From Agrobacterium rosae (GTDB lineage Bacteria; Pseudomonadota; Alphaproteobacteria; Rhizobiales; Rhizobiaceae), in contig NZ_NXEJ01000002.1 in NCBI RefSeq assembly GCF_002915175.1, positions 516,858 through 580,857 of the forward strand: a DNA stretch of 64,000 bases, written 5' to 3'. Numbering within the stretch: the stretch's first letter is position 1; the number at the start of each line of letters is the position of its first letter. Positions 1 through 64,000 of this stretch are shown here, in pieces. Below the pieces are notes generated by a model. It did no database searches, was not told where the DNA came from, and saw only the letters and a program-made list of their open reading frames with translations. The translations under genes were made by a program, and so were the position numbers.

Positions 1-905
1 GTCTTGACGCCTGCAAGCCATGGCTCGATTGCCGCTGGATTTGCCTTCAACCATTCGGTGGCTGCGGCTTCACCCTCGGTGCCGTCATTGAGGATTTTGC
101 CCATGATCTCATTTTCCATAGGCAGCGTGAATTGCAGGTTTTTGAGGAGGGTGCCGACATTCGGGCATTCCTGCAAATAGCCTGCGCGGACGTTGGTGTA
201 GATCGTTGCACCGCCGAGATTCGGGCCGAAGACGTCATCACCACCGGTTAGATAGGTCAGTTTGAAATTGGAGTTCATCGGGTGGGGTTCCCAGCCGAGG
301 AAGACGATGGGATCGCCGGATTTTTCAGCGCGCGCAACCTGTGCCAGCATGCCCTGTTCGGAGGATTCCACGACCTGGAAGTCTTTCAGGCCGAATGTGC
401 CTTTTTCGACCATTCCCAGAATCAGGCGGTTGCCGTCATTGCCCGGCTCGATACCGTAAATCTTGCCGCTCAGTTTGTCGCTTTGGGCCGCAATATCCTT
501 GAAATCCTTGATGCCCAGTTCGGCACCCTTGGCGTTGGTCGCCAGTGTATATTTCGCGCCAGTCAGGTTTTCGCGCACCGTTTCCACGGATTTGTCGTCG
601 CGGTAGGCTTTGATATCGCCTTCCATTGTCGGCATCCAATTGCCGAGGAAAACGTCGATATCCTTGTTTTTCAGGGAGGTGTAAGTGACGGGAACCGACA
701 GGATTTTCACATCCGTCTGGTAGCCCAGGCTTTTCAAAATGACGGAAGCGGTGGCCGTGGTGGCCGTAATATCGGTCCAGCCGACATCGGAGAAGCGGAC
801 CGTTCCGCAACTGGCTGGTTCTGCGGCAGCGGCGGCATTGGTGAAGAGGGCCATTGCAGAAACTGCTGCGGCAAGGGCCAGACAGCGGTGATTTTTTGCA
901 AGCAT
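1..905 (-). CDS. choX: Choline/glycine betaine ABC transporter substrate-binding protein (partial, 3' end off window)
   Basis: Periplasmic binding protein of an OpuAC-type quaternary-amine importer, closest in pattern to rhizobial ChoX, which hands choline to the ChoW/ChoV permease and ATPase. The ATG at 905 has an AGGGAG Shine-Dalgarno. Residues 1-28 are a Sec signal peptide with an Ala-rich end, and the mature protein begins about EPASCGTVRF. The segment DVFLGNWMP and several tryptophans fit the aromatic-box ligand site of this family. 301 codons are visible, close to the usual length of about 310, so only the C-terminal tail is lost at the left edge. Permease and ATPase genes would lie outside the window. 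Choline rather than betaine specificity is inferred from similarity to ChoX. Confidence 0.88.
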   Translation of the reverse strand, partial: MLAKNHRCLALAAAVSAMALFTNAAAAAEPASCGTVRFSDVGWTDITATTATASVILKSLGYQTDVKILSVPVTYTSLKNKDIDVFLGNWMPTMEGDIKAYRDDKSVETVRENLTGAKYTLATNAKGAELGIKDFKDIAAQSDKLSGKIYGIEPGNDGNRLILGMVEKGTFGLKDFQVVESSEQGMLAQVARAEKSGDPIVFLGWEPHPMNSNFKLTYLTGGDDVFGPNLGGATIYTNVRAGYLQECPNVGTLLKNLQFTLPMENEIMGKILNDGTEGEAAATEWLKANPAAIEPWLAGVK

Positions 906-1136
906 TGCTTACTCCCTGTTTTTTTAAGTTCCCTAACCATTATCAATATCTTCGACGCACAATCAACTCATGCGCATTTGCGTGGATTGTGGTGCGGTTT
1001 GCGACACGGATCATAAAGTTTGTGCAGTGCACTACGAATGCGCGAATTGCGAAAGCTGTGTTTTTCGTCGTTCCGCTCTTGCCCTCGGCACCGCCCACCC
1101 TGCAAAAGGCCTGCAACACGCGACCCGGAGGGCATG

Positions 1137-1715
1137 ATGGCCAAGCTCTATTTCAATTATGCGGCAATGAATGCCGGCAAATCCACCATGCTGTTGCAGG
1201 CGTCCTATAATTACCACGAGCGCGGCATGCGCACACTCATCTTTACCGCCGCCTTCGATAGTCGCGCCGGTGTCGGCAAGGTTGCGTCCCGCATAGGCCT
1301 GTCGTCGGATGCGCTGGTGTTCGATGACACGACGGATATCTTCTCGGAAGTTCAGCGCCTGCACGCCGAAGAGCCGGTCGCCTGCGTTTTCATTGATGAA
1401 GCCAATTTCCTGTCGGAGCATCACGTCTGGCAACTGGCCAGTATTGCCGATAACCTGGGTATTCCGGTCATGGCCTATGGTTTGCGCACGGATTTTCAGG
1501 GCAAGCTTTTCCCCGCATCCAAGGAACTGCTGGCCATTGCCGATGAGCTGCGCGAAATCCGCACCATTTGCCACTGCGGACGCAAGGCCTCCATGGTCGC
1601 CCGTTTCGATTCAGAGGGTAAAGTCGTCAAGGAAGGTGCGCAGATCGATGTCGGTGGCAATGAAAAATATGTGTCCTTCTGCCGCCGCCATTGGGTTGAG
1701 GCTGTGAACGGCTGA
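1137..1715 (+). CDS. tdk: Thymidine kinase
   Basis: Salvage enzyme that phosphorylates thymidine to dTMP with ATP in the cytoplasm. The 192-residue product matches the usual length of type II thymidine kinases. The P-loop NAGKST lies at residues 12-17, and the DEANFL segment near residue 87 corresponds to the DExQF motif that carries the catalytic Glu. Cysteines in the CHCG segment and the C-terminal CRRHW fit the structural zinc site. Two ATGs occur in tandem (1134 and 1137). The second is chosen because GGAGG at 1127-1131 then sits five bases upstream. The longer in-frame ORF from 1020 has no family support. The gene stands alone, between choX (divergent) and a coiled-coil protein. Confidence 0.93.
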   Translation: MAKLYFNYAAMNAGKSTMLLQASYNYHERGMRTLIFTAAFDSRAGVGKVASRIGLSSDALVFDDTTDIFSEVQRLHAEEPVACVFIDEANFLSEHHVWQLASIADNLGIPVMAYGLRTDFQGKLFPASKELLAIADELREIRTICHCGRKASMVARFDSEGKVVKEGAQIDVGGNEKYVSFCRRHWVEAVNG

Positions 1716-1901
1716 AGCAAATCGACCGTTTTGCTTTGAATAGGGGCAAGTCATCGAAAAAGGCGCGCGAGAGACGGGGCGCAGAAATCAGCCAAACCAG
1801 ACTTTGAATGCCACTGCATTACATCTCTCGCATTGAGAAAAGGTCGCGCATATTTATATGGGTGGCCTTTTGCCATAAATCGATTCGGGAGACGATGTTT
1901 C

Positions 1902-2924
1902 ATGGCGAGATTGCCGTCTTTTGACAGTGAAATAGAGCAGGCAAGAGCCGACGCGATTGCTGTGCAGGATTTGTCATCGCTGATGGCTCAGACCCTGGTG
2001 GCGATACCAGAAAGTAGCTCGGAAGAAGTCTTCGCACCGCAAACCGCTCAATTTGCCGAATTGCAGATGCTGGAAGTAAAATTCCAGGATCGTATCCTGG
2101 CATTCGTCAACGGTCTTGGTGCGAGAACCGACGCTGCCTATGCCGCCTTCGACAGGGTCGATGACGTCACTCGTTCCGAGAAATTCTTCTCATTTTTCAA
2201 GCGACGGGCGGCCGTTTCCTTCAAAGTCGTGCGCGCGCGAAAGCTGGTCATTGCCGATACCTTGAAAGCAATTCTTCTGGAGGCTGCTGTCGTTCACGGC
2301 CTGCTTCAGGCCCGGAAAGAGCAGGCAACAGCGTTGCGCTCCACAGTAGAGCCAAACCTTGTTGCCAGCATGGAAACGCGCCGTGGTATTGTTTCGGACA
2401 TGGATGAGGCGAGACAAAAGGACAAGGTGCTTGCCGCTTCGCTGGCCACGCTTCAGCGCAAGATCAGTGATGCGCGGGACGAGACTCGTCTGGATCAATG
2501 GAAAGCCGAGGAAGCGGAAGCCGCAACACAGCGTGAGACGGTGTTGTCGGAACGCAAGAGGCTGAACGCCCGGCACAAGGTGTTGAACCATCAGGCTATC
2601 TTGCTGGGCAATGTGATCGATTTGCTGAATGACGAAATTTCCATGCACGCGTTGCTGCTCAATAAACTCAACATCGAGGCTGAGCGGTGCATCCATCTTT
2701 ATGACGCAGCGTTCGGTTCGCTGGAGCCGCTTTTGGCGGATGCGCAACCCCAGTCCTCCACCGCGCAACGGGCCGAAGCGGCCATGCCTCTTGGCATTTT
2801 CGATGAGCTTTTGACCCTGCATGGGCAGGGGATCGTTACCTTGCAGGATATCCAGACACGAAAACACCGGGCAGATGAAGCGCTTCTTCGTCGTCGTGAG
2901 CTCACCTCCGATGCGGCTGGCTGA
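1902..2924 (+). CDS. Conserved hypothetical coiled-coil protein
   Basis: A 340-residue protein that I do not assign to a named family. It has no signal peptide or membrane segment. It is acidic and Ala/Glu/Arg/Leu-rich, and residues about 110-230 are strongly helical and likely coiled coil (stretches rich in KDKVLAASLATLQRKI-type heptads, many Arg, Glu and Gln). The ATG at 1902 is preferred to the upstream in-frame start at 1833 because GGGAG lies ten bases upstream and the added residues look non-coding. It is followed in the same direction, 223 bases later, by the DUF2333 membrane protein, so a shared cell-envelope role is possible but unproven. Codon usage resembles its neighbours. Confidence 0.7.
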   Translation: MARLPSFDSEIEQARADAIAVQDLSSLMAQTLVAIPESSSEEVFAPQTAQFAELQMLEVKFQDRILAFVNGLGARTDAAYAAFDRVDDVTRSEKFFSFFKRRAAVSFKVVRARKLVIADTLKAILLEAAVVHGLLQARKEQATALRSTVEPNLVASMETRRGIVSDMDEARQKDKVLAASLATLQRKISDARDETRLDQWKAEEAEAATQRETVLSERKRLNARHKVLNHQAILLGNVIDLLNDEISMHALLLNKLNIEAERCIHLYDAAFGSLEPLLADAQPQSSTAQRAEAAMPLGIFDELLTLHGQGIVTLQDIQTRKHRADEALLRRRELTSDAAG

Positions 2925-3147
2925 ACAAGCATTGCGGGAAATCTCGCCCTCATCCGTTGTATCGGGGACAGTGGCACCATATGTGAAAGGCAGCCTGTCC
3001 GCAGTGTGGGTCAGGCGGTCTTGTCGCGCTGGGGTGTCATACGCTGTTTACACGCGTAAGGGACGCTCCCGTCAGTGAAGTCAGGCATGGGCTCTTTTGA
3101 CAATCAATCGAGATTGCGGGGGTCTATGCGCTAAGGAGAGTTGAACG

Positions 3148-4320
3148 ATGCTCGATCCGGTTATCGCGTTTTTCAAGCGCATTTTCGCAGCGCTTGGAAG
3201 AGGTGCCTCTCTCGTGATCGCTTGGCTGTTCTGGCCTTTCCGTACCGGACATGGCTGGTACAAGAACCGCGACGGTTTCATCAAGGTTCCCATTGCCGCA
3301 GTGCTGGTGCTGTACGTTGGCCTTTATGGCTATTTCTTCTGGCAAACGCAGGTTTGGACGAACTTCAATCCAGACTATGTCAATGATTACAAATTCTCTG
3401 AACGCACATTGGGCGCAGGTCAGGAACTGCCAGCTCCGGCCCCGACCGCGGTCGCCCCTTCGGCATCCTCCACTGAACCGGCTCCCGCTGCTGCTGCTGC
3501 CGCCAAAAGCTGCCAAAGCTCTGCGATCGTCGATGTGTCTGCGGGCCTCATCGATTATAACGTCGATCAGAACGCATGGATTTCATCGATGCTGCTGTAC
3601 CGGCTAGGTCTGTTCGGCATGGATTGGGATAGCACGCCGTTTCTGGATAACAAGGCGTCGTTCCAGCGGGGTGTCAACCAGGCTGTGCGCCGCACATCGG
3701 TGGAACTTGTCGACTCGCTCGGTCGCGTTCGTGGTACCTCTGGTGTCGATGGCAATCTGCAGAGCGCACGCGGCAATCTTCAGTTCGATGAATATTCCTG
3801 GTATTTCGGTCTCAACCCGTTTGGCCCGAAGACGCCGAGCCCGAGCTATTATCGTTCGGCGGCTGAAAGCCTTCGCAAATTCAACGCCAGTCTCTCGCAG
3901 TGCAATTCCGTCTTCGATGGTCGCGCAGACAACCTTATCCAGTTCATCGACCGTATCGCCAACGACATCGGCGGAACCTCAGCCATCCTGCGCGAACGTT
4001 CCGAAAACTACAATGGCGGCTGGTTCGACACCCGGGCGGATGACCGCTTCTGGTTCGCCTATGGTCAGCTTTACGGTTACTACGGTATTCTCGCTGCTGC
4101 CGGTGCCGATTTCTCGCAGGTTATCCGCGAACGCAATCTGACCAGCCTGTGGAACGACACGCTGTCGCAGACACGCGCGGCTCTGCGCATTCAGCCGATG
4201 ATTATTTCCAACGGTGATGAAGGCGGATGGATCATGCCTTCGCACCTGGCGACCATGGGCTTTTATGTTCTGAGAGTGCGTTCGAACCTTGTCGAACTGA
4301 GGTCCGTGCTGGACCGCTGA
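3148..4320 (+). CDS. DUF2333 family membrane-anchored protein
   Basis: A 390-residue protein matching the DUF2333 family of proteobacteria, whose function is not established. A single hydrophobic segment near residues 49-66 follows a basic, aromatic N-terminus, so most of the chain is probably periplasmic. A Pro/Ala-rich linker follows (about residues 92-118). The long conserved domain contains Trp/Tyr-rich motifs such as FDEYSWYFGLNPFGP and WFDTRADDRFWFAYGQLYGYYG. AAGGAGAG eight bases upstream fixes the ATG at 3148. It converges on the LuxR-type gene, whose stop is only 30 bases away. The family assignment is by motif memory. No reaction is inferred. Confidence 0.85.
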   Translation: MLDPVIAFFKRIFAALGRGASLVIAWLFWPFRTGHGWYKNRDGFIKVPIAAVLVLYVGLYGYFFWQTQVWTNFNPDYVNDYKFSERTLGAGQELPAPAPTAVAPSASSTEPAPAAAAAAKSCQSSAIVDVSAGLIDYNVDQNAWISSMLLYRLGLFGMDWDSTPFLDNKASFQRGVNQAVRRTSVELVDSLGRVRGTSGVDGNLQSARGNLQFDEYSWYFGLNPFGPKTPSPSYYRSAAESLRKFNASLSQCNSVFDGRADNLIQFIDRIANDIGGTSAILRERSENYNGGWFDTRADDRFWFAYGQLYGYYGILAAAGADFSQVIRERNLTSLWNDTLSQTRAALRIQPMIISNGDEGGWIMPSHLATMGFYVLRVRSNLVELRSVLDR

Positions 4321-4350
4321 TTAGACCGGCTGGCACGTCGTGAGGCGGTG

Positions 4351-5067
4351 TCAGCCGATCAGCTTCAAGCGGATAGACTTGGCCACGAGTTGCGTGCGGT
4401 TTACGCAATCGAGTTTGCGGATCGCGTTGTTCAGATAGGCATTGATCGTGTGGTCGGAGAGCGACAGAATCTTGCCGATCTCTGCCGATGTCTTGCCTTG
4501 CGAGGTCCAGTGAATGACCTCGAGTTCCCGCTTCGTCAGCATACGCGGCGCGACCATTTCCGACCGGCGCATCTGCTCGTAAGCGTCGAAAGCATGAAGA
4601 GCGATCATACCGATTTCATTCAGCGCAACCTGAGACGGAAGGTCACATTTGCCGTCGAAACGCATCAGATGACGGTCGCCGTTCAACGAATTCGTTGGAA
4701 TGATAAGGCCATTGGCAATGCCAAACTGGTTCAGCAGTTCAACGATTGGCAAAACTTCCGGCTGTCCCGTATCGAGGTCACTCAAGGACCAGGACTGCGG
4801 CATAACGGAATGCTTTATCTTCGGCAGCACCGGGCACAAACCAAGCAAACGCATCTCATCGAACTCGCGAACGAAGCGGATCGGCAGCGTTGTTTCAACG
4901 AGAGCGGTGGCAAGGAGTTGTTCTTCCGGACGCGGAACCCGCATCAAACTTGCATAGGAGTATCCGAACTCTTTTGCCACGCCCTGAACAACCTGCAGCC
5001 ACCGAGGGCGGCTGTCGGCAGCCGATATCTCCTGACTCAGTATCGATTGCCGTTCGAGCGTAATCAT
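4351..5067 (-). CDS. LuxR-type transcriptional regulator, solo, with altered autoinducer pocket
   Basis: A 238-residue regulator with an N-terminal autoinducer-binding-like domain (about residues 20-165) and a C-terminal LuxR helix-turn-helix (about 176-235, MLTKRELEVIHW...GKTSAEIGKIL...TINAYLNNAIRKL). The pocket positions can be aligned by spacing with TraR. The equivalents of Trp57 and Tyr61 are Phe65 and Phe69, and Asp70 is replaced by Cys78. Pro71 and Trp85 are kept as Pro79 and Trp93. Loss of the Asp that contacts the acyl-homoserine-lactone amide suggests another ligand or none. No luxI-type synthase lies nearby, so this is a LuxR solo. It is divergent from the heme-type receptor gene across a 540-base spacer, which may hint at control of iron uptake. 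That is inference only. Confidence 0.85.
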   Translation of the reverse strand: MITLERQSILSQEISAADSRPRWLQVVQGVAKEFGYSYASLMRVPRPEEQLLATALVETTLPIRFVREFDEMRLLGLCPVLPKIKHSVMPQSWSLSDLDTGQPEVLPIVELLNQFGIANGLIIPTNSLNGDRHLMRFDGKCDLPSQVALNEIGMIALHAFDAYEQMRRSEMVAPRMLTKRELEVIHWTSQGKTSAEIGKILSLSDHTINAYLNNAIRKLDCVNRTQLVAKSIRLKLIG

Positions 5068-5449
5068 CAGTTGTTTCGTTCATGAGGAAACTAATATGTT
5101 AACGGTGAGAAATATACCAATTCCCTGGAAATTCCACCCTTTATTTTGAGTGTGGTTCCCCATTGATGACTTTAGTTGTAGGGGTTTTGATTCAAATTGA
5201 GGTGGCGAGAATGGCGATTTCTGCTCGTTTCGCGGTTTCGATAACGGGAACCAGCGAGTTTTCTAAAATAATCGCTCAAAGTTCCGGAGAATATGGTCTT
5301 GTCGGGCCTTTTTGTTCGAAATTCATGATTAATCGAAGAATATTCAAATCTCCCATTTTTTGATCGCAACCTGTGATGCGTAGAGAGACCGTCTGCGTTC
5401 TAGGCTGTGTTTGTCACATTTCTGCAACGCAACATAAGCGCGCTAAAGG
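5068..5449. other. AT-rich intergenic spacer without a supported gene
   Basis: This stretch between the divergent LuxR-type gene and the receptor's regulatory region is more AT-rich than its surroundings. Two overlapping ORFs of about 65 codons on opposite strands (5163-5363 and 5172-5369) lack a good ribosome-binding site and family resemblance, so I do not call them. The promoter of the LuxR-type gene should lie near 5080-5160, but I cannot point to a convincing box. Confidence 0.5.
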
Positions 5450-5464
5450 TGATATAAAAAATCA
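5450..5464 (+). promoter_or_regulatory. IRO-box-like iron operator 1 (TGA-N9-TCA)
   Basis: TGATATAAAAAATCA fits the TGA-N9-TCA iron-responsive operator bound by RirA in Rhizobium, Sinorhizobium and Agrobacterium. It sits just upstream of the -35 of the candidate receptor promoter. A second copy follows 27 bases downstream, in the same orientation. RirA itself is not in this window. Confidence 0.6.
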
Positions 5465-5475
5465 TGTTTTATTAA

Positions 5476-5502
5476 TTGACTCCAATACTCATGTTTTATA
5501 GT
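5476..5502 (+). promoter_or_regulatory. Candidate receptor promoter overlapped by a second IRO-box-like operator
   Basis: TTGACT at 5476-5481 and TATAGT at 5497-5502 make a sigma70-like promoter with a shorter than ideal 15-base spacer. TGACTCCAATACTCA (5477-5491) is a second TGA-N9-TCA box that overlaps the -35 and the spacer, as expected for repression. The two boxes also bring an 11-base direct repeat, TCATGTTTTAT, at 5462-5472 and 5489-5499. Confidence 0.5.
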
Positions 5503-5610
5503 TCTCTGCCCACGGCGGGGCCGTAAAAATTAAGGGTATTTATCAAGCCACATTGCGACGGCACCTCGTGTTGCCGCGTGCTTTCGTGCGCTTGCATTCA
5601 GGGGGTTACG

Positions 5611-7851
5611 ATGACGATCCGGGGTTCTCAATCCGCGTTGCTGGTCTGCACAGCCATGGCACTTGTTTCCGGCCATTCCACAGGTCATGCACAGGATGCT
5701 GACGCACAGAACGGTCCGACGGTTCTTGAGCGTATTACGATCAAGGGCAAGCGGGTGAAGGCGGGAGATGCAGCCGCCGATACACCACTCGCAAGTTCAA
5801 CGAGCGCCGAAGAGATTCGCACGAAGGAAATCAGTAGCCTTAAGGATTTGGGCAAAACGACAGAACCGGGGGTTGATTTCGTCAACTCCAAACCCGGAAA
5901 ACCGGGTGGCCTGTTCATTCGTGGACTTGGTGGGGCGCGTGTAACAACGCTGATCGATGGTATTCCCGTCCCGTTTTTCGAGAATTTTGCCCGTCAGGGA
6001 CAGGCAACAACAACCATCAGCAACACAAATTCAAGTTTCGATTTTTCCTCCCTGTCCTCCGTCGATGTGGTGCGTGGTGCCGATTCCAGCCGAGTGGGTT
6101 CAGGTGCTCTGGGTGGCGCGCTGGTTCTGCGCACTCTGGAAGCCGATGATCTCATCAGTGATGGTAAGGATTGGGGTGGTGTTGCCAAGACCACCTACGA
6201 CAGCGAGGACAGAAGCTTTGGCGGCTCGGTTGCTGTTGCAAAGAAGATCGAGAACACTTCAGTTCTATTTCAGGGTTCCTACAAGCGTGGGAACGAGGTG
6301 GATAATAAGGGTGGTGCAGATATCTATGGCACACGCCGTACCGCGCCCAATCCTGCGGACACCTACGAGAGCAACCTCATGTTCAAGATCAGGCAGGACC
6401 TTGAAGGCGGTCACCGTATCGGTTTGACGGCTGAGCGATTTTCACTGAGGACTAGAACTGACCTGAAAACGTTGCAAGGTTCCAGTGTTTCTGGCTCCAC
6501 GTATCGGATTGATGATTACAATGGTTATGAAGATACCGAGCGCGATCGTGTATCTCTTGATTACCAGTATGAGGCACCGTCAAAAGACAGCTTGATCGAC
6601 GCTGCTGACCTATCCTTATATTGGACTCGGCTGGATAAGGTTTCTGGTGCTGGCGATCGGTTGACCAATAACTCGCTCTATATTCGCGAAGATAGTATGA
6701 GAGACAGCCGCTTCGGCCTTGTTGGGGGCCTCGAATCCGGATTTGAACTTGGTAGCATTGACCATACGGTACGGTTTGGTGGCAACGCGTGGATTTCTGA
6801 TTTTACAGATTCCGTTTATATCAACACGGGTGGATCGTCTGCGGCCTCCCAGTCTGACATGCCAGACGTTACGGGAAAAAGCCTCGGCTTTTATCTGGAA
6901 GACGAACTTGCTTTCGGCAGCAGTGGTTTCAAGCTGACCCCTGGTCTGCGGTTCGATGCCTATGATTATGATCCCGACGGCTCTGTCTCGACCAATAGCG
7001 CCTACAATACTTTTGGTCTGCCCACTGGGAACAGTGGTTCACGCTTTTCTCCGAAGCTGCTCGCGACTTACGATCTAACCCCAGAGGTTCAGCTTTTTGC
7101 CCAGTGGGCAATGGCTTATCGCGCGCCGACGGTCAACGAACTCTATCTGAACTTCTCCAACATCAGCACCGGCTATGCGGTCGTCGGCAACTCCTCCTTG
7201 AAACCTGAAACCAGCAGTGGTTTCGAAATCGGTGCCAAATATGACGCTGGCGACTTTTCGGGCAGCCTGACGTTGTTTCATAACAAGTATAAAAACTTCA
7301 TTGAGCAAACCACGACAACGACCACTCTTTTCCCAGGTTTTGGCGGCATTGGTAACGGATCGCTCTTTACCTATCAAAATCGTCCAAATGTCGAAATTTC
7401 TGGAGTGGAAGCAAAGGTACGAAAAGACTTGGCGAATGGCTTCTTCACTCATGCTTCTCTCGCTTATGCGTACGGCAAGGATACTGACACCAACGAGTTT
7501 ATCCGTACCGTTGCGCCGTTCAAATCAGTTGTTGGCGTTGGTTATGCACAGGAGACTTGGGGGACAGAATTCACTGGCGTGTTCTCTTCGCACATGCGTG
7601 CAGACATATCTGCGAACACATTCGACGCATCTGGTTACGGCATTTTCAACCTGACCGGTTGGTGGGAGCCTGAACAGGCCAAGGGTCTACGCATTCAAGC
7701 GGGTGTCTATAATCTCTTCGATCGCAAATATTGGAATGCTGTCGGTGTGAGAGACATTAACCCGAACTCGGTATCGACGGTCAATCAGCCCATTGACTTT
7801 TACTCCGAGCCGGGGCGGTCCTTCAAAATTTCTCTCACGCAGAAATTCTGA
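5611..7851 (+). CDS. TonB-dependent outer-membrane receptor, heme/hemoglobin type
   Basis: A 746-residue outer-membrane receptor that would take up heme, or another iron source, with energy from TonB-ExbBD. The N-terminus is a signal peptide ending near GHAQDADA, followed by a TonB-box-like segment (VLERITIKGKR). The plug domain comes next (about residues 60-180, with GGLFIRGLGGARVTTLIDGIP), then a long beta-barrel ending in the C-terminal Phe typical of porin-like proteins. YRAPTVNELY followed by NSSLKPE resembles the FRAP/NPNL signature of heme receptors such as rhizobial ShmR/HmuR. ATG 5611 is preferred to the in-frame GTG at 5578, which would put eleven residues before a normal signal peptide. 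Two iron boxes upstream suggest RirA repression. The heme substrate is inferred. Confidence 0.88.
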   Translation: MTIRGSQSALLVCTAMALVSGHSTGHAQDADAQNGPTVLERITIKGKRVKAGDAAADTPLASSTSAEEIRTKEISSLKDLGKTTEPGVDFVNSKPGKPGGLFIRGLGGARVTTLIDGIPVPFFENFARQGQATTTISNTNSSFDFSSLSSVDVVRGADSSRVGSGALGGALVLRTLEADDLISDGKDWGGVAKTTYDSEDRSFGGSVAVAKKIENTSVLFQGSYKRGNEVDNKGGADIYGTRRTAPNPADTYESNLMFKIRQDLEGGHRIGLTAERFSLRTRTDLKTLQGSSVSGSTYRIDDYNGYEDTERDRVSLDYQYEAPSKDSLIDAADLSLYWTRLDKVSGAGDRLTNNSLYIREDSMRDSRFGLVGGLESGFELGSIDHTVRFGGNAWISDFTDSVYINTGGSSAASQSDMPDVTGKSLGFYLEDELAFGSSGFKLTPGLRFDAYDYDPDGSVSTNSAYNTFGLPTGNSGSRFSPKLLATYDLTPEVQLFAQWAMAYRAPTVNELYLNFSNISTGYAVVGNSSLKPETSSGFEIGAKYDAGDFSGSLTLFHNKYKNFIEQTTTTTTLFPGFGGIGNGSLFTYQNRPNVEISGVEAKVRKDLANGFFTHASLAYAYGKDTDTNEFIRTVAPFKSVVGVGYAQETWGTEFTGVFSSHMRADISANTFDASGYGIFNLTGWWEPEQAKGLRIQAGVYNLFDRKYWNAVGVRDINPNSVSTVNQPIDFYSEPGRSFKISLTQKF

Positions 7852-7875
7852 TTAGAAATCGCCTCACGTAAAAAA

Positions 7876-7903
7876 AAGGCGGAGCCTCAAGCTCCGCCTT
7901 TTT
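7876..7903. terminator. Bidirectional rho-independent terminator
   Basis: A ten-base-pair stem (AAGGCGGAGC with GCTCCGCCTT, loop CTCAA) has an A-run on its left and a T-run on its right. It can end both the TonB receptor transcript and the convergent extensin-like transcript. Confidence 0.9.
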
Positions 7904-7908
7904 GCCTT

Positions 7909-8769
7909 TCACCGGCAGTACAAATACCCGCCCTTGCGCTCCAGCACATCTAGATGCAGGTGGTCCTGGTGGGTGGCGTCGCTGCCGGGGGAGAGGACGG
8001 TGCGGAAGAAGAGGCAGGCGGCGGTGGTGATGGTGCGCTGGAATGCGCCTTCCATGGTGCCGTCTTCGCCGCGTGGCTTCATCACCAACGGTCCACCCTT
8101 GTCGAAGGTCATGGTCGCGATATCCACTGCGCTGCCTTTGGCATGTTCGGAAATCTTGCCGGTCTCTGCGCTGTTGCGGTTGCGGCAGACATAGGTCGAG
8201 GCATTGCCGAAGGCGGTCACGTTTTTGCCTGGAAGCGCAATTTTTGCCGTCGGCACCGCGACGTTTTTGGCCCAGCGCGAGAGCGCAAGGGCTGCCTCAC
8301 ACCGCATCGTACCTTCCGGTTCCAGCTTTATGCCGGGGATCACCGTCGATAATTCCAAGGGCGAAGCGATGCCGCAGCCTTCCTCTTCGCCGGGTATGGG
8401 TGGAAGCTCCTTGAACTCGGCACCCAGTTCTTTCAGTTCGCTAAGGCAGGCCTTCAGCTCTTCTGGGTTTTCTGCCTTTACGGGCTCCCTTGGTGGCTCC
8501 TCCGGCTTTTTCTCTTCTTCTTTTTTGGGTTCATCCGGTTTTGCCGCAGGTGCGGGTTTTTCTTCTGGCTTCGGCACGGTGTTCTCGGCGGGCGGTTGAG
8601 TAGGCTGCTGCTCGTCCTTTTTCGTTTCCGCAGGTCCAGGTGCAGGTGTTGGCGTTGGCATCGTGTCCTGCTGTTCCGGTTTGGGTTGGGGCACCGGCAC
8701 ATCCTGTGGCGGTTGCGAGGCGGCGATCAGCAGCGCGCTGGCTGCGACTATCATGAGACGATGAAGCAT
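7909..8769 (-). CDS. Extensin-like C-terminal domain protein, secreted, with LAS-type zinc-peptidase motif
   Basis: A 286-residue exported protein. Residues 1-20 form a signal peptide. A very long Pro/Glu/Lys-rich region (about 22-115) probably acts as a spacer. The conserved domain follows, from about residue 125. It contains SEHAKGSAVDI and DHLHLDV, which match the SxHxxGxAxD and HxH zinc ligands of LAS-type (VanY/DacB-like) peptidases, so a role in cutting peptidoglycan peptides is a reasonable inference. The family name (extensin-like C) comes from plant proteins and does not imply the same function. An in-frame start 57 codons upstream is rejected because that segment is the antisense of the trp leader and promoter. 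The gene converges on the TonB receptor. Confidence 0.85.
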   Translation of the reverse strand: MLHRLMIVAASALLIAASQPPQDVPVPQPKPEQQDTMPTPTPAPGPAETKKDEQQPTQPPAENTVPKPEEKPAPAAKPDEPKKEEEKKPEEPPREPVKAENPEELKACLSELKELGAEFKELPPIPGEEEGCGIASPLELSTVIPGIKLEPEGTMRCEAALALSRWAKNVAVPTAKIALPGKNVTAFGNASTYVCRNRNSAETGKISEHAKGSAVDIATMTFDKGGPLVMKPRGEDGTMEGAFQRTITTAACLFFRTVLSPGSDATHQDHLHLDVLERKGGYLYCR

Positions 8770-8835
8770 GTGACCGTTCGTTCCCCCGTTGCGGCAGACC
8801 CACAACGTTTCAATAGTCTTTCGGTTCAAATCCGC

Positions 8836-8864
8836 TTGCCATCGCCTGCGCTTGCGGCTAACAA
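8836..8864 (+). promoter_or_regulatory. trp leader promoter
   Basis: TTGCCA (8836-8841) and TAACAA (8859-8864) are separated by exactly 17 bases. The expected start of transcription, eight to nine bases later, falls on the A of the trpL ATG at 8873, so the leader mRNA would be leaderless. Confidence 0.7.
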
Positions 8865-8872
8865 TTTGCGCC

Positions 8873-8932
8873 ATGAACACACAGTCGAAGAACATTGCAA
8901 TCTGGTGGTGGGGCAGCTTTACGCGGCCTTGA
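8873..8932 (+). CDS. trpL: trp operon leader peptide TrpL
   Basis: A 19-residue leader peptide, MNTQSKNIAIWWWGSFTRP, with three consecutive Trp codons (8903-8911). A terminator hairpin follows 25 bases after the stop, and the anthranilate synthase gene after that. This is the classic layout for attenuation by tryptophan supply: ribosome stalling at the Trp codons allows read-through. Attenuation of trpE(G) by a short WWW-containing leader is known in Sinorhizobium meliloti, where the peptide and leader RNA also act in trans. There is no Shine-Dalgarno, and the promoter spacing places +1 at the ATG, so translation is probably leaderless. The ORF is too short for standard gene calling. Confidence 0.9.
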   Translation: MNTQSKNIAIWWWGSFTRP

Positions 8933-8957
8933 GCACCCATGTCCTTTGACTAAGTCC

Positions 8958-8987
8958 AAGCCGCCCGAATTTTCAGGCGGCTTTTTT
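8958..8987 (+). terminator. trp attenuator terminator
   Basis: AAGCCGCC (8958-8965) pairs with GGCGGCTT (8976-8983), followed by a run of T. It lies between trpL and trpE(G) and is the expected termination arm of the attenuator. Confidence 0.88.
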
Positions 8988-9035
8988 GTTATTATGCCGC
9001 CTGTCATCGGGCTTTAGAAACGGGAAGCGGAATAG

Positions 9036-11225
9036 ATGGTAACGATTATTCAGGATGACGGGTCGGAAACTTACGAGACCAGAGGCGGCGTCAAAGTCAC
9101 GCGCCAGCGCCGTGCTGCCGACTATGCAACGGCCATCGACAGCTATGTAACCGGCCTTGATGAACGTCGTGGTGCGGTATTCTCATCCAACTACGAATAT
9201 CCCGGTCGCTACACGCGTTGGGACACGGCCATCATCGATCCGCCGCTCGGCATTTCCTGTTTCGGCCGCACCATGTGGATCGAAGCCTATAATGGTCGCG
9301 GCGAAGCGCTACTGACGTTCATCACGGAAAAGCTGAAAACGACGCCGGATCTGACGCTTGGCACCTCCACCGCTCGCCGTCTGGACCTAGTCGTGAACGA
9401 GCCAGACCGCGTTTTCACCGAGGAAGAACGCTCGAAGATACCAACCGTCTTCACGGCGCTGCGTGCCATCGTTGATCTGTTCTATTCCAGCGCCGATGCG
9501 GCCATCGGTCTGTTCGGCGCGTTTGGTTATGATCTGGCCTTCCAGTTCGATGCCATCAAGCTTTCGCTGGAACGGCCGGAAGATCAGCGTGACATGGTGC
9601 TGTTCCTGCCGGATGAAATTCTCGTCGTCGATCACCACTCCGCAAAGGCCTGGATCGACCGCTACGACTTCGAGAAGGACGGCGTAACCACGCATGGCAA
9701 GGCGCAGGACATCGCGCCAGAGCCCTTCGTCAAGACGGACACCATTCCGCCGCGCGGCGATCATCACCCCGGCGAGTATTCGGAACTGGTGACGAAAGCC
9801 AAGGAAAGCTTCCGTCGCGGCGACCTGTTCGAGGTCGTACCCGGACAGAAATTCATGGAACGTTGTGACAGCAATCCCTCGGCCATCTCACGCCGTTTGA
9901 AAGCCATTAATCCGTCGCCCTATTCCTTCTTCATCAATCTTGGTCATCAGGAATATCTGGTGGGCGCATCGCCGGAAATGTTCGTGCGCGTCTCCGGTCG
10001 GCGCATCGAGACATGCCCGATTTCCGGCACCATCAAGCGTGGTGAAGACCCGATTGCCGATAGCGAGCAGATCCTCAAGCTGCTGAATTCCAAGAAGGAC
10101 GAGTCCGAACTCACCATGTGTTCGGATGTAGACCGCAACGACAAAAGCCGCGTGTGCGAGCCGGGCTCGGTCAAGGTCATCGGTCGCCGCCAGATCGAGA
10201 TGTATTCACGCCTCATCCACACCGTTGATCATATCGAAGGCCGCTTGCGAGATGACATGGACGCGTTCGACGGGTTCCTGTCCCACGCATGGGCGGTGAC
10301 CGTAACAGGTGCGCCAAAATTATGGGCCATGCGCTTCATCGAGGCCCATGAAAAGAGCTCGCGTGTCTGGTATGGCGGCGCCATCGGCATGGTCGGTTTC
10401 AACGGCGATATGAACACCGGCATGACCTTGCGCACTATCCGCATCAAGGACGGTATCGCAGAAGTGCGGGCAGGGGCAACGTTGCTCAACGATTCCAACC
10501 CGCAGGAAGAAGAAGCCGAAACCGAATTGAAGGCGTCCGCCATGATTTCAGCGATTCGTGATGCGAAGGGCCAGAACTCTGCGGCAACGCAGCGGGATTC
10601 GGCCAAGGTTGGAACCGGCGTCAAAATTCTGCTGGTGGACCACGAAGACAGCTTCGTGCATACGCTTGCCAACTACTTCCGCCAGACGGGCGCAACCGTT
10701 TCGACGGTACGTTCGCCGGTGGCGGCGGAGGTGTTCGATCGCTTCCAGCCGGATCTGGTGGTTCTGTCTCCCGGACCCGGTAACCCCAGCGATTTCGATT
10801 GCAAGGCGACGATCAAGGCGGCGCGTTCCCGCGATCTGCCGATCTTCGGTGTCTGCCTTGGGCTGCAAGCGCTGGCGGAAGCCTATGGCGGTGAGCTTCG
10901 CCATCTGGCAATCCCCATGCACGGTAAGCCATCGCGTATCCGCGTGCTGGAACCCGGTCTGGTCTTCTCCGGCCTCGGCAAGGAAGTCACGGTTGGCCGT
11001 TACCACTCGATCTTTGCTGACCCCACGACGCTTCACCGCGACTTCATCATCACTGCGGAAAGCGAAGACGGAACGATCATGGGCATCGAACATTCCAAGG
11101 AACCGGTTGCCGCAGTGCAGTTCCACCCGGAATCGATCATGACGCTGGGCGGCGATGCCGGCATGCGGATGATCGAAAACGTGGTCACGCATCTGGTGCG
11201 CAAGGCGAAGACCAAAGCCGCCTGA
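9036..11225 (+). CDS. trpE: Anthranilate synthase, fused TrpE-TrpG
   Basis: The 729-residue single-chain anthranilate synthase, TrpE(G), makes anthranilate from chorismate and glutamine, the first step of tryptophan synthesis. The N-terminal TrpE part spans about residues 1-510, including the chorismate-binding core with [12 protein letters not shown] and [11 protein letters not shown]. The glutamine amidotransferase part spans about 530-729, with the nucleophile Cys in GVCLGLQ and the His/Glu pair in QFHPES. Fusion of the two subunits is typical of Rhizobiaceae and was studied in Agrobacterium. The ATG at 9036 follows a GGGAAGCGGA ribosome-binding region. The gene is controlled by the trpL attenuator just upstream and probably by feedback inhibition. 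It is followed by a strong terminator, so it is a single-gene unit. Confidence 0.97.
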
Positions 11226-11241
11226 GCGGCGCGACAACGAC

Positions 11242-11269
11242 CGGCGGCGTTATGAAACGCCGCCGTTTT
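11242..11269 (+). terminator. trpE(G) terminator
   Basis: A perfect ten-base-pair stem (CGGCGGCGTT / AACGCCGCCG) with an ATGA loop is followed by TTTT, 16 bases after the trpE(G) stop. Confidence 0.9.
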
Positions 11270-11294
11270 CCATAAGCCGAGCAGGTGATGCAGA

Positions 11295-11999
11295 GTGAAG
11301 ATCTTCAAATATCTATGCATCGCCGTGGCCTTGATTGTCACGAGCCTTGGCGCTGGCACTTTGCTGCCAAAGCCGTTCACCCGCAATCATTCGACGGTCG
11401 TGAATGACACGTCTCGCCGCGTCCTGGTTCTCAGCAATCCCATCCACACCGATATCGCCCTTCCTGTCGATGCCGAGTTGCTGGTGCAATTCGCGTTTCT
11501 GCGCGATGGAAATCTCGAGATCGATAATCCCGGTGTTCGCTACCTCGTTTTCGGCTGGGGTGGGCGGGCCTTTTACACGCAGACACCGACATGGGCTGAT
11601 CTCAAGCCGCTTCCCCTGCTTAAAGGTCTGACGCTCGACAATTCGGTCATGCATGTCGCGCTTGCTGGAGATATCCCCATTACGGATGCGAGTGTCACGT
11701 CACTTGATCTGTCGGGCGACGAGTATCGAAAGCTGGTCGACTTCATCGTCGGCAGCTTTGCCTATTCGCAGGAAAAGCCCATCCCGCTTCTGGGGCAATC
11801 ATACGGCCGCGACGACGCTTTTTTCGAAGCAGAAGGGTATTTCAACGCATTGGTCGGCTGCAACACGTGGACGGCGGCGGCCCTGCGGTATGCGGGCTTG
11901 CAAACCGGATGGTGGACACCGTTGCCGCCGCTTCTCACGGCCTCGCTGCGGATGCATAATGATGCCAGTACATTTTCCGCTACCGTTCCGATGCCTTGA
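11295..11999 (+). CDS. DUF2459 / TIGR02117 family protein
   Basis: A 234-residue protein of the DUF2459 (TIGR02117) family, of unknown function, described mostly in proteobacteria. An N-terminal hydrophobic segment (residues 5-25) is either a signal peptide or an anchor, so the rest is exported. Conserved features include SNPIHTDIALP near residue 48, FGWGGRAFYTQTPTW near residue 84, and CNTWTAAALRYAG near residue 196. The C-terminal Cys with the early His could form a papain-like (NlpC-like) catalytic pair, but that is speculation. It starts with GTG at 11295, supported by AGGTGA six bases upstream. A hairpin with a T-run follows it. Confidence 0.8.
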   Translation: MKIFKYLCIAVALIVTSLGAGTLLPKPFTRNHSTVVNDTSRRVLVLSNPIHTDIALPVDAELLVQFAFLRDGNLEIDNPGVRYLVFGWGGRAFYTQTPTWADLKPLPLLKGLTLDNSVMHVALAGDIPITDASVTSLDLSGDEYRKLVDFIVGSFAYSQEKPIPLLGQSYGRDDAFFEAEGYFNALVGCNTWTAAALRYAGLQTGWWTPLPPLLTASLRMHNDASTFSATVPMP

Positions 12000-12029
12000 G
12001 ATGTGGGAATTGACAAAATCAATCCAACT

Positions 12030-12060
12030 GCCTTAATCGGCTGATTAATTTGGCTTTTTT
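12030..12060 (+). terminator. Terminator after the DUF2459 gene
   Basis: TTAATC and GATTAA flank GGCT, extended by GCC/GGC across a small bulge, followed by TTTTTT at 12055-12060. It is 30 bases after the upstream stop and just before the LysE-type gene. Confidence 0.65.
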
Positions 12061-12075
12061 GTTTGCGGGGCAGTG

Positions 12076-12711
12076 ATGATCGATTTCCATCAGCTTCTAC
12101 TGGTTTACATCGCTTATATCATCGCCGTGGCCAGTCCAGGCCCCAGCAACATGACCATCATGGGCATTGCCATGAGCCGAGGGCGCGCACCGGCCATCGT
12201 TTTGGCAATCGGCGTCATCACGGGTTCGCTGTTCTGGGCAACACTGACTGCCACCGGCCTATCCGCTGTTCTGGCGACCTACGCCAATGCGCTGTTCTTC
12301 ATTAAGATCGCCGGTGGCTTTTATCTGCTTTATCTGGCCTACAAATCGGCCCGCTCGGCCTTTTCACCTGCCGTGCCTCAAACGGTCTTGCAGGAGGCTC
12401 CGGTTGGCCGCGCCGAATATCTGCAACTCTATCGTCGCGGATTGCTGCTGCATTTGACCAACCCCAAGGCCATTCTCGGCTGGATAGCCATCATGTCCCT
12501 CGGTCTGAAGCCAGGCGCTGGAGCATCGACCCTCGCGGCCATCATTGGCGGCTGTGGGCTGTTGGGCATCACCATTTTCTGTGGCTATGCCCTCGTGTTT
12601 TCCACAGCGCCCGCAATCCGCATCTATCAACGCGCCAAGCGATATATCGAAACCGTGCTGGCCCTGTTTTTCGGTTTTGCGGGTATCAAGTTGCTGCTGA
12701 CGCGGGTGTAA
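12076..12711 (+). CDS. LysE/RhtB family amino-acid exporter
   Basis: A 211-residue inner-membrane protein of the LysE/RhtB translocator family, which exports amino acids or related compounds. It has about six hydrophobic segments. The conserved N-terminal motif ASPGPSNMTIMGIAMSRG (about residues 18-35) and the LHLTNPKAILGWIAIMS segment near residue 130 are characteristic. ATG 12076 is chosen over the GTG one codon earlier because GCGGGG lies five bases upstream. No LysG-like regulator lies next to it, so its substrate and control are unknown. It is separated from the next gene by 186 bases in which I see nothing distinctive. Confidence 0.9.
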   Translation: MIDFHQLLLVYIAYIIAVASPGPSNMTIMGIAMSRGRAPAIVLAIGVITGSLFWATLTATGLSAVLATYANALFFIKIAGGFYLLYLAYKSARSAFSPAVPQTVLQEAPVGRAEYLQLYRRGLLLHLTNPKAILGWIAIMSLGLKPGAGASTLAAIIGGCGLLGITIFCGYALVFSTAPAIRIYQRAKRYIETVLALFFGFAGIKLLLTRV

Positions 12712-12897
12712 TGCGACTTTCCCTCACCATGAAAGTACGGTAAAATATCGAATGGCCGAATACAGCCTGCCGCTCGCGCCGTTACAAGTAAGGTGAATGT
12801 ATTCCGTAACACGCTTTCAAACGTCCACCGTTGATGAGCGAATGTGTCGGCAAGGCGAGCACTGACGATCCGATCGCTCACAGGAAGGACGTATGAT

Positions 12898-13473
12898 ATG
12901 CGTGATTTTCTCGACGCAAAGGCGATGGCGCGTGCGCTCAAAGCCGCCTTGATTGAAGACGAGATCGACATTTCCCACTCCCGTTCGCTGGAAATCGTTG
13001 CTCGACAATTTGGCTTCGACAACTGGAATGTTCTGGCCGCGAAAATTGCTGCACGTGATGAAGAGCCAATCCGGTTTACGCGGGTCTGCCCCATCATCCG
13101 GATATTTGATGAGGCCAAGGCGCGTGAATTTTACGTCGGCTTTCTCGGTTTTTCGGTGGATTGGGAACATCGCTTCGGTGACAATTTTCCGCTGTATATG
13201 CAGGTTTCCAGAGCAGGCCTTTCTCTTCACCTCAGCGGACATCACGGCGATGCGACGCCGGGCTCGAATGTCTTCGTCAACATATCAGGTGTTGAAGCAT
13301 ATCAGCGTGAGTTAACGGTCAAGGACTACACCTTCATGAAGCCGGGCGTGGAGAAACTGCCATGGGGTTTGCAGATGCAGGTCACCGATCCCTTCAGCAA
13401 TCGCATCCGGTTCTGCGAGCAAAGCGAGCACCTTAAGTTTCTTCCTGACCTCTTGACCTCGCCACCACTTTAA
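12898..13473 (+). CDS. Glyoxalase/bleomycin-resistance superfamily protein
   Basis: A 191-residue protein with an N-terminal helical domain often found before glyoxalase folds (about residues 1-55, MRDFLDAKAMARALKAAL...SHSRSLEIVARQFGFDNWNVLAAKI). A single vicinal-oxygen-chelate domain follows (about 60-185, VCPIIRIFDEAKAREFYVGFLGF...). Members bind antibiotics such as bleomycin or act as metal-dependent lyases or dioxygenases. The activity here cannot be told from sequence. The ATG at 12898 has an excellent AGGAAGGA eight bases upstream, which rules out the longer frame from 12844. A long hairpin follows the stop. Confidence 0.85.
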   Translation: MRDFLDAKAMARALKAALIEDEIDISHSRSLEIVARQFGFDNWNVLAAKIAARDEEPIRFTRVCPIIRIFDEAKAREFYVGFLGFSVDWEHRFGDNFPLYMQVSRAGLSLHLSGHHGDATPGSNVFVNISGVEAYQRELTVKDYTFMKPGVEKLPWGLQMQVTDPFSNRIRFCEQSEHLKFLPDLLTSPPL

Positions 13474-13491
13474 ATCATAGAGGCCGCACAT

Positions 13492-13534
13492 ATGAACCGC
13501 CTGCTTGGAGCCTCCAAGCGGGCGGTTCATGCGT
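13492..13534 (+). terminator. Long hairpin, probable terminator
   Basis: ATGAACCGCC (13492-13501) pairs with GGCGGTTCAT (13521-13530), and an inner arm GCTTGGAG pairs with CTCCAAGC, giving an almost continuous 18-19 base-pair hairpin. It is followed by only four T (13533-13536), so termination is likely but not certain. Confidence 0.55.
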
Positions 13535-13582
13535 TTTAGGGTCCAGTTCTGCAATTCATTCGCAACCGCATGGAGACAGGTC

Positions 13583-14500
13583 ATGAACGAACAGGGTAAC
13601 GCGCTCGTCAGGAAGCTTGCTTTCTGGGGAATCCCGTTTTCCATTACGGTGCTTTGCCTGAAGCTGTTGGCATGGTGGGTCACCGGTTCGGTTGCGCTAC
13701 TGTCGGATGGTCTGGAATCCACGGTCAATGTGGTCGCGGCTTTCATCGCCTATTTTGTCATTCGCTACGCGCAAAAGCCTGCCGATGACGACCACCAGTT
13801 CGGCCACCACAAGGCGGAATATCTTTCTGCGGTCGTCGAGGGCGTGCTTATCGTCGTTGCGGCGCTTCTGATCGTGAAGGAGGCATGGAGCGGCCTTATG
13901 GCTCCGCGCTTGCCGGATGCGCCAGCGCTGGGTCTTGCCATCAATGCCTTTGCCGGCATCCTCAACGGCATCTGGGCAACGGTGCTGATCCGGGTTGGAA
14001 AGAAGCACTCTTCGCCAGCACTTCTGGCCGATGGCCATCACATCATGTCCGATGTCGTGACATCCGGTGGCGTTCTGATAGGCCTTGTTCTGGCGATTTT
14101 GACCGGCTATGCCGTTCTCGATCCGGTGCTGGCGATCGTCGTTGCCATCAATATTCTGTTTCAGGGCTCGAAGGTCATAATGCATTCGCTGGGTGGCTTG
14201 ATGGACCGTGCGGTGGAGCCGGAGGAGGATGAGGCGATCAAGAAGGCGATTGCGGAAAATTCCGCTGGCCTGCTGGGTGTGCACGACCTGAAGACCCGAA
14301 GGGCAGGGGCCGTCGCCTTTATCGATTTCCATGTTGTCGTTCCCTCGGCCATGTCGGTCAGGGCGGCACATGATATTTGCGACCGGCTGGAAGATGCCAT
14401 AAGAGATGCCGTGCCCGGTGCCGTGCTTGCCATTCACGTGGAGCCTGAAAGCGAACAGGCACATGGCGTTCGGGTTGAGTTTCAAGAAACAGGAGTTTGA
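13583..14500 (+). CDS. Cation diffusion facilitator family transporter
   Basis: A 305-residue CDF family divalent-metal/proton antiporter (zinc, iron, manganese or cobalt efflux) in the inner membrane. The metal sites are visible: LSDGLESTVN in the second helix, DHQFGHHKAEY between helices, and DGHHIMSDVVTS (H-x3-D) in the fifth. A cytoplasmic ferredoxin-like C-terminal domain spans about residues 205-295. The ATG at 13583 follows GGAGACAGG. It is tightly linked to queF, whose start is four bases after this stop, so the two are co-transcribed. The link may be only positional. The metal preference cannot be read with confidence. Confidence 0.92.
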   Translation: MNEQGNALVRKLAFWGIPFSITVLCLKLLAWWVTGSVALLSDGLESTVNVVAAFIAYFVIRYAQKPADDDHQFGHHKAEYLSAVVEGVLIVVAALLIVKEAWSGLMAPRLPDAPALGLAINAFAGILNGIWATVLIRVGKKHSSPALLADGHHIMSDVVTSGGVLIGLVLAILTGYAVLDPVLAIVVAINILFQGSKVIMHSLGGLMDRAVEPEEDEAIKKAIAENSAGLLGVHDLKTRRAGAVAFIDFHVVVPSAMSVRAAHDICDRLEDAIRDAVPGAVLAIHVEPESEQAHGVRVEFQETGV

Positions 14501-14503
14501 ACC

Positions 14504-14968
14504 ATGTCAGTCACGGATGTTTCCGGCCTGTCGCAACTGGGCGCGCAAGTCGCTGCCCCCGAAAGCCCGGAAAAGGCCGTTCTGGAAAAAGTACCGAACG
14601 GCAATGCCGGCACGGATTATGTCGTGCGCTTCACCGCGCCGGAATTCACGTCGTTGTGCCCGATGACCGGCCAGCCGGATTTCGCCCATATCGTCATTGA
14701 TTATATTCCGGGTGATTTCCTGGTGGAATCCAAGTCGCTGAAGCTGTTCCTACATGCCTTCCGCAACCACGGTGCGTTCCACGAGGATTGCTCTGTCTAT
14801 ATCGCCAAGCGGCTGGTGGATTTGCTTGCGCCAAAATGGTTGCGCATTGGGGCTTATTGGTATCCGCGCGGTGGCATTCCCATCGATGTCTTCTGGCAGA
14901 CGGGTGCGCCACCGGAAGGCGTCTGGCTGCCGGACCAGGGCGTCGCGACCTATCGTGGCCGCGGCTGA
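14504..14968 (+). CDS. queF: NADPH-dependent 7-cyano-7-deazaguanine reductase (preQ1 synthase)
   Basis: A 154-residue enzyme of the short (unimodular) QueF class. It reduces the nitrile preQ0 to the amine preQ1 in queuosine tRNA-modification synthesis. The catalytic Cys lies in [13 protein letters not shown] (about residues 48-60). The substrate motif [21 protein letters not shown] follows near residues 76-96, with the family's conserved Glu and His. AGGAG lies eight bases upstream of the ATG at 14504, inside the end of the CDF gene, so the two are translationally close. The other queuosine genes are not in the window. Confidence 0.96.
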
Positions 14969-14986
14969 CCCCAATCACATAGAGAG

Positions 14987-15015
14987 TTCAGGCGATAGAG
15001 TCTCCGTCGCCTGAA
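14987..15015. terminator. Hairpin between convergent queF and DUF2076 genes
   Basis: TTCAGGCGA pairs perfectly with TCGCCTGAA across an 11-base loop and overlaps the DUF2076 stop codon. There is no T-run, so intrinsic termination is uncertain. Confidence 0.4.
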
Positions 15016-15743
15016 TCGAAGTCGGAATCATCACTGCTGTCGTCATAATCTGCCCGTTGCAGGTTGTCGTTGTTGCCAGCGTCCTGTTGTGGCTTGTCGT
15101 CATCACCGTAGTAGTTGTTGATGACGGTTTCTTCCACCGGTGCCGCACCACTTCCCGCGCCGCCGAGGGCAGAACCCCAGCCCGACGAGGCAACGTGGTT
15201 CGAGAAGATGCCGCTTAGCGAATTGGCCAGCAACATGCCGCCCGCTACGCCCGCAGCTGCACCCAGCGCACCTTGCAGAAAACCGCCGCTGCCACTGGGC
15301 CGTGCGAATGCGGATGGCTGCTGGTTGGTCCATGGCCCACTGGGTTGCTGCGGAGCATCGTTTGTGCGGCCCCACGGTCCCGGTGCCTGACCGGATGTAT
15401 CATTTCGGTAAGTCTGCGCTGGGGCAGGCGTCGGTGCTGGCGCTTGCTGCTGACTACCGCCGAAAATCGAGCTTAGGAAGCCACCCTGTTGGGCTTGTTG
15501 AGGCGCGCCGTTGCCGCTTTCAAGCTGATGGATACGCTCCTCCAGCTGGCTGATATGCGCCGCTGCGGCTTCAAGCCCCTTTTCCTGAACGATCACGGCC
15601 TGTGCTAGGTAATAGGGAGAGGCAGGCTGGTCTCGGACCGCCTGATTGATCAGCGCTTCCGCTTCCGCATCGCGCGGTGTGGAGGATGCGGATTTGACCC
15701 TGTCGAACAGGGATTTCAGCAATTGGGTTTCTTCTGGTGACAT
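14988..15743 (-). CDS. DUF2076 domain-containing protein
   Basis: A 251-residue protein of the DUF2076 family, of unknown function. Residues 1-90 form the conserved helical head (MSPEETQLLKSLFDRVK...) with a short coiled coil near ISQLEERIHQLES. A low-complexity Gln/Pro/Gly/Ala-rich middle follows. A Gly/Ala hydrophobic stretch with FLQGALGAAAGVAGGMLLANSL (about residues 150-175) could insert in a membrane. The acidic tail is rich in Asp/Ser and contains a run of paired Asn and Tyr. AAGGAGG upstream supports the ATG at 15743. Two palindromes lie 50-95 bases upstream of the start. Confidence 0.82.
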   Translation of the reverse strand: MSPEETQLLKSLFDRVKSASSTPRDAEAEALINQAVRDQPASPYYLAQAVIVQEKGLEAAAAHISQLEERIHQLESGNGAPQQAQQGGFLSSIFGGSQQQAPAPTPAPAQTYRNDTSGQAPGPWGRTNDAPQQPSGPWTNQQPSAFARPSGSGGFLQGALGAAAGVAGGMLLANSLSGIFSNHVASSGWGSALGGAGSGAAPVEETVINNYYGDDDKPQQDAGNNDNLQRADYDDSSDDSDFDSGDGDSIA

Positions 15744-15793
15744 CGGTAGCCTCCTTGGCGTGTAGAGAAACGCACACCAAGGAAGTAGGGTTC

Positions 15794-15837
15794 AATTCCG
15801 GCTTTTAAAAGCCGGAATTTTCTTACATTTTTGTAAG
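15794..15837. repeat. Two adjacent palindromes between hupE-type and DUF2076 genes
   Basis: AATTCCGGCTTTT is followed at once by its exact reverse complement (15794-15819). Next to it, CTTACA-TTTT-TGTAAG (15822-15837) is a second perfect inverted repeat. The pair may be a terminator for the HupE-type gene, an operator for the DUF2076 gene, or both. Confidence 0.6.
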
Positions 15838-15851
15838 GTTAAAAGCCTTGG

Positions 15852-16442
15852 TTATCCGCCAAAAACCAGCGAAAGACCGGCCAGTGCCGTCATGCCACCA
15901 ACGATGCGCGCCGCAACTGTGCCAAGCTTTGCAATACCGAGTCCTAGCGCAATGCCCGCAACATGCAGCAGCGCGGTTGCGATGACGAAACCAACACCGA
16001 ACTGAAGCGCGCCCGCACTGCCGAGTTCGCCGCCATGCGCATGGCCGTGAAACAAAGCGAAGATGCCGACGATAGCCGCAGCGGCGCTGACAGGAACGCG
16101 TGTGGCCATGGCAACCAGCAGACCCAGCGCGATGACGGAGGCGAGGATGGCCGGCTCGACGAATGGCAATTCAATGCCACCGAGCGCAAGCAGAAATCCG
16201 ATTGCCATGGTGCCGACGAACGCAGCAGGAACGATGAGGAGCGCGTTTTTCTTATCCGTAGAGGCGGAGATCTGTGCGGCCCAGATGCCCACGGCAATCA
16301 TCACCAGAATATGGTCGGCACCGAACAGCGGGTGCGAAAACCCGGCCATGAACGAGCCGTGCTCTTCCGGGTTGAGGTGCGCAAATGCGGGCAGGGTGGT
16401 TGCGCCAAGTGCGACAGCGGCGAGTGAAAGTTTTTTGAACAT
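15852..16442 (-). CDS. HupE/UreJ family membrane protein
   Basis: A 196-residue integral membrane protein of the HupE/UreJ family, which supplies nickel or cobalt to metalloenzymes such as urease and hydrogenase. Residues 1-21 form a cleavable signal sequence ending LPAFA. The family motif HPLFGADHILVM follows near residue 37, then about six membrane helices, with a His-rich FHGHAHGGE segment near residues 130-138. No urease or hydrogenase genes are adjacent, so this is a stand-alone copy. AGGGA upstream supports the start. It is divergent from the ClpP-type gene. Confidence 0.88.
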   Translation of the reverse strand: MFKKLSLAAVALGATTLPAFAHLNPEEHGSFMAGFSHPLFGADHILVMIAVGIWAAQISASTDKKNALLIVPAAFVGTMAIGFLLALGGIELPFVEPAILASVIALGLLVAMATRVPVSAAAAIVGIFALFHGHAHGGELGSAGALQFGVGFVIATALLHVAGIALGLGIAKLGTVAARIVGGMTALAGLSLVFGG

Positions 16443-16662
16443 CGGTCCCTCTTGTTTTTTTGCAGGCAGGGCGAGAGGCTCTTGGGGTGCCGCTCCAACC
16501 TTGCATCATTAACGATATCGCAAGCGCAAACACGCTGTCCATGCGTCATTTGTCGGTGGTCTGTTTATTAAGCAGTTCCGCGCCTTGCCTTTTTCGCTCA
16601 TTGTTTTACGAAACAAATCACACTATGTCCGGTAGGTAATGAAATACGTTGGAGACCGTCAC

Positions 16663-17244
16663 ATGAACGAAGAAGAAGACGACAAGAGCAAGGAACTGCC
16701 GATCGGCAAGGAAACGGAAGCGAATCTTTTCAAGTCGCGTTCGATCTTCATCTATGGCGGAATCACGCAGGAACTGGCGCAGAAGGTTTGCACGCAGCTT
16801 GTTGCGTTGTCTGCTGCCAGCGATGAAGACATCCGCGTCTACGTCAATTCGCCCGGCGGCCACGTCGAATCTGGCGACAGCATTCATGACATGATCAAGT
16901 TCATCAAGCCGAAGGTATGGATCATCGGCACGGGCTGGGTCGCATCCGCTGGCGCGCTGATCTACGTATCGGTGCCGAGGGAACGTCGTATCTGCTTGCC
17001 GAACACCCGCTTCCTGCTTCACCAACCATCCGGTGGCACACGCGGCATGGCATCCGACATCGAAATCCAGGCACGCGAAATCATCAAGATGAACAAGCGC
17101 CTGATCAAGATCTTCTCCGTGGCCACAGGTCAGACAGAAGAAAAAATCGCCAAGGATATCGATCGCGATTACTGGCTGGGTGCCGAAGAAGCCGTGGCCT
17201 ACGGCCTCGCTTCGCGCGTCGTGACCTCGCAGGGCGAGATCTAA
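16663..17244 (+). CDS. clpP: ClpP-like ATP-dependent protease proteolytic subunit (paralogue)
   Basis: A 193-residue serine protease subunit of the Clp system. The catalytic triad is complete: Ser95 in GWVASAGA, His120 in FLLHQPSGG, and Asp169 in [23 protein letters not shown] gives the oxyanion region. Rhizobiaceae carry several clpP genes. This one has no clpX or clpA beside it and differs from the canonical ASMGA motif, so it is likely an accessory paralogue. The start at 16663 is preferred because GGAG lies nine bases upstream; an in-frame ATG at 16639 with weaker support would add eight residues. A strong terminator follows, so it is transcribed alone. Confidence 0.92.
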
Positions 17245-17266
17245 GCTAAGACTGTCCATTAAAAAA

Positions 17267-17297
17267 ACCGCGCTGACGAAGGTCAGCGCGGTTTTTT
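17267..17297. terminator. Bidirectional terminator after clpP paralogue
   Basis: ACCGCGCTGAC and GTCAGCGCGGT form an 11-base-pair stem with a GAAG loop, flanked by an A-run and a T-run. It serves both the clpP-type gene and the convergent radical SAM gene. Confidence 0.93.
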
Positions 17298-17301
17298 GAT
17301 T

Positions 17302-18861
17302 CTACGATGTGCCGATTTGCTTCATCTTTTCTGCTGCCGCTTCAACAACAGGGCCGCCGCCATGCGTGTCATTCGCGCCGGTTCCATGCTTTGGTGAAAC
17401 CGGTGCTTTTCCAAACCACTCGGCGAGCGACATCCGGCCCCTCTTGGGTGGCGGCTGGCGGATGAATTCCGCGATCTCAGCCCGCCACACCCGGAAGCTG
17501 AACCGGAAGCTCCAGCGCATGTGTTTGCGAAGCTCCCGATCCGGGTGGAAGAGGATACGCAACAGAGCGCGTGGCCGACAGTGGACGGCAATTTCAAGCA
17601 ACTTGACCATGGCGAAGATCATGCCCGGTGACAGGTGGCGCGATGACAACAATTGGTGTCGGTAATCCCATTTGCTGCGGTCCGTCTCGATCACGCGACG
17701 CTCACCATTTTCTGCCGTCCAATCGGACCAGCTGTGCGGCGTCAGGTACATGGCGTTCAGCAAATCCGGGTCGTAAAGGCTGATCTGACGCAACGCCCGC
17801 AGGTAATCTGAAAACCTCTCCTCTTCGAAGCCGACGATATGGCCCAGCATGGACAGGATGCCGTGCTGGCGCAGCAGCGCGACTGCTTGCTGGTCCTCAC
17901 GGGTGGTCGATCCCTTGCGGATGGCCGCAAGCGTGGTCGGGTCCGTGGTTTCGATGCCCATCAGCACGCAGATCATGCCGGCTTTCTTCATAAGGGGCAG
18001 CAGATCGGCATCACGCACGATGTCTGTCGCGCGGATCGTCGCAAACAGCCGCACCGGTACGTTTTCCTCGACCAGCGCTTCGAGAAACTCCCGCCACAGA
18101 CGCTTGGAGGAGGTCGGGTTTTCATCGGCCAGATCAACGAAGCAAACGCCGTGGGTGCGGTGCAGCCAGGCAATTTCGGCAGCGACCGCCTTGGGTGAGC
18201 GATACCGCCAACGGCTCCAGAACTGATATTGGCCGCAATAATTGCACCGGTGGGGACAGCCCCGCGAGAACTGAACGATGGCTGCGCGACCAAGACCGAA
18301 GCATTGATACAGATCCCAGTCTTCGATCAGCTCCCAACCTATCCGCCATTCGTTTAGGTCCTTGATCGTGGCGGCGGGTCTGGTTTCGACCGCGTCGCCA
18401 TCATTGCGGTAGACAATGCCCGGAACGGTGCTGAGTGACTGGTCCTCCACTAGGGCATGCGCCAACGCCAAAGCGGTAGCTTCGCCTTCACCCTTGATGA
18501 TGATGTCCACCGATGGTTCATCCGCCATGATAGCGGCGGCATGGTACGTGGGGTAAACGCCGCCATAGACCGTGATCGCCTGCGGGCAGGCGCGTTTGGC
18601 CGCGTTGAGAACCAGAATGCAGGCGGGGTGGGCAGGGGTCGATCCGGCATGGCCTGTCATCACCATATCGGGTTTGAAGACAGCGATGGCTGCCTCGATC
18701 TCATCCGCCTTCATGTGGTGGCGTTCCGCATCAATCAGGCGGCACTCATGACCGGCATCGATCAACGGACCCGCGACGCAGAGAAGACCGAAGGGGATTT
18801 GGTGGCCAACGCCACGTGATGTGAGGGAGATATAGGGTGGATTGACCAAGAGTATACGCAT
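17302..18861 (-). CDS. B12-binding domain radical SAM protein, BchE-like
   Basis: A 519-residue protein with an N-terminal cobalamin-binding-like Rossmann domain (about residues 1-150, MRILLVNPPY...) and a radical SAM core (about 190-410). The iron-sulfur ligands Cys202, Cys206 and Cys209 are in SRGCPHRCNYC. The arrangement is that of the BchE group, whose founding member makes the isocyclic ring of bacteriochlorophyll anaerobically. No other photosynthesis genes lie nearby and Agrobacterium-like hosts are not phototrophic, so the substrate is probably different and is unknown. AAGGAGA lies upstream of the ATG. The C-terminal 80 residues are basic, then Pro/Gly-rich. It is divergent from a short hydrophobic ORF at 18904. 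Confidence 0.88.
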   Translation of the reverse strand: MRILLVNPPYISLTSRGVGHQIPFGLLCVAGPLIDAGHECRLIDAERHHMKADEIEAAIAVFKPDMVMTGHAGSTPAHPACILVLNAAKRACPQAITVYGGVYPTYHAAAIMADEPSVDIIIKGEGEATALALAHALVEDQSLSTVPGIVYRNDGDAVETRPAATIKDLNEWRIGWELIEDWDLYQCFGLGRAAIVQFSRGCPHRCNYCGQYQFWSRWRYRSPKAVAAEIAWLHRTHGVCFVDLADENPTSSKRLWREFLEALVEENVPVRLFATIRATDIVRDADLLPLMKKAGMICVLMGIETTDPTTLAAIRKGSTTREDQQAVALLRQHGILSMLGHIVGFEEERFSDYLRALRQISLYDPDLLNAMYLTPHSWSDWTAENGERRVIETDRSKWDYRHQLLSSRHLSPGMIFAMVKLLEIAVHCRPRALLRILFHPDRELRKHMRWSFRFSFRVWRAEIAEFIRQPPPKRGRMSLAEWFGKAPVSPKHGTGANDTHGGGPVVEAAAEKMKQIGTS

Positions 18862-18903
18862 GAAGTCTCCTTTTCAGCATCTTCCAAACAGGGAGACGCC
18901 GCG

Positions 18904-18975
18904 ATGGCTTCTGCAACCAAATTCATTTTTTTCTATCTGGCGTTTATGTCTTGGGGATATTCGAGCGTCAAATGA
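18904..18975 (+). CDS. Putative 23-residue hydrophobic microprotein
   Basis: A very short ORF with GGGAGA seven bases before its ATG, directly followed by a hairpin terminator whose stem begins at the base after the stop codon. The product is hydrophobic (the central part reads KFIFFYLAFMSWGY) and would make one short membrane segment. It lies in the gap between the divergent radical SAM gene and the convergent SDR gene. I know of no family. Tight packing between Shine-Dalgarno and terminator is the main evidence, and chance is not excluded. Confidence 0.4.
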   Translation: MASATKFIFFYLAFMSWGYSSVK

Positions 18976-19006
18976 AAAACCGCACTGGCGAGACCAATGC
19001 GGTTTT
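18976..19006. terminator. Bidirectional terminator before the SDR gene's 3' end
   Basis: AAAACCGCA (18976-18984) pairs with TGCGGTTTT (18998-19006), extended by TGG/CCA inside. It lies 27 bases beyond the SDR stop on the minus strand and one base after the micro-ORF on the plus strand. Confidence 0.8.
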
Positions 19007-19032
19007 GATGATGAAAGCTTGGCTAATTCGCC

Positions 19033-20094
19033 TTAGGGAATGAGACGGTTCTTCCGCAGCGTCTCGAACAGCGCAAAGAACGCGTCATCCGTAGGTTGGT
19101 ATTCCCTAAAACCCAGACGGCGGCTTTTGCCCATGTCGGTGACGACTTCGATGGGGCGGCCGAGATCGGCGTCGGTGTGCCATGGGGAAGCGAGGCGAGT
19201 GAGGTCTGGCTCGGCCAGATTTTCGCGCGCCGCAATCTTGCTCCAGACTTCAGCGTCATCTTTCATCTGCTGTTCGAGCGGAATCACCGTGCCATCGAAG
19301 GGTGCAGCCTCGACGCCGAACCAGTCCGCAATGCGGCCCCACATCCAGCTCCAGCGGAAGACGTCCCCGTTCACTACATTGAACGCTTCGTTCTTTGCTT
19401 CGGGCGTTTCTGTGGCCCATAGGAGTTGCTTTGCCAATAGGTTTGCATCCGTCATGTCGGTGAGGCCGTTCCACTGCGCGGCGGAACCGGGAAAGCGGAA
19501 AGGGCGGCCTGTTTCGCGGCAGATGCTTGCGTAGACTGCAAGGGTTGAGCCCATATTCATGGCATTGCCGACCGCCTGGCCGATCACGGTATGGGGGCGA
19601 TGCACACTCCACGAGAAGCCATCGCGCTTCGCGGCAGCAAAAACTTCGTCTTCCTGCGCGTAGTAGAAATTCTCGACATCGAGACGGCCTTGCTCTTCGC
19701 GAAACGGTGTTTGCGGCAAGGTGCCTTTGCCATAGGCCTCGAAGGGTCCGAGATAGTGCTTCAAGCCTGTCACCAGCGCCACATGGCGGGTGGATTTGCC
19801 AAGGCTCAGGCCATCCAGCAGGTTACGAACCATGGCGGAATTGACGCGTATGTTTTCCGCTTCGCTATCCTGACGCGCCCATGTGGAAATGAATACGGCG
19901 TCAGGCCGTACGTCTTCCAAAGCCTTCGCCGTTTCAATCGCATTCTGCAGATTGGCGGCAACCGGAATGATCCCTTTCTGTTCGGTTGGCCGGCGTGAAA
20001 GGCCGTAGACTGTCCAGCCTTCCTCCAGCAAAAGATTTGCCGTGGCGCTACCCACGATACCGCTTGCACCCACGACCAATGCCGTTTTCACCAT
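19033..20094 (-). CDS. PRISE-type SDR family oxidoreductase
   Basis: A 353-residue NAD(P)-dependent reductase of the extended SDR superfamily. The cofactor motif VVGASGIVGSAT is at residues 7-18. TGLKHYLGPFEAYG (about residue 110) matches the Lys/Tyr catalytic motif of PRISE enzymes (progesterone 5-beta-reductase / iridoid synthase-like), which reduce enones. The physiological substrate in bacteria is not known. AAAAGGAGCAAG precedes the ATG at 20094. It is divergent from an HxlR-type regulator 98 bases away, the usual layout for a regulator and its target, so induction by an electrophile sensed by that regulator is plausible. Confidence 0.88.
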   Translation of the reverse strand: MVKTALVVGASGIVGSATANLLLEEGWTVYGLSRRPTEQKGIIPVAANLQNAIETAKALEDVRPDAVFISTWARQDSEAENIRVNSAMVRNLLDGLSLGKSTRHVALVTGLKHYLGPFEAYGKGTLPQTPFREEQGRLDVENFYYAQEDEVFAAAKRDGFSWSVHRPHTVIGQAVGNAMNMGSTLAVYASICRETGRPFRFPGSAAQWNGLTDMTDANLLAKQLLWATETPEAKNEAFNVVNGDVFRWSWMWGRIADWFGVEAAPFDGTVIPLEQQMKDDAEVWSKIAARENLAEPDLTRLASPWHTDADLGRPIEVVTDMGKSRRLGFREYQPTDDAFFALFETLRKNRLIP

Positions 20095-20192
20095 GATCTT
20101 GCTCCTTTTTTTGTTGAGACATAACTAGGCATTCCGCGCCCTGACGTGTAGACGGCACGGATTGGGGACATGGATACCAAAGGGTGACCACG

Positions 20193-20570
20193 ATGAAGCC
20201 GGGAAGCCACGAAGCAGAATGGCGCGAAGATTGTGCGCCTCGACGCGTGTTGGAACTGTTCTCGACCAAATGGACGAGCATGATCTTGCATACGTTACAC
20301 ACCCTGCATGCGGGCACGGCCCGCACGGGCGTGCTGGAACGCAGCCTGCCGGGCATTTCCAAGAAAATGCTGACGCAGACGCTGAAGGAAATGGAGCGCA
20401 CTGGCCTTGTCACGCGCCATGTGCATGCAACCAGACCGCCTGCCGTTGAATATCAACTCACCGCGCTTGGAAACCGGTTCATCGAGCCGGTCGAGATGCT
20501 TTATGCCTGGGGCCGGGACAATGCCGATGCGCTGGACGCATTGGGAGAGCGGTCCACCTCACGGCGTTAA
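20193..20570 (+). CDS. HxlR family transcriptional regulator
   Basis: A 125-residue winged-helix DNA-binding protein of the HxlR family. It begins with the family's Cys-containing lead (EWREDCAPRRVLELFSTKWTSMIL), followed by LPGISKKMLTQTLKEMERTGLVTRHV (recognition helix and wing). Members sense aldehydes, quinones or oxidants, sometimes through that Cys. ATG 20193 is preferred to the in-frame GTG at 20184 because AGGG lies eight bases upstream. It is divergent from the PRISE-type reductase and is its likely local regulator. Its last four bases overlap, tail to tail, the end of the spermidine-synthase-like gene. Confidence 0.9.
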   Translation: MKPGSHEAEWREDCAPRRVLELFSTKWTSMILHTLHTLHAGTARTGVLERSLPGISKKMLTQTLKEMERTGLVTRHVHATRPPAVEYQLTALGNRFIEPVEMLYAWGRDNADALDALGERSTSRR

Positions 20571-21241
20571 GCCTTGGCCGCCAGCCACAGCGTGTGGCGC
20601 GCACCGCCGCGTTTGCCGTTGGCGCGGACGCTGACCTCATCAGTGGCGAACCCGGCCTGCCGCAGGCGGCGGGTGAAAGCGGCATCCGGGCCGGATGACC
20701 AGACCGCCAGCACACCCTTCGGGCGCAACGCGGTTCTGGCGGCCTGAAGGCCATCGGGGTCATAGAGGCTGTCGTTTGAGGGACGCGACAAGCCATCGGG
20801 GCCATTGTCGACATCCAGCAGAATAGCGTCATAGGCGGCTTTTTTCGATTTGATCAGCGTTCCGACATCGCCGACATGAATATCGACACGCGCATCATCG
20901 AGCGTGCCCTTGTGCAGCTCTGCCATTGGGCCGCGCGCCCATTCTACAACGGCGGGTACCAGTTCGGCAACGGTCACGCGGGCATCGGATGGCAACACAC
21001 CGAGTGCCGCGCGAAGTGTAAAACCCATCCCAAGCCCGCCGATCAGCATGCTCTGGTTTGCTCTGCCCGCAATGCGTTCGCAAGACAGTGTCGCCAAAGC
21101 CTCTTCCGAGCCACTCAACCGACTGTTCATCAGCTCGTTTGAACCAAGCATAATGGAGAATTCCTGGCCGCGCTGCTTCAGACGCAGTTCGGTGCCATCA
21201 CCGGGAATGGCTGCTCGGTCCAGTTCTATCCAAGGAAGCAT
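20567..21241 (-). CDS. Spermidine synthase-like methyltransferase-fold protein
   Basis: A 224-residue protein with the Rossmann-like fold of spermidine synthases and SAM-dependent methyltransferases. GGLGMGFTLRAAL (about residues 69-81) is the nucleotide-binding glycine motif, AELVPAVVEWAR the acidic loop, and YDAILLDVDNGPDG the DxDxGP-like segment. Real spermidine synthases are longer, with an N-terminal beta domain and the DxxxxD active site. Here the N-terminus is shortened, so polyamine synthesis is not assured. The upstream in-frame start at 21322 adds 27 Cys/His-rich residues with no support. It is convergent with the HxlR gene and divergent from BenE. Confidence 0.8.
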   Translation of the reverse strand: MLPWIELDRAAIPGDGTELRLKQRGQEFSIMLGSNELMNSRLSGSEEALATLSCERIAGRANQSMLIGGLGMGFTLRAALGVLPSDARVTVAELVPAVVEWARGPMAELHKGTLDDARVDIHVGDVGTLIKSKKAAYDAILLDVDNGPDGLSRPSNDSLYDPDGLQAARTALRPKGVLAVWSSGPDAAFTRRLRQAGFATDEVSVRANGKRGGARHTLWLAAKA

Positions 21242-21422
21242 CTGATATCTCGCTGTTTGATGGCGTGGGTTTACACAACTGGGATGATGAGAACAACAGG
21301 GCGGGGCGGAGACCTTGTACAAGTCAGGCGCGAGTACCTTCGTCGGTCAAAGCAACCTTGCCAGCGAGAGTGTTTTTTGATCTGGAATGGTGATTGCCAT
21401 TTCTCTTTTTCAGAGCCCAGCC

Positions 21423-22610
21423 ATGCTAAAAGAATTCTCCCTCCAAAGCCTGTTCATGGGCCTGCTGACGGCCTTCGTCGGCTTTGCCAGTTCCTTTGCC
21501 GTGGTGCTGCAAGGGTTGAAGGGTGTCGGCGCTACGGATTTCGAGGCTGCATCCGGACTGATGGCACTGTCGGTTTCTGTTGGCCTCTGCGCCATCCTTC
21601 TCTCCGCCATGACGCGGCTCCCCATTAGCATTGCATGGTCTACGCCGGGTGGCGCGCTTTTGGCGGCGACGGGGGTGATCGAGGGTGGTTTTCCAGCAGC
21701 GGTGGGTGCATTCATCATCTGCGCGGTGCTGATCATCATCGCAGGTCTGTTCAGGCCGCTCGGGCGGGCAGTCGCCTCCATTCCCACGCCGCTGGCCAAT
21801 GCCATGCTGTCCGGCGTCATCATCGGTCTCTGCTTTGCGCCCATCAAGGCCATCGGCTTCAACCCGGCCTTGGGCCTGCCGATCATTCTGGCGTGGATCG
21901 TCGTCGGTGCTTTCAAGCGCCTGTTTGCCGTTCCCGCAGCCCTTGCCGCCTTCGTGCTGGTGATGATTTTTTGCGTCGATATTCCGGCAGGCGCACTGGA
22001 TAGCGTTGCGCAATCGCTGGCACCACCGATGGAATTCGTCATGCCGGTGTTCAGCCTGCAAGCCTTGATCTCCATTGCGCTGCCGCTGTTCATCGTCACC
22101 ATGGCCTCGCAGAACATTCCCGGCATTGCCGTGTTGAAAGTCAACAATTACGATCCGCAGCCGGGACAGTTGTTCGCCACGACGGGCATATTCTCGCTGC
22201 TTGCCGCACCCTTCGGCGGCCACGCCGTCAACCTCGCCGCCATCACCGCCGCCATGTGCGCTGGTGAGGATGCTCACCCGGACCCCAAACGTCGCTATTG
22301 GGCGGTGATGGTCAGCGGTGTTGGCTACGTGATTTTCGGCCTTCTGGCAGGCGTGGTCACCGCCTTTGTGGCGCTGGCCCCACCCATTCTCATTCAGGCG
22401 GTTGCCGGCCTTGCTCTGGTCGGTGCCTTCTCCGGCTCGGCGGTCGCCGCCTTCAAGGACCCCGAAACCCGCGAACCTGCCGCCATAACCTTCCTCATCA
22501 CCGCGTCGGGTCTGTCGTTTGGCGGTATCTCCGGGGCGTTCTGGGGGCTCGTTGGCGGAGGGCTGATGATGGCTTTGCAGCGTGTGGTCGCCAGCCGTAG
22601 AGGATCATGA
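21423..22610 (+). CDS. BenE family benzoate/H+ symporter
   Basis: A 395-residue inner-membrane protein of the BenE family (NCS2-like fold), proposed to import benzoate with protons. It has about 11-12 hydrophobic segments. WSTPGGALLAATG near residue 75, and GGHAVNLAAITAAMCAGEDAHPDP near residue 260, are hallmark motifs. The start is ambiguous: ATG 21387 would add 12 residues, but the family N-terminus aligns best from MLKEF at 21423, and neither has a strong Shine-Dalgarno. No benzoate catabolic genes are nearby, so the substrate is uncertain. A short ORF with an excellent Shine-Dalgarno starts 19 bases after the stop. Confidence 0.87.
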   Translation: MLKEFSLQSLFMGLLTAFVGFASSFAVVLQGLKGVGATDFEAASGLMALSVSVGLCAILLSAMTRLPISIAWSTPGGALLAATGVIEGGFPAAVGAFIICAVLIIIAGLFRPLGRAVASIPTPLANAMLSGVIIGLCFAPIKAIGFNPALGLPIILAWIVVGAFKRLFAVPAALAAFVLVMIFCVDIPAGALDSVAQSLAPPMEFVMPVFSLQALISIALPLFIVTMASQNIPGIAVLKVNNYDPQPGQLFATTGIFSLLAAPFGGHAVNLAAITAAMCAGEDAHPDPKRRYWAVMVSGVGYVIFGLLAGVVTAFVALAPPILIQAVAGLALVGAFSGSAVAAFKDPETREPAAITFLITASGLSFGGISGAFWGLVGGGLMMALQRVVASRRGS

Positions 22611-22628
22611 TTGGATGGAGGAGAAACA

Positions 22629-22787
22629 ATGGTAGTGAAATCTCCCAACAACGACGACAAAGCATCTAGTGATGTGCCATCTCTTATTAGAGGCGCAGAA
22701 TGGATCGACGTCTTGAAGGCTTTCTGGACTATAATGGTTTCGACTTTTAGGAATAATGGCAAGAACAAGAAAATTGACAACGAGTGA
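22629..22787 (+). CDS. Small hypothetical protein (52 residues)
   Basis: A 52-residue ORF 18 bases after the BenE stop, with GGAGGAG placed six bases before its ATG, so it is probably translated and part of the BenE transcript. The N-terminus is polar (MVVKSPNNDDKASSDVP). The middle is amphipathic and hydrophobic (EWIDVLKAFWTIMVSTF), and the end is Lys/Asn-rich (RNNGKNKKIDNE). I do not recognise a family. Its base composition is more AT-rich than the neighbouring genes. It ends just before the leuL promoter. Confidence 0.5.
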   Translation: MVVKSPNNDDKASSDVPSLIRGAEWIDVLKAFWTIMVSTFRNNGKNKKIDNE

Positions 22788-22797
22788 ACGTCTTGGC

Positions 22798-22826
22798 TTG
22801 CAACGAAAAATTTCGCCGCTTATAAG
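22798..22826 (+). promoter_or_regulatory. leu leader promoter
   Basis: TTGCAA (22798-22803) and TATAAG (22821-22826) are separated by exactly 17 bases. The predicted transcription start, seven to eight bases later, is the A of the ATG at 22834, the same leaderless layout as at the trp leader. Confidence 0.65.
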
Positions 22827-22833
22827 ATTCGGT

Positions 22834-22953
22834 ATGACCATTCGCACCGCAACCATTTTTGGCATGACCGCGCAGATTTCTGCGAAGGCTTGCCCATGCG
22901 GTGCACTCTCGCTTCTTAGCCTCGACCTTACACGCGGTTGCCGGGTCCAGTGA
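22834..22953 (+). CDS. Putative leuA leader peptide LeuL
   Basis: A 39-residue ORF whose distal part contains five Leu codons within eight positions (Leu 25, 27, 28, 30 and 32, in ALSLLSLDLT). Hairpins and a T-run follow, then leuA 138 bases after the stop. This is what attenuation by leucine supply would look like. Translation could start at 22834 (placed at the predicted +1, so leaderless) or at the internal ATG 22864. Attenuators before leuA have been predicted in alphaproteobacteria, but I cannot verify this one. The longer in-frame reading from 22756 would begin upstream of the promoter and is not supported. Confidence 0.65.
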   Translation: MTIRTATIFGMTAQISAKACPCGALSLLSLDLTRGCRVQ

Positions 22954-23025
22954 GGAGCGCCCGGCGGCCGAAAGCCCGCTGGTGCCAATGCTCCTCAACT
23001 CGAAATCTCACTTTATACTGGATTT

Positions 23026-23062
23026 AAGGCCCGTTTGGGCGCGCATTAGCACAGGGCTTTTT
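23026..23062 (+). terminator. Candidate leu attenuator terminator
   Basis: AAGGCCC (23026-23032) can pair with GGGCTTT (23054-23060) with one G-U pair, followed by TT. GCCC can also pair with the nearby GGGC (23037-23040). An upstream AAAGCCC (22971-22977) matches GGGCTTT perfectly and could give an alternative fold. A further arm pair, GAGGAGC / GCTCCTC, lies at 22952-22958 and 22990-22996. Confidence 0.45.
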
Positions 23063-23091
23063 CAGCCGCGATGCGTGTAAGGAGCAAGATT

Positions 23092-24807
23092 ATGGACGCC
23101 AAGACCTCTCAGATTTCCAAGGGCATGCCGGACGCGAACGTGAAGTATCGCCCATACCCGGTCATCGACATCAAGGACCGCACCTGGCCATCGAAAACCA
23201 TCGACAAGGCACCGATCTGGTGTTCGGTCGATCTGCGTGATGGCAACCAGTCGCTGGTCAATCCCATGGGGCATGACCGCAAGGCGCGCATGTTCAAGCT
23301 GCTGCTGGAAATGGGCTTCAAGGAAATCGAGATCGGTTTCCCTTCGGCCTCGCAGACGGATTTCGACTTTGCGCGCTGGTGCGTGGAGCAGGGCGGCGTG
23401 CCTGAGGATGTTTCCTTGCAGGTGCTGGTGCAGTGCCGTCCGGAACTGATTACGCGCACCTTCGAATCGCTGGAAGGTGCCAAGAACCCGATCATCCATT
23501 TCTACAATTCCACGTCCGAATTGCAGCGCCGCGTCGTGTTTGCCAAGGATGTGCCTGGCATAAAGCAGATCGCCGTCGATGCGGCCAAGATGATTACCGA
23601 CATGGCCGCCAAGGCCGGTGGCGGTTACCGCTTCGAATATTCGCCGGAAAGCTTTACCGGCACAGAGCTGGAAGTGGCGCTGGAAATCTGCAATGCTGTG
23701 GTCGAAGTAGTTAAACCAACGGCAGATAACAAACTGATCCTCAACCTGCCATCCACCGTTGAGATGGCAACGCCGAACATCTATGCCGACCAGATCGAAT
23801 GGATGTGCCGCAACATCGACAACCGCGAAAACGTCATCATTTCGCTTCATCCGCACAATGACCGCGGCACGGGCATCGCCGCCACCGAACTGGGCCTGAT
23901 GGCGGGCGCAGACCGCGTGGAAGGCACGTTGTTTGGCAATGGCGAACGCACCGGCAATGTCGATGTCGTGACGCTGGCCTTGAATATGTACACGCAAGGC
24001 GTTGATCCTGAACTCAACTGCCGCGATATCGAACACATCAAATCCGTGTATGAATATTCCAACGAGATGACGATCCCCGAACGCCACCCTTACGTGGGTG
24101 AACTGGTCTACACGGCCTTTTCCGGCTCGCATCAGGACGCAATCAACAAGGGTATGAAGGCGATCAAGATTGCCAACCATCCCGTCTGGGAAGTGCCTTA
24201 CCTGCCGATTGACCCCAAGGATGTCGGCCGTTCCTATGAGGCGATCATCCGCATCAATTCGCAGTCCGGCAAGGGCGGAATCGCCTATATCCTGCAACAG
24301 GATTACGGCATCAACCTGCCGCGCAACCTGCAAGTCGAATTCCGTGAAGAAATTCAGCGCATTACCGATGAAGAAGGGGTGGAGCTGCCCGCCAAGCGCA
24401 TCCACGAACGCTTCATCGAACAATATGTGACACAGCCAAATGCGCGCATCAAATTCGTCGATCACCACACCTATCCCGCTGGCGACTATAAGGGTGTCCG
24501 CGTGGTGGCCGCCGAAATCACCGACAATGGCGAGATCAAGCGTATCGAGGGCAAGGGTACCGGCCCAATCGATGGCTTTATCAACGCGCTGTCGACCTAT
24601 CTGGGCATCGATCTGTCGGTGAATGACTACTCCGAACACTCGCTGCAACACGGCTCCAACGCCTCGGCCATCGCCTATGTCGAGATGGAGCATCCGGGTG
24701 GGAAGCTGTTTGGTGCGGGTATTAACACGAATATCGTGGGTGCTTCGCTGGAAGCGATCGTGTCGGCGGCCAACCGCGTGCTGGAGCAGCGGGCGGCGAA
24801 GCCCTGA
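23092..24807 (+). CDS. leuA: 2-Isopropylmalate synthase
   Basis: A 571-residue enzyme that condenses acetyl-CoA with 2-oxoisovalerate, the first committed step of leucine synthesis. The DRE-TIM metallolyase motif is SVDLRDGNQSLVNP (about residues 44-57), and the metal ligands HPHNDRG follow near residue 257. The C-terminal regulatory (LeuA dimer) domain, about 430-570, is the site of leucine feedback. The length fits the longer class of LeuA. The ATG at 23092 has AAGGAG seven bases upstream, and the in-frame ATG at 23071 is rejected. Expression is probably controlled by the leader peptide and hairpins just upstream. Confidence 0.97.
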   Translation: MDAKTSQISKGMPDANVKYRPYPVIDIKDRTWPSKTIDKAPIWCSVDLRDGNQSLVNPMGHDRKARMFKLLLEMGFKEIEIGFPSASQTDFDFARWCVEQGGVPEDVSLQVLVQCRPELITRTFESLEGAKNPIIHFYNSTSELQRRVVFAKDVPGIKQIAVDAAKMITDMAAKAGGGYRFEYSPESFTGTELEVALEICNAVVEVVKPTADNKLILNLPSTVEMATPNIYADQIEWMCRNIDNRENVIISLHPHNDRGTGIAATELGLMAGADRVEGTLFGNGERTGNVDVVTLALNMYTQGVDPELNCRDIEHIKSVYEYSNEMTIPERHPYVGELVYTAFSGSHQDAINKGMKAIKIANHPVWEVPYLPIDPKDVGRSYEAIIRINSQSGKGGIAYILQQDYGINLPRNLQVEFREEIQRITDEEGVELPAKRIHERFIEQYVTQPNARIKFVDHHTYPAGDYKGVRVVAAEITDNGEIKRIEGKGTGPIDGFINALSTYLGIDLSVNDYSEHSLQHGSNASAIAYVEMEHPGGKLFGAGINTNIVGASLEAIVSAANRVLEQRAAKP

Positions 24808-24840
24808 CACTTGCATCCTGCATTTGGCAGACAATCTTAC

Positions 24841-24923
24841 GTTATGCTCGGGCTTGTCCCGAGCATCTCACCACGTTCAATGTTGTGGTTCGTTAGACCC
24901 TCGGCACAATGCCGAAGATGAGG
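24841..24923. repeat. Bipartite palindromic intergenic element (copy 1)
   Basis: Left hairpin ATGCTCGGG-CTTGT-CCCGAGCAT (24844-24866) and right hairpin TCGGCA-CAA-TGCCGA (24901-24915), ending GATGAGG. It lies in the gap between leuA and the convergent metallophosphoesterase gene. The layout matches the elements at 37505-37619 and 46460-46573. Confidence 0.7.
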
Positions 24924-24981
24924 TAAAAAGTGAGATGTTGCACTTTTTCGGAAGTGAAAGAATGGAGTTGAGGTGCCCCCC

Positions 24982-25959
24982 TCACTCCTCCTCGCCTTGC
25001 TCCACCGGATTGCTGAAGCCGAGGGGTTTGCCGTTGGTGTAGAATACCCGCACGTCCTCCAACTCCACACCAGTACCTTTTTCATTCAGACCGAAGCGTT
25101 CGCAGGTCACGTTCCATGTGCCGGGGCCGCCGTCTATGTGAAACAGATTGTATCCGGCGCGCGGTTTCTTGCCGCCGGGGCCTTGGCTGGTAGAGGCGAT
25201 GCAGACGACCGGCGTGTGGTCGCGCCCGCGATGGGTGTTCAGCCAGTAGACAGTGTTGAGGTGGGTGTGGCCGTGAAGCACGAGTTCCGCACCACCGGTG
25301 CCGATGGCTGCGGCGAAGCGGCGGATGCCGATCATGCGCTTGTGGGTGGCAGCGGCTCCCCGGATGGGCGGATGATGGATCATGACCACGCGGAACAGGC
25401 CTTGCTCACCGGCTTTCTTCAGCAACTCCGCCGTGGCGCGCGCTTGTCTGCGCCCGAAATAACCAGTGGCTGAAAAGGGTGGCGTGGCGATGGATGTGGA
25501 GCAGCCGATCATCGCGACCGGGCCTCTCACGCGCATATAGGGGAAAATCTTGCGGTCTTCGTCCCAATTTTCCGGGTCGCCATCACCGCGCACAAAGGGG
25601 TACCAAGCGGCCATGGCCTTGTCATGCGCGCCGGGGACATAGGCGTCGTGGTTGCCAGGGACGACAGAGACCTTCAAAGGATCGCCAATTTCCTCCAGCC
25701 AGTCGGCTGCGGCGCGGATTTCGATGCCGGTCGCCAGATTGACCAGATCGCCGGTGATGGCAATGTGGTCCGGGGCCTTGCTTTCCATATCGTCCACCAC
25801 CTTTTCCAGCGTATCGCTGAAAAGGTGCTTGCGGCGGTTGAGACGCCAGTTCACAAAGCCAAGAATGCGTTTGGATGCAAGCTCGCGGAATGTGAGCTTT
25901 GGCAGCGGGCCGAGATGGATATCGGAGATGTGGGCAAGTTTGAACATGCGTTCAGACAT
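24982..25959 (-). CDS. Metallophosphoesterase
   Basis: A 325-residue calcineurin-like phosphoesterase. All the metal-ligand motifs are present in order: SDIHLG (about residue 12), GDLVN (71), GNHDA (101), HHPP (196) and GHTHLN (236). Members hydrolyse phosphomonoesters or phosphodiesters with two metal ions. The substrate here is unknown, though the pattern is close to the cyclic-nucleotide phosphodiesterase-like group. The start could be the ATG at 25959 or the internal one at 25947 (MFKLAHISD). The gene is transcribed towards leuA's 3' end and is divergent from the Nudix gene. Confidence 0.9.
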   Translation of the reverse strand: MSERMFKLAHISDIHLGPLPKLTFRELASKRILGFVNWRLNRRKHLFSDTLEKVVDDMESKAPDHIAITGDLVNLATGIEIRAAADWLEEIGDPLKVSVVPGNHDAYVPGAHDKAMAAWYPFVRGDGDPENWDEDRKIFPYMRVRGPVAMIGCSTSIATPPFSATGYFGRRQARATAELLKKAGEQGLFRVVMIHHPPIRGAAATHKRMIGIRRFAAAIGTGGAELVLHGHTHLNTVYWLNTHRGRDHTPVVCIASTSQGPGGKKPRAGYNLFHIDGGPGTWNVTCERFGLNEKGTGVELEDVRVFYTNGKPLGFSNPVEQGEEE

Positions 25960-26079
25960 AATCTATCCATGTTGGAGCGTACAATGCGAAACCTCGATTT
26001 TTCAAAGGGATAAGCGCTGAACGTCGAAGTGTGAAGCAGTATCTGGTTTATCTGACACCAGTTGACGGAGAGTTGAGAC

Positions 26080-26574
26080 GTGAGTGAAAACATTGCGCGA
26101 GGCGAAGGGTTCCGGCGCGTGCTTGGGAATATTGCCAAACGTTTGCTGCACACGTTTTTCTTCCTGAGCCGCGGCATGACGATGGGCGTTCGCGCTGCCT
26201 GTTTCGACGTCCAAGGCCGGGTGTTTCTGGTTCGCCACACCTATGTCCCGGGCTGGCACATGCCGGGTGGCGGGGTAGAGCGCGGCGAGACCGGGCTTCA
26301 GGCACTGCACAAGGAAATCCGGGAGGAAGGCAACCTTGCCGCCACATCCACACCGCAGCTTTTCCATGTCTATTTCAACAACCGCACCAGTGACCGTGAT
26401 CATGTGCTGTTCTACTGCCTCGACGTGACGCAGACAGAAACGAAGGTGCCGGATCGCGAGATCAGCGACAGCGGTTTTTTCCCGCTCGACGCATTACCCG
26501 AGGCAACGACGCCAGCCACCCGCAGACGCCTTGCGGAATTGGTCGGTGATGTGCAGCCGGATGATTACTGGTAG
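26080..26574 (+). CDS. Nudix hydrolase
   Basis: A 164-residue protein with one Nudix domain. The Nudix box runs GGGVERGETGLQALHKEI followed by REEGNL. It fits the Gx5Ex7REUxEExGU pattern except that Lys replaces the first Arg and Asn the last Gly. The catalytic glutamates are present, so it should hydrolyse a nucleoside diphosphate linked to some moiety. A basic, aromatic lead (residues 10-32) precedes the domain. It starts with GTG at 26080, supported by GGAGAG eight bases upstream. Its stop is three bases from the convergent glutathionyl-hydroquinone reductase gene. Confidence 0.88.
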   Translation: MSENIARGEGFRRVLGNIAKRLLHTFFFLSRGMTMGVRAACFDVQGRVFLVRHTYVPGWHMPGGGVERGETGLQALHKEIREEGNLAATSTPQLFHVYFNNRTSDRDHVLFYCLDVTQTETKVPDREISDSGFFPLDALPEATTPATRRRLAELVGDVQPDDYW

Positions 26575-26576
26575 CT

Positions 26577-27569
26577 TCAGCTCAACCGCTCACGATCATG
26601 AGCTCTGTCGAGATCCAGCTCTGGGCCAACAGGCACGATGCCCGTCGGATTGATGGTCTTGTGGCTGCGGTAATAATGTTCCTTGATGTGGCGCATATTG
26701 ACCGTCTCCGGTACGCCTGATGTCTGGTAAAGATCGCGAAGATAGCCGGTCAAGTTGGGGTAGTCGTAGATGCGGCGAATGTTGCACTTGAAGTGGCCGA
26801 CATAGACAGGATCAAAACGCACCAGCGTGGTGAACAGCCGCCAGTCCGCTTCCGTCTGCTGCGAACCCAGCAGGAACCGCTTATTTTCCAAACGTTCTTC
26901 CAAGACGTCCAGCGTCTCGAAAATTTTTGTGGCGCTTTCCTCATATGCTTCCTGCGTGGTCGCGAAGCCAGCCTTGTAGACGCCGTTGTTGACGGTGTCG
27001 TAAATCAGGTCGTTGAGGGGATCGATTTCGGCGCGCAGGGCTTCAGGGTAATAATCGCTCGTCGATCCCGTCAGAGCGTTGAAGGCGCTGTTGAACATGC
27101 GGATGATATCAGCTGACTCGTTTGAGACAATTGTGTTCTGCTGCTTGTCCCACAGCACAGGCACCGTAACGCGGCCGGAATAGTGTGGGTCTGCCTTGGC
27201 GTAGACCTGCCACATGGCGGAGAAACCGAAGAGATGGTCTGACGTGGCACCCGGCGTGCGTGCGTCATCCACTTTGAACTCCCAGCCATTTTCCAGCATC
27301 AGCGGATCGACCACCGAGACGGAAATAAGGTCTTGAAGCTTTTTCAGTTTGCGGAAGATCAGCGTGCGGTGCGCCCAGGGGCAAGCGAGCGATACATACA
27401 GGTGGTAGCGATCTTTCTCAGCCTTGAATCCGCCCGTGCCGGAAGGGCCAGGCTCGCCGTCTGATGTCACCCAGTTGCGGAATTGCGAGGCGCTGCGCTT
27501 GAAATGCCCCTTGGTTTCCTTGGTGTCGTACCAAACGTCTTTCCAGACCCCCTCAACCAGCATACCCAT
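26577..27569 (-). CDS. Glutathionyl-hydroquinone reductase (Xi-class glutathione transferase)
   Basis: A 330-residue enzyme of the Xi class, like E. coli YqjG. It removes glutathione from glutathionylated hydroquinones and helps recycle quinone adducts. The catalytic Cys63 lies in SLACPWAHRTL, the class signature. The thioredoxin-like domain spans about residues 50-165, followed by an all-helical C-terminal domain (about 180-320) with the conserved TEADWRLFTTLVRFD and KCN segments. The length is normal. GGAGACAAG upstream supports the ATG at 27569. No regulator is adjacent. Confidence 0.95.
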   Translation of the reverse strand: MGMLVEGVWKDVWYDTKETKGHFKRSASQFRNWVTSDGEPGPSGTGGFKAEKDRYHLYVSLACPWAHRTLIFRKLKKLQDLISVSVVDPLMLENGWEFKVDDARTPGATSDHLFGFSAMWQVYAKADPHYSGRVTVPVLWDKQQNTIVSNESADIIRMFNSAFNALTGSTSDYYPEALRAEIDPLNDLIYDTVNNGVYKAGFATTQEAYEESATKIFETLDVLEERLENKRFLLGSQQTEADWRLFTTLVRFDPVYVGHFKCNIRRIYDYPNLTGYLRDLYQTSGVPETVNMRHIKEHYYRSHKTINPTGIVPVGPELDLDRAHDRERLS

Positions 27570-27858
27570 CCGCTTGTCTCCTTATGTTGAGTTGCACTGT
27601 AGGCCATGGACACGCGCGAGCGAACCCAAAATGCAGTGAACAGTGCGTTTCATTTCACGCTCACATCACTGAATGGGCTGAGCGGCGGATTTGTTCTGGA
27701 CGGGTCGGAATTTTACTGATATCCGCGTTTATCACAATTCTGAGGGAATTCTGCTTTATGACCGCAATACGGATGCTCCGACGACGCTGACGCTCATCAC
27801 GCCTTCACTGGCGCAGCCGTCACATTGTCACGTCCGTATTTAACGTTCCGGTCCCCTT
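27570..27858. other. Divergent intergenic region without a clear feature
   Basis: The 289 bases between the divergent hydroquinone reductase and GNAT genes should hold both promoters. I see no ORF with a good ribosome-binding site, no strong hairpin and no repeat. Confidence 0.4.
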
Positions 27859-28422
27859 ATGTCCAAGCACGAACTGGTCTACCTCACCGAAGACGCGTCT
27901 CACGACGCCATCATCGAACTCATCAATGAAGAAGCTTTCGGCCCCGGCCGGCACACTCGGGCCGCCGCCCGCATTCGCGAGCAAGGACCGCACGACCGGT
28001 CGATTTCCTACATTTGCGCAGATGATGGCGAGACGATTGCGTCGGTTCGCATGACCCCGGTTCTCGCCGGTGGTGTCAATGGCCACATGCTCGGGCCACT
28101 CGCCGTCCGGCCCTCCCATAAGAACCTTGGCATCGGGCGAGAATTGGTCCGCATCGCGATCGCTGCTGCCAAGCGCAAAGGTTCGGAAGCCGTCATCCTC
28201 ATCGGTGATCCACCTTATTACATGCCGCTCGGCTTCGAGAAGGTGGCCTACGCGGCGCTGGATTTCCCCGGTCCTGTGGATATGAACCGGGTGCTGGTGG
28301 TGCCGTTAGCTGCTGATACGCATGAGCGGCTGAAGGGCACGATTGCCTGGCGGGACTGTAAAGAACCCATGTCATTTCTTGACGAAGAAACTACCCTAGA
28401 GCCTCTTCGTGCCACTGCCTAA
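27859..28422 (+). CDS. GNAT family N-acetyltransferase
   Basis: A 187-residue acetyltransferase of the GNAT superfamily. The acetyl-CoA pyrophosphate-binding motif is LGPLAVRPSHKNLGIGRELVRIAI (V-x-x-x-x-NxGIG type, about residues 78-101), and GDPPYYMPLGFEKV gives the C-terminal beta-bulge. The pattern resembles the YhbS-like group, whose acceptors are not known. The ATG is at 27859, just after a pyrimidine-rich stretch with no clear Shine-Dalgarno. A perfect hairpin lies between it and the convergent MBL gene. Confidence 0.88.
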   Translation: MSKHELVYLTEDASHDAIIELINEEAFGPGRHTRAAARIREQGPHDRSISYICADDGETIASVRMTPVLAGGVNGHMLGPLAVRPSHKNLGIGRELVRIAIAAAKRKGSEAVILIGDPPYYMPLGFEKVAYAALDFPGPVDMNRVLVVPLAADTHERLKGTIAWRDCKEPMSFLDEETTLEPLRATA

Positions 28423-28479
28423 TAGCCGGAAACTCAGCGCTTTTCCGCCAATACTGGCTCTTTTCAAGCCGGTTTAGAT

Positions 28480-28505
28480 GTGGCGACGCTTTCATGCGTC
28501 GCCAC
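28480..28505. terminator. Hairpin between convergent GNAT and MBL genes
   Basis: GTGGCGACGC and GCGTCGCCAC form a perfect ten-base-pair stem with a TTTCAT loop. The T-content downstream is weak, so intrinsic termination is probable rather than certain. Confidence 0.6.
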
Positions 28506-28514
28506 GGTTCATCG

Positions 28515-29372
28515 TTATTTATTATAAGCGTCGAAGCGATATTGCTCGCCGTTGCGGCTGATATTGCCAACACCCGGGAAGGGCAGGTGTGCTGCCGCGA
28601 TAAGGTAGCCTTCCTCGGCGGCCTGTTCGAAAGCAGCAGCGCGCGTGGTTGCGGCTGTTGGCTGATCGTAATCGAAATCGATCGTCACTGCCGTATTGTC
28701 AAACTGCACGCGGTTGCCGTGGACGATATCGCCGACGAAAACGATCGTCTCACCGTTGTTCTCAAACCGGACGGCAAGGTGGCCCGGCGTGTGGCCAGGG
28801 CGCAAAGTTGCGCTAAAACCTGGCAAAATATCGTCATTGTCCTCGAACAGCTTGACGCAATTTTCTGCTTCGTATGGATCAATCGTGTCGTGCGCGCGTG
28901 CAATCTGGCCCTTGACCTTGTCCGTAGCATGAGGAGCGTCAGCAGCTCCATCCGCAAGCCAGAAGACGGCTTCCGTCTTGCCAATATGCAGCGTGGCATT
29001 CTTGAAAACGGCCTTGCCGTCCGCAATCAAGCCGCCGGTGTGATCGGCATGAATATGGGTGAGAATAACGTCATCGATGTCATCTGGTGATACGCCGAAG
29101 GTGTCCAGAGCCGATCTCAGTTTCCCAAGTGCTGGCCCATAGAGCGCACCGGAACCGGTATCGATCATGATTTTCTTGTCGTCTGTTTCCACCAGAAACG
29201 CATTCACGGACAGCTCAGCCGGAGCTTCTGGAAATTTTTCAGGTGTGGGCTGGTCGGAGCCCAGGCGGTAGAGGTTACCAATGGGTGCCGTGAGAATACC
29301 GTCGGACAATGCCGTGATGCGCGCCGTGCCCAGCGAAAACGTGAAAGGTTCAAAAGAACTGCTATCGGCCAT
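28515..29372 (-). CDS. MBL fold metallo-hydrolase
   Basis: A 285-residue metallo-beta-lactamase-fold hydrolase. The zinc motif HIHADH is at residues 106-111. Further ligands are seen in RPGHTPGHLAV (about 195) and FVGDIVH (about 213), and in the C-terminal AAAHLPFPG (about 262). The layout resembles the group that includes N-acyl-homoserine-lactone lactonases (AiiA/BlcC-like), but many relatives act on other esters, so quorum quenching is only a possibility. An upstream GGAAAGCTCTCC-type region supports the start at 29372. A GNAT gene follows 24 bases from its start on the same strand. Confidence 0.88.
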   Translation of the reverse strand: MADSSSFEPFTFSLGTARITALSDGILTAPIGNLYRLGSDQPTPEKFPEAPAELSVNAFLVETDDKKIMIDTGSGALYGPALGKLRSALDTFGVSPDDIDDVILTHIHADHTGGLIADGKAVFKNATLHIGKTEAVFWLADGAADAPHATDKVKGQIARAHDTIDPYEAENCVKLFEDNDDILPGFSATLRPGHTPGHLAVRFENNGETIVFVGDIVHGNRVQFDNTAVTIDFDYDQPTAATTRAAAFEQAAEEGYLIAAAHLPFPGVGNISRNGEQYRFDAYNK

Positions 29373-29396
29373 GGAGAGCTTTCCGTAAGCTATTAT

Positions 29397-29816
29397 TTAT
29401 GAGAGTGATTTTTTGAGATAGGTCAGAGTATTCGCGTTGCCGAAATCTTCGATCTGGCCAAAAATCGTATAGCCGCATTTCTGATAAAGGCGCAAAGCGT
29501 CGGTACTCATCGTATCGATATAGGCGCCTCGGCAACCTCTTTTAAGGGCTTCTTTTTCAGCAAGATCGAGAAGTTTTGGTCCGAGACCTTTGCCCCTGAT
29601 CTCTTCCGGAATGAAGAGGAGCGAGGTGTAAAGCCAACCGCGCGCTGTGTGGCCGCTCAGCCCGCCAATGATCTTATCATCGTCGTCGCGCAAGGATATG
29701 ACAAGTCCCCGCCAATCGCTTGGACCGAACCGTTCCGTATTATAGGCTTTCAGCCCAGCGAGAATGGCCGCTTCGCTTTCCTTGTCGGAATCACTGATGA
29801 CAATACGCGGTTCCAT
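29397..29816 (-). CDS. GNAT family N-acetyltransferase
   Basis: A 139-residue single-domain acetyltransferase. The acetyl-CoA motif lies in LLFIPEEIRGKGLGPKLLDLAEKEALKRGC (RGKGLG, about residues 75-80), and TDALRLYQKCGYTIFGQIEDF is the C-terminal GNAT motif. Its ATG touches the stop codon of the upstream membrane-protein gene (shared base at 29816), so it is the last gene of the MoxR operon. The acceptor is unknown. Being coupled to a MoxR cluster may be accidental. Confidence 0.88.
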   Translation of the reverse strand: MEPRIVISDSDKESEAAILAGLKAYNTERFGPSDWRGLVISLRDDDDKIIGGLSGHTARGWLYTSLLFIPEEIRGKGLGPKLLDLAEKEALKRGCRGAYIDTMSTDALRLYQKCGYTIFGQIEDFGNANTLTYLKKSLS

Positions 29817-31897
29817 TACCGACCTTCACGCCACCAGAGCGCAGAAAATGCCATCAGCAGGGCGGCAAGACCTGCGAAACCTGCAAAGAGCGGCAAGGTA
29901 TTTACGCCCTTCAGCACCGTTTCATCCGTCAGGCGAATGAGCATACGGTCATTGTCGGCTACGCGCACATCGCCGCGCACGGGCAGGATATCCGGCAGTA
30001 CGACGCGGCCATCATCATTGACGACGCGGTGGATGCTGCCCTTCGTGGCATCGACTACCGGCTTTAACGGCTCCGTGGTCGAGATCATCGCCTTGAATTC
30101 CGGCGCGTCGACGGCACCGACATGGACCAGCGTGGTGAAATCACCATTGGTGATTTCGTAGAGGCCGGTTTCGTCCATGCGGCGTTCGATCTTGTAAAGA
30201 CCGGGTTCTGTCTGCGTGAACGCCATCGTCTCGGTCTTGCCGGTTGGGAATTTCACCGTGGCATCGCCGGGATTGTCGCCGATGGTCTGGCGGGTGATTT
30301 CCAGGGTGCGGCCGTTGGCGCGGGCCGTCAGCGCTTCTTCCTCAAGCTCCGGTTCCTTCATCAGCCAATGGGCGATGCGGCGGTAGAGGCCCACATGCGG
30401 GCCGCCGCCTTCGAAGCCGCGCGCCCAGAGCCAGCCTTGGTCCGACAGCAGCATGGCAACACGGCCTTCGCCCTGACGGTTCAGCACCAGCAGCGGGTCC
30501 TGTCCGTCGCCCAGCATCACGGTCTGGCCTTGTGGCTGCTCGACGCCCACGGTGCGGAACCAGCGGCCCCATTGCGGCGGCTCTTCGCCGGAACCTTCCA
30601 GACCGCGTGTGACCGGGTGCTTCTTGCCCGCTTCAGACAGGCGCGGATAAAAGGCCGACTGATGCATTTCGCCGGTCGGCTGCGCAGGCAGCACGGAGGC
30701 CAGCGGTGTCATGGCGATGGAATCCTGCCCTGCATGTTCAGGACCGGCGGCAATCAGCAGCGCGCCGCCCTTTTCGACATATTGGGCGATGTAATCATAA
30801 TAGAGGATCGGCAACACGCCGCGATGCTGGTAGCGGTCGAAGATGATGAGGTCGAAGTCCTCGATCTTGTCCACGAAGAGTTCACGCGTCGGGAAAGCGA
30901 TCAGCGATAACTCGTTGATGGGCGTGCCATCCTGCTTTTCCGGCGGACGCAGAATGGTGAAGTGCACCAAGTCGACGGATGTGTCGGATTTCAGCAGGTT
31001 GCGCCATGCGCGCTCACCGGCATGCGGTTCGCCGGAAACCAGGAGAACGCGCAGGTTCTGGCGAATGCCTTCGATGACGTGAACGGCGCGGTTGTTGCTG
31101 GTGGTGACTTCGCCCGGAAGCTCTGCCACGGAAAATTCCATGACGTTGTTGCCGCCGCGCGGAACCTTGAAGCTGAAGGGCAGGGGCTGGCCGGGCGTAG
31201 CCTCAAGCGTGGCGATCTCCTCACCATTCATCTTTACCGTGACTTCCGCTTGGCCACCTTGCGCACGCCCGTCATCGAAGACGCGCAACGTCAGTTCCTG
31301 TTGCTCGTTGACGATGCCGAAGCGCGGTGCGCGCACCACTTCGATGCGCCGGTCGAACTCCTCCGCCCGACCGGTAATCAGGCCATGGATCGGGGCCTTG
31401 AAACCGAGTGTTTGCTCGATATTGGGTGTAACGTTCGGAATGTCGTGGATCTGGCCGTCGCTGAGGAAAATCGCACCACCGACGCGGGATGGCGAGACGT
31501 CGGATACTGCGGCGGCTAGCGCCGAGAACAGGTTGGTTGCAGGAGCATCGCTGTTGGGATCGTTTTCGACATCCACGATGCGCGGCTCGATGCGCGGGAA
31601 ACGGGCGAGGCGCTCTTTGAGAGTGGCAAGCGCCTGATCCGTCTGTTCCGGCCGCTGTTGCACATCCTGGCTCTGTGAGCGGTCGACGATAACAGGGACG
31701 ATGGTGGAGAGCGGGTCACGCTCCTCATTGGTCAGAAGCGGATTGGAAATCGCGAGCAGAAGCGCTGCGAGCGCCAGACCACGCAGCCATGCGCCACGCA
31801 CGCCGCGCCACAGGCCTATGATGGCAAGGACGAAGGCGGCGACGGCCATGATGGCGATGACCATCCATGGCAGGAAGGGAGCAAAGGTCAGTGTCAT
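29816..31897 (-). CDS. Membrane protein of the MoxR-DUF58 cluster (glutamine amidotransferase-like)
   Basis: A 693-residue membrane protein. Two helices near the N-terminus (about residues 8-28 and 32-55) and one near the C-terminus (about 660-685) flank a large extracytoplasmic region. That region contains a von Willebrand-like stretch (VPVIVDRSQSQD) and a later class-I glutamine-amidotransferase-like stretch (DLIIFDRYQHRGVLPILYYDYIAQYVEKGGALLIAAGPE). ATG 31897 starts one base after the preceding stop, so it is preferred to the start at 31933 inside the DUF4159 gene. It probably works in a complex with the DUF4159, DUF58 and MoxR products. Its function is unknown. Confidence 0.8.
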   Translation of the reverse strand: MTLTFAPFLPWMVIAIMAVAAFVLAIIGLWRGVRGAWLRGLALAALLLAISNPLLTNEERDPLSTIVPVIVDRSQSQDVQQRPEQTDQALATLKERLARFPRIEPRIVDVENDPNSDAPATNLFSALAAAVSDVSPSRVGGAIFLSDGQIHDIPNVTPNIEQTLGFKAPIHGLITGRAEEFDRRIEVVRAPRFGIVNEQQELTLRVFDDGRAQGGQAEVTVKMNGEEIATLEATPGQPLPFSFKVPRGGNNVMEFSVAELPGEVTTSNNRAVHVIEGIRQNLRVLLVSGEPHAGERAWRNLLKSDTSVDLVHFTILRPPEKQDGTPINELSLIAFPTRELFVDKIEDFDLIIFDRYQHRGVLPILYYDYIAQYVEKGGALLIAAGPEHAGQDSIAMTPLASVLPAQPTGEMHQSAFYPRLSEAGKKHPVTRGLEGSGEEPPQWGRWFRTVGVEQPQGQTVMLGDGQDPLLVLNRQGEGRVAMLLSDQGWLWARGFEGGGPHVGLYRRIAHWLMKEPELEEEALTARANGRTLEITRQTIGDNPGDATVKFPTGKTETMAFTQTEPGLYKIERRMDETGLYEITNGDFTTLVHVGAVDAPEFKAMISTTEPLKPVVDATKGSIHRVVNDDGRVVLPDILPVRGDVRVADNDRMLIRLTDETVLKGVNTLPLFAGFAGLAALLMAFSALWWREGR

Positions 31898-31898
31898 G

Positions 31899-34712
31899 TC
31901 ATTGCCCCAACCGCTGGAGGATATCGGGCACATGCACCTGATCGGCCTTGTAGTTGCCAGTCAGCATATACATCATGATGTTGACGCCGGTTCGGAAGGC
32001 GTGTTCGCGCTGCACCTCATCCGGCGGTACGGTGGGCAGCACCGGTGCGCCATTGGCATCGATGGCCCATGCGCCTGCAAAATCATTGCCGGTGATGATG
32101 ATGGGCGACACACCATCGCCAGACGATGAGATGCCGGAGGTGGTCTTGGCCGCATCCTGCCGTGACTCCACCCAGAGCGGGCTGCCCGCATAGCGGCCCG
32201 GAAAATTATTCAGCAGATAGAAGGACCGTGTCAGGACATGGTCCTTCGGCACGGGTTCCAGCGGCGGAATATCGACATTGGCGAGAATTTCCTGAAGACG
32301 CTGACCGTTGGCGCTGTTGCCGCCCAGGTTTTCGACCGAGGAAAACTGGTCGCGCGTATCGAACAGCACCGTCCCGCCCGCGCGCATGTAGGCGTCGATG
32401 CGGGAGATGGCAGCGGTGGACGGCATGGGTGCCGTTGCCGAAATCGGCCAGTAGATGATGGGATAGAAGGATAGCTCATCCTTTGAGATATCCAGCCCCA
32501 CCGGCTGGCCCGGCTCCAGCGTCGTGCGCCATGTCATGAATTCCGTCAGGCCCTGCAAACCTTGCTCCGAGATGCGGTCCACATCGTCTTCGCCGGTGCG
32601 CACATACGCCAGATGGGTCGTATCCAGTCGCTCGAAAATGGCCTCGTCACCCGGTTTCGGGTCGTCGGCGCGTGCTGTATTCGGCGAGAAGACCATAAGG
32701 CCTGCCGCAAAGGTCAGTATGATCGCAGCAGCAGATGAACGACCGCGAGGCATACGCGAAAAGACGCCATTCATGAAGAGAACGATGAGCGTATCGGCAA
32801 AGAGCATCAGGAGGGCCGCAATGAAGAGGGCAGGGCGTAGCGATTTCGCGGCTTCACCGACAAGGCCTTCCCGGGTGGTGGCGGTTCCTGCAAGCGCAGT
32901 GTCAATCGGACGCAGCGTCGCGCCGGGCGGCAGAAGGTTGAGCGCGACGAAACCGGATTCCGTGCCGTAGAGGCCGGGCGGGTTATCGAAGCTCGCGCGG
33001 GGCGACTGACCCGGCTTTGCCTCCAGCGGACGGGCGGTGCCGATTTCCGGAGACAGTGAACCTGTTGCGGTCAGCAGGCGGTAAGGTGGCAGGGCCGCAG
33101 CAGGTGCATTGGCAGAGGTGGATGAGCCCCCGACCTGCGAGAGTTGGACGATCCGGCGCAGCATTTCCACGAAATGGCCGGAGATCGGCAGATCCGACCA
33201 ACTGGCTTCGGCGCTGACATGGAACAGCACGATGCGGCCTGCATCGACATTGCGGGTAGTGACCAGCGGCGTGCCATCGGCAAGGCTTGCCCATGTACGC
33301 TCAGCCAAATCAGGTGTCGGTTCGGCCAGAACCTGGCGCTTGATGTGAATGCCATCTGCCTTCGGCATGCCAGCAAAGGGGCCGAAATTTGGGAAATCCG
33401 CCAGTGGCTGAGGCTCAGCCCATGACAGGGCACCGCCCAGCGCGCGCTCGCCCTGGCGCAAGGTTACCGGCACCAGAGGATCATCAGCCGGGGCGGCGGC
33501 AAGGCGCGGGCCCGCGAAGCGGATGAGCGTGCCGCCGCGCGACAACCAGCGCTCGATAGGCGCATAGGTCTCCTGCGGCAGGCGACCGATATCGGCCATG
33601 ACGATGACGGATGGATTGGATTGCAGCAGTTCCGGAATGGCGACCGCCAGATCGGCCTGCCGTTGTGGCACCAGATCGACATAGGGCTGAAGCGCACGGC
33701 TGATGTAGAACAGCGGCTGGAGTAAGGGCTGGAAATCATTGCCGGTTTCGCCTGCCAGCAGCGCCACGCGACGACGGCGGAAACCATCATCCAGCAGATG
33801 AGTCGAGCCTGCGGTGGACAGCCGGTCGATGGACAGGCGGGCGAAATCATTGCGCAGCTCAAAGGGCGCACTCAGCACGGCGGTGGTTTCTGCGGTGCCG
33901 GGTGCGAAGGTGGCGTTATCGCTGGCGAGAATGCGGCCCTGGCTGTCCTGCGCATTGATGGTGAGGTTGGCGGGGCCGCTGGTTTCGAGGCGGGACAGCG
34001 AAACGGTCATGGTTTCCGCACCGTTTTCAGCACCTGTTATCGCAGTAATCGCCTGCCCGTCGCCTTGGACCACGCGAAATTCCGAGGCTTTCATATTGGC
34101 GAGGCTGCTCAGTGCGGCCTGGTCGCTGGGGGTTGCCACGCCATCGGTGATATAGGCCAAGGTGCCCGGAGCTGCGCCGTTCATGGCTTCACTCACGGCT
34201 TGCGCGGCGCGGACGCGGTCCGGCACCAGAGGCTGTGGCTTGGCTGCGGCCAGCTTTTCCAGTGCGGCGGCTGTCGTGCCGGGCTCGGCATCGTGGTCGC
34301 GGTCTGCGGTGAAGGTAATGGAAACGGGGCGTTCTGCTCGTTCTGCATCCCCGATCAGAGCTTCGACCGTGCGCACGCGACGGTCCCACTCCGGCGCTGC
34401 CGCCCAGCCATTGTCCACGATCAGGACCAGCGGGCCGCTACCCGCCAGCGTGTTGTTGCGAGGGTTGATGACGGGATCTGCCAGCGCGAAAATGACGGCG
34501 GCCGCAAGGAGCATTCGCAGCAACGTGAGCCACCACGGGCTCTTGGAGGGCGTTTCTTCGCGCTTCAATACCGTTGCGAGAATGCGCAGCGGCGGAAAGA
34601 CTTCCGCCTTCGGGCGCGGCGGTGTCAACCGCAGCAGCCACCAGATGGCGGGCAGCGCCAGCAGGCCGAGCAGAATAAAGGGGCTGGTGAAAACGAAGGG
34701 CAGGGCGCTCAT
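31899..34712 (-). CDS. DUF4159 / BatA-like large membrane protein
   Basis: A 937-residue protein. The N-terminus is a BatA-like membrane domain (about residues 1-85, LPFVFTSPFILLGLLALPAIWWLLRLTPPRPK, then a second helix). A VWA-like region follows (LVIVDNGWAAAPEWDRR). Another helix lies near residue 640, and the C-terminal DUF4159 domain is about 690-935. DUF4159 proteins usually sit beside MoxR and DUF58 genes and are thought to belong to a chaperone-like envelope system. The ATG at 34712 overlaps the DUF58 stop by four bases (ATGA), so translation is coupled. Length and order match similar rhizobial clusters. Confidence 0.85.
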   Translation of the reverse strand: MSALPFVFTSPFILLGLLALPAIWWLLRLTPPRPKAEVFPPLRILATVLKREETPSKSPWWLTLLRMLLAAAVIFALADPVINPRNNTLAGSGPLVLIVDNGWAAAPEWDRRVRTVEALIGDAERAERPVSITFTADRDHDAEPGTTAAALEKLAAAKPQPLVPDRVRAAQAVSEAMNGAAPGTLAYITDGVATPSDQAALSSLANMKASEFRVVQGDGQAITAITGAENGAETMTVSLSRLETSGPANLTINAQDSQGRILASDNATFAPGTAETTAVLSAPFELRNDFARLSIDRLSTAGSTHLLDDGFRRRRVALLAGETGNDFQPLLQPLFYISRALQPYVDLVPQRQADLAVAIPELLQSNPSVIVMADIGRLPQETYAPIERWLSRGGTLIRFAGPRLAAAPADDPLVPVTLRQGERALGGALSWAEPQPLADFPNFGPFAGMPKADGIHIKRQVLAEPTPDLAERTWASLADGTPLVTTRNVDAGRIVLFHVSAEASWSDLPISGHFVEMLRRIVQLSQVGGSSTSANAPAAALPPYRLLTATGSLSPEIGTARPLEAKPGQSPRASFDNPPGLYGTESGFVALNLLPPGATLRPIDTALAGTATTREGLVGEAAKSLRPALFIAALLMLFADTLIVLFMNGVFSRMPRGRSSAAAIILTFAAGLMVFSPNTARADDPKPGDEAIFERLDTTHLAYVRTGEDDVDRISEQGLQGLTEFMTWRTTLEPGQPVGLDISKDELSFYPIIYWPISATAPMPSTAAISRIDAYMRAGGTVLFDTRDQFSSVENLGGNSANGQRLQEILANVDIPPLEPVPKDHVLTRSFYLLNNFPGRYAGSPLWVESRQDAAKTTSGISSSGDGVSPIIITGNDFAGAWAIDANGAPVLPTVPPDEVQREHAFRTGVNIMMYMLTGNYKADQVHVPDILQRLGQ

Positions 34713-35635
34713 GTCCGGCCTCCGTTCTTGCCGGCCACCGGTGCGCCGGAGAGATACATGTGCATGGCAACCAGCGCTTCGGATGCCAGATGGTCGGTGC
34801 GGTGGAACACGAAGTTCCAGCCCATACGACGAAGCGACGAGGACATGGCGTCCCGACGTGCCAGATAGGCGCGGGTGTAATCGTCGCGAATGGTTTCGGC
34901 GCGGCCGGAGGTCAGCTTCTCGCCGGTTTCCGGGTCGGAAAACTCTGTGCGACCGCTATAGGGAAAGACCTCTTCGGCAGGGTCCGCAATTTCCACCACA
35001 TGGCCGCGCAGACCACGGCGGGCAAGCGGTGAGATGCGCTCCATGACGACAGTCGCGTCATCGAGAAAATCGCCGATCAGGACGATGTCGCTGGAGCCAC
35101 GGATCATCGACGTATCCGGCAGGCCGGTGGTGGCGGGCGCGTGCATGATGGCGGTTGCCAGGCGCTCGGCGGCGTTGCGGGCGGAAACGGGCTCCATGAT
35201 GCCGGGGCAACCGATACGCTCGCCGGAGCGAGCCAGAATTTCCGCCAGCGCCAGCATCAACACCAGCGCGCGGCTTTCCTTGGAGACGGAACCGAGTGTG
35301 GATTTGAACATCATCGATGGTGACAGATCGGCCCAGAGCCAGATGGTGTGGGCGGCTTCCCATTCCCGGTCGCGGACATAGGTATGGTCATCGCGGGCAG
35401 AGCGGCGCCAGTCGATGCGCGACAGGCTTTCGCCATCCGCATAGGGCCGGAACTGCCAGAAATTTTCGCCGATGCCGCGTTTGCGGCGGCCATGCCAGCC
35501 TGCTGTCACGGTATTGGCAATGCGTTTTGCCTCGACCATGCAATCCGGCACCAGGGCGGCACGCTGTCGGGCACGGGCAAGCACGTCACTGCCGGGCGTT
35601 TGCTCTACGATCTGGCCGATGGATGCCACATGCAC
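34709..35635 (-). CDS. DUF58 domain-containing protein
   Basis: A 308-residue cytoplasmic protein of the DUF58 family, related to von Willebrand A domains and regularly encoded next to MoxR ATPases. The hallmark segment is QFRPYADGESLSRIDWRRSARDDHTYVRDREWE (about residues 65-97), followed by WLWADLSPSMMFKS, a partial MIDAS motif (DLSPS). It is the second gene of the MoxR operon. Its start at 35635 has AAGGAG upstream, 25 bases after the MoxR stop. It is expected to bind the MoxR ATPase or its target. Confidence 0.92.
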   Translation of the reverse strand: MHVASIGQIVEQTPGSDVLARARQRAALVPDCMVEAKRIANTVTAGWHGRRKRGIGENFWQFRPYADGESLSRIDWRRSARDDHTYVRDREWEAAHTIWLWADLSPSMMFKSTLGSVSKESRALVLMLALAEILARSGERIGCPGIMEPVSARNAAERLATAIMHAPATTGLPDTSMIRGSSDIVLIGDFLDDATVVMERISPLARRGLRGHVVEIADPAEEVFPYSGRTEFSDPETGEKLTSGRAETIRDDYTRAYLARRDAMSSSLRRMGWNFVFHRTDHLASEALVAMHMYLSGAPVAGKNGGRT

Positions 35636-35660
35636 TCCTTAAAATCCGACCCCTGAATGG

Positions 35661-36671
35661 TCAGTTCTTGGCCTGCTCCACGAGGCCCGCAATAACGTCG
35701 CGAACCGACATGCCTTCCGCGCGGGCTGCAAATGTCAGCGCCATGCGGTGTTCCAGAACAGGCTCTGCCAGCGCATAGATATCATCCAGCGATGGCGCGA
35801 GACGGCCTTCGTAAAGGGCACGGGCGCGGGCTGTCAGCATCAGTGACTGACCGGCACGCGGTCCCGGTCCCCATGCAACGTTCTTGTCGGTCAATTTGTT
35901 GCCATGGCCGGGGCGGGCGGAACGCACCAGCGCCAGGATGGCATCCACGACCTTGTCGCTAACAGGCATCTGGCGAATGAGCGTCTGGATTTCAACAAGG
36001 CGATCGCCTTCGATCATGCGGCGGGCTTCACCTGACGCTGTGCCTGTCGTGTCGAGCAGAATCTGACGTTCGGCGGCAAGATCGGGGTAATCGACATCGA
36101 CCTGAAGCAGGAAGCGGTCGAGCTGTGCTTCCGGCAACGGATAGGTACCTTCCTGCTCCAACGGGTTCTGGGTGGCCAGAACGTGGAAGGGCTTAGGCAA
36201 GTCGAAACGCTGGCCGGCAACGGTAATGTGATATTCCTGCATGGCCTGCAGCAGAGCAGACTGGGTGCGCGGGCTGGCACGGTTGATTTCATCCGCCATC
36301 AAAAGCTGCCCGAAGATCGGTCCCTTGATGAAGCGGAACGAGCGGCGACCGCTTTCATCCTGATCCATGACTTCGGAGCCGAGAATATCCGACGGCATGA
36401 GGTCGGGCGTGAACTGGATGCGGTTGGCATCGAGCCCAAGAACTGTGCCGAGTGTGGTGACGAGCTTCGTTTTAGCGAGGCCGGGAACGCCGATCAGCAG
36501 CGCATGGCCGCCGGACAGAATGGCGAGAAGCGTGTTCTGCACCACCTTTTCCTGACCGAAGATGACTTTGGAAACTTCCGCCCGGATGGCGGCGATATCC
36601 GACAGCGCCTTTTCGGCGGCGGCAATAATCGCCTTTTCGTCGAGGGTTTCGCTGGTATTCATAATGCCCAT
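35661..36671 (-). CDS. MoxR family AAA ATPase
   Basis: A 336-residue AAA+ ATPase of the MoxR group, chaperone-like proteins that help assemble or activate complexes, often metalloenzymes or envelope proteins. The Walker A variant GVPGLAKTK is at residues 61-69, Walker B LLMADEIN at 123-130, and the sensor/arginine-finger stretch ASPRTQSALLQAMQE follows directly. GAGGAG six bases upstream supports the ATG at 36671. It heads a five-gene minus-strand operon (MoxR, DUF58, DUF4159, membrane protein, GNAT). The substrate is unknown. Confidence 0.95.
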   Translation of the reverse strand: MGIMNTSETLDEKAIIAAAEKALSDIAAIRAEVSKVIFGQEKVVQNTLLAILSGGHALLIGVPGLAKTKLVTTLGTVLGLDANRIQFTPDLMPSDILGSEVMDQDESGRRSFRFIKGPIFGQLLMADEINRASPRTQSALLQAMQEYHITVAGQRFDLPKPFHVLATQNPLEQEGTYPLPEAQLDRFLLQVDVDYPDLAAERQILLDTTGTASGEARRMIEGDRLVEIQTLIRQMPVSDKVVDAILALVRSARPGHGNKLTDKNVAWGPGPRAGQSLMLTARARALYEGRLAPSLDDIYALAEPVLEHRMALTFAARAEGMSVRDVIAGLVEQAKN

Positions 36672-36850
36672 ATCGCTCTCCTCAAACTAAGCCGCTGCTC
36701 TCGTCTCGTGACCGGTCAACAATCGCATACAGGACGCATTTGGCGCTGCCTATAGCTTATTGTCATCCAGCCCGCTGACAAGCATCCTTCGAATGACTAT
36801 CTCGTTACCTATGTCAGGGACTTCAATAGGTGACAAAGCAGGGCTCGAAT

Positions 36851-37474
36851 ATGGCGGTTGAGACGATAAATTCGGCGAAAGACGCAGCAGGGCTTGCCGC
36901 GATGATTTCCCATGCAGCCGAACAGACGGGCGATAAAAGCCGAGGAGCTGCCCCTGTCGAGCGCTGGAACCCGCCCTTTTGCGGCGATCTGGACATGGAA
37001 ATCCGCGCCGATGGCACATGGTTCTACATGGGCACGCCCATTGGCCGCGCCCCGCTGGTGCGGCTGTTTTCCACCGTTTTGCGCAAAGATGAGGACGGCA
37101 AGACCTACCTCGTAACACCTGTGGAAAAAGTCGGCATCCGCGTCGTGGACGCGCCTTTCATTGCTGTCGAGATGAATGTGGGTGAAAAAGACGGCGCACC
37201 GCTTCTGACCTTCCGCACGAATGTCGGCGATGTGGTGGAAGTTGGTGCCGAACACCTGCTGCGTTTCGAGATCAGTGGTGAAAACAAGGAGTTGAAGCCC
37301 TATCTTCTCGTTCGTGGACGGCTGGAGGCGCTTGTCTCGCGTGCGGTGATGTATGATCTGGTGGAACTGGGTGAAGTGATTGAGATCGATGGGAAAGAGA
37401 TGTTTGCCGTGCGCTCTGGCGGGCAGGTGTTTGCCATCATGCCAGCAGCTGAATTAAGTGAATTGTCGAAATGA
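36851..37474 (+). CDS. DUF1285 domain-containing protein
   Basis: A 207-residue protein of the DUF1285 family, of unknown function. The core runs from RWNPPFCGDLDMEIRADGTWFYMGTPIGR (about residues 38-66) through repeated beta-strand-rich stretches to a short tail. It has no signal peptide or membrane segment. ATG 36851 is chosen because AGGG lies eight bases upstream, and the GTG at 36830 has no Shine-Dalgarno. It is divergent from the MoxR operon. It lies upstream of, and in the same direction as, the CoA pyrophosphatase and cca genes. A palindromic intergenic element separates them. Confidence 0.85.
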   Translation: MAVETINSAKDAAGLAAMISHAAEQTGDKSRGAAPVERWNPPFCGDLDMEIRADGTWFYMGTPIGRAPLVRLFSTVLRKDEDGKTYLVTPVEKVGIRVVDAPFIAVEMNVGEKDGAPLLTFRTNVGDVVEVGAEHLLRFEISGENKELKPYLLVRGRLEALVSRAVMYDLVELGEVIEIDGKEMFAVRSGGQVFAIMPAAELSELSK

Positions 37475-37504
37475 TATTATCCGCCTTGCAGACCCTCCAA
37501 TTCT

Positions 37505-37619
37505 CCTCATTCCTGTGCTTGTCACAGGAATCCAGTTGCTGCGCGTCTGCGCAGCGTGACGAGTCTTTCAGCCCAGGACTGGGCTGGCTAGATTCCTGTG
37601 ACAAGCACAGGAATGAGGA
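37505..37619. repeat. Bipartite palindromic intergenic element (copy 2)
   Basis: Left hairpin ATTCCTGTG-CTTGT-CACAGGAAT (37509-37531) and right hairpin ATTCCTGTG-ACAAG-CACAGGAAT (37592-37614), with the outer CCTCATT / AATGAGG also complementary. Two further palindromes sit between them (CTGCGC-GTCT-GCGCAG and AGCCCAG-GA-CTGGGCT). The whole element is an inverted repeat of about 115 bases. Confidence 0.85.
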
Positions 37620-37642
37620 AACTTTTGGTGGCGTTGTCAGCC

Positions 37643-38278
37643 ATGCATGATCTTTTAGCTTTTTCCGCCGCCGATTTCCGGCGTCGCGTGCTTTCGGATG
37701 GTGAAGGCGTGGCCGAGCGCGAGGACGCGGATCACGGCGATCATGTTCTTAATCCCGGTGTGCGACTAACGGGAGAAGGCATTCGCCTGAAAGATGCCGC
37801 CGTACTTGTGCCGGTGGTGGATTACGGCGATGAGGCGCGGGTGATTTTTACGCAGCGCACGGCGACGCTTCGAAAACATTCCGGCCAGATTTCCTTTCCC
37901 GGGGGTGGAATCGACAAGGAAGATCGCTCGCCTGAGGATGCCGCCCTTCGTGAGACGGAAGAGGAAATCGGTCTATCCCGTTCTTATGTCGAAACGGTAG
38001 GGAGATTGCCGGATTATATTTCCGGCACGGGTTTCCGTATCAAACCGGTGCTTTCAGTCGTCAAGCCCGGCTTCGACCTCACGCTCAACCCGACCGAGGT
38101 GGACGAAGTCTTCGAGGTGCCTTTGTCGTTTTTGATGAACCCTGATAACCACCAGCGCGGCAGCCGTATCTTTCAGGGGAGGGAGCGGTTTTTCTACGAA
38201 ATGCCCTATGGCGAGCGCTACATTTGGGGCATTACGGCGGGCATTATGCGCAGCATTTACGAGAGGTTCTATTCATGA
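37643..38278 (+). CDS. CoA pyrophosphatase (Nudix)
   Basis: A 211-residue Nudix hydrolase of the CoA pyrophosphatase group, which splits coenzyme A to 3',5'-ADP and 4'-phosphopantetheine. The UPF0035 signature LRKHSGQISFPGGG (about residues 78-91) directly precedes the Nudix box GGGIDKEDRSPEDAALRETEEEIGL, whose catalytic glutamates are intact. ATG 37643 is preferred to an in-frame start at 37598 that lies inside the palindromic element. Its stop overlaps the start of cca (ATGA), so the two are translationally coupled. The substrate is inferred from the signature. Confidence 0.92.
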   Translation: MHDLLAFSAADFRRRVLSDGEGVAEREDADHGDHVLNPGVRLTGEGIRLKDAAVLVPVVDYGDEARVIFTQRTATLRKHSGQISFPGGGIDKEDRSPEDAALRETEEEIGLSRSYVETVGRLPDYISGTGFRIKPVLSVVKPGFDLTLNPTEVDEVFEVPLSFLMNPDNHQRGSRIFQGRERFFYEMPYGERYIWGITAGIMRSIYERFYS

Positions 38279-39537
38279 GCAACATTGCCGATCAGGACTG
38301 GTTTTCCAAACCAAATCTCCAGCGGATTTTGGCGCTTTTGAATGCCGATGGCGGTGAAGCGCGCATCGTCGGCGGTGCCGTGCGCAATGCGCTGATGGGC
38401 ATGCCCGTGGGCGATATCGACATGGCAACGACACTGCCGCCGCAGGATGTGGTCGAGCGAGCGAAAGAAGCAGGCATCAAGGCGGTGCCGACCGGCATCG
38501 AACACGGCACGGTGACATTGATTCTCGATGGCGAGGGTTTCGAAGTCACCACCTTGCGCCGTGACGTGGAGACCGACGGTCGCCACGCACAAGTGGCCTT
38601 CGGCACCGATTGGACCGAAGACGCCGAGCGACGGGACCTCACCATCAATGCGCTTTATGCCGACGCCTCTGGCGAAGTGATCGACCTGATCGGCGGTTTG
38701 GCGGATATCGAGAAGCGCAATGTCCGTTTCATCGGCGACGCTGATCGGCGCATTGCTGAGGACTATCTTCGTATTTTGCGGTTCTTCCGCTTCTTCGCGC
38801 ATTACGGCTCCGGACGTCCGGATGCGGACGGCCTGCGGGCGAGTGCGCGCGCCAAGGACAAGATTTCGACGCTGTCTGCCGAGCGCGTCTGGAGCGAGAT
38901 GAAGAAGCTGCTGGCCGCAGATGATCCATCGCGCGCGCTGTTGTGGATGCGCCAGTCCGGCGTTTTGACCCAAGTTCTGCCGGAAACGGAAAAGTGGGGC
39001 ATTGACGCCATTCACGGACTGGTCGCAGCCGAGCAGGCGCTTAGCTGGAAGCCGGACGCGCTGATGAGGCTTGCCGCCATTGTTCCATCGGATGTAGAGC
39101 GGATAAGTGCGATGACGTCGCGGCTGCGTATGTCGAAAGCAGAGGCCAAGCGTCTGATACAGTGGGCATCCGCTCCGACAATCGATCCCGCTATCACCGA
39201 CGCTGCATTTGATCGCCTGCTTTACCGGCAAGGCGTGGACGGTGTGATCATGCGGCTGAGATTGGCCTTGGCGGCGGCACGTGCCGATGTCTCGGCAGGC
39301 GAGGCTGCAATGCAGAAAATCGCCCGGCTTTCCGCCATCCTGTCGCGCGCAGAGAAATTTGAAAAACCGCATTTCCCTCTAACCGGTGCTGATATTGTTG
39401 CAGCCGGGGTATCTCCCGGTCCGCGCGTGGGAGAGATTTTGGGCGCACTTGAAGAAAAATGGATTGAGTTCAACTTCTCATTGGACCGGGCAGCGCTGGC
39501 CGCCCGGCTTGAGGCTCTGTTGGAAAATCAGGCCTGA
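38275..39537 (+). CDS. cca: CCA tRNA nucleotidyltransferase / poly(A) polymerase family
   Basis: A 420-residue class II nucleotidyltransferase that adds or repairs the CCA end of tRNAs. The nucleotide-binding motif is IVGGAVRNALMGMPVGDIDMAT (about residues 24-45, with the catalytic D-x-D as DID). RRDLTINALYAD (about 122-133) and the RNA-binding EDYLRILRFFRFFAHYG (about 160-176) follow. The usual GGxVRD is GGAVRN here. The ATG overlaps the CoA pyrophosphatase stop. Its end overlaps, by ten bases, the convergent DUF1059 gene. The family also includes poly(A) polymerases, but this is the single expected CCA enzyme in Rhizobiaceae. Confidence 0.94.
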   Translation: MSNIADQDWFSKPNLQRILALLNADGGEARIVGGAVRNALMGMPVGDIDMATTLPPQDVVERAKEAGIKAVPTGIEHGTVTLILDGEGFEVTTLRRDVETDGRHAQVAFGTDWTEDAERRDLTINALYADASGEVIDLIGGLADIEKRNVRFIGDADRRIAEDYLRILRFFRFFAHYGSGRPDADGLRASARAKDKISTLSAERVWSEMKKLLAADDPSRALLWMRQSGVLTQVLPETEKWGIDAIHGLVAAEQALSWKPDALMRLAAIVPSDVERISAMTSRLRMSKAEAKRLIQWASAPTIDPAITDAAFDRLLYRQGVDGVIMRLRLALAAARADVSAGEAAMQKIARLSAILSRAEKFEKPHFPLTGADIVAAGVSPGPRVGEILGALEEKWIEFNFSLDRAALAARLEALLENQA

Positions 39538-39716
39538 AGTTTGTTTTCGTCGTGAATACGTCGCTTGATGTTTTCGACCATGTTTTCACGAATTGCGGTT
39601 TCACCATGCGCCTGGCGCATATGGTCCACGGTTCGGCGCACGACTTCGGCATCCTCGTCTGCGCGTGTGTGCCACTCGCAACCCGGCACCAGGGTTCCAC
39701 ATTCGAACAGTCTCAT
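39528..39716 (-). CDS. DUF1059 family small protein
   Basis: A 62-residue protein that matches the DUF1059 pattern: an N-terminal FECG...PGCEWHTRADEDAEVV with paired Cys, followed by an amphipathic helix with HMRQAHGE. The function is unknown. GGGAGG five bases before the ATG at 39716 shows it is translated. The two Cys and the His hint at metal binding, but this is not established. Its last ten bases overlap the 3' end of cca on the opposite strand. Confidence 0.85.
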   Translation of the reverse strand: MRLFECGTLVPGCEWHTRADEDAEVVRRTVDHMRQAHGETAIRENMVENIKRRIHDENKLQA

Positions 39717-39739
39717 ATTGGCCTCCCATTATGAAAATT

Positions 39740-39773
39740 CAAAGCAGAGCCCCATTTTTGAAGCTCTGCTTTG
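39740..39773 (-). terminator. Terminator of the 86-residue gene
   Basis: CAAAGCAGAGC and GCTCTGCTTTG form an 11-base-pair perfect stem. Read on the minus strand it is followed by AATTTTC. It sits between the two small minus-strand genes. Confidence 0.7.
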
Positions 39774-39817
39774 ATAACTAATAAACGGGAAATAAGGACT
39801 TATGTTCCGGGTAACCC

Positions 39818-40078
39818 TTATTCGGGGTGTGCCCAGCAATGGAAGACCGATGATGTCGCCGCTGCCGGTACCCGGCTTGTTTCGACCTTGTCATCGTTCG
39901 CAGCAGCTTCGTTGGCAAGCTTACGCTTGACCTGCTCCACGTAAAAGGAATGCGGCAATTCGCGATCTCCGGTGGCGCGCATTTCTGCTGCCAGACGATC
40001 GATCAATTCGGATGTTGGTATGGCCCGTGATTGGTCGCGACCAATCGTGGAAATAGGCATGCTGTTCAGTGTCGTCAT
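39818..40078 (-). CDS. Small hypothetical protein (86 residues)
   Basis: An 86-residue soluble protein that I do not recognise. A polar N-terminus (MTTLNSMPISTIGRDQSR) leads to a likely helix, SELIDRLAAEMRATGDRELPHSFYVEQVKRKLANEAA (residues about 23-60, quoted here as a region rather than a motif). The C-terminus ends FHCWAHPE. GGAGGAG upstream of the ATG at 40078 and a hairpin terminator behind the stop both support a real gene. It stands between hemF and the DUF1059 gene, all on the minus strand. Confidence 0.7.
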   Translation of the reverse strand: MTTLNSMPISTIGRDQSRAIPTSELIDRLAAEMRATGDRELPHSFYVEQVKRKLANEAAANDDKVETSRVPAAATSSVFHCWAHPE

Positions 40079-40200
40079 GACGATAGCTCCTCCACTCCAT
40101 CAACGGCTTGGAGACTATCACCGGCTTTGTTTTTTAATAAGAGCTAATTTTCCAAAATGAGGGCTCACACAGTCATAAAAAGCCAAACTTTTCGTGAGCG

Positions 40201-41112
40201 TCAGGGCCAGCGGACCACAGGCGGAAGAGATGACAGAATGGAATCGACATTGCCGCCGGTCTTGAGGCCAAAAATCGTGCCGCGATCGTAGAGCAGATTG
40301 AATTCGACGTAGCGACCACGGCGAATCAACTGCTCATCCCGGTCCTCTTCCGTCCATGGCTGGTTGAAATTGCCACGCACGATTTTGGGGTAGGCCAGAT
40401 TGAAAGCGCGGCCCACATCCTGCACAAAGGCAAAGTTGGCGTCCCAGCCGCCCTTTTCCTCATCCGGGTGCAGCCAGTCGAAGAAGATGCCGCCGATGCC
40501 GCGCGCTTCGTTGCGGTGCTTCAAAAAGAAATACTCGTCGCACCACTGCTTATAGCGTGGATAATCGGCCACCGCATGGCGATTGCAGGTGATTTCGAAG
40601 ACGCGGTGGAAGATTTGCGTGTCTGTGTCTTCCTGTGTGCGACGTCGGTTGAGAACCGGAGTCAAATCCGCACCGCCGCCAAACCAGTGGCTGGAGGTGA
40701 CGACCATGCGTGTGTTCATATGCACGGCGGGAACGTTGGGATTGACCGGGTGGGCTATCAGAGAAATGCCGGAGGCCCAGAAACGTGGGTCTTCCTCCGC
40801 GCCCGGTATCTGGCCGCGAAACTCCGGCGAGAACTCGCCATGGACGGTGGAAGTATGGACGCCGACCTTCTCGAAGACCCGGCCCTCCATCATCGACATG
40901 ATGCCACCACCGCCTTCGCCGTCATCACGCTGCCATTCCTTGCGCACGAAACGCCCCGGCTCCTGATCGGCCAGCGGACCCTGCAATTCGTCCTCGATGG
41001 TTTCGAAGGAGGCAATAATCGTGTCGCGAAGGCTCTCGAACCAGGCTTTGGCCAGCGCCTTCTTGTCTTCGATGTCGTCGGGCAAGCCCTTCGGCAAATC
41101 TGGCCGTTCCAT
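40201..41112 (-). CDS. hemF: Oxygen-dependent coproporphyrinogen III oxidase
   Basis: A 303-residue enzyme that uses oxygen to decarboxylate coproporphyrinogen III to protoporphyrinogen IX in heme synthesis. Signature stretches are [19 protein letters not shown] (about residues 66-84), [16 protein letters not shown] (about 136-145), [10 protein letters not shown], and [18 protein letters not shown] near the end. ATG 41112 has GGAAGGA upstream. An in-frame reading from 41229 adds 39 residues without support. The length is normal for HemF. It is divergent from the toxin-antitoxin pair. Confidence 0.97.
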
Positions 41113-41233
41113 ATCCGATGTCCTTCCGGTCGAATCGCTGCGTTTCTTCCGGTTTAACAGCCCTGCGGCACAGACACAAAACTGAATTGTGGAAGAGTGC
41201 GATGTTGACACAACGGCTTGGTGGTTCAATAGT

Positions 41234-41254
41234 GGGTATTACCTTTGTATACCC
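41234..41254 (+). promoter_or_regulatory. Palindromic operator of the toxin-antitoxin pair
   Basis: GGGTAT (41234-41239) and ATACCC (41249-41254) are an inverted repeat with a nine-base spacer. A second, overlapping palindrome GGTATTACC is inside it. It ends 11 bases before the antitoxin ATG, which fits autorepression by a ribbon-helix-helix antitoxin. Confidence 0.6.
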
Positions 41255-41265
41255 GAGGATTTTTC

Positions 41266-41550
41266 ATGCCCGGACCCCATCCCGTTGCGGTCAAGCTCGA
41301 TCCTGATGTCCACGCCCGAATGCGCAAGCTGGCCGAGACGCAGCATCGTTCCACCCACTATCTGATGCGGGAGGCCATCGCTCAATATGTCGAGCGGGAA
41401 GAAAAGCGTGAGACGTTTCGGCAAGAGGCCTTGGTTGCATGGTCCGCTTATCAGGAAAATGGCCTTCATCTAAAACAGGATGAGGCGGATGACTGGCTTG
41501 CCAAGCTTGAAGCCGGGCAAGACGTGGAACCGCCTGAATGCCACAACTGA
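41266..41550 (+). CDS. Type II antitoxin, ribbon-helix-helix (CopG/ParD-like)
   Basis: A 94-residue antitoxin with an N-terminal ribbon-helix-helix DNA-binding domain (VAVKLDPDVHARMRKLAETQHRSTHYLMREAI, residues about 7-39). A charged C-terminal tail should wrap the toxin. GAGGA six bases before the ATG at 41266 sets the start; an in-frame ATG at 41245 lies inside the operator. It overlaps the toxin gene by 13 bases, the typical coupling for such pairs. It would repress its own promoter at the palindrome just upstream. Confidence 0.9.
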   Translation: MPGPHPVAVKLDPDVHARMRKLAETQHRSTHYLMREAIAQYVEREEKRETFRQEALVAWSAYQENGLHLKQDEADDWLAKLEAGQDVEPPECHN

Positions 41551-41831
41551 TCTGGACGCCCGAGGCGCTGGCTGCCGTTCAGCGCTGCTATCGTTTTCTC
41601 GCGCACAAGAACCCAGATGCGGCATCACGCGCCGTAAAAGCGATTCGTGACCAAATGCGTATTGTTGAGGCCCACCCAGCTATCGGACGGCCCGCCGATA
41701 AAATGGCATCCGAGTTTCGGGAACTTTTGATTCCGTTCGGTGAGAGTGGCTACGTCGCCCTCTACAGACAGGATGGTGATCTGGTGGTCGTATTGGCCAT
41801 CCGGCACCAAAGCGAGGCAGGGTATTTTTGA
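41538..41831 (+). CDS. Type II toxin of the RelE/ParE superfamily
   Basis: A 97-residue toxin of the ParE/RelE fold. PQLIWTPEALAAVQRCYRFLAHKNPDAASRAVKAI gives the two N-terminal helices, HPAIGRPADKMASEFRELLIPFGESGYVALYRQDGDLVVVLAIRH the beta-sheet core, and QSEAGYF the end. Pairing with a ParD/CopG-like antitoxin favours the ParE branch (gyrase poison) over RelE (mRNA cleavage), but both are possible. The start lies 13 bases inside the antitoxin gene. It converges on the Na/Pi cotransporter homologue. Confidence 0.9.
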   Translation: MPQLIWTPEALAAVQRCYRFLAHKNPDAASRAVKAIRDQMRIVEAHPAIGRPADKMASEFRELLIPFGESGYVALYRQDGDLVVVLAIRHQSEAGYF

Positions 41832-41871
41832 ACGTGAGTTGAGCAAGCATCTCAATGGAATGCTGTAGCAC

Positions 41872-43524
41872 TCAATTCCTACTATCTGCCGCCCGCAGCC
41901 GGCTGTCACCAAGGACGCCACCTTCATCCAGGATAGGATGCGCCACGGAGACGATGTGTGCGTTGATGCGCTTGAGGTCACGCAGCATGTCCAGATGCAG
42001 CGAACTGGTTTGCAGGCTCTGGGTCAATCCGTCGCGCAGGCGCTCCAGATGACGACCGGATGATCGCTTTTCCAGTCGCCTGATATCGTCCTTGATCTCC
42101 ATCAGGTGGCGGGCGAGATCGAAATCACCGGTCACGAAAATGCTCTGGGCAGCGCGCAGGTTCTCGATGGTCATGTCGAACAGGGTTTTCAGTTCGTCAT
42201 AGCCTTCGTCGGAAAACTTGAAGCCATTGACGATCTTCTTGCGGATCTGTTCGCAGAGACCTTTTTCGATGATATCGCCGATATGCTCGAGGTTGATGGC
42301 ATAGTCTATGATGGTGATCGACCGGCGCGCATCGTCCTCTTGCAGCCCTTTGCGGCCGAGTTGGGAGAGATAAATCTTCACGTCCTGCTGCAGCCTATCG
42401 ACCTTCTGTTCCAGCACGATAATTTCGGCAAGGGGGGAAAGATCGTTGTGCTTGAAGGCGTTTTCGGCCCTGATCAGCATGCGCTCGATCGTGTCTCCGA
42501 CGACGAGAACTTCACGCGTGGCGTTGGCAAGCGCCACAACCGGCGTGTCCAGTGCGGACGCGTCGAGAAAACGCGGGCTTTCGTCGGTGCCCGGATCGTC
42601 CGGAACCATCTTGGCCATCATGTTCGACACGAGTCCGGAGAACGGCCACGCGATTGCTGCGAGCGCCAGGTTGAAGATCAGATGTGCATCCACCGGCAGC
42701 ATGGCTTTGGCAAGCGGAAGCTGCTGCAGCAACATGGCACCATAACCTGCCAAAGGCAGGGCAATCGCACAGCCTGCGGCCCGCACGAGAAGATTGCCGA
42801 TGGTGATCCGGCGGGACGATGCCGGGCCTGACAGGGTCGCGATGACAGGCGGGATCGCGCCACCCAGATTTGCGCCAAGAATGAGAACGATGATCAGCCC
42901 GGTGGACAGAATGTCAGCCGAGGCCAGCGACAAGATGAGGACAACCACCGCAAGGCTGGAAGAGGAGACGAATGCGAGCGCTGCCGAAAGCAAGAGAGCG
43001 ACGGGCCATGCATCATCCAGCAGGCCTATGAATGCACCCAGAGCCGGTGAATCGCGCATCGGTTCGGTCGCATTGCTGAGCAGATGCAGGGAAAGCAGCA
43101 TCAGGCCCACACCCACCAGTGCCGTGCCGCCGCCTTGACGGGCCGTGGAAGAGCCCTTGCGAACAATAATGCCGGTGATGATCAGCAGCGGCGACAACCA
43201 CGCAACGCCGGTTGCGAAAATCCATGCGGTCACGGCGGTACCGATATTGGCGCCCAGCAGAACGATTTGCGCCATGCGCGGGCGAATGAGATCACGCTCT
43301 GCGAAGGAAGCGACGGTCAGGGCGGTGGCTGTGGAACTTTGCAAGGCGATGGTGGCGAGAAAACCGGATAGAAAAGACCGGGGGCCGCTTTTTGTACCGG
43401 TTGCCAGGACGATGCGGAGCTTGACGCCGAAAGCGCGGGTTACGCCATCCTTGACTTGAGCGAGGCCGAAAAGCAGCAGCGCGACAGCGCCCAAGAGATT
43501 GACGATGGTGATGGTGGATTGCAT
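41872..43524 (-). CDS. Na/Pi cotransporter family protein (NptA-like) with PhoU-like C-terminus
   Basis: A 550-residue membrane protein of the Na+/phosphate cotransporter II family. The first 310 residues hold two repeats of the PF02690 type, each with a QSSTATALT- or SSSSLAVVV-like motif (ALQSSTATALTVASF near residue 66). The C-terminal 200 residues are helical and PhoU-like, with ANATREVLVVGDTIERML and LEHIGDIIEKGL. Members are thought to move phosphate and respond to its status. ATG 43524 is preferred because GGAGGG lies upstream; an in-frame start at 43602 is not supported. It is convergent with the toxin gene. Confidence 0.9.
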   Translation of the reverse strand: MQSTITIVNLLGAVALLLFGLAQVKDGVTRAFGVKLRIVLATGTKSGPRSFLSGFLATIALQSSTATALTVASFAERDLIRPRMAQIVLLGANIGTAVTAWIFATGVAWLSPLLIITGIIVRKGSSTARQGGGTALVGVGLMLLSLHLLSNATEPMRDSPALGAFIGLLDDAWPVALLLSAALAFVSSSSLAVVVLILSLASADILSTGLIIVLILGANLGGAIPPVIATLSGPASSRRITIGNLLVRAAGCAIALPLAGYGAMLLQQLPLAKAMLPVDAHLIFNLALAAIAWPFSGLVSNMMAKMVPDDPGTDESPRFLDASALDTPVVALANATREVLVVGDTIERMLIRAENAFKHNDLSPLAEIIVLEQKVDRLQQDVKIYLSQLGRKGLQEDDARRSITIIDYAINLEHIGDIIEKGLCEQIRKKIVNGFKFSDEGYDELKTLFDMTIENLRAAQSIFVTGDFDLARHLMEIKDDIRRLEKRSSGRHLERLRDGLTQSLQTSSLHLDMLRDLKRINAHIVSVAHPILDEGGVLGDSRLRAADSRN

Positions 43525-43715
43525 GCTGGTCGCCCTCCGTCCGTCAGTATTCTGAGTTTGAACGCCGTTCCTTGCCCGAAACCTTTCGCTTTCGGACGAC
43601 ATGCTCGTGGAAAGGCTCGGAGGTAAGAATCTTTAGTTGGCTAATCAATATAAGCCTGAAATACCCAGTCGTACAGAGTTGTTTGCGACATTTTAAATCG
43701 TGAAGACGATGGCGT

Positions 43716-44177
43716 TTATTGCCACGCCGTCTGGCGTAAAGCCTCTCCTGATATCATCGCGGCCGACATGGCGACATTGATGGAGCGTTGCCCCTCCATC
43801 ATGGGAATGATCAGCCGTTCATCGGCTTTTTCGTGGACATGATCCGGCACGCCAGCACTCTCGCGGCCGAACAGCAGAATGTCGTCAGGGCGGTAGGTCA
43901 CATCGACATAGGGCAGGGCTGCCTTGGTGGAGGCGAGAACCAGCCTGCGACCGGTGGAGGCACGCCATTCCTCGAAGCGTTCCCAATTGATGTGGCGGGT
44001 CAGCGATGCCGTGGTGAGGTAGTCCATGCCCGCGCGCTTCAGATTGCGGTCGGAAATATCGAACCCGGCTGGTTCGATGATGTCGACGCCGATGCCAAGG
44101 CATGCTGCCAGCCGCAGGATTGTGCCGGTGTTGCCGGGAATGTCCGGTTGATAGAGGGCGATCCTGATATCGGGCAT
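43716..44177 (-). CDS. trmL: tRNA (cytidine(34)-2'-O)-methyltransferase
   Basis: A 153-residue SPOUT methyltransferase of the TrmL type. It 2'-O-methylates the wobble base of leucine tRNAs. The trefoil-knot motifs are clear: LYQPDIPGNTGTILRLAACLG (N-terminal, residues about 8-28), LLFGRESAGVPD (about 102-113), and IPMMEGQRSINVAMSAAMISGEALRQ (C-terminal knot). ATG 44177 matches the family N-terminus; an in-frame reading from 44276 adds 33 hydrophobic residues. The Shine-Dalgarno (AAAGA) is weak. It is divergent from the ABC-exporter leader. Confidence 0.93.
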   Translation of the reverse strand: MPDIRIALYQPDIPGNTGTILRLAACLGIGVDIIEPAGFDISDRNLKRAGMDYLTTASLTRHINWERFEEWRASTGRRLVLASTKAALPYVDVTYRPDDILLFGRESAGVPDHVHEKADERLIIPMMEGQRSINVAMSAAMISGEALRQTAWQ

Positions 44178-44331
44178 GGTGATGTCTTTCTGGTCGGTAT
44201 CGTCGGGCTTTATCACGGCAAGCAATATTGAAACAAGCAACGCGATACAAACCGAGGGCTGTTGTCGCGTCGACACACTCGCGTGTTAGGGAGCGTTTTG
44301 CGATACTTACGGTGGTTTGGTGCTGGTCAAT

Positions 44332-44346
44332 GCTTATTTTTTAAGC
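44332..44346 (+). promoter_or_regulatory. Inverted repeat in the ABC-exporter promoter region
   Basis: GCTTA-TTTTT-TAAGC lies 40 bases before the leader ORF. A TTGGTG (44317-44322) and TTTAAG (44340-44345) pair with a 17-base spacer would overlap it as a weak promoter. Operator function is a guess. Confidence 0.3.
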
Positions 44347-44385
44347 TACAACGGCGCATCTTCAACACCAGCCACGGAGGTTCAG

Positions 44386-44442
44386 ATGAATAAGCTCGTT
44401 TTATATCGCCTCCCGGCCATTGTAGTGGCCCTGCAGGCGTAG
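44386..44442 (+). CDS. Putative leader peptide upstream of the ABC exporter genes
   Basis: An 18-residue ORF, MNKLVLYRLPAIVVALQA, with GGAGG five bases upstream of the ATG, the strongest ribosome-binding site in the region. Its second half lies within a nested hairpin (CGCCT/AGGCG outside, GGCCA/TGGCC inside). A terminator-like GGCGG/CCGCT hairpin with a T-run starts nine bases after the stop. The pattern is that of a translated leader that senses ribosome progress and controls read-through into the two ABC exporter genes, comparable in layout to the BmrB leader of Bacillus BmrCD. I know no described relative of this peptide. There is no run of one amino acid, so an amino-acid attenuator is unlikely. 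Confidence 0.55.
   Translation: MNKLVLYRLPAIVVALQA
44407..44439 (+). promoter_or_regulatory. Nested hairpin inside the leader ORF
   Basis: CGCCT (44407-44411) pairs with AGGCG (44435-44439), and inside it GGCCA (44415-44419) pairs with TGGCC (44426-44430). A ribosome translating or stalled in the leader would hide the 5' arm. CGCC could instead pair with the GGCG that starts the terminator (44451-44454). Confidence 0.45.
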
Positions 44443-44450
44443 GTGTTTCT

Positions 44451-44475
44451 GGCGGTTCATCCGCTTTTTCATTTT
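44451..44475 (+). terminator. Candidate attenuator terminator before the ABC exporters
   Basis: GGCGG (44451-44455) pairs with CCGCT (44461-44465, last pair G-U) around a TTCAT loop, followed by TTTTCATTTT. The stem is short, so the strength as a terminator is uncertain. Confidence 0.45.
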
Positions 44476-44584
44476 AATTCGTCATGTGGCTGTTGCGGCC
44501 ATATCCATGTTATTCCCGTGATGGCCATGGACGTTTTTTGTCCCCGTGCTGCTCTTTCGGGATCATTATGTCCGGAGCTTGGCC

Positions 44585-46441
44585 ATGTTCGGCTGGTTTG
44601 AAAAACGTCTCGATCCATTTCCCGCATCCACGCCTGTCGTGCCGCCCAACAAGCTTTTGCCGTTCATGTGGCACTATGTCAAACCGGCGGCACCATGGTT
44701 GCTGCTGCTGGGCCTGATGTCCATGGGCATCGCGGTTGCCGAAGTGATGCTCTATCAGTTCCTTGGCAATATCGTGGACTGGCTGTCATCTGCAAACCGC
44801 GAGACGTTCCTTCAGGATGAAGGCTGGCATCTCGTCGTCATGGCGGCCATCGTGCTGGTGGCTCTGCCGTTGATGGGCTCCATCCACACCATGACGATGC
44901 ACCAGACGCTGGCTGGAAACTTCGGCATGATTGCCCGCTGGCACATGCACCGCTTTCTGCTGCGCCATTCCATGACCTTTTTCGCCAACGAGTTTGCGGG
45001 CCGCGTTTCCACGAAGGTCATGCAGACTGCGCTGTCCATTCGCGAAGTGGCGCTGAAGATCATCGATGTGTTCGTTTATGCCATCAGCTTCGTTTTCTCG
45101 ATGCTGTTCATGGTTGCGGCGGCGGATTGGCGACTGGTTATTCCGCTGGTGGTCTGGCTGTCCATTTATATCGCGATTCTGACCTATTTCGTCCCGAAAC
45201 TCGGTCGCCTCGCCAGCGAGCAGGCGGATGCGCGTTCGTTGATGACAGGTCGTATCGTGGACAGTTACACCAACATCGCCACGATCAAGCTGTTTTCCCA
45301 TGCGGGCCGTGAAGAGGTCTATGCACGTGAAGGCATGAATGTGTTTCTGAACACCGTTCACCGGCAGATGCGCAAGATTTCCGCCTTCAACATCGCCATT
45401 GATATCAACAATGCGCTGGTCATGTTCTCGACGACATCGCTTGGCCTTTATTTCTGGCTGACAGGGTCGGTTACGGTCGGTGCTCTGGCTGTGGCCATCG
45501 GCCTGTCCATGCGTGTCAACGGCATGTCGCAGTGGATCATGTGGGAAGTCACTTCGCTGTTTGAAAACATCGGCACGGTCTATGACGGCATGAGCATGAT
45601 GACCAAACCACATGACATCGTCGATGAGGTTGACGCACCGGCTCTCTCTGCACCCAAGGGTGAAATCCACTTCGATGACATCCGCTTCCACTATGGAAAA
45701 AACAAGGGTGTTATCGAGGGACTGTCTCTCGATATCAAACCCGGTGAGAAGGTCGGTCTCGTCGGCCGTTCCGGTGCGGGCAAGACGACGCTGATGAACC
45801 TGCTCTTGCGGTTCTACGACCTGGAATCGGGCAAAATCCGCATCGACGGTCAGGATATTTCCACCGTTTCGCAGGATAGTCTGCGCTCGCTGATCGGCGT
45901 GGTGACACAGGATACGTCGCTGCTCCATCGTACCATCCGCGATAACATCGCCTACGGTCATCCGGGCGCGACGGACGAGGAGATCATCGCCGCGGCAAAG
46001 CGTGCCAATGCCTGGGACTTCATCGAAACGCTCGTGGACATGCATGGCCGCAAGGGGCTGGATGCTCAGGTCGGTGAGCGCGGCGTGAAGCTGTCCGGCG
46101 GCCAGCGCCAACGCATTTCCATCGCTCGCGTGTTCCTGAAAAACGCACCGATCCTCATTCTCGATGAGGCAACGTCTGCGCTGGACTCCGAGGTTGAGGC
46201 CGCCATTCAGGAAAACCTGTTTGCGCTGATGGAAGGCAAAACCGTCATCGCAATCGCCCACCGTCTTTCAACACTGACCGAGATGGATCGCCTGATCGTT
46301 CTCGACATGGGCAAGATCGTCGAGGCCGGGACACACACTGAACTGGTGGAACAGGGCGGTATCTATGCCGATCTGTGGCTACGCCAGTCCGGCGGGTTTA
46401 TTGCGGATGAAGAACCCGAGATGAAGGCGGCAGGGGAGTAG
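44585..46441 (+). CDS. ABC exporter half-transporter (permease fused to ATPase), first of a pair
   Basis: A 618-residue half-transporter with a six-helix export domain (about residues 30-345) and a nucleotide-binding domain (about 360-600). Walker A GRSGAGKT is at 394-401, signature LSGGQ at 503-507, and Walker B ILILDE at 523-528 with the catalytic Glu528. All sites look active. Such exporters move drugs, lipids or peptides outward. The ATG at 44585 has CGGAG upstream. A second half-transporter of the same class follows 245 bases later, suggesting a heterodimer or two homodimers. A leader ORF and terminator-like hairpin upstream suggest conditional expression. Confidence 0.93.
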   Translation: MFGWFEKRLDPFPASTPVVPPNKLLPFMWHYVKPAAPWLLLLGLMSMGIAVAEVMLYQFLGNIVDWLSSANRETFLQDEGWHLVVMAAIVLVALPLMGSIHTMTMHQTLAGNFGMIARWHMHRFLLRHSMTFFANEFAGRVSTKVMQTALSIREVALKIIDVFVYAISFVFSMLFMVAAADWRLVIPLVVWLSIYIAILTYFVPKLGRLASEQADARSLMTGRIVDSYTNIATIKLFSHAGREEVYAREGMNVFLNTVHRQMRKISAFNIAIDINNALVMFSTTSLGLYFWLTGSVTVGALAVAIGLSMRVNGMSQWIMWEVTSLFENIGTVYDGMSMMTKPHDIVDEVDAPALSAPKGEIHFDDIRFHYGKNKGVIEGLSLDIKPGEKVGLVGRSGAGKTTLMNLLLRFYDLESGKIRIDGQDISTVSQDSLRSLIGVVTQDTSLLHRTIRDNIAYGHPGATDEEIIAAAKRANAWDFIETLVDMHGRKGLDAQVGERGVKLSGGQRQRISIARVFLKNAPILILDEATSALDSEVEAAIQENLFALMEGKTVIAIAHRLSTLTEMDRLIVLDMGKIVEAGTHTELVEQGGIYADLWLRQSGGFIADEEPEMKAAGE

Positions 46442-46459
46442 GTTTCAGTCGCTCGTATT

Positions 46460-46573
46460 CCGTCACCCCGCACTTGATGCGGGGTCCAGTTCGATCAAGT
46501 CCTTGATCGATAAAGACTCTTTCGGGCCGCAGACGCGACGCTGCTGGGACCCGGCTCAAGGCCGGGGTGACGG
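46460..46573. repeat. Bipartite palindromic intergenic element (copy 3)
   Basis: Left hairpin CCCCGCA-CTTGA-TGCGGGG followed by TCCAG (46466-46489), and right arm CTGGGACCCGG-CTCAAG-GCCGGGGTGACGG. The outer CCGTCACCCC and GGGGTGACGG are complementary, making a 114-base inverted repeat. It lies between the two ABC exporter genes. Confidence 0.85.
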
Positions 46574-46686
46574 AGGCTGTGGTCTTTGTCAGCGAGAGCA
46601 TTTCTGGACGTTTCGCCTGCGACTATTACCAAAATATAATCTCACCGCCGCTTTGCCCGTCTCCTGATTCCGCTTATACCGAAATC

Positions 46687-48558
46687 ATGGTCATCACCCG
46701 TATTTTTCGTTTTTTTGAGAACTGGATCAAGCCCTTCGACCGCAAGGACGATTTGAGGCCGCCGCAGGATACTTTCGCGTTTATCTGGTTCTACCTTTCG
46801 CAGGCAAAGACGCCTTTCTTCGCCATGCTTGTTCTGGGTGGCATGACGGCGGCTATCGAGGCGGCGTTGTTCTGGTTCGTCGGGCGGCTGGTGGATATTC
46901 TTGCTACTGTCAAGCCGGGTGAGGGCTGGGCGGGGCTGATTGCTGGCCACGGCTACGAACTATTGGGCATGCTGGTTCTGATCGCCGTCGTGCGGTTCCT
47001 CATCACCATGATAACGGCGCTGGTGGATCAGCAGGTCATTACGCCCGGTTTTTACAATCTCGTGCGCTGGCAGTCCTACATGCACGTGGCGCGGCAATCG
47101 CTGACCTTTTTCCAGAACGACTTTTCCGGACGTATCGTCACCAAGGTCTGGTCTGGCGGGCAGGCGGCGGGTGATCTTGTTACGTCGCTGATGGAAAGTG
47201 TGTGGTTCGTCGGCATTTATTCCGTATCGATGCTGTTTCTGATCGGTGGGCTGGACTGGCGTCTGGCCGTGGTGGTTCTGGTCTGGGTCGGCGTATTCTC
47301 ACTGCTCGCGCGCTATTTCGTGCCGCGCATCAGGAAACATTCCCGTGAGACGGCAGAGGCCGCCTCCATGCTGTCTGGCCGCATGGTCGATGCCTATAGC
47401 AATATTCAGACGCTGCGGCTGTTCGGGCGTGACGATGCCAATGATCGTTATATGCGGCAGGGTTTCGATACGTTCCAGAGCACGACCATGATGTTCACGC
47501 GCTTCATAACAGGCGTGCGGGCATCGATGGCGCTGCTATCAGGCATCATGATCACATCCATGGCCGCTCTCTGCATCGATCTGTGGCTTTCCGGCAAGAT
47601 CAGTTCCGGCGCGGTCGCCTTTACGCTGGCGCTGGTTCTGCGGCTGAATTTTCTGCTGGGCCGCCTGATGACACAGTTCAACGGCATCATGCGCAACTTC
47701 GGCACCGTGCAGAACGCTGCCGAGCTGATTTCGCAGCCGATCAATCTTGTGGACGTACCCGGCGCACCGGCGCTGGTCGTCTCCAAGCCCGGCATCCGCT
47801 ACGAGGATGTCAGTTTTCATTATGGACGTGCCGAGGGTGTGATCGATCATCTGAGCCTCGATATTCAGCCTGGTGAAAAGGTTGGTATCGTCGGGCGTTC
47901 TGGCGCTGGTAAATCCACGCTCGTCAATCTGCTGTTGCGATTCTACGATGTCGAGAAGGGCCGTATTCTCATAGACGGTCAGGATATCGCCAAGGTCAGC
48001 CAGGAAACGTTGCGCGCGCACATCGGCATGGTCACGCAGGATACCTCGCTGCTGCATCGTTCCATCCGCGATAACATCATGTTCGGGCGTGTGGATGCCA
48101 ATGAAGAGCAATTGCTCGCGGCTATCAAACGCGCCAAAGCCGATGACTTTATCGAGCGGCTCGAGGACCAGCGTGGACGACGAGGGTTGGATGCGCATGT
48201 GGGCGAGCGTGGGGTGAAACTGTCCGGCGGCCAACGCCAGCGCATCGCCATTGCCCGCGTAATGCTGAAAGACGCGCCTATCCTGGTTCTGGACGAGGCG
48301 ACATCGGCGCTGGATTCTGAAGTCGAAGCTGCCATTCAGAGCAATCTGGATGAATTGATGCGCGGCAAGACGGTTCTGGCCATCGCGCACCGGTTATCCA
48401 CGATCGCAGCGCTCGACCGCCTGATTATCATGGATGCCGGGCGGATCGTGGAGCAGGGTACGCATGGGCAGCTTATTGCCAGTGGCGGGCTCTATTCCGA
48501 GCTATGGACGCGGCAATCCGGCGGGTTTCTGTCCGCGGATGACGTCGCGCCGGTTTAA
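46687..48558 (+). CDS. ABC exporter half-transporter (permease fused to ATPase), second of a pair
   Basis: A 623-residue half-transporter of the same build as its upstream neighbour. The export domain is about residues 35-350. Walker A GRSGAGKS is at 403-410, signature LSGGQ at 512-516, and Walker B ILVLDE at 532-537 with Glu537. Both nucleotide sites of a putative heterodimer would be complete. ATG 46687 is preferred because the in-frame stretch from 46567 lies within and after the palindromic element and lacks family similarity; its own Shine-Dalgarno is weak. Its stop overlaps the end of the convergent phosphatase-family gene. Confidence 0.93.
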   Translation: MVITRIFRFFENWIKPFDRKDDLRPPQDTFAFIWFYLSQAKTPFFAMLVLGGMTAAIEAALFWFVGRLVDILATVKPGEGWAGLIAGHGYELLGMLVLIAVVRFLITMITALVDQQVITPGFYNLVRWQSYMHVARQSLTFFQNDFSGRIVTKVWSGGQAAGDLVTSLMESVWFVGIYSVSMLFLIGGLDWRLAVVVLVWVGVFSLLARYFVPRIRKHSRETAEAASMLSGRMVDAYSNIQTLRLFGRDDANDRYMRQGFDTFQSTTMMFTRFITGVRASMALLSGIMITSMAALCIDLWLSGKISSGAVAFTLALVLRLNFLLGRLMTQFNGIMRNFGTVQNAAELISQPINLVDVPGAPALVVSKPGIRYEDVSFHYGRAEGVIDHLSLDIQPGEKVGIVGRSGAGKSTLVNLLLRFYDVEKGRILIDGQDIAKVSQETLRAHIGMVTQDTSLLHRSIRDNIMFGRVDANEEQLLAAIKRAKADDFIERLEDQRGRRGLDAHVGERGVKLSGGQRQRIAIARVMLKDAPILVLDEATSALDSEVEAAIQSNLDELMRGKTVLAIAHRLSTIAALDRLIIMDAGRIVEQGTHGQLIASGGLYSELWTRQSGGFLSADDVAPV

Positions 48559-49490
48559 GGTGCCGCGATCACGAAATCGGCGACCAGCCCGTAATGGTTG
48601 GAACCGAGACTATCAGGCAGGCGCTCCAGCTTCATCAATACAGCCGGTTTTCTGGCAAAGATGTGGTCGATGGCAATGCCGAGTTGTTCCGCCTCAATGG
48701 GCCATGTGGCCGGTTCCCATGGTGCCTTCTTCAGGTCGGTCGCCAGCAGGAAGTCCTGCATATCAGGCGCAATGCTGGCAGAGTTGAAATCTCCGCCCAG
48801 GATGAGAGGCCCTGTAACAGATGAGAACGCTGACCGAATACGACCTAGCTCATTGCGGTGATATTCATCGAAATAGGGCTTTGCCAGATGTGCTGCTGCC
48901 AATGTCAGCGTCACGCCGTCAACGTCAATAGTTGCCATGGCAAACCGTTCGCGGCTGACGTAGCTCAGGCTGCCGATGCGCGCAGCTTCAAGCGGTCGTT
49001 TCGACAGGATCAGCAAATCGCAGGATTGTGTACCCTGGCCGCAACCGATTCTGTAGGGGTAGGTCTGGCTCAGACGGGGTAAGACGCTCGTCAGCGCGGC
49101 TGCCTCCATGACGTAAACTGCGTCTGCGTTCGAAGCCAGGAGCGTGTCGGCTATTGATTCGGCATTCCGCGAATTTTCCATCAGCACGTTGAAAGAGAGC
49201 AGACGGAAAGGTTTGGACCCTGTTGGCGCAAATGCGTCCGTTACGAACTCCCGGTGCATATAAAGAGCATGTGCGCACAGCATCATTGCCCACACCAGTA
49301 GCACGATAAAGATGCGCGAGCGCAGGACGATGAGGCACAATAATGCGACGAAGGCGGCCAGAACGGCAATGTGGAGCTGGAAGCTGTTGACGAATGCCAA
49401 GAGCCAAAAATCCGCTACATATCGGATACTTATAACGAAAAGCGCAAGAAAAAGTGCAGTCGCTGCGACGCAGGCGAGCCTAGCTTTCAA
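48555..49490 (-). CDS. Membrane-anchored endonuclease/exonuclease/phosphatase family protein
   Basis: A 311-residue protein with three N-terminal membrane helices (about residues 5-80) and an extracytoplasmic EEP-fold domain (about 95-310). The motifs are LLSFNVLMENSRN (metal site), LILSKRPL, LGGDFNSA, IDHIFARKP and SNHYGLVADFVI, with the catalytic Asp/Asn and final His present. Relatives hydrolyse phosphodiesters or act on lipids. The substrate is unknown. No ATG is available near the start. The TTG at 49490 is chosen because CGAGG lies eight bases upstream; a TTG at 49541 would add 17 residues. The stop overlaps, tail to tail, the ABC exporter gene. Confidence 0.85.
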   Translation of the reverse strand: MKARLACVAATALFLALFVISIRYVADFWLLAFVNSFQLHIAVLAAFVALLCLIVLRSRIFIVLLVWAMMLCAHALYMHREFVTDAFAPTGSKPFRLLSFNVLMENSRNAESIADTLLASNADAVYVMEAAALTSVLPRLSQTYPYRIGCGQGTQSCDLLILSKRPLEAARIGSLSYVSRERFAMATIDVDGVTLTLAAAHLAKPYFDEYHRNELGRIRSAFSSVTGPLILGGDFNSASIAPDMQDFLLATDLKKAPWEPATWPIEAEQLGIAIDHIFARKPAVLMKLERLPDSLGSNHYGLVADFVIAAP

Positions 49491-49723
49491 AATCAAAACC
49501 TCGTGTATCAGCTCTCCCTTCCTTTGATTATCACGCGCCAATCGGCTTCACAATGTTGCAGGATGGACAGCTCGGTTGGAAAAGGCAGAGAAAAATGGCC
49601 TGCAAGGCAGAATTACGGCAGCTTTGTGTGCTTTCCTCTTGCCAAGGTCCGGCATATTTTGCGATCAAGCAGAATAGGCGCGATTTATTGTCGCGCACTG
49701 ACCCGGGACATGGGGGATTGAGT
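49491..49723. other. Intergenic region before petA
   Basis: No gene is supported here. The region carries the start of the minus-strand phosphatase-family gene and should contain the petABC promoter. The only recognisable element is the FNR/FixK-like box at its right end. Confidence 0.4.
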
Positions 49724-49737
49724 TTGTCCTGGATCAA
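49724..49737 (+). promoter_or_regulatory. FNR/FixK-like box upstream of petA
   Basis: TTGTC-CTGG-ATCAA matches the TTGAY-N4-RTCAA consensus at nine of ten positions. It is centred about 66 bases before the petA start. Oxygen-linked control of petABC would be sensible, but a single imperfect box is weak evidence. Confidence 0.35.
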
Positions 49738-49755
49738 AACAGAGCTGGAGGACTC

Positions 49756-49794
49756 ATGCGACTTTCAACGAAATCAGCGCAGAGGATGGTGTAG
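49756..49794 (+). CDS. Twelve-codon upstream ORF before petA
   Basis: [12 protein letters not shown] is encoded behind a strong GGAGG (49747-49751, four to five bases from the ATG). Its stop is two bases before the petA GTG, in another frame. This suggests that petA translation is coupled to the small ORF. The peptide itself may have no function. Confidence 0.4.
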
Positions 49795-49796
49795 CG

Positions 49797-50375
49797 GTGA
49801 GCGAGCACGTTAATGATCATGACGCTACGGGTGAGCCAACCCGTCGCGATTTTCTTTATCTGGTGACCGGTATGGCAGGTGTCGTCGGCGCAGGTGCCGC
49901 CGTCTGGCCTTTCATCGACCAGATGCGTCCCGACGCGTCCACGCTGGCGCTTGCCTCTATTGAGGTAAACGTGGCGAGTGTCGAGCCAGGCATGTCGCTT
50001 ACCGTGAAGTGGCGCGGCAAGCCCATCTTCATCCGCAACCGCACACAAAAAGAAATCGATGAAGCAAACGCCGTTCAACTGACGGATCTGAAAGATCCGG
50101 TTGCGCGCAACGCCAACCTCGATGCCACAGCGCAGGCAACCGATGTTGACCGTTCTGCGGGTGCCGGCAAGGAAAACTGGATCGTCATGATCGGTTCCTG
50201 CACGCATCTGGGTTGTGTTCCGCTGGGTCAAGCCGGCGATTTCGGCGGGTGGTTCTGTCCCTGCCATGGCTCGCACTACGATACGGCGGGTCGCGTTCGC
50301 AAAGGTCCGGCGCCGGAAAACCTGCATATTCCGACCTTCGCATTCACATCCGATACCGTGATCAGAATCGGATAA
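49797..50375 (+). CDS. petA: Ubiquinol-cytochrome c reductase iron-sulfur subunit (Rieske)
   Basis: The 192-residue Rieske protein of the cytochrome bc1 complex passes electrons from ubiquinol to cytochrome c1. It carries a twin-arginine signal ([24 protein letters not shown], residues 15-38) that also anchors it in the membrane. The [2Fe-2S] ligands are CTHLGC (135-140) and CPCHGSHY (154-161). It starts with GTG at 49797, behind AGAGGA and directly after a 12-codon ORF. It is the first gene of petABC. The gap to petB is 13 bases. Confidence 0.97.
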
Positions 50376-50388
50376 GGGGACATTTGAA

Positions 50389-51672
50389 ATGAGTGGTCAT
50401 TCCAGTTACCAGCCCTCGACCGGTATCGAAAGATGGGTCGATTCTCGCCTGCCGCTGCCGCGCATGATTCATGACAGCTTCATATCCTATCCGGTACCGC
50501 GCAATCTGAACTACGCTTACACGTTCGGTGCGATGCTCGCCGTCATGCTGATCGTGCAGATTCTGACCGGTGTCGTGCTGGCCATGCACTATGCCGCTGA
50601 AACGACGGTTGCCTTCAACTCCGTCGAAAAGATCATGCGTGACGTCAACCACGGTTGGCTGTTGCGCTATATGCACGCCAACGGCGCATCGTTCTTCTTC
50701 ATTGCCGTTTATCTCCACATTGCCCGTGGCCTCTACTACGGTTCCTACAAGGCACCGCGCGAAATCCTCTGGATTCTCGGCTGCGTCATCTTCCTTCTGA
50801 TGATGGCAACCGGCTTCATGGGTTACGTTCTGCCCTGGGGCCAGATGTCGTTCTGGGGTGCTACGGTTATCACCGGCTTCTTCACGGCCTTTCCAGGCAT
50901 CGGTGAGTGGATCCAGCAGTTCCTGCTCGGTGGCTTTGCCGTTGACCAGCCAACTCTGAACCGCTTCTTTGCGCTTCACTATCTTCTGCCCTTCATGATC
51001 GTGGGTGTCGTTATCCTCCACATCTGGGCGCTGCATGTCACAGGCCAGACGAACCCGACTGGCGTCGAAGTGAAGACCAAGACGGACACCGTTCCGTTCA
51101 CGCCTTACGCAACGTTGAAGGATGCGCTTGGCGTTTCCGTCTTCCTGCTGTTCTACGCATATTTCGTATTCTACATGCCGAACTTCCTCGGTCACCCCGA
51201 TAACTACATCATGGCCGACGCGTTGAAGACGCCTGCACACATCGTGCCGGAATGGTACTTCCTGCCGTTCTACGCCATGCTGCGCGCCATTACCTTCAAT
51301 GTCGGCCCGATCGACTCGAAGCTTGGTGGCGTTCTGGTGATGTTCGGTGCCATCGTGGTGCTGTTTTTCCTGCCTTGGCTGGACACGTCGAAGGTTCGCT
51401 CCGCTGTCTACCGTCCATGGTACAAGATGTTCTTCGCGATCTTCGTGGTGAACTCCATCATGCTCGGCTGGCTGGGTTCGCGCCCTGCGGAAGGCCTCTA
51501 CGTTGCCCTGTCGCAGCTCGGAACGGTCTACTACTTCGGCTTCTTCCTGATCATCATGCCGCTTCTCGGTCTGTTTGAAACGCCAAGGCGTATTCCAAAT
51601 TCCATCACCGAGGCTGTTCTGGAAAAGAACGGCAAGGCCGCTGCAGCCCCTGCGGCTGCGGTGAAGATATGA
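50389..51672 (+). CDS. petB: Cytochrome b of the bc1 complex
   Basis: The 427-residue cytochrome b holds the two b hemes and both quinone sites of the bc1 complex. Its four heme ligands, His96, His110, His197 and His211, have the expected spacing, and [14 protein letters not shown] gives the PEWY motif of the Qo site. Eight membrane helices can be traced. The C-terminus has an Ala/Lys-rich tail as in other Rhizobiaceae. AGGGGAC upstream supports the ATG. The petC reading frame begins at its stop. Confidence 0.98.
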
Positions 51673-51692
51673 GCGCGAGAGGGACGATTACA

Positions 51693-52580
51693 ATGAAAAA
51701 GCTTGTAACGAGCATCGCGCTTATCGCTGTCATGGGTGGTTTCGGTTCTGCGGTTTCGGCGGCAGAGGAAGCCCATGATCTCAAGGCACAAACCGAACAC
51801 GCAATTGCGGGCGGGCACTTCCCCATCCTCAAACCGCAAGAAGAAAAATGGTCTTTCGCAGGACCTTTCGGCAAATACGACAAGGGTCAGCTTCAGCGTG
51901 GATTGAAGATCTACAAGGAAGTCTGTTCCGCCTGCCATTCGATGAACCTGGTTTCCTTCCGTACGCTGGAAGGTCTGGGTTACTCGGAAGATCAGGTGAA
52001 GGCCTTTGCCGCCGAATATGAAGTGCAGGATGGCCCGAACGCCGACGGCGAGATGTTCACGCGCAAGGCTGTTCCGTCCGATCATTTCCCGTCGCCTTAC
52101 CCCAATAAGGAAGCGGCTGCGGCATCCAATGGCGGCGCTGCTCCACCGGATATGTCGCTTCTGGCCAAAGCCCGCGGCGTCGAACGTGGTTTTCCGCAGT
52201 TCGTGTTCGACATGATCCCGTTTGTCGGCGGTTATCAGGAAGGTGGACCTGACTATATCCACGCCCTGCTGACCGGCTATCAGGATGCACCTGCTGGTAT
52301 CGAAGTTGCCGAAGGTACGCACTTCAATCCACATTTCGGCAGCGCGATAGCACTCAAGATGGCGCCGCCGATCAGCAAGGATCAGGTGACCTACGATGAT
52401 GGTACCCCGCAGACGCTGGACCAGTATTCGCAGGACGTCTCGGCGTTCCTGATGTGGGCCGCAGAGCCGCACCTGGAAGAACGCAAGCGTACCGGTTTCA
52501 TGGTCATGGTGTTTCTTTTGATCTTCACCGGGCTGATCTACCTGACGAAAAAGTCCGTATATTCCAGAAAAGAACACTGA
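51693..52580 (+). CDS. petC: Cytochrome c1 of the bc1 complex
   Basis: The 295-residue cytochrome c1 accepts electrons from the Rieske protein and passes them to cytochrome c. A Sec signal peptide covers residues 1-24 (ending AVSAAEE). Heme is attached at CSACH (78-82). The axial Met probably lies in the FGSAIALKMAPPI region, and a single C-terminal helix (MVMVFLLIFTGLIYL) anchors it. ATG 51693 is preferred because GAGAGGGA lies eight bases upstream. An in-frame ATG at 51669 overlaps the petB stop and would spoil the signal peptide. A strong terminator ends the operon. Confidence 0.96.
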   Translation: MKKLVTSIALIAVMGGFGSAVSAAEEAHDLKAQTEHAIAGGHFPILKPQEEKWSFAGPFGKYDKGQLQRGLKIYKEVCSACHSMNLVSFRTLEGLGYSEDQVKAFAAEYEVQDGPNADGEMFTRKAVPSDHFPSPYPNKEAAAASNGGAAPPDMSLLAKARGVERGFPQFVFDMIPFVGGYQEGGPDYIHALLTGYQDAPAGIEVAEGTHFNPHFGSAIALKMAPPISKDQVTYDDGTPQTLDQYSQDVSAFLMWAAEPHLEERKRTGFMVMVFLLIFTGLIYLTKKSVYSRKEH

Positions 52581-52605
52581 TTGGTTCTATCAAAAGCCTG
52601 ATACC

Positions 52606-52637
52606 AGCCCTCACGGTTCATCCGTGGGGGCTTTTTG
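52606..52637 (+). terminator. petABC terminator
   Basis: AGCCCTCACGG pairs with CCGTGGGGGCT (one T-G pair) around TTCAT and is followed by TTTTT. It lies 26 bases after the petC stop. Confidence 0.92.
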
Positions 52638-52751
52638 TTGTTTGGAAGCAGGCTCCCGCCTTGCATGGATGGGCATTTTCTATTGGTGCGCCTCGTGTGA
52701 GTTGATAAGGTCGCCCGACGTTCAATTCATTCAGAAACCATCGGACATTCC

Positions 52752-53294
52752 ATGACTGTTATTGCTTCGGAGCTTGCTGCTGCCATTCGCTCCATTCCCG
52801 ATTATCCCAAGCCGGGGATCATCTTTCGCGACATCACCACGCTTCTCGGCAACCCACGGGCCTTTCGCCGTGCGGTGGACGAGTTGGTCCAGCCCTATGC
52901 GGGAACGAAGATCGACAAGATTGCGGGCATGGAAGCGCGCGGCTTTATCCTGGGCGGCGCTGTCGCACACCAACTTTCCGCCGGTTTCGTGCCAATCCGC
53001 AAGAAGGGCAAGCTACCGCACACCACCGTTCGCGTGGCTTACAGCCTTGAATATGGCGTGGACGAGATGGAGATGCATGTGGATGCCGTGCAGCCCGGTG
53101 AAAAAGTTATTCTGGTCGATGATCTGATCGCAACCGGCGGCACCGCAGAAGGTGCCGTGAAGTTGCTGCGCCAGATGGGTGCCGATATCGTTTCCGCCTG
53201 CTTCGTCATCGATCTGCCGGATCTGGGCGGTCGTAAGAAGCTGGAAGATCTCGGTGTGGAAGTGCGCACGCTGGTAGAATTTTCCGGGCACTGA
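52752..53294 (+). CDS. apt: Adenine phosphoribosyltransferase
   Basis: A 180-residue purine-salvage enzyme that makes AMP from adenine and PRPP. The PRPP-binding motif is [20 protein letters not shown] (about residues 118-137). [30 protein letters not shown] (about 60-89) is the adenine-side and flexible-loop region. The length is standard. It stands alone between the petABC terminator and a gene of unknown function. Confidence 0.97.
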
Positions 53295-53385
53295 CCCAAA
53301 GGCCGACCGGTCACCCAAACTCAATGTATTGAGCCTATTGTGATGTCTTGCGAAGGCTCTTTAATCAACAGACGTCGGAGCCTTT

Positions 53386-54108
53386 ATGAGCAATTTAAAA
53401 GATATCAGATCGAAAATTTTCCGATCGCTGTGGTATTTTTTAACCAGGCCAAAGCCGTGGGTAGAACCTTCGCTGCAAGGCCGTAAGGTTGTGGTGGTGG
53501 GTTCGGCTCCGCAGTCATCCATGCCTCTCGGCTTCGACCCGTCATATAGGACGATATCGGTCAACGGCTCGCAGATTGTCGCGAAAAAATGGGGTGTGGA
53601 AAAACCGGATATAACGTTGATGACGTTCAACCAGATTGAAGGCACCAACACCAACGCGAAAGAAGTTCGCCGAGTACTGGATGGCGAAAGCACCGGAAAG
53701 CTTTATCTACTGCTGTGGCAGCATAGCAAAAAGCGGCTTATGGCCGGCCTTACTCGCTTCAACTACAGATGTGACGACCTTTACATCGCTGGCCGCAATC
53801 GTCGCATTGCACTTGTCCATGCTATCACCGGCAAGGTTAATTTGGAGATCGAGCGTCAGGCAAAGTTTTCGAACGGCGTTATCGGTGTCATGCTGGCACT
53901 CCAGAGCGGAGCGGAGGCTGTGGTGATCGCCGGAATAAATCCAGCTTCGACGGGGCATATCTATAATGTCGAAAACCTGGTCAGAGGTCATAGCGGACCT
54001 GACCTCGCTGCATTGACGGACATGCGCAAAAAAGGCCTGCCGGTTTATACCGCTGATCCCGAAGTTGCCGAAGCGACCGGTCTGCCATTGTGGACTGGCA
54101 GCCGCTAA
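53386..54108 (+). CDS. Hypothetical protein, possibly Rossmann-fold glycosyltransferase-like
   Basis: A 240-residue soluble protein. The stretch KVVVVGSAPQSSMPLG...TISVNGSQ (about residues 33-62) resembles the VGxGPS...VN pattern at the start of MptE-like (DUF115) and some sialyltransferase-type proteins, which use a Rossmann fold. FSNGVIGVMLALQSGAEAVVIAGINPAS (about 163-190) would be a second nucleotide-binding half. The family call is tentative and no reaction is proposed. The start at 53386 has a GGAG-like sequence nine bases upstream. It is somewhat richer in AT than its neighbours and may be an accessory gene. It is convergent with the MaoC pair. Confidence 0.6.
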   Translation: MSNLKDIRSKIFRSLWYFLTRPKPWVEPSLQGRKVVVVGSAPQSSMPLGFDPSYRTISVNGSQIVAKKWGVEKPDITLMTFNQIEGTNTNAKEVRRVLDGESTGKLYLLLWQHSKKRLMAGLTRFNYRCDDLYIAGRNRRIALVHAITGKVNLEIERQAKFSNGVIGVMLALQSGAEAVVIAGINPASTGHIYNVENLVRGHSGPDLAALTDMRKKGLPVYTADPEVAEATGLPLWTGSR

Positions 54109-54146
54109 GCGGATTTTGGAAGTGCGATATACCGGCCAGTGTAGGC

Positions 54147-54614
54147 TTATTCGAATTCCAAAACACTGCTCTCGAAGGACACGACTGTTTCACCATTTTG
54201 ATTGACCCCCTCATTGAGCGTCGTGTTCAAAAAGGTGCCTGGACGGGAGGCGAGGGGGCGGGAGGCGATCATGGTGGCAAAATATGTGATGTCATCGCCG
54301 GCATAGACCGGACGGTGCCATTTCATATTGCGGAAGCCGGGCGAAGGGCCGAGCTTTGGTGGTTGGACGCCTTCGGATATCAGGCGTTTAACTTCTCGCT
54401 CCCAATAGGCAAGAAAGCATTTCATCCATGAGGCGCTGGTCTGCCATCCAGAGGCGCAAAGCCCCTCGAAAACCGAATTTCGAGCCGCTTCCGCATCGAG
54501 ATGAAAGGGTTGCGGATCAAATTTCTCCGCGTATCGAATGATGGATTCCGCCGAGAAATGGACGGTGCCGAGTTCGAGTTTCACGTCATCAGGATAAAGG
54601 TCGATGAACTTCAT
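54147..54614 (-). CDS. MaoC-like dehydratase (hot-dog fold), second of a pair
   Basis: A 155-residue MaoC-type hot-dog protein. The family contains (R)-enoyl-CoA hydratases and related enzymes. The HxxxxxGxxA-like region is partly kept (EKFDPQPFHLDAEAARNSVFEGLCASGWQT, residues about 29-58), with the Asp and His that normally act. Its ATG overlaps the stop of the upstream MaoC gene, so they are coupled and may form a heterodimer. Its substrate is unknown. Confidence 0.87.
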   Translation of the reverse strand: MKFIDLYPDDVKLELGTVHFSAESIIRYAEKFDPQPFHLDAEAARNSVFEGLCASGWQTSASWMKCFLAYWEREVKRLISEGVQPPKLGPSPGFRNMKWHRPVYAGDDITYFATMIASRPLASRPGTFLNTTLNEGVNQNGETVVSFESSVLEFE

Positions 54615-55069
54615 GATGCCGCACCATTTGTCGCTGTTGCCAGCATGGCGTTCAGTTCAGCCACGCAGACGGTTTCGCCGCGCTGGTTTTGCAGTTCGTG
54701 GCGCAGCTTGATCACACCCAATCCGGGCCTTGATTTCGACACGCGTTGCTCCACCACCGTCGATGTGCCGCTCAGTGTGTCGCCAGCAAGAACGGGTCTT
54801 TTCCATTCGACGTAATCGACCCCCAGTCCTGCTTGAGAAGGAGAATGGCTGATATAGCTGTCCACCGTCATGCGCATCAACATGCCACATGTGTGCCAGC
54901 CGGATGCGGCAAGACCACCCAGAATGCTGGCTTTTCCCGCCTCTTCGGACAGATGCATCGGCTGCGGATCGAATTCAGCTGCAAACTCGATGATCTCATC
55001 GGCCGTCACGGTCTTTGGTCCAAGCGGAAAGCTTCGACCGGGCGTGAAATCGTCAAAACTATATCTCAC
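54611..55069 (-). CDS. MaoC-like dehydratase (hot-dog fold), first of a pair
   Basis: A 152-residue MaoC-type protein. EIIEFAAEFDPQPMHLSEEAGKASILGGLAASGWHT (residues about 26-60) has the active-site Asp/His arrangement of (R)-specific hydratases. WKRPVLAGDTLSG is the downstream conserved stretch. It is 35-40 percent similar in pattern to its downstream partner, consistent with a tandem duplication. The two overlap by four bases. Such pairs occur in many Alphaproteobacteria beside unrelated genes. The substrate is unknown. Confidence 0.88.
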   Translation of the reverse strand: MRYSFDDFTPGRSFPLGPKTVTADEIIEFAAEFDPQPMHLSEEAGKASILGGLAASGWHTCGMLMRMTVDSYISHSPSQAGLGVDYVEWKRPVLAGDTLSGTSTVVEQRVSKSRPGLGVIKLRHELQNQRGETVCVAELNAMLATATNGAAS

Positions 55070-55170
55070 CGGCGAACTCCTCTTTCGCTGACATCTTCCA
55101 AAGCGTAACGCAACTCTACCTTTTACGTAAAGGTAATTTATTGGCGGCGTGACGAATGTTCGGGAGCTGA

Positions 55171-55200
55171 AATAAAAAGGCCCGCAACGAAGCGCGGGCC
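55171..55200 (-). terminator. ychF terminator
   Basis: GGCCCGC (55179-55185) pairs with GCGGGCC (55194-55200). Read on the minus strand it is followed by TTTTTATTT. It lies 22 bases after the ychF stop. Confidence 0.88.
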
Positions 55201-55222
55201 ATTTCTTCTGATTGTCGTTGGT

Positions 55223-56326
55223 TCAGGTGTTGAAGCGGAAGTGGATGACGTCGCCATCATGGACGACATATTCCTTGCCTTCGTCACGGCCCTTGCCAGC
55301 TTCCTTCGCGCCAACTTCGCCCTTGAAAGCGACGTAGTCGTCATAGGCAATGGTGAAGGCGCGGATGAAGCCGCGTTCGAAATCGGTATGGATGACGCCA
55401 GCAGCACCCGGTGCCTTGGTACCGCGCACGATCGTCCAGGCGCGCGTTTCCTTAGGACCGACGGTGAAATAGGTGATGAGGTCGAGCAATTGGTAGCCTG
55501 CGCGGATCAGACGGTCGAGACCGGCTTCCTCGAGGCCGAGCGCCGAGAGGAATTCTTTCGATTCGTCTTCAGGCAGTTGCGCCACTTCGGACTCGATGGC
55601 TGCGGAGATGATCACGCATTCCGCACCTTGCGCCTTTGCCATTTCGGCCACGGCCTTGGTGTGCTCGTTGCCATCGACAGCATCGGCTTCAGCGACGTTG
55701 CAGACGTAAAGCACAGGATGTGAGGTCAGAAGGTTCAACCCCTTCAGCACTTCGATCTCGTCTTCTGCCAGTGTCTTCAACAGCAGACGGGCAGGCTTGC
55801 CGTCGTTCAAAAGCTTGATGACCGCTTCCATGACCGGCAATTGCGCCAGCGAATCCTTGTCCTTGGAAGACGCGCGCTTGCGGGTCTGCTCCACGCGGCG
55901 CTCAAGGCTTTCAAGGTCGGCCAGCATCAGTTCGGTTTCAATCGTATCAGCGTCGCCAACCGGATTGATGCGACCTTCGACGTGGGTGATGTCATCGTCC
56001 TCGAAGCAGCGCAGGACGTGAACGACGGCATCGACTTCGCGGATGTTGGCGAGGAACTTGTTGCCAAGGCCTTCACCCTTGGAAGCACCGCGCACCAGAC
56101 CGGCAATATCCACGAAGGAGATGCGGGTGGGGATGATTTCCTTGGAGCCTGCAATATCGGCCAGCACCTTCATGCGTGGGTCCGGCACGGCCACTTCGCC
56201 CGTATTGGGTTCGATGGTGCAGAAAGGATAGTTTGCCGCCTGCGCAGCCGCTGTCTTGGTCAGCGCGTTGAAAAGTGTGGACTTGCCGACGTTCGGCAGA
56301 CCAACGATACCACATTTGAAGCCCAT
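55223..56326 (-). CDS. ychF: Redox-regulated ATPase/GTPase YchF (Obg family)
   Basis: A 367-residue P-loop protein of the Obg/YchF family, conserved across life, which binds ribosomes and prefers ATP. The G1 motif GLPNVGKST is at residues 9-17, followed by [19 protein letters not shown] (G3 and switch), a helical coiled-coil insert (about 130-175), and the C-terminal TGS domain ending [13 protein letters not shown]. Its specific role is in translation-linked stress responses. A 115-base gap separates it from exoD, whose gene is on the same strand. Confidence 0.97.
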
Positions 56327-56441
56327 GGCTTAAACCTGCCTCTGTCTAAAGAATTCCGTTAGCGAGCCTTTTGCGGAAAGGGCAGGGCAAGGTCAAGCCT
56401 TGATGCCGCAAACCATAAGGATTCCCTGTAAATGGAGCGGT

Positions 56442-57068
56442 TTATACTGTCGTCTGACCCACGCCGAACCAAGCCGAAATCAAAGACCAGCCGCCATAGA
56501 TTATCGCCCCGCTGGTCATTATGGAAAGGACGGCAAGCACAAGGCCGGTCAACACCGCGAGATCATCTCGCTGCGCCAAGCCAAGCGCGATGGCCAGCAC
56601 GGCAAGCCCTGGAAGCATGTTGCCGAAGGGAATAGGCAGCGCAATCAGCACAGCCATCAGAAAAATCACGACGCCAATGGAGACATGCCCCAGATATTTC
56701 GCCAGCACATGGCCTCGCGGGCGCAGCAACGCTTCCAGCTTCGCTAGACGCGGTGCTGCCTTGTCTGCCGTCAATTGAATAATCGACCGCGATACAGAAA
56801 GGCGACCAAGAAAACCGGGCAGCTTCAGAGTCCGCGAGCCGAAAATGATCTGGAGCGATAGGATGGCGAGCGCCGTACCGAAGATCATCCCCGCAGGAAT
56901 ACCCGGCGTCGGGATGATAGCGGGAATGGCAAAGACGACGAGCACGAAGGCAATTGCCTGATCGCCAAGCTTGTCCAGCAGGCCTTCCAAAGTGATCTTG
57001 TCGGGCAACCCATCCGGCAGGCGCTTCAATGAGGCGGCCATGGTCTCGTGCGGCGGGTCGTTGGTCAT
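56442..57068 (-). CDS. exoD: Exopolysaccharide synthesis protein ExoD
   Basis: A 208-residue integral membrane protein of the ExoD family, first described in Sinorhizobium, where mutants lose exopolysaccharide and alkali tolerance. It has about four hydrophobic segments (residues about 38-60, 65-85, 133-150 and 165-195). Characteristic motifs are PAIIPTPGIPAGMIFGTALAILSLQIIFG and IALPIPFGNMLPGLAVLAIALGLAQRDD. The molecular function is unclear. The start at 57068 is the first ATG of the family-like N-terminus. Confidence 0.9.
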   Translation of the reverse strand: MTNDPPHETMAASLKRLPDGLPDKITLEGLLDKLGDQAIAFVLVVFAIPAIIPTPGIPAGMIFGTALAILSLQIIFGSRTLKLPGFLGRLSVSRSIIQLTADKAAPRLAKLEALLRPRGHVLAKYLGHVSIGVVIFLMAVLIALPIPFGNMLPGLAVLAIALGLAQRDDLAVLTGLVLAVLSIMTSGAIIYGGWSLISAWFGVGQTTV

Positions 57069-57221
57069 TGTTGCGGAGCCCGCGCTAGGACTGCATCAGT
57101 GGCTGAACGTATTTCGGTTGTGATCATATCAGGCAGATGGTGTTGCGACCGCAAGTTTCAAGTCTGTTACGCAACCGATCTGCTTATTATGCCGAGTCAT
57201 TCCGATGAGGTCCGTCAAGCG

Positions 57222-57752
57222 TCAAAACGGCATAAGTCGGAGTTCTTTCAATCCTGCGCTTCGAATCTGAGACTTGAGGTCGGACTCCTGGCCATCATTA
57301 AATGCGCGTTTTGGCAGGGGAATGTAGAGATTCGGTCCGAAGAAGAGGGTGAGCATGGTTTGATCCTCGCTCCAGCCGCGGAAATTCACCCATTCATATC
57401 TCTGAAATCCATTTGAATGGCGAATGCTCAAGGCAGCATTGTCCCATTCAGTCGTGAGATCTAGCTTTGAAAATGGAGAGTTTCTGAAGTTTTTAATCGT
57501 CTTCTTTTTGCCGAGACGATTGAGTATATATATGACAATAATAATAGAAGGAATGATTGTCAGGTTCGTGATGAATAAGTCAAAACCATCTGAAGGACGG
57601 GATTGCCAGTTTACAAAAGCAATCAGTCCCAGAAAGAACAGAAAACATATCAGGTAATTTTTCTTTCCTTGGCGTCTGAAGTTATCCGTTGCCTTTGCAA
57701 ACTCCTCTTCCGTCAGCCGGTAGCAGATTGGTTTCGGATCGCACATCTGCAT
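57222..57752 (-). CDS. YcxB-like membrane protein
   Basis: A 176-residue protein with two hydrophobic segments (about residues 32-50 and 62-82) and a C-terminal YcxB-like domain (ERYEWVNFRGWSEDQTMLTLFFG... type), whose role is unknown. It is notably richer in AT than its neighbours (many Asn, Ile, Phe and Lys), which may mean recent transfer or relaxed selection. It lies between pth and exoD on the minus strand. The family call is moderate. Confidence 0.7.
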   Translation of the reverse strand: MQMCDPKPICYRLTEEEFAKATDNFRRQGKKNYLICFLFFLGLIAFVNWQSRPSDGFDLFITNLTIIPSIIIVIYILNRLGKKKTIKNFRNSPFSKLDLTTEWDNAALSIRHSNGFQRYEWVNFRGWSEDQTMLTLFFGPNLYIPLPKRAFNDGQESDLKSQIRSAGLKELRLMPF

Positions 57753-57835
57753 TCCTCACATCAACAAAATAATCGAAGCATGTTTGGGTTGTGTATTCGG
57801 CAAGTTAAAGGCGAACGTTTGAAACAGATGTCGAG

Positions 57836-58552
57836 TTAATCCTTCTTGCCGAACATCCGCTTCAGCATGTCTGCCATCGGTCCCGTTTCCGGAAGCTTTT
57901 TGGGCTGGGCGGAATTGCGGGCTTGATGAATGTGCGACTTGGCGGTGGGTTTGGCGGGCTTTGCCTCTTTTTCTATTTCGCTTTTCACGCCGACTGCCAG
58001 CGCGAGCTTGTTCATGAGTTGGGAGTCTTCGCCCTTCACCAACATCGAGGCGTTGTCTGCAATGGCATCGATCAGCGGCTCGAGCCAGATTTTGTCGCTC
58101 TTGGCAAAATCGCCCAGCACATGGCCGTTCACGCGGTCCTTGTCTCCGGGGTGGCCGATACCGAGCCGTAGGCGGCGATAGTCTTTGCCGCAATGGGCGT
58201 CGATGGATTTGAGGCCGTTGTGGCCGCCATGTCCGCCGCCAATCTTGATACGGGCGCGTCCGGCGACGAGATCCAGTTCGTCATGGATGGCGATGATATC
58301 GGAGGTTTTTACCTTGTAGAAACGCATGGCCTCGCCAACGGATTCGCCGGAAAGGTTCATGAAGGTGAGCGGCTTCATAAGCAGCACTTTTTCCTCGGCA
58401 ATCTCGCCTTCGGAAATTTCGGCCTTGAACTTTTTCGACCACGGCGAAAATGAGGGAAGGCGTTGCAGCGCATCGACGGCCATAAAGCCGATATTGTGTC
58501 GATTGCTTGCATATTGCGTGCCGGGGTTGCCAAGGCCTGCAATGATGATCAT
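57836..58552 (-). CDS. pth: Peptidyl-tRNA hydrolase
   Basis: A 238-residue enzyme that releases peptides from stalled peptidyl-tRNAs. The catalytic region is [17 protein letters not shown] (His19, with Asn9). [24 protein letters not shown] and [13 protein letters not shown] follow as in other Pth1 proteins. The C-terminus is about 45 residues longer than in E. coli, basic and Pro/Lys-rich, as usual in Rhizobiales. ATG 58552 is used because the in-frame start at 58594 adds 14 residues outside the fold. rplY, often next to pth, lies 3.5 kb away here. Confidence 0.96.
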
Positions 58553-58639
58553 GGACGTTTCCGCTTGGTTCGATGAACGATTGTCCTTCACCACCGAAAA
58601 AACCGGCGAGTGTCAACTTTTTTGTCTCATATCTGGGCG

Positions 58640-59356
58640 TTAAGGCCGAATAACAAGGCCGTATTTTTCATAAATCCGGCGCTGGCTGCCATCTGCAATG
58701 AGGTCATCGAGTGCGTGTTGCATCTTGCTGATCAGCGCATTCGGAACGGACCTGTTGCAGGCCATTCCCAGAATTTGATGGCTTAAGGTGACAACCTCGA
58801 CGAAATTGCCTGGTGGCATTGTCTTCAATGCGCTTTCCGACATCGGCATCAGGTCGATGCGGCCCGCCGTGAGTTTCGAAAGCGTTTTGTCGAAATCGGC
58901 GCTGAGATCGATGCGGGGAAATCCGAGAGATCTCAAAATCGCTTCGGTGTAATCGGTTCGCTGTGTTCCGATCGTATAGGCCTTTGCATCGTCCAGGGTC
59001 TTGATGTCCATGTGCGTCCCGCTGCGTGCAACAAGGACGTTCCTGTCGGTGTGAATGGGGGAAACCCATTTGAACTGATTTTCGCGCCCCGGTGTCCGTG
59101 CGGCTGCGACGACGCAATGCATGGGTTTGGTCTCAGCCAGCGCCAAGGCCCTTGCCCAGGGCAATATCGTCGCTTCGTAATCAATGTCCGTACGTTGGAA
59201 TATGATCTTCAGTTGATCCATATAGACGCCGCTTGGTTGCCCGTCGGTGTCGCGGAAATTATAGGGGGGATATTCTTCGGTTGAAATAAAAAGTCGTTCT
59301 GCCGACACGGGCAGAGCGACCAAGAAAATCATCAATGCCAGTAGAGTTCGCCACAT
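58640..59356 (-). CDS. Periplasmic solute-binding protein (SBP family 3-like)
   Basis: A 238-residue exported protein with a signal peptide (residues 1-19, ending PVSA) and a bacterial extracellular solute-binding family 3 domain (RLFISTEEYPPYNFRDTDGQPSGVYMDQL...). Such proteins usually feed ABC importers for amino acids, but no permease or ATPase lies nearby. Instead it follows, by 24 bases on the same strand, a GGDEF-EAL protein with a periplasmic sensor domain. It may therefore be a ligand-carrying partner that tunes cyclic-di-GMP signalling, which is inference from context. Confidence 0.85.
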   Translation of the reverse strand: MWRTLLALMIFLVALPVSAERLFISTEEYPPYNFRDTDGQPSGVYMDQLKIIFQRTDIDYEATILPWARALALAETKPMHCVVAAARTPGRENQFKWVSPIHTDRNVLVARSGTHMDIKTLDDAKAYTIGTQRTDYTEAILRSLGFPRIDLSADFDKTLSKLTAGRIDLMPMSESALKTMPPGNFVEVVTLSHQILGMACNRSVPNALISKMQHALDDLIADGSQRRIYEKYGLVIRP

Positions 59357-59380
59357 TGATGTTCATCCTCCCAGATGACG

Positions 59381-61771
59381 TTATGTCCCGACCTTTGCGA
59401 TGGTTTGTTCGCTATGCTGCTCGAAAATGGCGATGTGCGCGCTGATCGGCTGCGGTTTTGCGAACAGATATCCCTGTCCGCAATCGACGCCGATGTCCTT
59501 GAGCATCGCTTCCTGCTCACGTGTTTCAATGCCTTCGGCAATCACTATACAGTTCATCTTGTGGGAAATCGCGCTGATTCCCTCCACAAGCATACGGCTT
59601 CTGTGGCTGATTTCAGCCACCTCGTCGCATATGGAACGTGTGAAGGATTGGTCGATCTTGACGATATCGATGGGGAAGCGGTTCAGGTAGCTGAGCGATG
59701 AATAGCCGGTGCCGAAGTCATCGAGCGCGATACGGCATCCCAGTTCGCGGATGGCGCTGAGGACTGCGCGAATCTGCGGGTCGTCGTGCATCAGCACGGC
59801 CTCGGTGATTTCGACCACCAGCCGGCTCGGGACGATGCCGTGGCGGTACAGCAGGCCAGCGATGCGCGTGGGAAGGCCAGGCTCGAACTGAAGGGCGGAG
59901 AAGTTTACCGCGACGTAGGCGTTCTCCAGCCCCGGCAGTTCCGAGAGGGTCGCGAGGTTGCGGATGGCGTGGTCCAGAATAGCGTTACCGATACGCTGGA
60001 TCGTGCCGTTTTCTTCCGCGACACTGATAATGGCTGCAGGCGAGAGAATACCCTTGCGCGGATGGTTGAGCCGCATCAGGGCTTCGAAACCGACCGTCTC
60101 GCCATTTGTCAGGTTCAGGATCGGCTGAAAGTGAGCCTCCAGCCAGTTTCCTTCCAGTGCGTGCTCGATATCCTGTTCGATTTCCGCCCGCTCTCTTGCT
60201 TCGTTCATGATGGCGGGATCGAACATCTGCGCACCGTTCTTGCCTGCACGTTTTCTGCTGTACATGGCCAGATCGGAGTTCTGGAGAAGTTCGGAAGCGG
60301 TCTTTGCGTGTGTCGGGTAGAGTGCCAGGCCGATGCTTGCGCTCAGTCGCACACTGTGGCCGACTGCATCGAAAGGCTTGTCGAAAATCGCACAGATTTC
60401 ATCGCAGATTTCGCTGGCACGGCTTTCCGTTTTCGGTCCTGCCAGCAGAATGGCAAACTCGTCCCCACCAAGACGCGAGGCGCTGTCCAGCGGTGTCAGC
60501 AAGCCTTTCAGCCGCTCGACAAAGGTCTTGAGTACGGCATCTCCGGCAGCATGCCCCATATTGTCGTTGATGATCTTGAACCGGTCCAGGTCGATGAAAA
60601 GACAGGCAAGCTCGGTGCGGTTTTCGTCCGCTTCCAGGATTTTCTCGTCAAGAATGGCTTCGAAACCCTGACGGTTGAAGAGACCGGTCAGGTGATCCGA
60701 GATCGCTTGCATCCGGTTGCGCTGCTCGGAACGACGCAGTTCCGTCACGTCGGTCATAACGCTCAGACCTTCCGAACGGTGATGAGCGTCGTCCAGGCTC
60801 AAGGACTTTTCTGCGATGAGCACGTCCATCAGTCGCCCATCGCTACACTGGAAACGAACCGTCAGGTCCGAGGTGCCAGCTACACCATCGCCTGTGGCTT
60901 CATTGTGTTTGCGCAGGACAAAGCGCGCGCGGTCCTCTGGCGTAATCAGGTCGGCAAAGCCATGACCGAGAATATCGTCGCGATTATAACCGGTCGCCTC
61001 GACCCAATAGTCGCTGACGGCGGCTATGCGGTCTGCTGGGTCGAGCGAGAAAAGCATCGCCGGGGTATGGTTGTAAATCTCGGTGGTGCGCCGGTGCGCC
61101 TTCTTGATTTCCTGCTCTTCGCGATCCAGCTGAATCTGCATCTCGTTGAAGCTCTTCGCCAGTCGCCCCATCTCGTCCGTGGATCGCCAGTCGACATGGT
61201 GGCGCGAGCCGAGCCGACGCGTCGCCTCGATGGCAGCGGTCAGCCTCAGCAAAGGCTTCATGATCATCAACCGGTTGCCGATTATGGCGGCGGCGAAAAT
61301 GGTGAGGATGGCCAGAATGAAGATCGAGATGAAGGCAAGCTCGATATTGCTCAATGAGGTGAAGAGGCCGACATTCTGGAAAAATACGGTGATGGACCCG
61401 ACCTTGGTGTCTCCATCCAGGTTCTTGTAGGTAATGTCGCGCGTGATGGACGATGTATCGTCCGACATGTTCCAGCCCGCCGTCTGGGTGATGTCCAGAT
61501 GGCCAAACGTATCGCGCACCTTCACCATGTAAACGGCGGGGTCGGTGACGAGTGTTCCGGTTATCTGATTGATGCTGTCGTCATCGAGATCCCACAAAGG
61601 GCGGCCGAGTGCCTGCGAGTTGGCCACGAGCAGGATTTCGAGGCGATCTTTCTGATTGGCAACGGATTCGTGGTAGGAAAGCATCAGCAGGATGGAGAAG
61701 AGCGGAGCAACCAGTGCCAGAAGGGCACCTGAAACGATCGCGATAAAGCGGCTTTCTACGGAGTGGGTCAT
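59381..61771 (-). CDS. Membrane GGDEF-EAL protein with periplasmic sensor, HAMP and PAS domains
   Basis: A 796-residue cyclic-di-GMP enzyme. The N-terminal helix (about residues 10-33), a periplasmic sensor (35-145), a second helix (146-168), a HAMP-like region (170-225) and a PAS domain (230-345) precede the catalytic domains. The GGDEF motif is intact at 435-439, so diguanylate cyclase activity is possible. The EAL domain has EALMR at 563-567, and later DDFGTGYSSLSYL and the ENG, NFS and DQSF segments are complete, so phosphodiesterase activity is possible. It is the first gene of an operon with the periplasmic binding protein. Confidence 0.94.
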   Translation of the reverse strand: MTHSVESRFIAIVSGALLALVAPLFSILLMLSYHESVANQKDRLEILLVANSQALGRPLWDLDDDSINQITGTLVTDPAVYMVKVRDTFGHLDITQTAGWNMSDDTSSITRDITYKNLDGDTKVGSITVFFQNVGLFTSLSNIELAFISIFILAILTIFAAAIIGNRLMIMKPLLRLTAAIEATRRLGSRHHVDWRSTDEMGRLAKSFNEMQIQLDREEQEIKKAHRRTTEIYNHTPAMLFSLDPADRIAAVSDYWVEATGYNRDDILGHGFADLITPEDRARFVLRKHNEATGDGVAGTSDLTVRFQCSDGRLMDVLIAEKSLSLDDAHHRSEGLSVMTDVTELRRSEQRNRMQAISDHLTGLFNRQGFEAILDEKILEADENRTELACLFIDLDRFKIINDNMGHAAGDAVLKTFVERLKGLLTPLDSASRLGGDEFAILLAGPKTESRASEICDEICAIFDKPFDAVGHSVRLSASIGLALYPTHAKTASELLQNSDLAMYSRKRAGKNGAQMFDPAIMNEARERAEIEQDIEHALEGNWLEAHFQPILNLTNGETVGFEALMRLNHPRKGILSPAAIISVAEENGTIQRIGNAILDHAIRNLATLSELPGLENAYVAVNFSALQFEPGLPTRIAGLLYRHGIVPSRLVVEITEAVLMHDDPQIRAVLSAIRELGCRIALDDFGTGYSSLSYLNRFPIDIVKIDQSFTRSICDEVAEISHRSRMLVEGISAISHKMNCIVIAEGIETREQEAMLKDIGVDCGQGYLFAKPQPISAHIAIFEQHSEQTIAKVGT

Positions 61772-62018
61772 CTGCAGCTACTATCGTCCCTTGCCTCTAA
61801 ACCCTTGCCGCGTCAATTTCCCAGCCCACGCGATAAAAAGTCCCGTCCTCAAATACGTACGATATTCAGATTGTTAGAGGAGCAGATCAGTGCCCCGCTA
61901 CGTGCTAATATCGAAGTCCTAAACCTAAAGTTTTGACTTATCGTTTCCGGGAATGATTAATCGTTGCTAAACAAGCGAGTTAAGTTTTTTATCTGTCTGC
62001 CAGGGACAAAAGCGGCAT
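61772..62018. other. Intergenic region upstream of the GGDEF-EAL gene
   Basis: An AT-richer stretch that should contain the promoter of the minus-strand operon. I see no ORF, repeat or clear box in it. Confidence 0.4.
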
Positions 62019-62050
62019 AAAAAATGCCCCGCATCTTGCGATGCGAGGCA
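62019..62050 (-). terminator. rplY terminator
   Basis: TGCCCCGCATC (62025-62035) pairs with GATGCGAGGCA (62040-62050) except for one C/A mismatch, around TTGC. Its minus-strand reading ends in a run of six T. It lies 27 bases beyond the rplY stop. Confidence 0.88.
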
Positions 62051-62076
62051 CTGATAAAGAACATGGAACCGAATTA

Positions 62077-62703
62077 TTATTCGGCCTTGCCTTCTTCTTC
62101 GGTTTCGACTGCTTCCTGAACGTCGTCAACGATCGCGACCGTTGGTGGCACGATGGTTGCAATGGTGAAGTCGCGGTCGGTGATGACTGGAGCAACGTTC
62201 TTTGGCAGCTTGACCTGCGAAATGTGAACGCTGTCGCCGATCGTCAGACCGTCGAGATCGACAGTGATGAATTCGGGAATGTCGTTTGCCGGTACGTGGG
62301 CTTCAACAGTGTGACGAACGATGTTGAGTACGCCACCCTTCTTGATGTCCGACTTGTCTTCGTTGATGAAGTGAACCGGGATTTCAACCGTAACCTGCGA
62401 GTTGCCGGATACGCGCAGGAAGTCTACGTGCACCATGAAATCGCGGACCGGGTCGCGCTGGTAGTCCTTTGGCAGAACCTTGTAGTTCTTGCCATCGACA
62501 TTGATCGTTGCGATCGTTGTCATGAAGCCGCCAGCCTGGACGCGCTTCGTGACTTCGTTGGTCGAAATCGCGATAGAAATTGGGGCTTGCTTGTCACCAT
62601 AGATGACAGCAGGAATCAAACCGTTGCGACGTAGTTCACGAGAGGACCCCTTACCAACTCGTTCGCGCGCTTCGGCCTTGAGCTCATAAGTCTCTTTGCT
62701 CAT
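62077..62703 (-). CDS. rplY: 50S ribosomal protein L25 / general stress protein Ctc
   Basis: A 208-residue long-form L25 (TL5/CTC type). Residues about 5-95 are the 5S-rRNA-binding domain, and about 100-185 the C-terminal beta domain. An acidic tail follows ([13 protein letters not shown]-like). It binds 5S rRNA on the large ribosomal subunit. AAAGGATT eight bases before the ATG supports the start. A 26-base palindrome lies in the leader about 29 bases upstream and might take part in autogenous control. pth is not adjacent. Confidence 0.96.
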
Positions 62704-62731
62704 GGCATAATCCTTTTAGGTTGTCTGGAGA

Positions 62732-62757
62732 GTTCATTCCGACATGTCGGATTGAAC
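62732..62757 (-). promoter_or_regulatory. Palindrome in the rplY leader
   Basis: GTTCA-T-TCCGACATGTCGGA-T-TGAAC is a 26-base inverted repeat with a single T/T mismatch; its core is the perfect 14-base TCCGACATGTCGGA. It lies between the likely rplY promoter and the start codon, so it would form a hairpin in the mRNA leader or be a protein-binding site. Confidence 0.5.
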
Positions 62758-62828
62758 TGGAGAAGACTTCAAAAAAGCCGTCTCGCCCGCGTTGCCTCCA
62801 AGGGTGTCTACACGGATGCGGGCGCTAT

Positions 62829-62858
62829 AGTATAAAGAGGGGGCAAAGGCAAGGGTAA
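62829..62858 (-). promoter_or_regulatory. Candidate rplY promoter
   Basis: On the minus strand TTACCC (62858-62853) and TATACT (62834-62829) are 18 bases apart. The -10 is good and the -35 is weak. Transcription would start near 62821, giving a leader of about 118 bases that includes the palindrome. Confidence 0.4.
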
Positions 62859-63025
62859 CAGGGGATCTCGCATCAATCTCTTGCTCTCGCGTCTGGATTT
62901 CAACAAGGCTTCAGCTCCGCTATCGGGAGGCGAGTATTTTAATTTTTGCTTATCTATGTCGGTAAACCCGAAAAAAACGGGATCACCATTATAGTCTGAA
63001 ACAATTCAACAGACCCGTGATCTCG

Positions 63026-64000
63026 ATGTATCAAATTCTGACCTGCCTGGCCGTAGACCATGACATTCGCTATACTCTAGCGGCCGTCACCATTTGTGTG
63101 ATGGGCAGCTTTCTGACCATGCGTCTATTTGCCCGCTCCCGCCAGTCGACATCTATTCAGCGCGCAAACTGGCTGTTTCTTGCGGGCATGATCGGCGGCA
63201 CAACGATCTGGACCACCCATTTCGTGGCTATGCTGGGTTACCAGGCACCTGGCAGTGTCGGATTTCTTCCAGGGTTCACCGGTCTGTCTTTCATCATTTC
63301 AGTTGTTGCGACGACCGCGGGACTCGCCATCGCCACCTATGGCGGAAATACGCCGCTTGCAGAAGGTGGAGGCCTTGTTGTCGGGCTGGGCATCGCCTGC
63401 ATGCATTATACCGGCATGGCTGCCTATACTGTTCAAGGTTCACTGGTCTGGGATCCGGTCTACGTGATTGCATCGATGGTACTTGGCGGCATGTTCGGAA
63501 TGCTGGCAACCAACCGCGTCGTTCGACCCGTGAACTGGTTTTGCAAATATAGCGGCATGACGTTTCTGGTGCTGGCCATTGCCTCGACCCATTACACGGC
63601 GATGGCAGCATTTTCGGTGTCGTTCGAACCGGCAATGACGATAGCCCCGTCTCTGGTTTCGCCCAGCCTCATGGGTGGTAGCGCTATCATCATCACCTTC
63701 GTCCTCCTTGCCTTCGGGCTTTCGACCTATGTCATCGATTCTGAAACCAGCTTGCAGGCCGTTGCGCGGTATCGCCATCTATCTCTGCATGACGCGTTGA
63801 CTGGCATTCCCAATCGGGCGGCATTTCAGGAGCATTTGCAGGCGCTTTTGAAGCGCAGCAACGATCCGACTGCGCGCATCGCCCTGTTGTCTTTCGATCT
63901 CAACCGTTTCAAGGAAATCAACGACGTTCACGGCCATGGGGCAGGGGACGCCGTGCTGCGCTCGCTGGCAGACCGTATGAGCTCCATTCTACGGCCGGGA
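63026..64000 (+). CDS. MHYT-GGDEF sensor protein (partial, 3' end off window)
   Basis: A membrane cyclic-di-GMP signalling protein; 325 codons are visible before the right edge. Seven membrane helices carry three MHYT repeats, THFVAML (64-70), MHYTGMA (126-132) and THYTAMA (188-194), thought to bind copper and sense a gas or redox signal. A GGDEF domain begins near residue 250 (HDALTGIPNR). It is cut before its GGDEF motif, so activity and any EAL domain cannot be judged. There is no strong Shine-Dalgarno; ATG 63026 fits the usual start of MHYT proteins. It is divergent from rplY. Confidence 0.9.
   Translation, partial: MYQILTCLAVDHDIRYTLAAVTICVMGSFLTMRLFARSRQSTSIQRANWLFLAGMIGGTTIWTTHFVAMLGYQAPGSVGFLPGFTGLSFIISVVATTAGLAIATYGGNTPLAEGGGLVVGLGIACMHYTGMAAYTVQGSLVWDPVYVIASMVLGGMFGMLATNRVVRPVNWFCKYSGMTFLVLAIASTHYTAMAAFSVSFEPAMTIAPSLVSPSLMGGSAIIITFVLLAFGLSTYVIDSETSLQAVARYRHLSLHDALTGIPNRAAFQEHLQALLKRSNDPTARIALLSFDLNRFKEINDVHGHGAGDAVLRSLADRMSSILRPG

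Follow-up and report, generated by a model that had tools for sequence, protein, structure and literature searches.

The leu attenuator of enterobacteria works through an intrinsic terminator. This system is mentioned in passages of PMC7298713 and PMC1183508, and leuA leader peptides of Corynebacterium glutamicum are reported in the relevant parts of PMC4046766 and PMC3890552. For actinobacterial leuA, the pertinent passages of Seliverstov et al. 2005 (PMC1262725) describe a leader, the LEU element, with a Leu run that forms a base stem with the Shine-Dalgarno sequence; this stem carries a pseudoknot and, as an alternative, a hairpin. The authors question in these passages whether the Leu codons act as the sensor, and leave the mechanism open. 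The leuA leader LeuL1 of Streptomyces lividans is transcribed leaderless and without a typical Rho-independent terminator, as stated in the part of PMC8079986 devoted to it. In addition, translation attenuation is mentioned in a passage of PMC13236596 for the cysteine genes of Mycobacterium smegmatis.

In the literature searched, no leucine leader before leuA is described in Rhizobiaceae; two older works cited in that literature, Vitreschak et al. 2004 and a 2010 comparative study of attenuation in Molecular Biology, may contain such a prediction. Term searches of the main texts of PMC10117765, PMC3616915, PMC3738593, PMC10469942 and PMC2881028 did not return leuA. Here we describe a leucine leader upstream of leuA in Agrobacterium rosae, found in a stretch of 64,000 nucleotides that is hereafter called the window. 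The initial annotation of this stretch had named Rfam and the Leu codons of relatives as the places to look for further evidence; Rfam gave no match at the leader, either at gathering score or up to E 10, whereas the Leu codons are indeed conserved in relatives.

Promoter and leader ORF in the A. rosae window

The region between the promoter and leuA contains the following elements.

22798 to 22826, + strand: promoter TTGCAA-17 nt-TATAAG (TTGCAA at 22798-22803, TATAAG at 22821-22826), followed by 7 nt and the ATG at 22834
22834 to 22953, + strand: leader ORF of 39 codons plus TGA, MTIRTATIFGMTAQISAKACPCGALSLLSLDLTRGCRVQ, putatively leaderless by promoter geometry
22906 to 22929, + strand: Leu-codon cluster CTC TCG CTT CTT AGC CTC GAC CTT, five Leu in eight codons
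23092 to 24807, + strand: leuA, 2-isopropylmalate synthase of the yeast type (TIGR00970, 755.8 bits against a cut-off of 697.4)

The promoter, the 39-codon ORF, the five Leu codons in eight and the downstream leuA all lie at the positions that the initial annotation had given, and mechanical ORF calling does begin the leader at 22756, the mis-start of which it had warned. The Leu codons start at 22906 (CTC), 22912 (CTT), 22915 (CTT), 22921 (CTC) and 22927 (CTT), corresponding to codons -15, -13, -12, -10 and -8 as counted from the leader stop. Judging from the promoter geometry, +1 would fall exactly on the A of the leader ATG. The generic scan reports no + strand promoter at leuA, because it only accepts -10 hexamers that end in T. 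For S. meliloti Ak57 and R. leguminosarum BIHB 1148 (L130 and L131), the sequence records list no gene at the leader ORF before leuA, the plasmid gene table being described as incomplete.

A further small ORF of 52 residues (MVVKSPNNDDKASSDVPSLIRG...) lies at 22629-22787, between a transporter-like ORF and the leader, and is preceded by a Shine-Dalgarno-like GGAGGAG. Among the fetched loci outside its own genome, its sole clear relative is found at L011, with 58% identity over 37 residues. The transporter-like ORF upstream of it may belong to the BenE family, by analogy with L131.

The trpL locus of the same window (8873-8990) has the layout TTGCCA-17-TAACAA-8 nt-ATG at 8873, in agreement with the claim that the two leaders share a promoter-on-ATG design, and it encodes the peptide MNTQSKNIAIWWWGSFTRP and carries a genuine intrinsic terminator. 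A match to the Rfam family RcsR1 (RF02552) spans 8892-8987, inside trpL, indicating that the trp attenuator RNA and RcsR1 come from a single locus.

Conservation of the promoter geometry and of the leader peptide

For comparison we used 110 leuA loci, composed of those from 30 whole genomes of the genus, the window's own genome among them, and 80 named loci that are, by title, mostly from Rhizobiaceae sensu lato. The promoter was counted on 107 loci, leaving out L032 and L033 (duplicates of L025 and L031) and L106. A TTG-(16-18)-TA promoter located 4-8 nt before an in-frame leader ATG is present in 104 of the 107 loci, with a spacer of 17 nt in 101 of these 104 and a gap to the ATG of 6, 7 or 8 nt in all of them. 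The arrangement is missing at L003, which carries an N there, L037 and L105. By comparison, 100 mononucleotide shuffles of the upstream stretches gave the arrangement in a mean of 2.3 and a maximum of 7 of 107 loci, and other ATGs gave it in only 2 of 2301 cases. Given the difference between 104/107 and these controls, a start at or near +1 appears to be a family-wide design, which supports the proposal of a leaderless leucine leader before leuA. In line with this geometry, the anti-Shine-Dalgarno pairing energy is -1.3 kcal/mol at the leader ATG, compared to -5.5 kcal/mol at leuA (55 loci), and the leader ATG is without a Shine-Dalgarno sequence.

Our leader script detected a Leu-rich leader ORF in 109 of the 110 loci, ending in ...LLLLGL-RGCRVR, ...LSLLSLDLTRGCRVQ, ...GLIGDRRVR or a related form, and thus the Leu codons are kept well beyond Agrobacterium. 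At the Bartonella locus L106 the script chose a wrong ORF; R1, the covariance model of the RNA core presented below, matches there with an E value of 2e-13. Of the 104 loci with an anchored ATG, 91 have a leader of 39-41 residues. In 29 Agrobacterium loci, codons -15 to -1 are invariant at all three positions, in contrast to the sequence upstream, where 38 of 69 sites vary. The variable sites before the Leu run number 9, 14 and 15 at the first, second and third codon positions, respectively. As the conserved peptide tail is unchanged at any codon position, it is best explained by RNA pairing. The leader length is held though the sequence preceding the Leu run is free, perhaps reflecting tunnel length or timing. 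Together with the cross-phylum reading of the LEU element given at the end, and with the same reserve, we consider it possible, though doubtful, that the Rhizobiaceae leader gained a preamble of 25-28 codons that is free in sequence but not in length.

Two stems form a conserved RNA core

Alignment of the loci revealed two stems downstream of the Leu run.

22935 to 22945, + strand: 5' strand of stem A (CGGTTGCCGGG), the last ORF codons; 99.9% of cells paired, with one pair being GC in 38, AU in 20 and GU in 3 of 61
22952 to 22958, + strand: 5' strand of stem B, GAGGAGC, overlapping the stop codon, from the alignment pairing
22960 to 22970, + strand: 3' strand of stem A (CCCGGCGGCCG), within which CCGGCGG at 22961-22967 is the 5' side of the inner B stem
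22976 to 22982, + strand: 3' strand of the inner B stem, CCGCTGG; GGTGG stands opposite CCACC in L049 and L054 and opposite CTACC in L067
22990 to 22996, + strand: 3' strand of stem B, GCTCCTC; the five inner pairs are paired in 98.7% of cells, the outer two in 95.1% and 93.4%

Stem A thus joins the final ORF codons to the sequence 7-17 nt past the stop, and in stem B the stop region pairs with a strand that lies another 38 nt downstream. The structure statistics omit L092, L093, L101, L103, L105 and L106, which have no sure leuA start, and the stems were evaluated on an alignment of 61 loci (A1). Stems A and B together are paired in 98.9% of cells, compared to 26-52% after sliding by 1-3 columns. 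Two-sided changes occur in 30 cells (reached in 0 of 500 shuffles) and in four pairs (12 of 500 shuffles); since cells count sequences and 20 of the 30 sit at a single pair of stem A, the independent covariation events are few. On a second alignment, of 47 of the A1 loci, RNAalifold recovers stem A unaided.

The inner B stem uses the 3' strand of stem A, and therefore hairpin A and the full hairpin B are mutually exclusive. Their mean energies over 56 loci are nearly equal, at -25.0 kcal/mol for hairpin A and -25.5 kcal/mol for nested B, the search pattern having shortened B in a few loci such as L049, L082 and L108. The alternative hairpins postulated in the initial annotation are hence supported. 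Instead, stem A and the outer part of B could form a pseudoknot. Both helices inside the base stem described below are conserved with some covariation, and they may form together.

Predicted base stem between the Leu run and the leuA Shine-Dalgarno sequence

The two strands of the candidate base stem enclose this core.

22911 to 22917, + strand: GCTTCTT, 5' side of the base stem and complement of the leuA Shine-Dalgarno sequence (from RNAalifold, with the extra G-C pair being our own reading)
23079 to 23085, + strand: leuA Shine-Dalgarno sequence AAGGAGC, the 3' strand of the base stem (AAGGAG at 23079-23084)

In the RNAalifold consensus of 29 Agrobacterium sequences, 22912-22917 pairs with 23079-23084, and that of 14 Rhizobium sequences pairs likewise. 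Leu codons at -16 to -7 of 56 loci are strongly biased, with CTT 177, CTC 86, CTG 20, CTA 14 and TTG 1 of 298, so that CTT and CTC make up 263 of 298; within the leuA genes, by contrast, CTG accounts for 66% of 2015 Leu codons. Upon random synonymous recoding of codons -16 to -7, the modelled openness of the Shine-Dalgarno sequence increased from 0.248 to 0.411, with the native value being lower in 49 of 54 loci (two of the 56 were left out for length). As CTT is also a rare codon, its use fits rare-codon sensing as well, a role of CTT-type codon rarity that is discussed for attenuators in a passage of PMC1183508. Moreover, cognate pairs of Leu run and Shine-Dalgarno sequence are more stable than swapped pairs by about 1 kcal/mol; 271 of 20000 permutations were as good, and the median p over cluster representatives was 0.01. 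This cognate effect is real but modest. As the loci are related, none of these counts represents independent trials.

We further modelled a ribosome as a 31-nt mask at each codon of 54 loci (L048 and L067 were left out for length). The mean openness of the Shine-Dalgarno sequence is 0.28 without a ribosome and 0.34 with the ribosome at about codon -17, rises to 0.44-0.475 with the A site at -14 to -7, and is back to 0.285-0.298 over the final three codons and the stop (0.295 at the stop itself). Because the model already pairs the Shine-Dalgarno sequence with the Leu run, this rise partly restates the base stem pairing. For the window's own sequence the openness is 0.29 when free and 0.36, 0.19, 0.35, 0.41 and 0.45 at the five Leu codons, so that the predicted effect of a stall is small and uneven in this strain. 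Altogether, the two-clade RNAalifold folds, the recoding and the cognate-pair tests argue with moderate strength for the presence of a base stem.

The T-run is not part of a conserved terminator

The initial annotation had assigned an intrinsic terminator to the T-run upstream of leuA, and expected a truncated transcript ending near 23062. The T-run TTTTT at 23058-23062 is real; it is readable as the loop region of a small hairpin.

23055 to 23067, + strand: small hairpin GGCT-TTTTC-AGCC holding the T-run, from single-sequence folds of L002, L012, L025 and L026

In these folds, which we use solely to argue that the T-run is not conserved, the loop is TTTTC in L002, TTTC in L012, CGAGA in L025 and AAAGA in L026. 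The hairpin is absent from the consensus fold of 25 Agrobacterium sequences, for which the alignment is gappy and the energy weak. Five or more consecutive T follow the leader in 7 of the 56 non-redundant loci; even within Agrobacterium, such a run is present in 6 of 30. Our own terminator finder, which allows loops up to 10 and detects the trpL terminator of the same window, returned a terminator-like site in one of the 56 non-redundant loci, a weak one at L055. The generic terminator scan gave none at the leuA leader; it accepts loops of up to 8, so that it also misses the trpL terminator with its loop of 10, and is thus not a clean control. On these counts we reject an intrinsic terminator at 23055-23062, and the expected truncated transcript finds no support either, with CGAGA and AAAGA loops taking the place of the T-run in L025 and L026. 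Transcription attenuation should therefore not be called on the strength of a leucine leader, alternative hairpins and a T-run alone.

Distribution of the RNA core

R1, the covariance model of the core, was trained on 47 Rhizobiales sequences only. At E 0.001 it has a match in 184 of the family's 199 genomes, a proportion that is partly by construction, as the training set was drawn from the same group. Among the 15 genomes without a match, seven are 1.0-1.6 Mb in size, including G044, which does have leuA. Where the positions of both match and gene are given (21 genomes), R1 has a match immediately ahead of leuA and in the same orientation.

Across 289 genomes of the class, R1 gave four matches, consisting of the window's own, one before leuA at L133, and two at L134 and L135 that we regard as false, because they lie inside long ORFs with no LeuA match nearby. 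Across 150 genomes of the order it gave six, five from Rhizobiaceae and the sixth at L150 (E 0.008). The stricter filters of the class and order runs lose weak matches; L113, which was found in another R1 run, was missed there. When R1 was applied to 16 other leuA loci, a clear match before leuA was obtained in three (L133, L153 and L113), a weak one at L157 (E 0.14) and a partial, stem-only one at L112 (E 0.072), with none at E 1 for the other 11. L133 belongs to another alphaproteobacterial family and has a LeuA identity of 58% and a shorter leader, MHIFDGILLLGLIGARRA, and L113 is from another family of the order, with its R1 match before a divergent leuA. Upstream of Cupriavidus leuA, a weak R1 match was found.

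Three further observations concern variants of the leader. On a Shinella plasmid (L153), a divergent leuA at 601 has its own leader ending in LLLLLLRLIGDRWA and an R1 match of 37.9 bits. At L151 (G165:C45:138915-138985), a second, weaker R1 match of 34.6 bits occurs in a genome that also has a normal one. Yeast-type leuA loci from other families of the order (L114-L119) are preceded by a different Leu-rich leader, which ends in LLLSRP or LLLSCP, gives no R1 match and is perhaps another attenuator type.

Proposed mechanism and alternative explanations

Comparison of the loci shows the leader ORF, the promoter geometry, the Leu-codon bias and stems A and B, as well as the lack of a conserved terminator. 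What is conserved at the output side is the complementarity between the Leu run and the Shine-Dalgarno sequence, which points to translation attenuation. We propose that a conserved, probably leaderless leucine leader most likely controls leuA in this way, and we assign a probability of roughly 0.65 to leucine-dependent translation attenuation of leuA by an alphaproteobacterial element of the LEU type.

In the proposed process, transcription would begin on the ATG of the 39-codon ORF, and ribosomes would read the leader without a Shine-Dalgarno sequence. With enough leucine, the ribosome would pass the Leu codons and leave the leader; GCUUCUU could then pair with AAGGAGC, closing the base stem around the core of stems A and B. 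Inside the closed base stem the core would adopt the pseudoknot, or hairpin B alone, and leuA would be poorly translated. With little charged tRNA-Leu, the ribosome would stall on the Leu run and cover the anti-Shine-Dalgarno strand, leaving stem A free to form and the leuA Shine-Dalgarno sequence open, so that LeuA would be made. That the base stem forms, and that a stalled ribosome opens it, are predictions of the folding models. Of the leucine attenuator as initially annotated, the leader peptide, the exclusive hairpins, the Leu conservation and the likeness to trpL stand, in contrast to the intrinsic terminator and the truncated transcript, which do not.

A coupling to Rho, in which a ribosome that stalls or leaves, together with the occluded Shine-Dalgarno sequence, alters the access of Rho and acts mainly on transcript length with no intrinsic terminator, seems unlikely to us. 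It would agree with the lack of a terminator and with a distance of ~110-165 nt from the leader stop to leuA in most loci, and the part of PMC1262725 on actinobacterial cys leaders proposes Rho-dependent termination for those without terminators; however, Rho alone does not account for why the Leu run is complementary to the Shine-Dalgarno sequence.

Quite improbable is a core RNA that binds a protein or another factor, with the Leu codons kept mainly as the anti-Shine-Dalgarno strand rather than as a sensor. The invariance of codons -15 to -1 in Agrobacterium at all three positions would suit such an RNA constraint, as would the passages of PMC1262725 that speak against Leu codons as sensor, but the frame, the start and the Leu identity persist across divergent sequences, and the fixed placement of the promoter relative to the ATG makes most sense if the ORF is translated.

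Classical transcription attenuation, in which a T-run terminator would release the transcript near 23062 except when a ribosome is held at the Leu codons, is highly improbable, since the Leu leader, alternative hairpins and T-run of this strain, and the intrinsic terminator of trpL in the same window, stand against a single terminator-like site in 56 loci, the scarcity of T-runs even within the genus and the empty generic scan.

Translation attenuation by the leader would account for the probable control of leucine synthesis across a whole family of plant symbionts and pathogens, through an element that is absent from the gene tables of two Rhizobiaceae records and from Rfam matches.

Comparison with known leaders

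The trpL/rnTrpL leader of the same window (RcsR1, RF02552; described in part of PMC7298713) resembles the leuA leader in its leaderless ORF and promoter layout, but differs in having its own intrinsic terminator and yielding an sRNA. The enterobacterial leu attenuator likewise has Leu codons in a leader peptide before leuA and a leader codon bias, whereas its intrinsic terminator has no conserved counterpart in the rhizobial leader. In the cysteine system of M. smegmatis, according to the passage available on it, pairing of a uORF hides the Shine-Dalgarno sequence and stalling opens it, similar to our proposal, with cysteine in place of leucine. LeuL1 of S. lividans, as far as its published description was covered, is also leaderless, with five Leu and no typical terminator; however, it has 15 residues and is actinobacterial.

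The closest likeness is to the LEU element, which, in the passages describing it, has a leader ORF whose Leu run pairs with the leuA Shine-Dalgarno sequence, as is predicted here, and an alternative hairpin, and also lacks parts of an attenuator. Its pseudoknot may have a counterpart in stems A and B. The two differ in phylum, in the helix sequences and in the ORF, which has 13-16 codons in the four actinobacterial loci seen, compared to 39-41 in most loci here, where 25-28 codons precede the Leu run. These four actinobacterial leuA loci, taken from plasmid-collection records, have an 11-12 bp stem past the Leu run, a 5-7 bp helix between the loop and downstream sequence, and a Leu/Shine-Dalgarno complementarity of -8 to -17 kcal/mol, values that stand without a control. 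When R1 was run on 14750 bases, on both strands and with filters off, the top three matches were the leuA leaders of Nonomuraea (E 0.0011), Tsukamurella (E 0.0096) and Nocardia (E 0.021). The next match had an E value of 0.28, and the Microbacterium leuA leader was indistinguishable (E 4.2).

A FastTree phylogeny of 33 LeuA proteins does not place those of Rhizobiaceae with Actinobacteria, its deep support being low, and we do not claim a transfer of leuA from Actinobacteria. Common descent with the LEU element is not proven, because this tree does not join Rhizobiaceae and Actinobacteria. It is conceivable, and we offer it tentatively, that the LEU element is not actinobacterial as such but an ancient switch, governing translation according to leucine, that goes with yeast-type leuA in different phyla; the R1 matches at L133, L113 and L153, and the weak one before Cupriavidus leuA, would fit this view. 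Because R1 ranks three of the four actinobacterial leaders first, the rhizobial leader appears to work like the LEU element and probably belongs with it, which would provide a large comparative set for this element in genetically tractable organisms.
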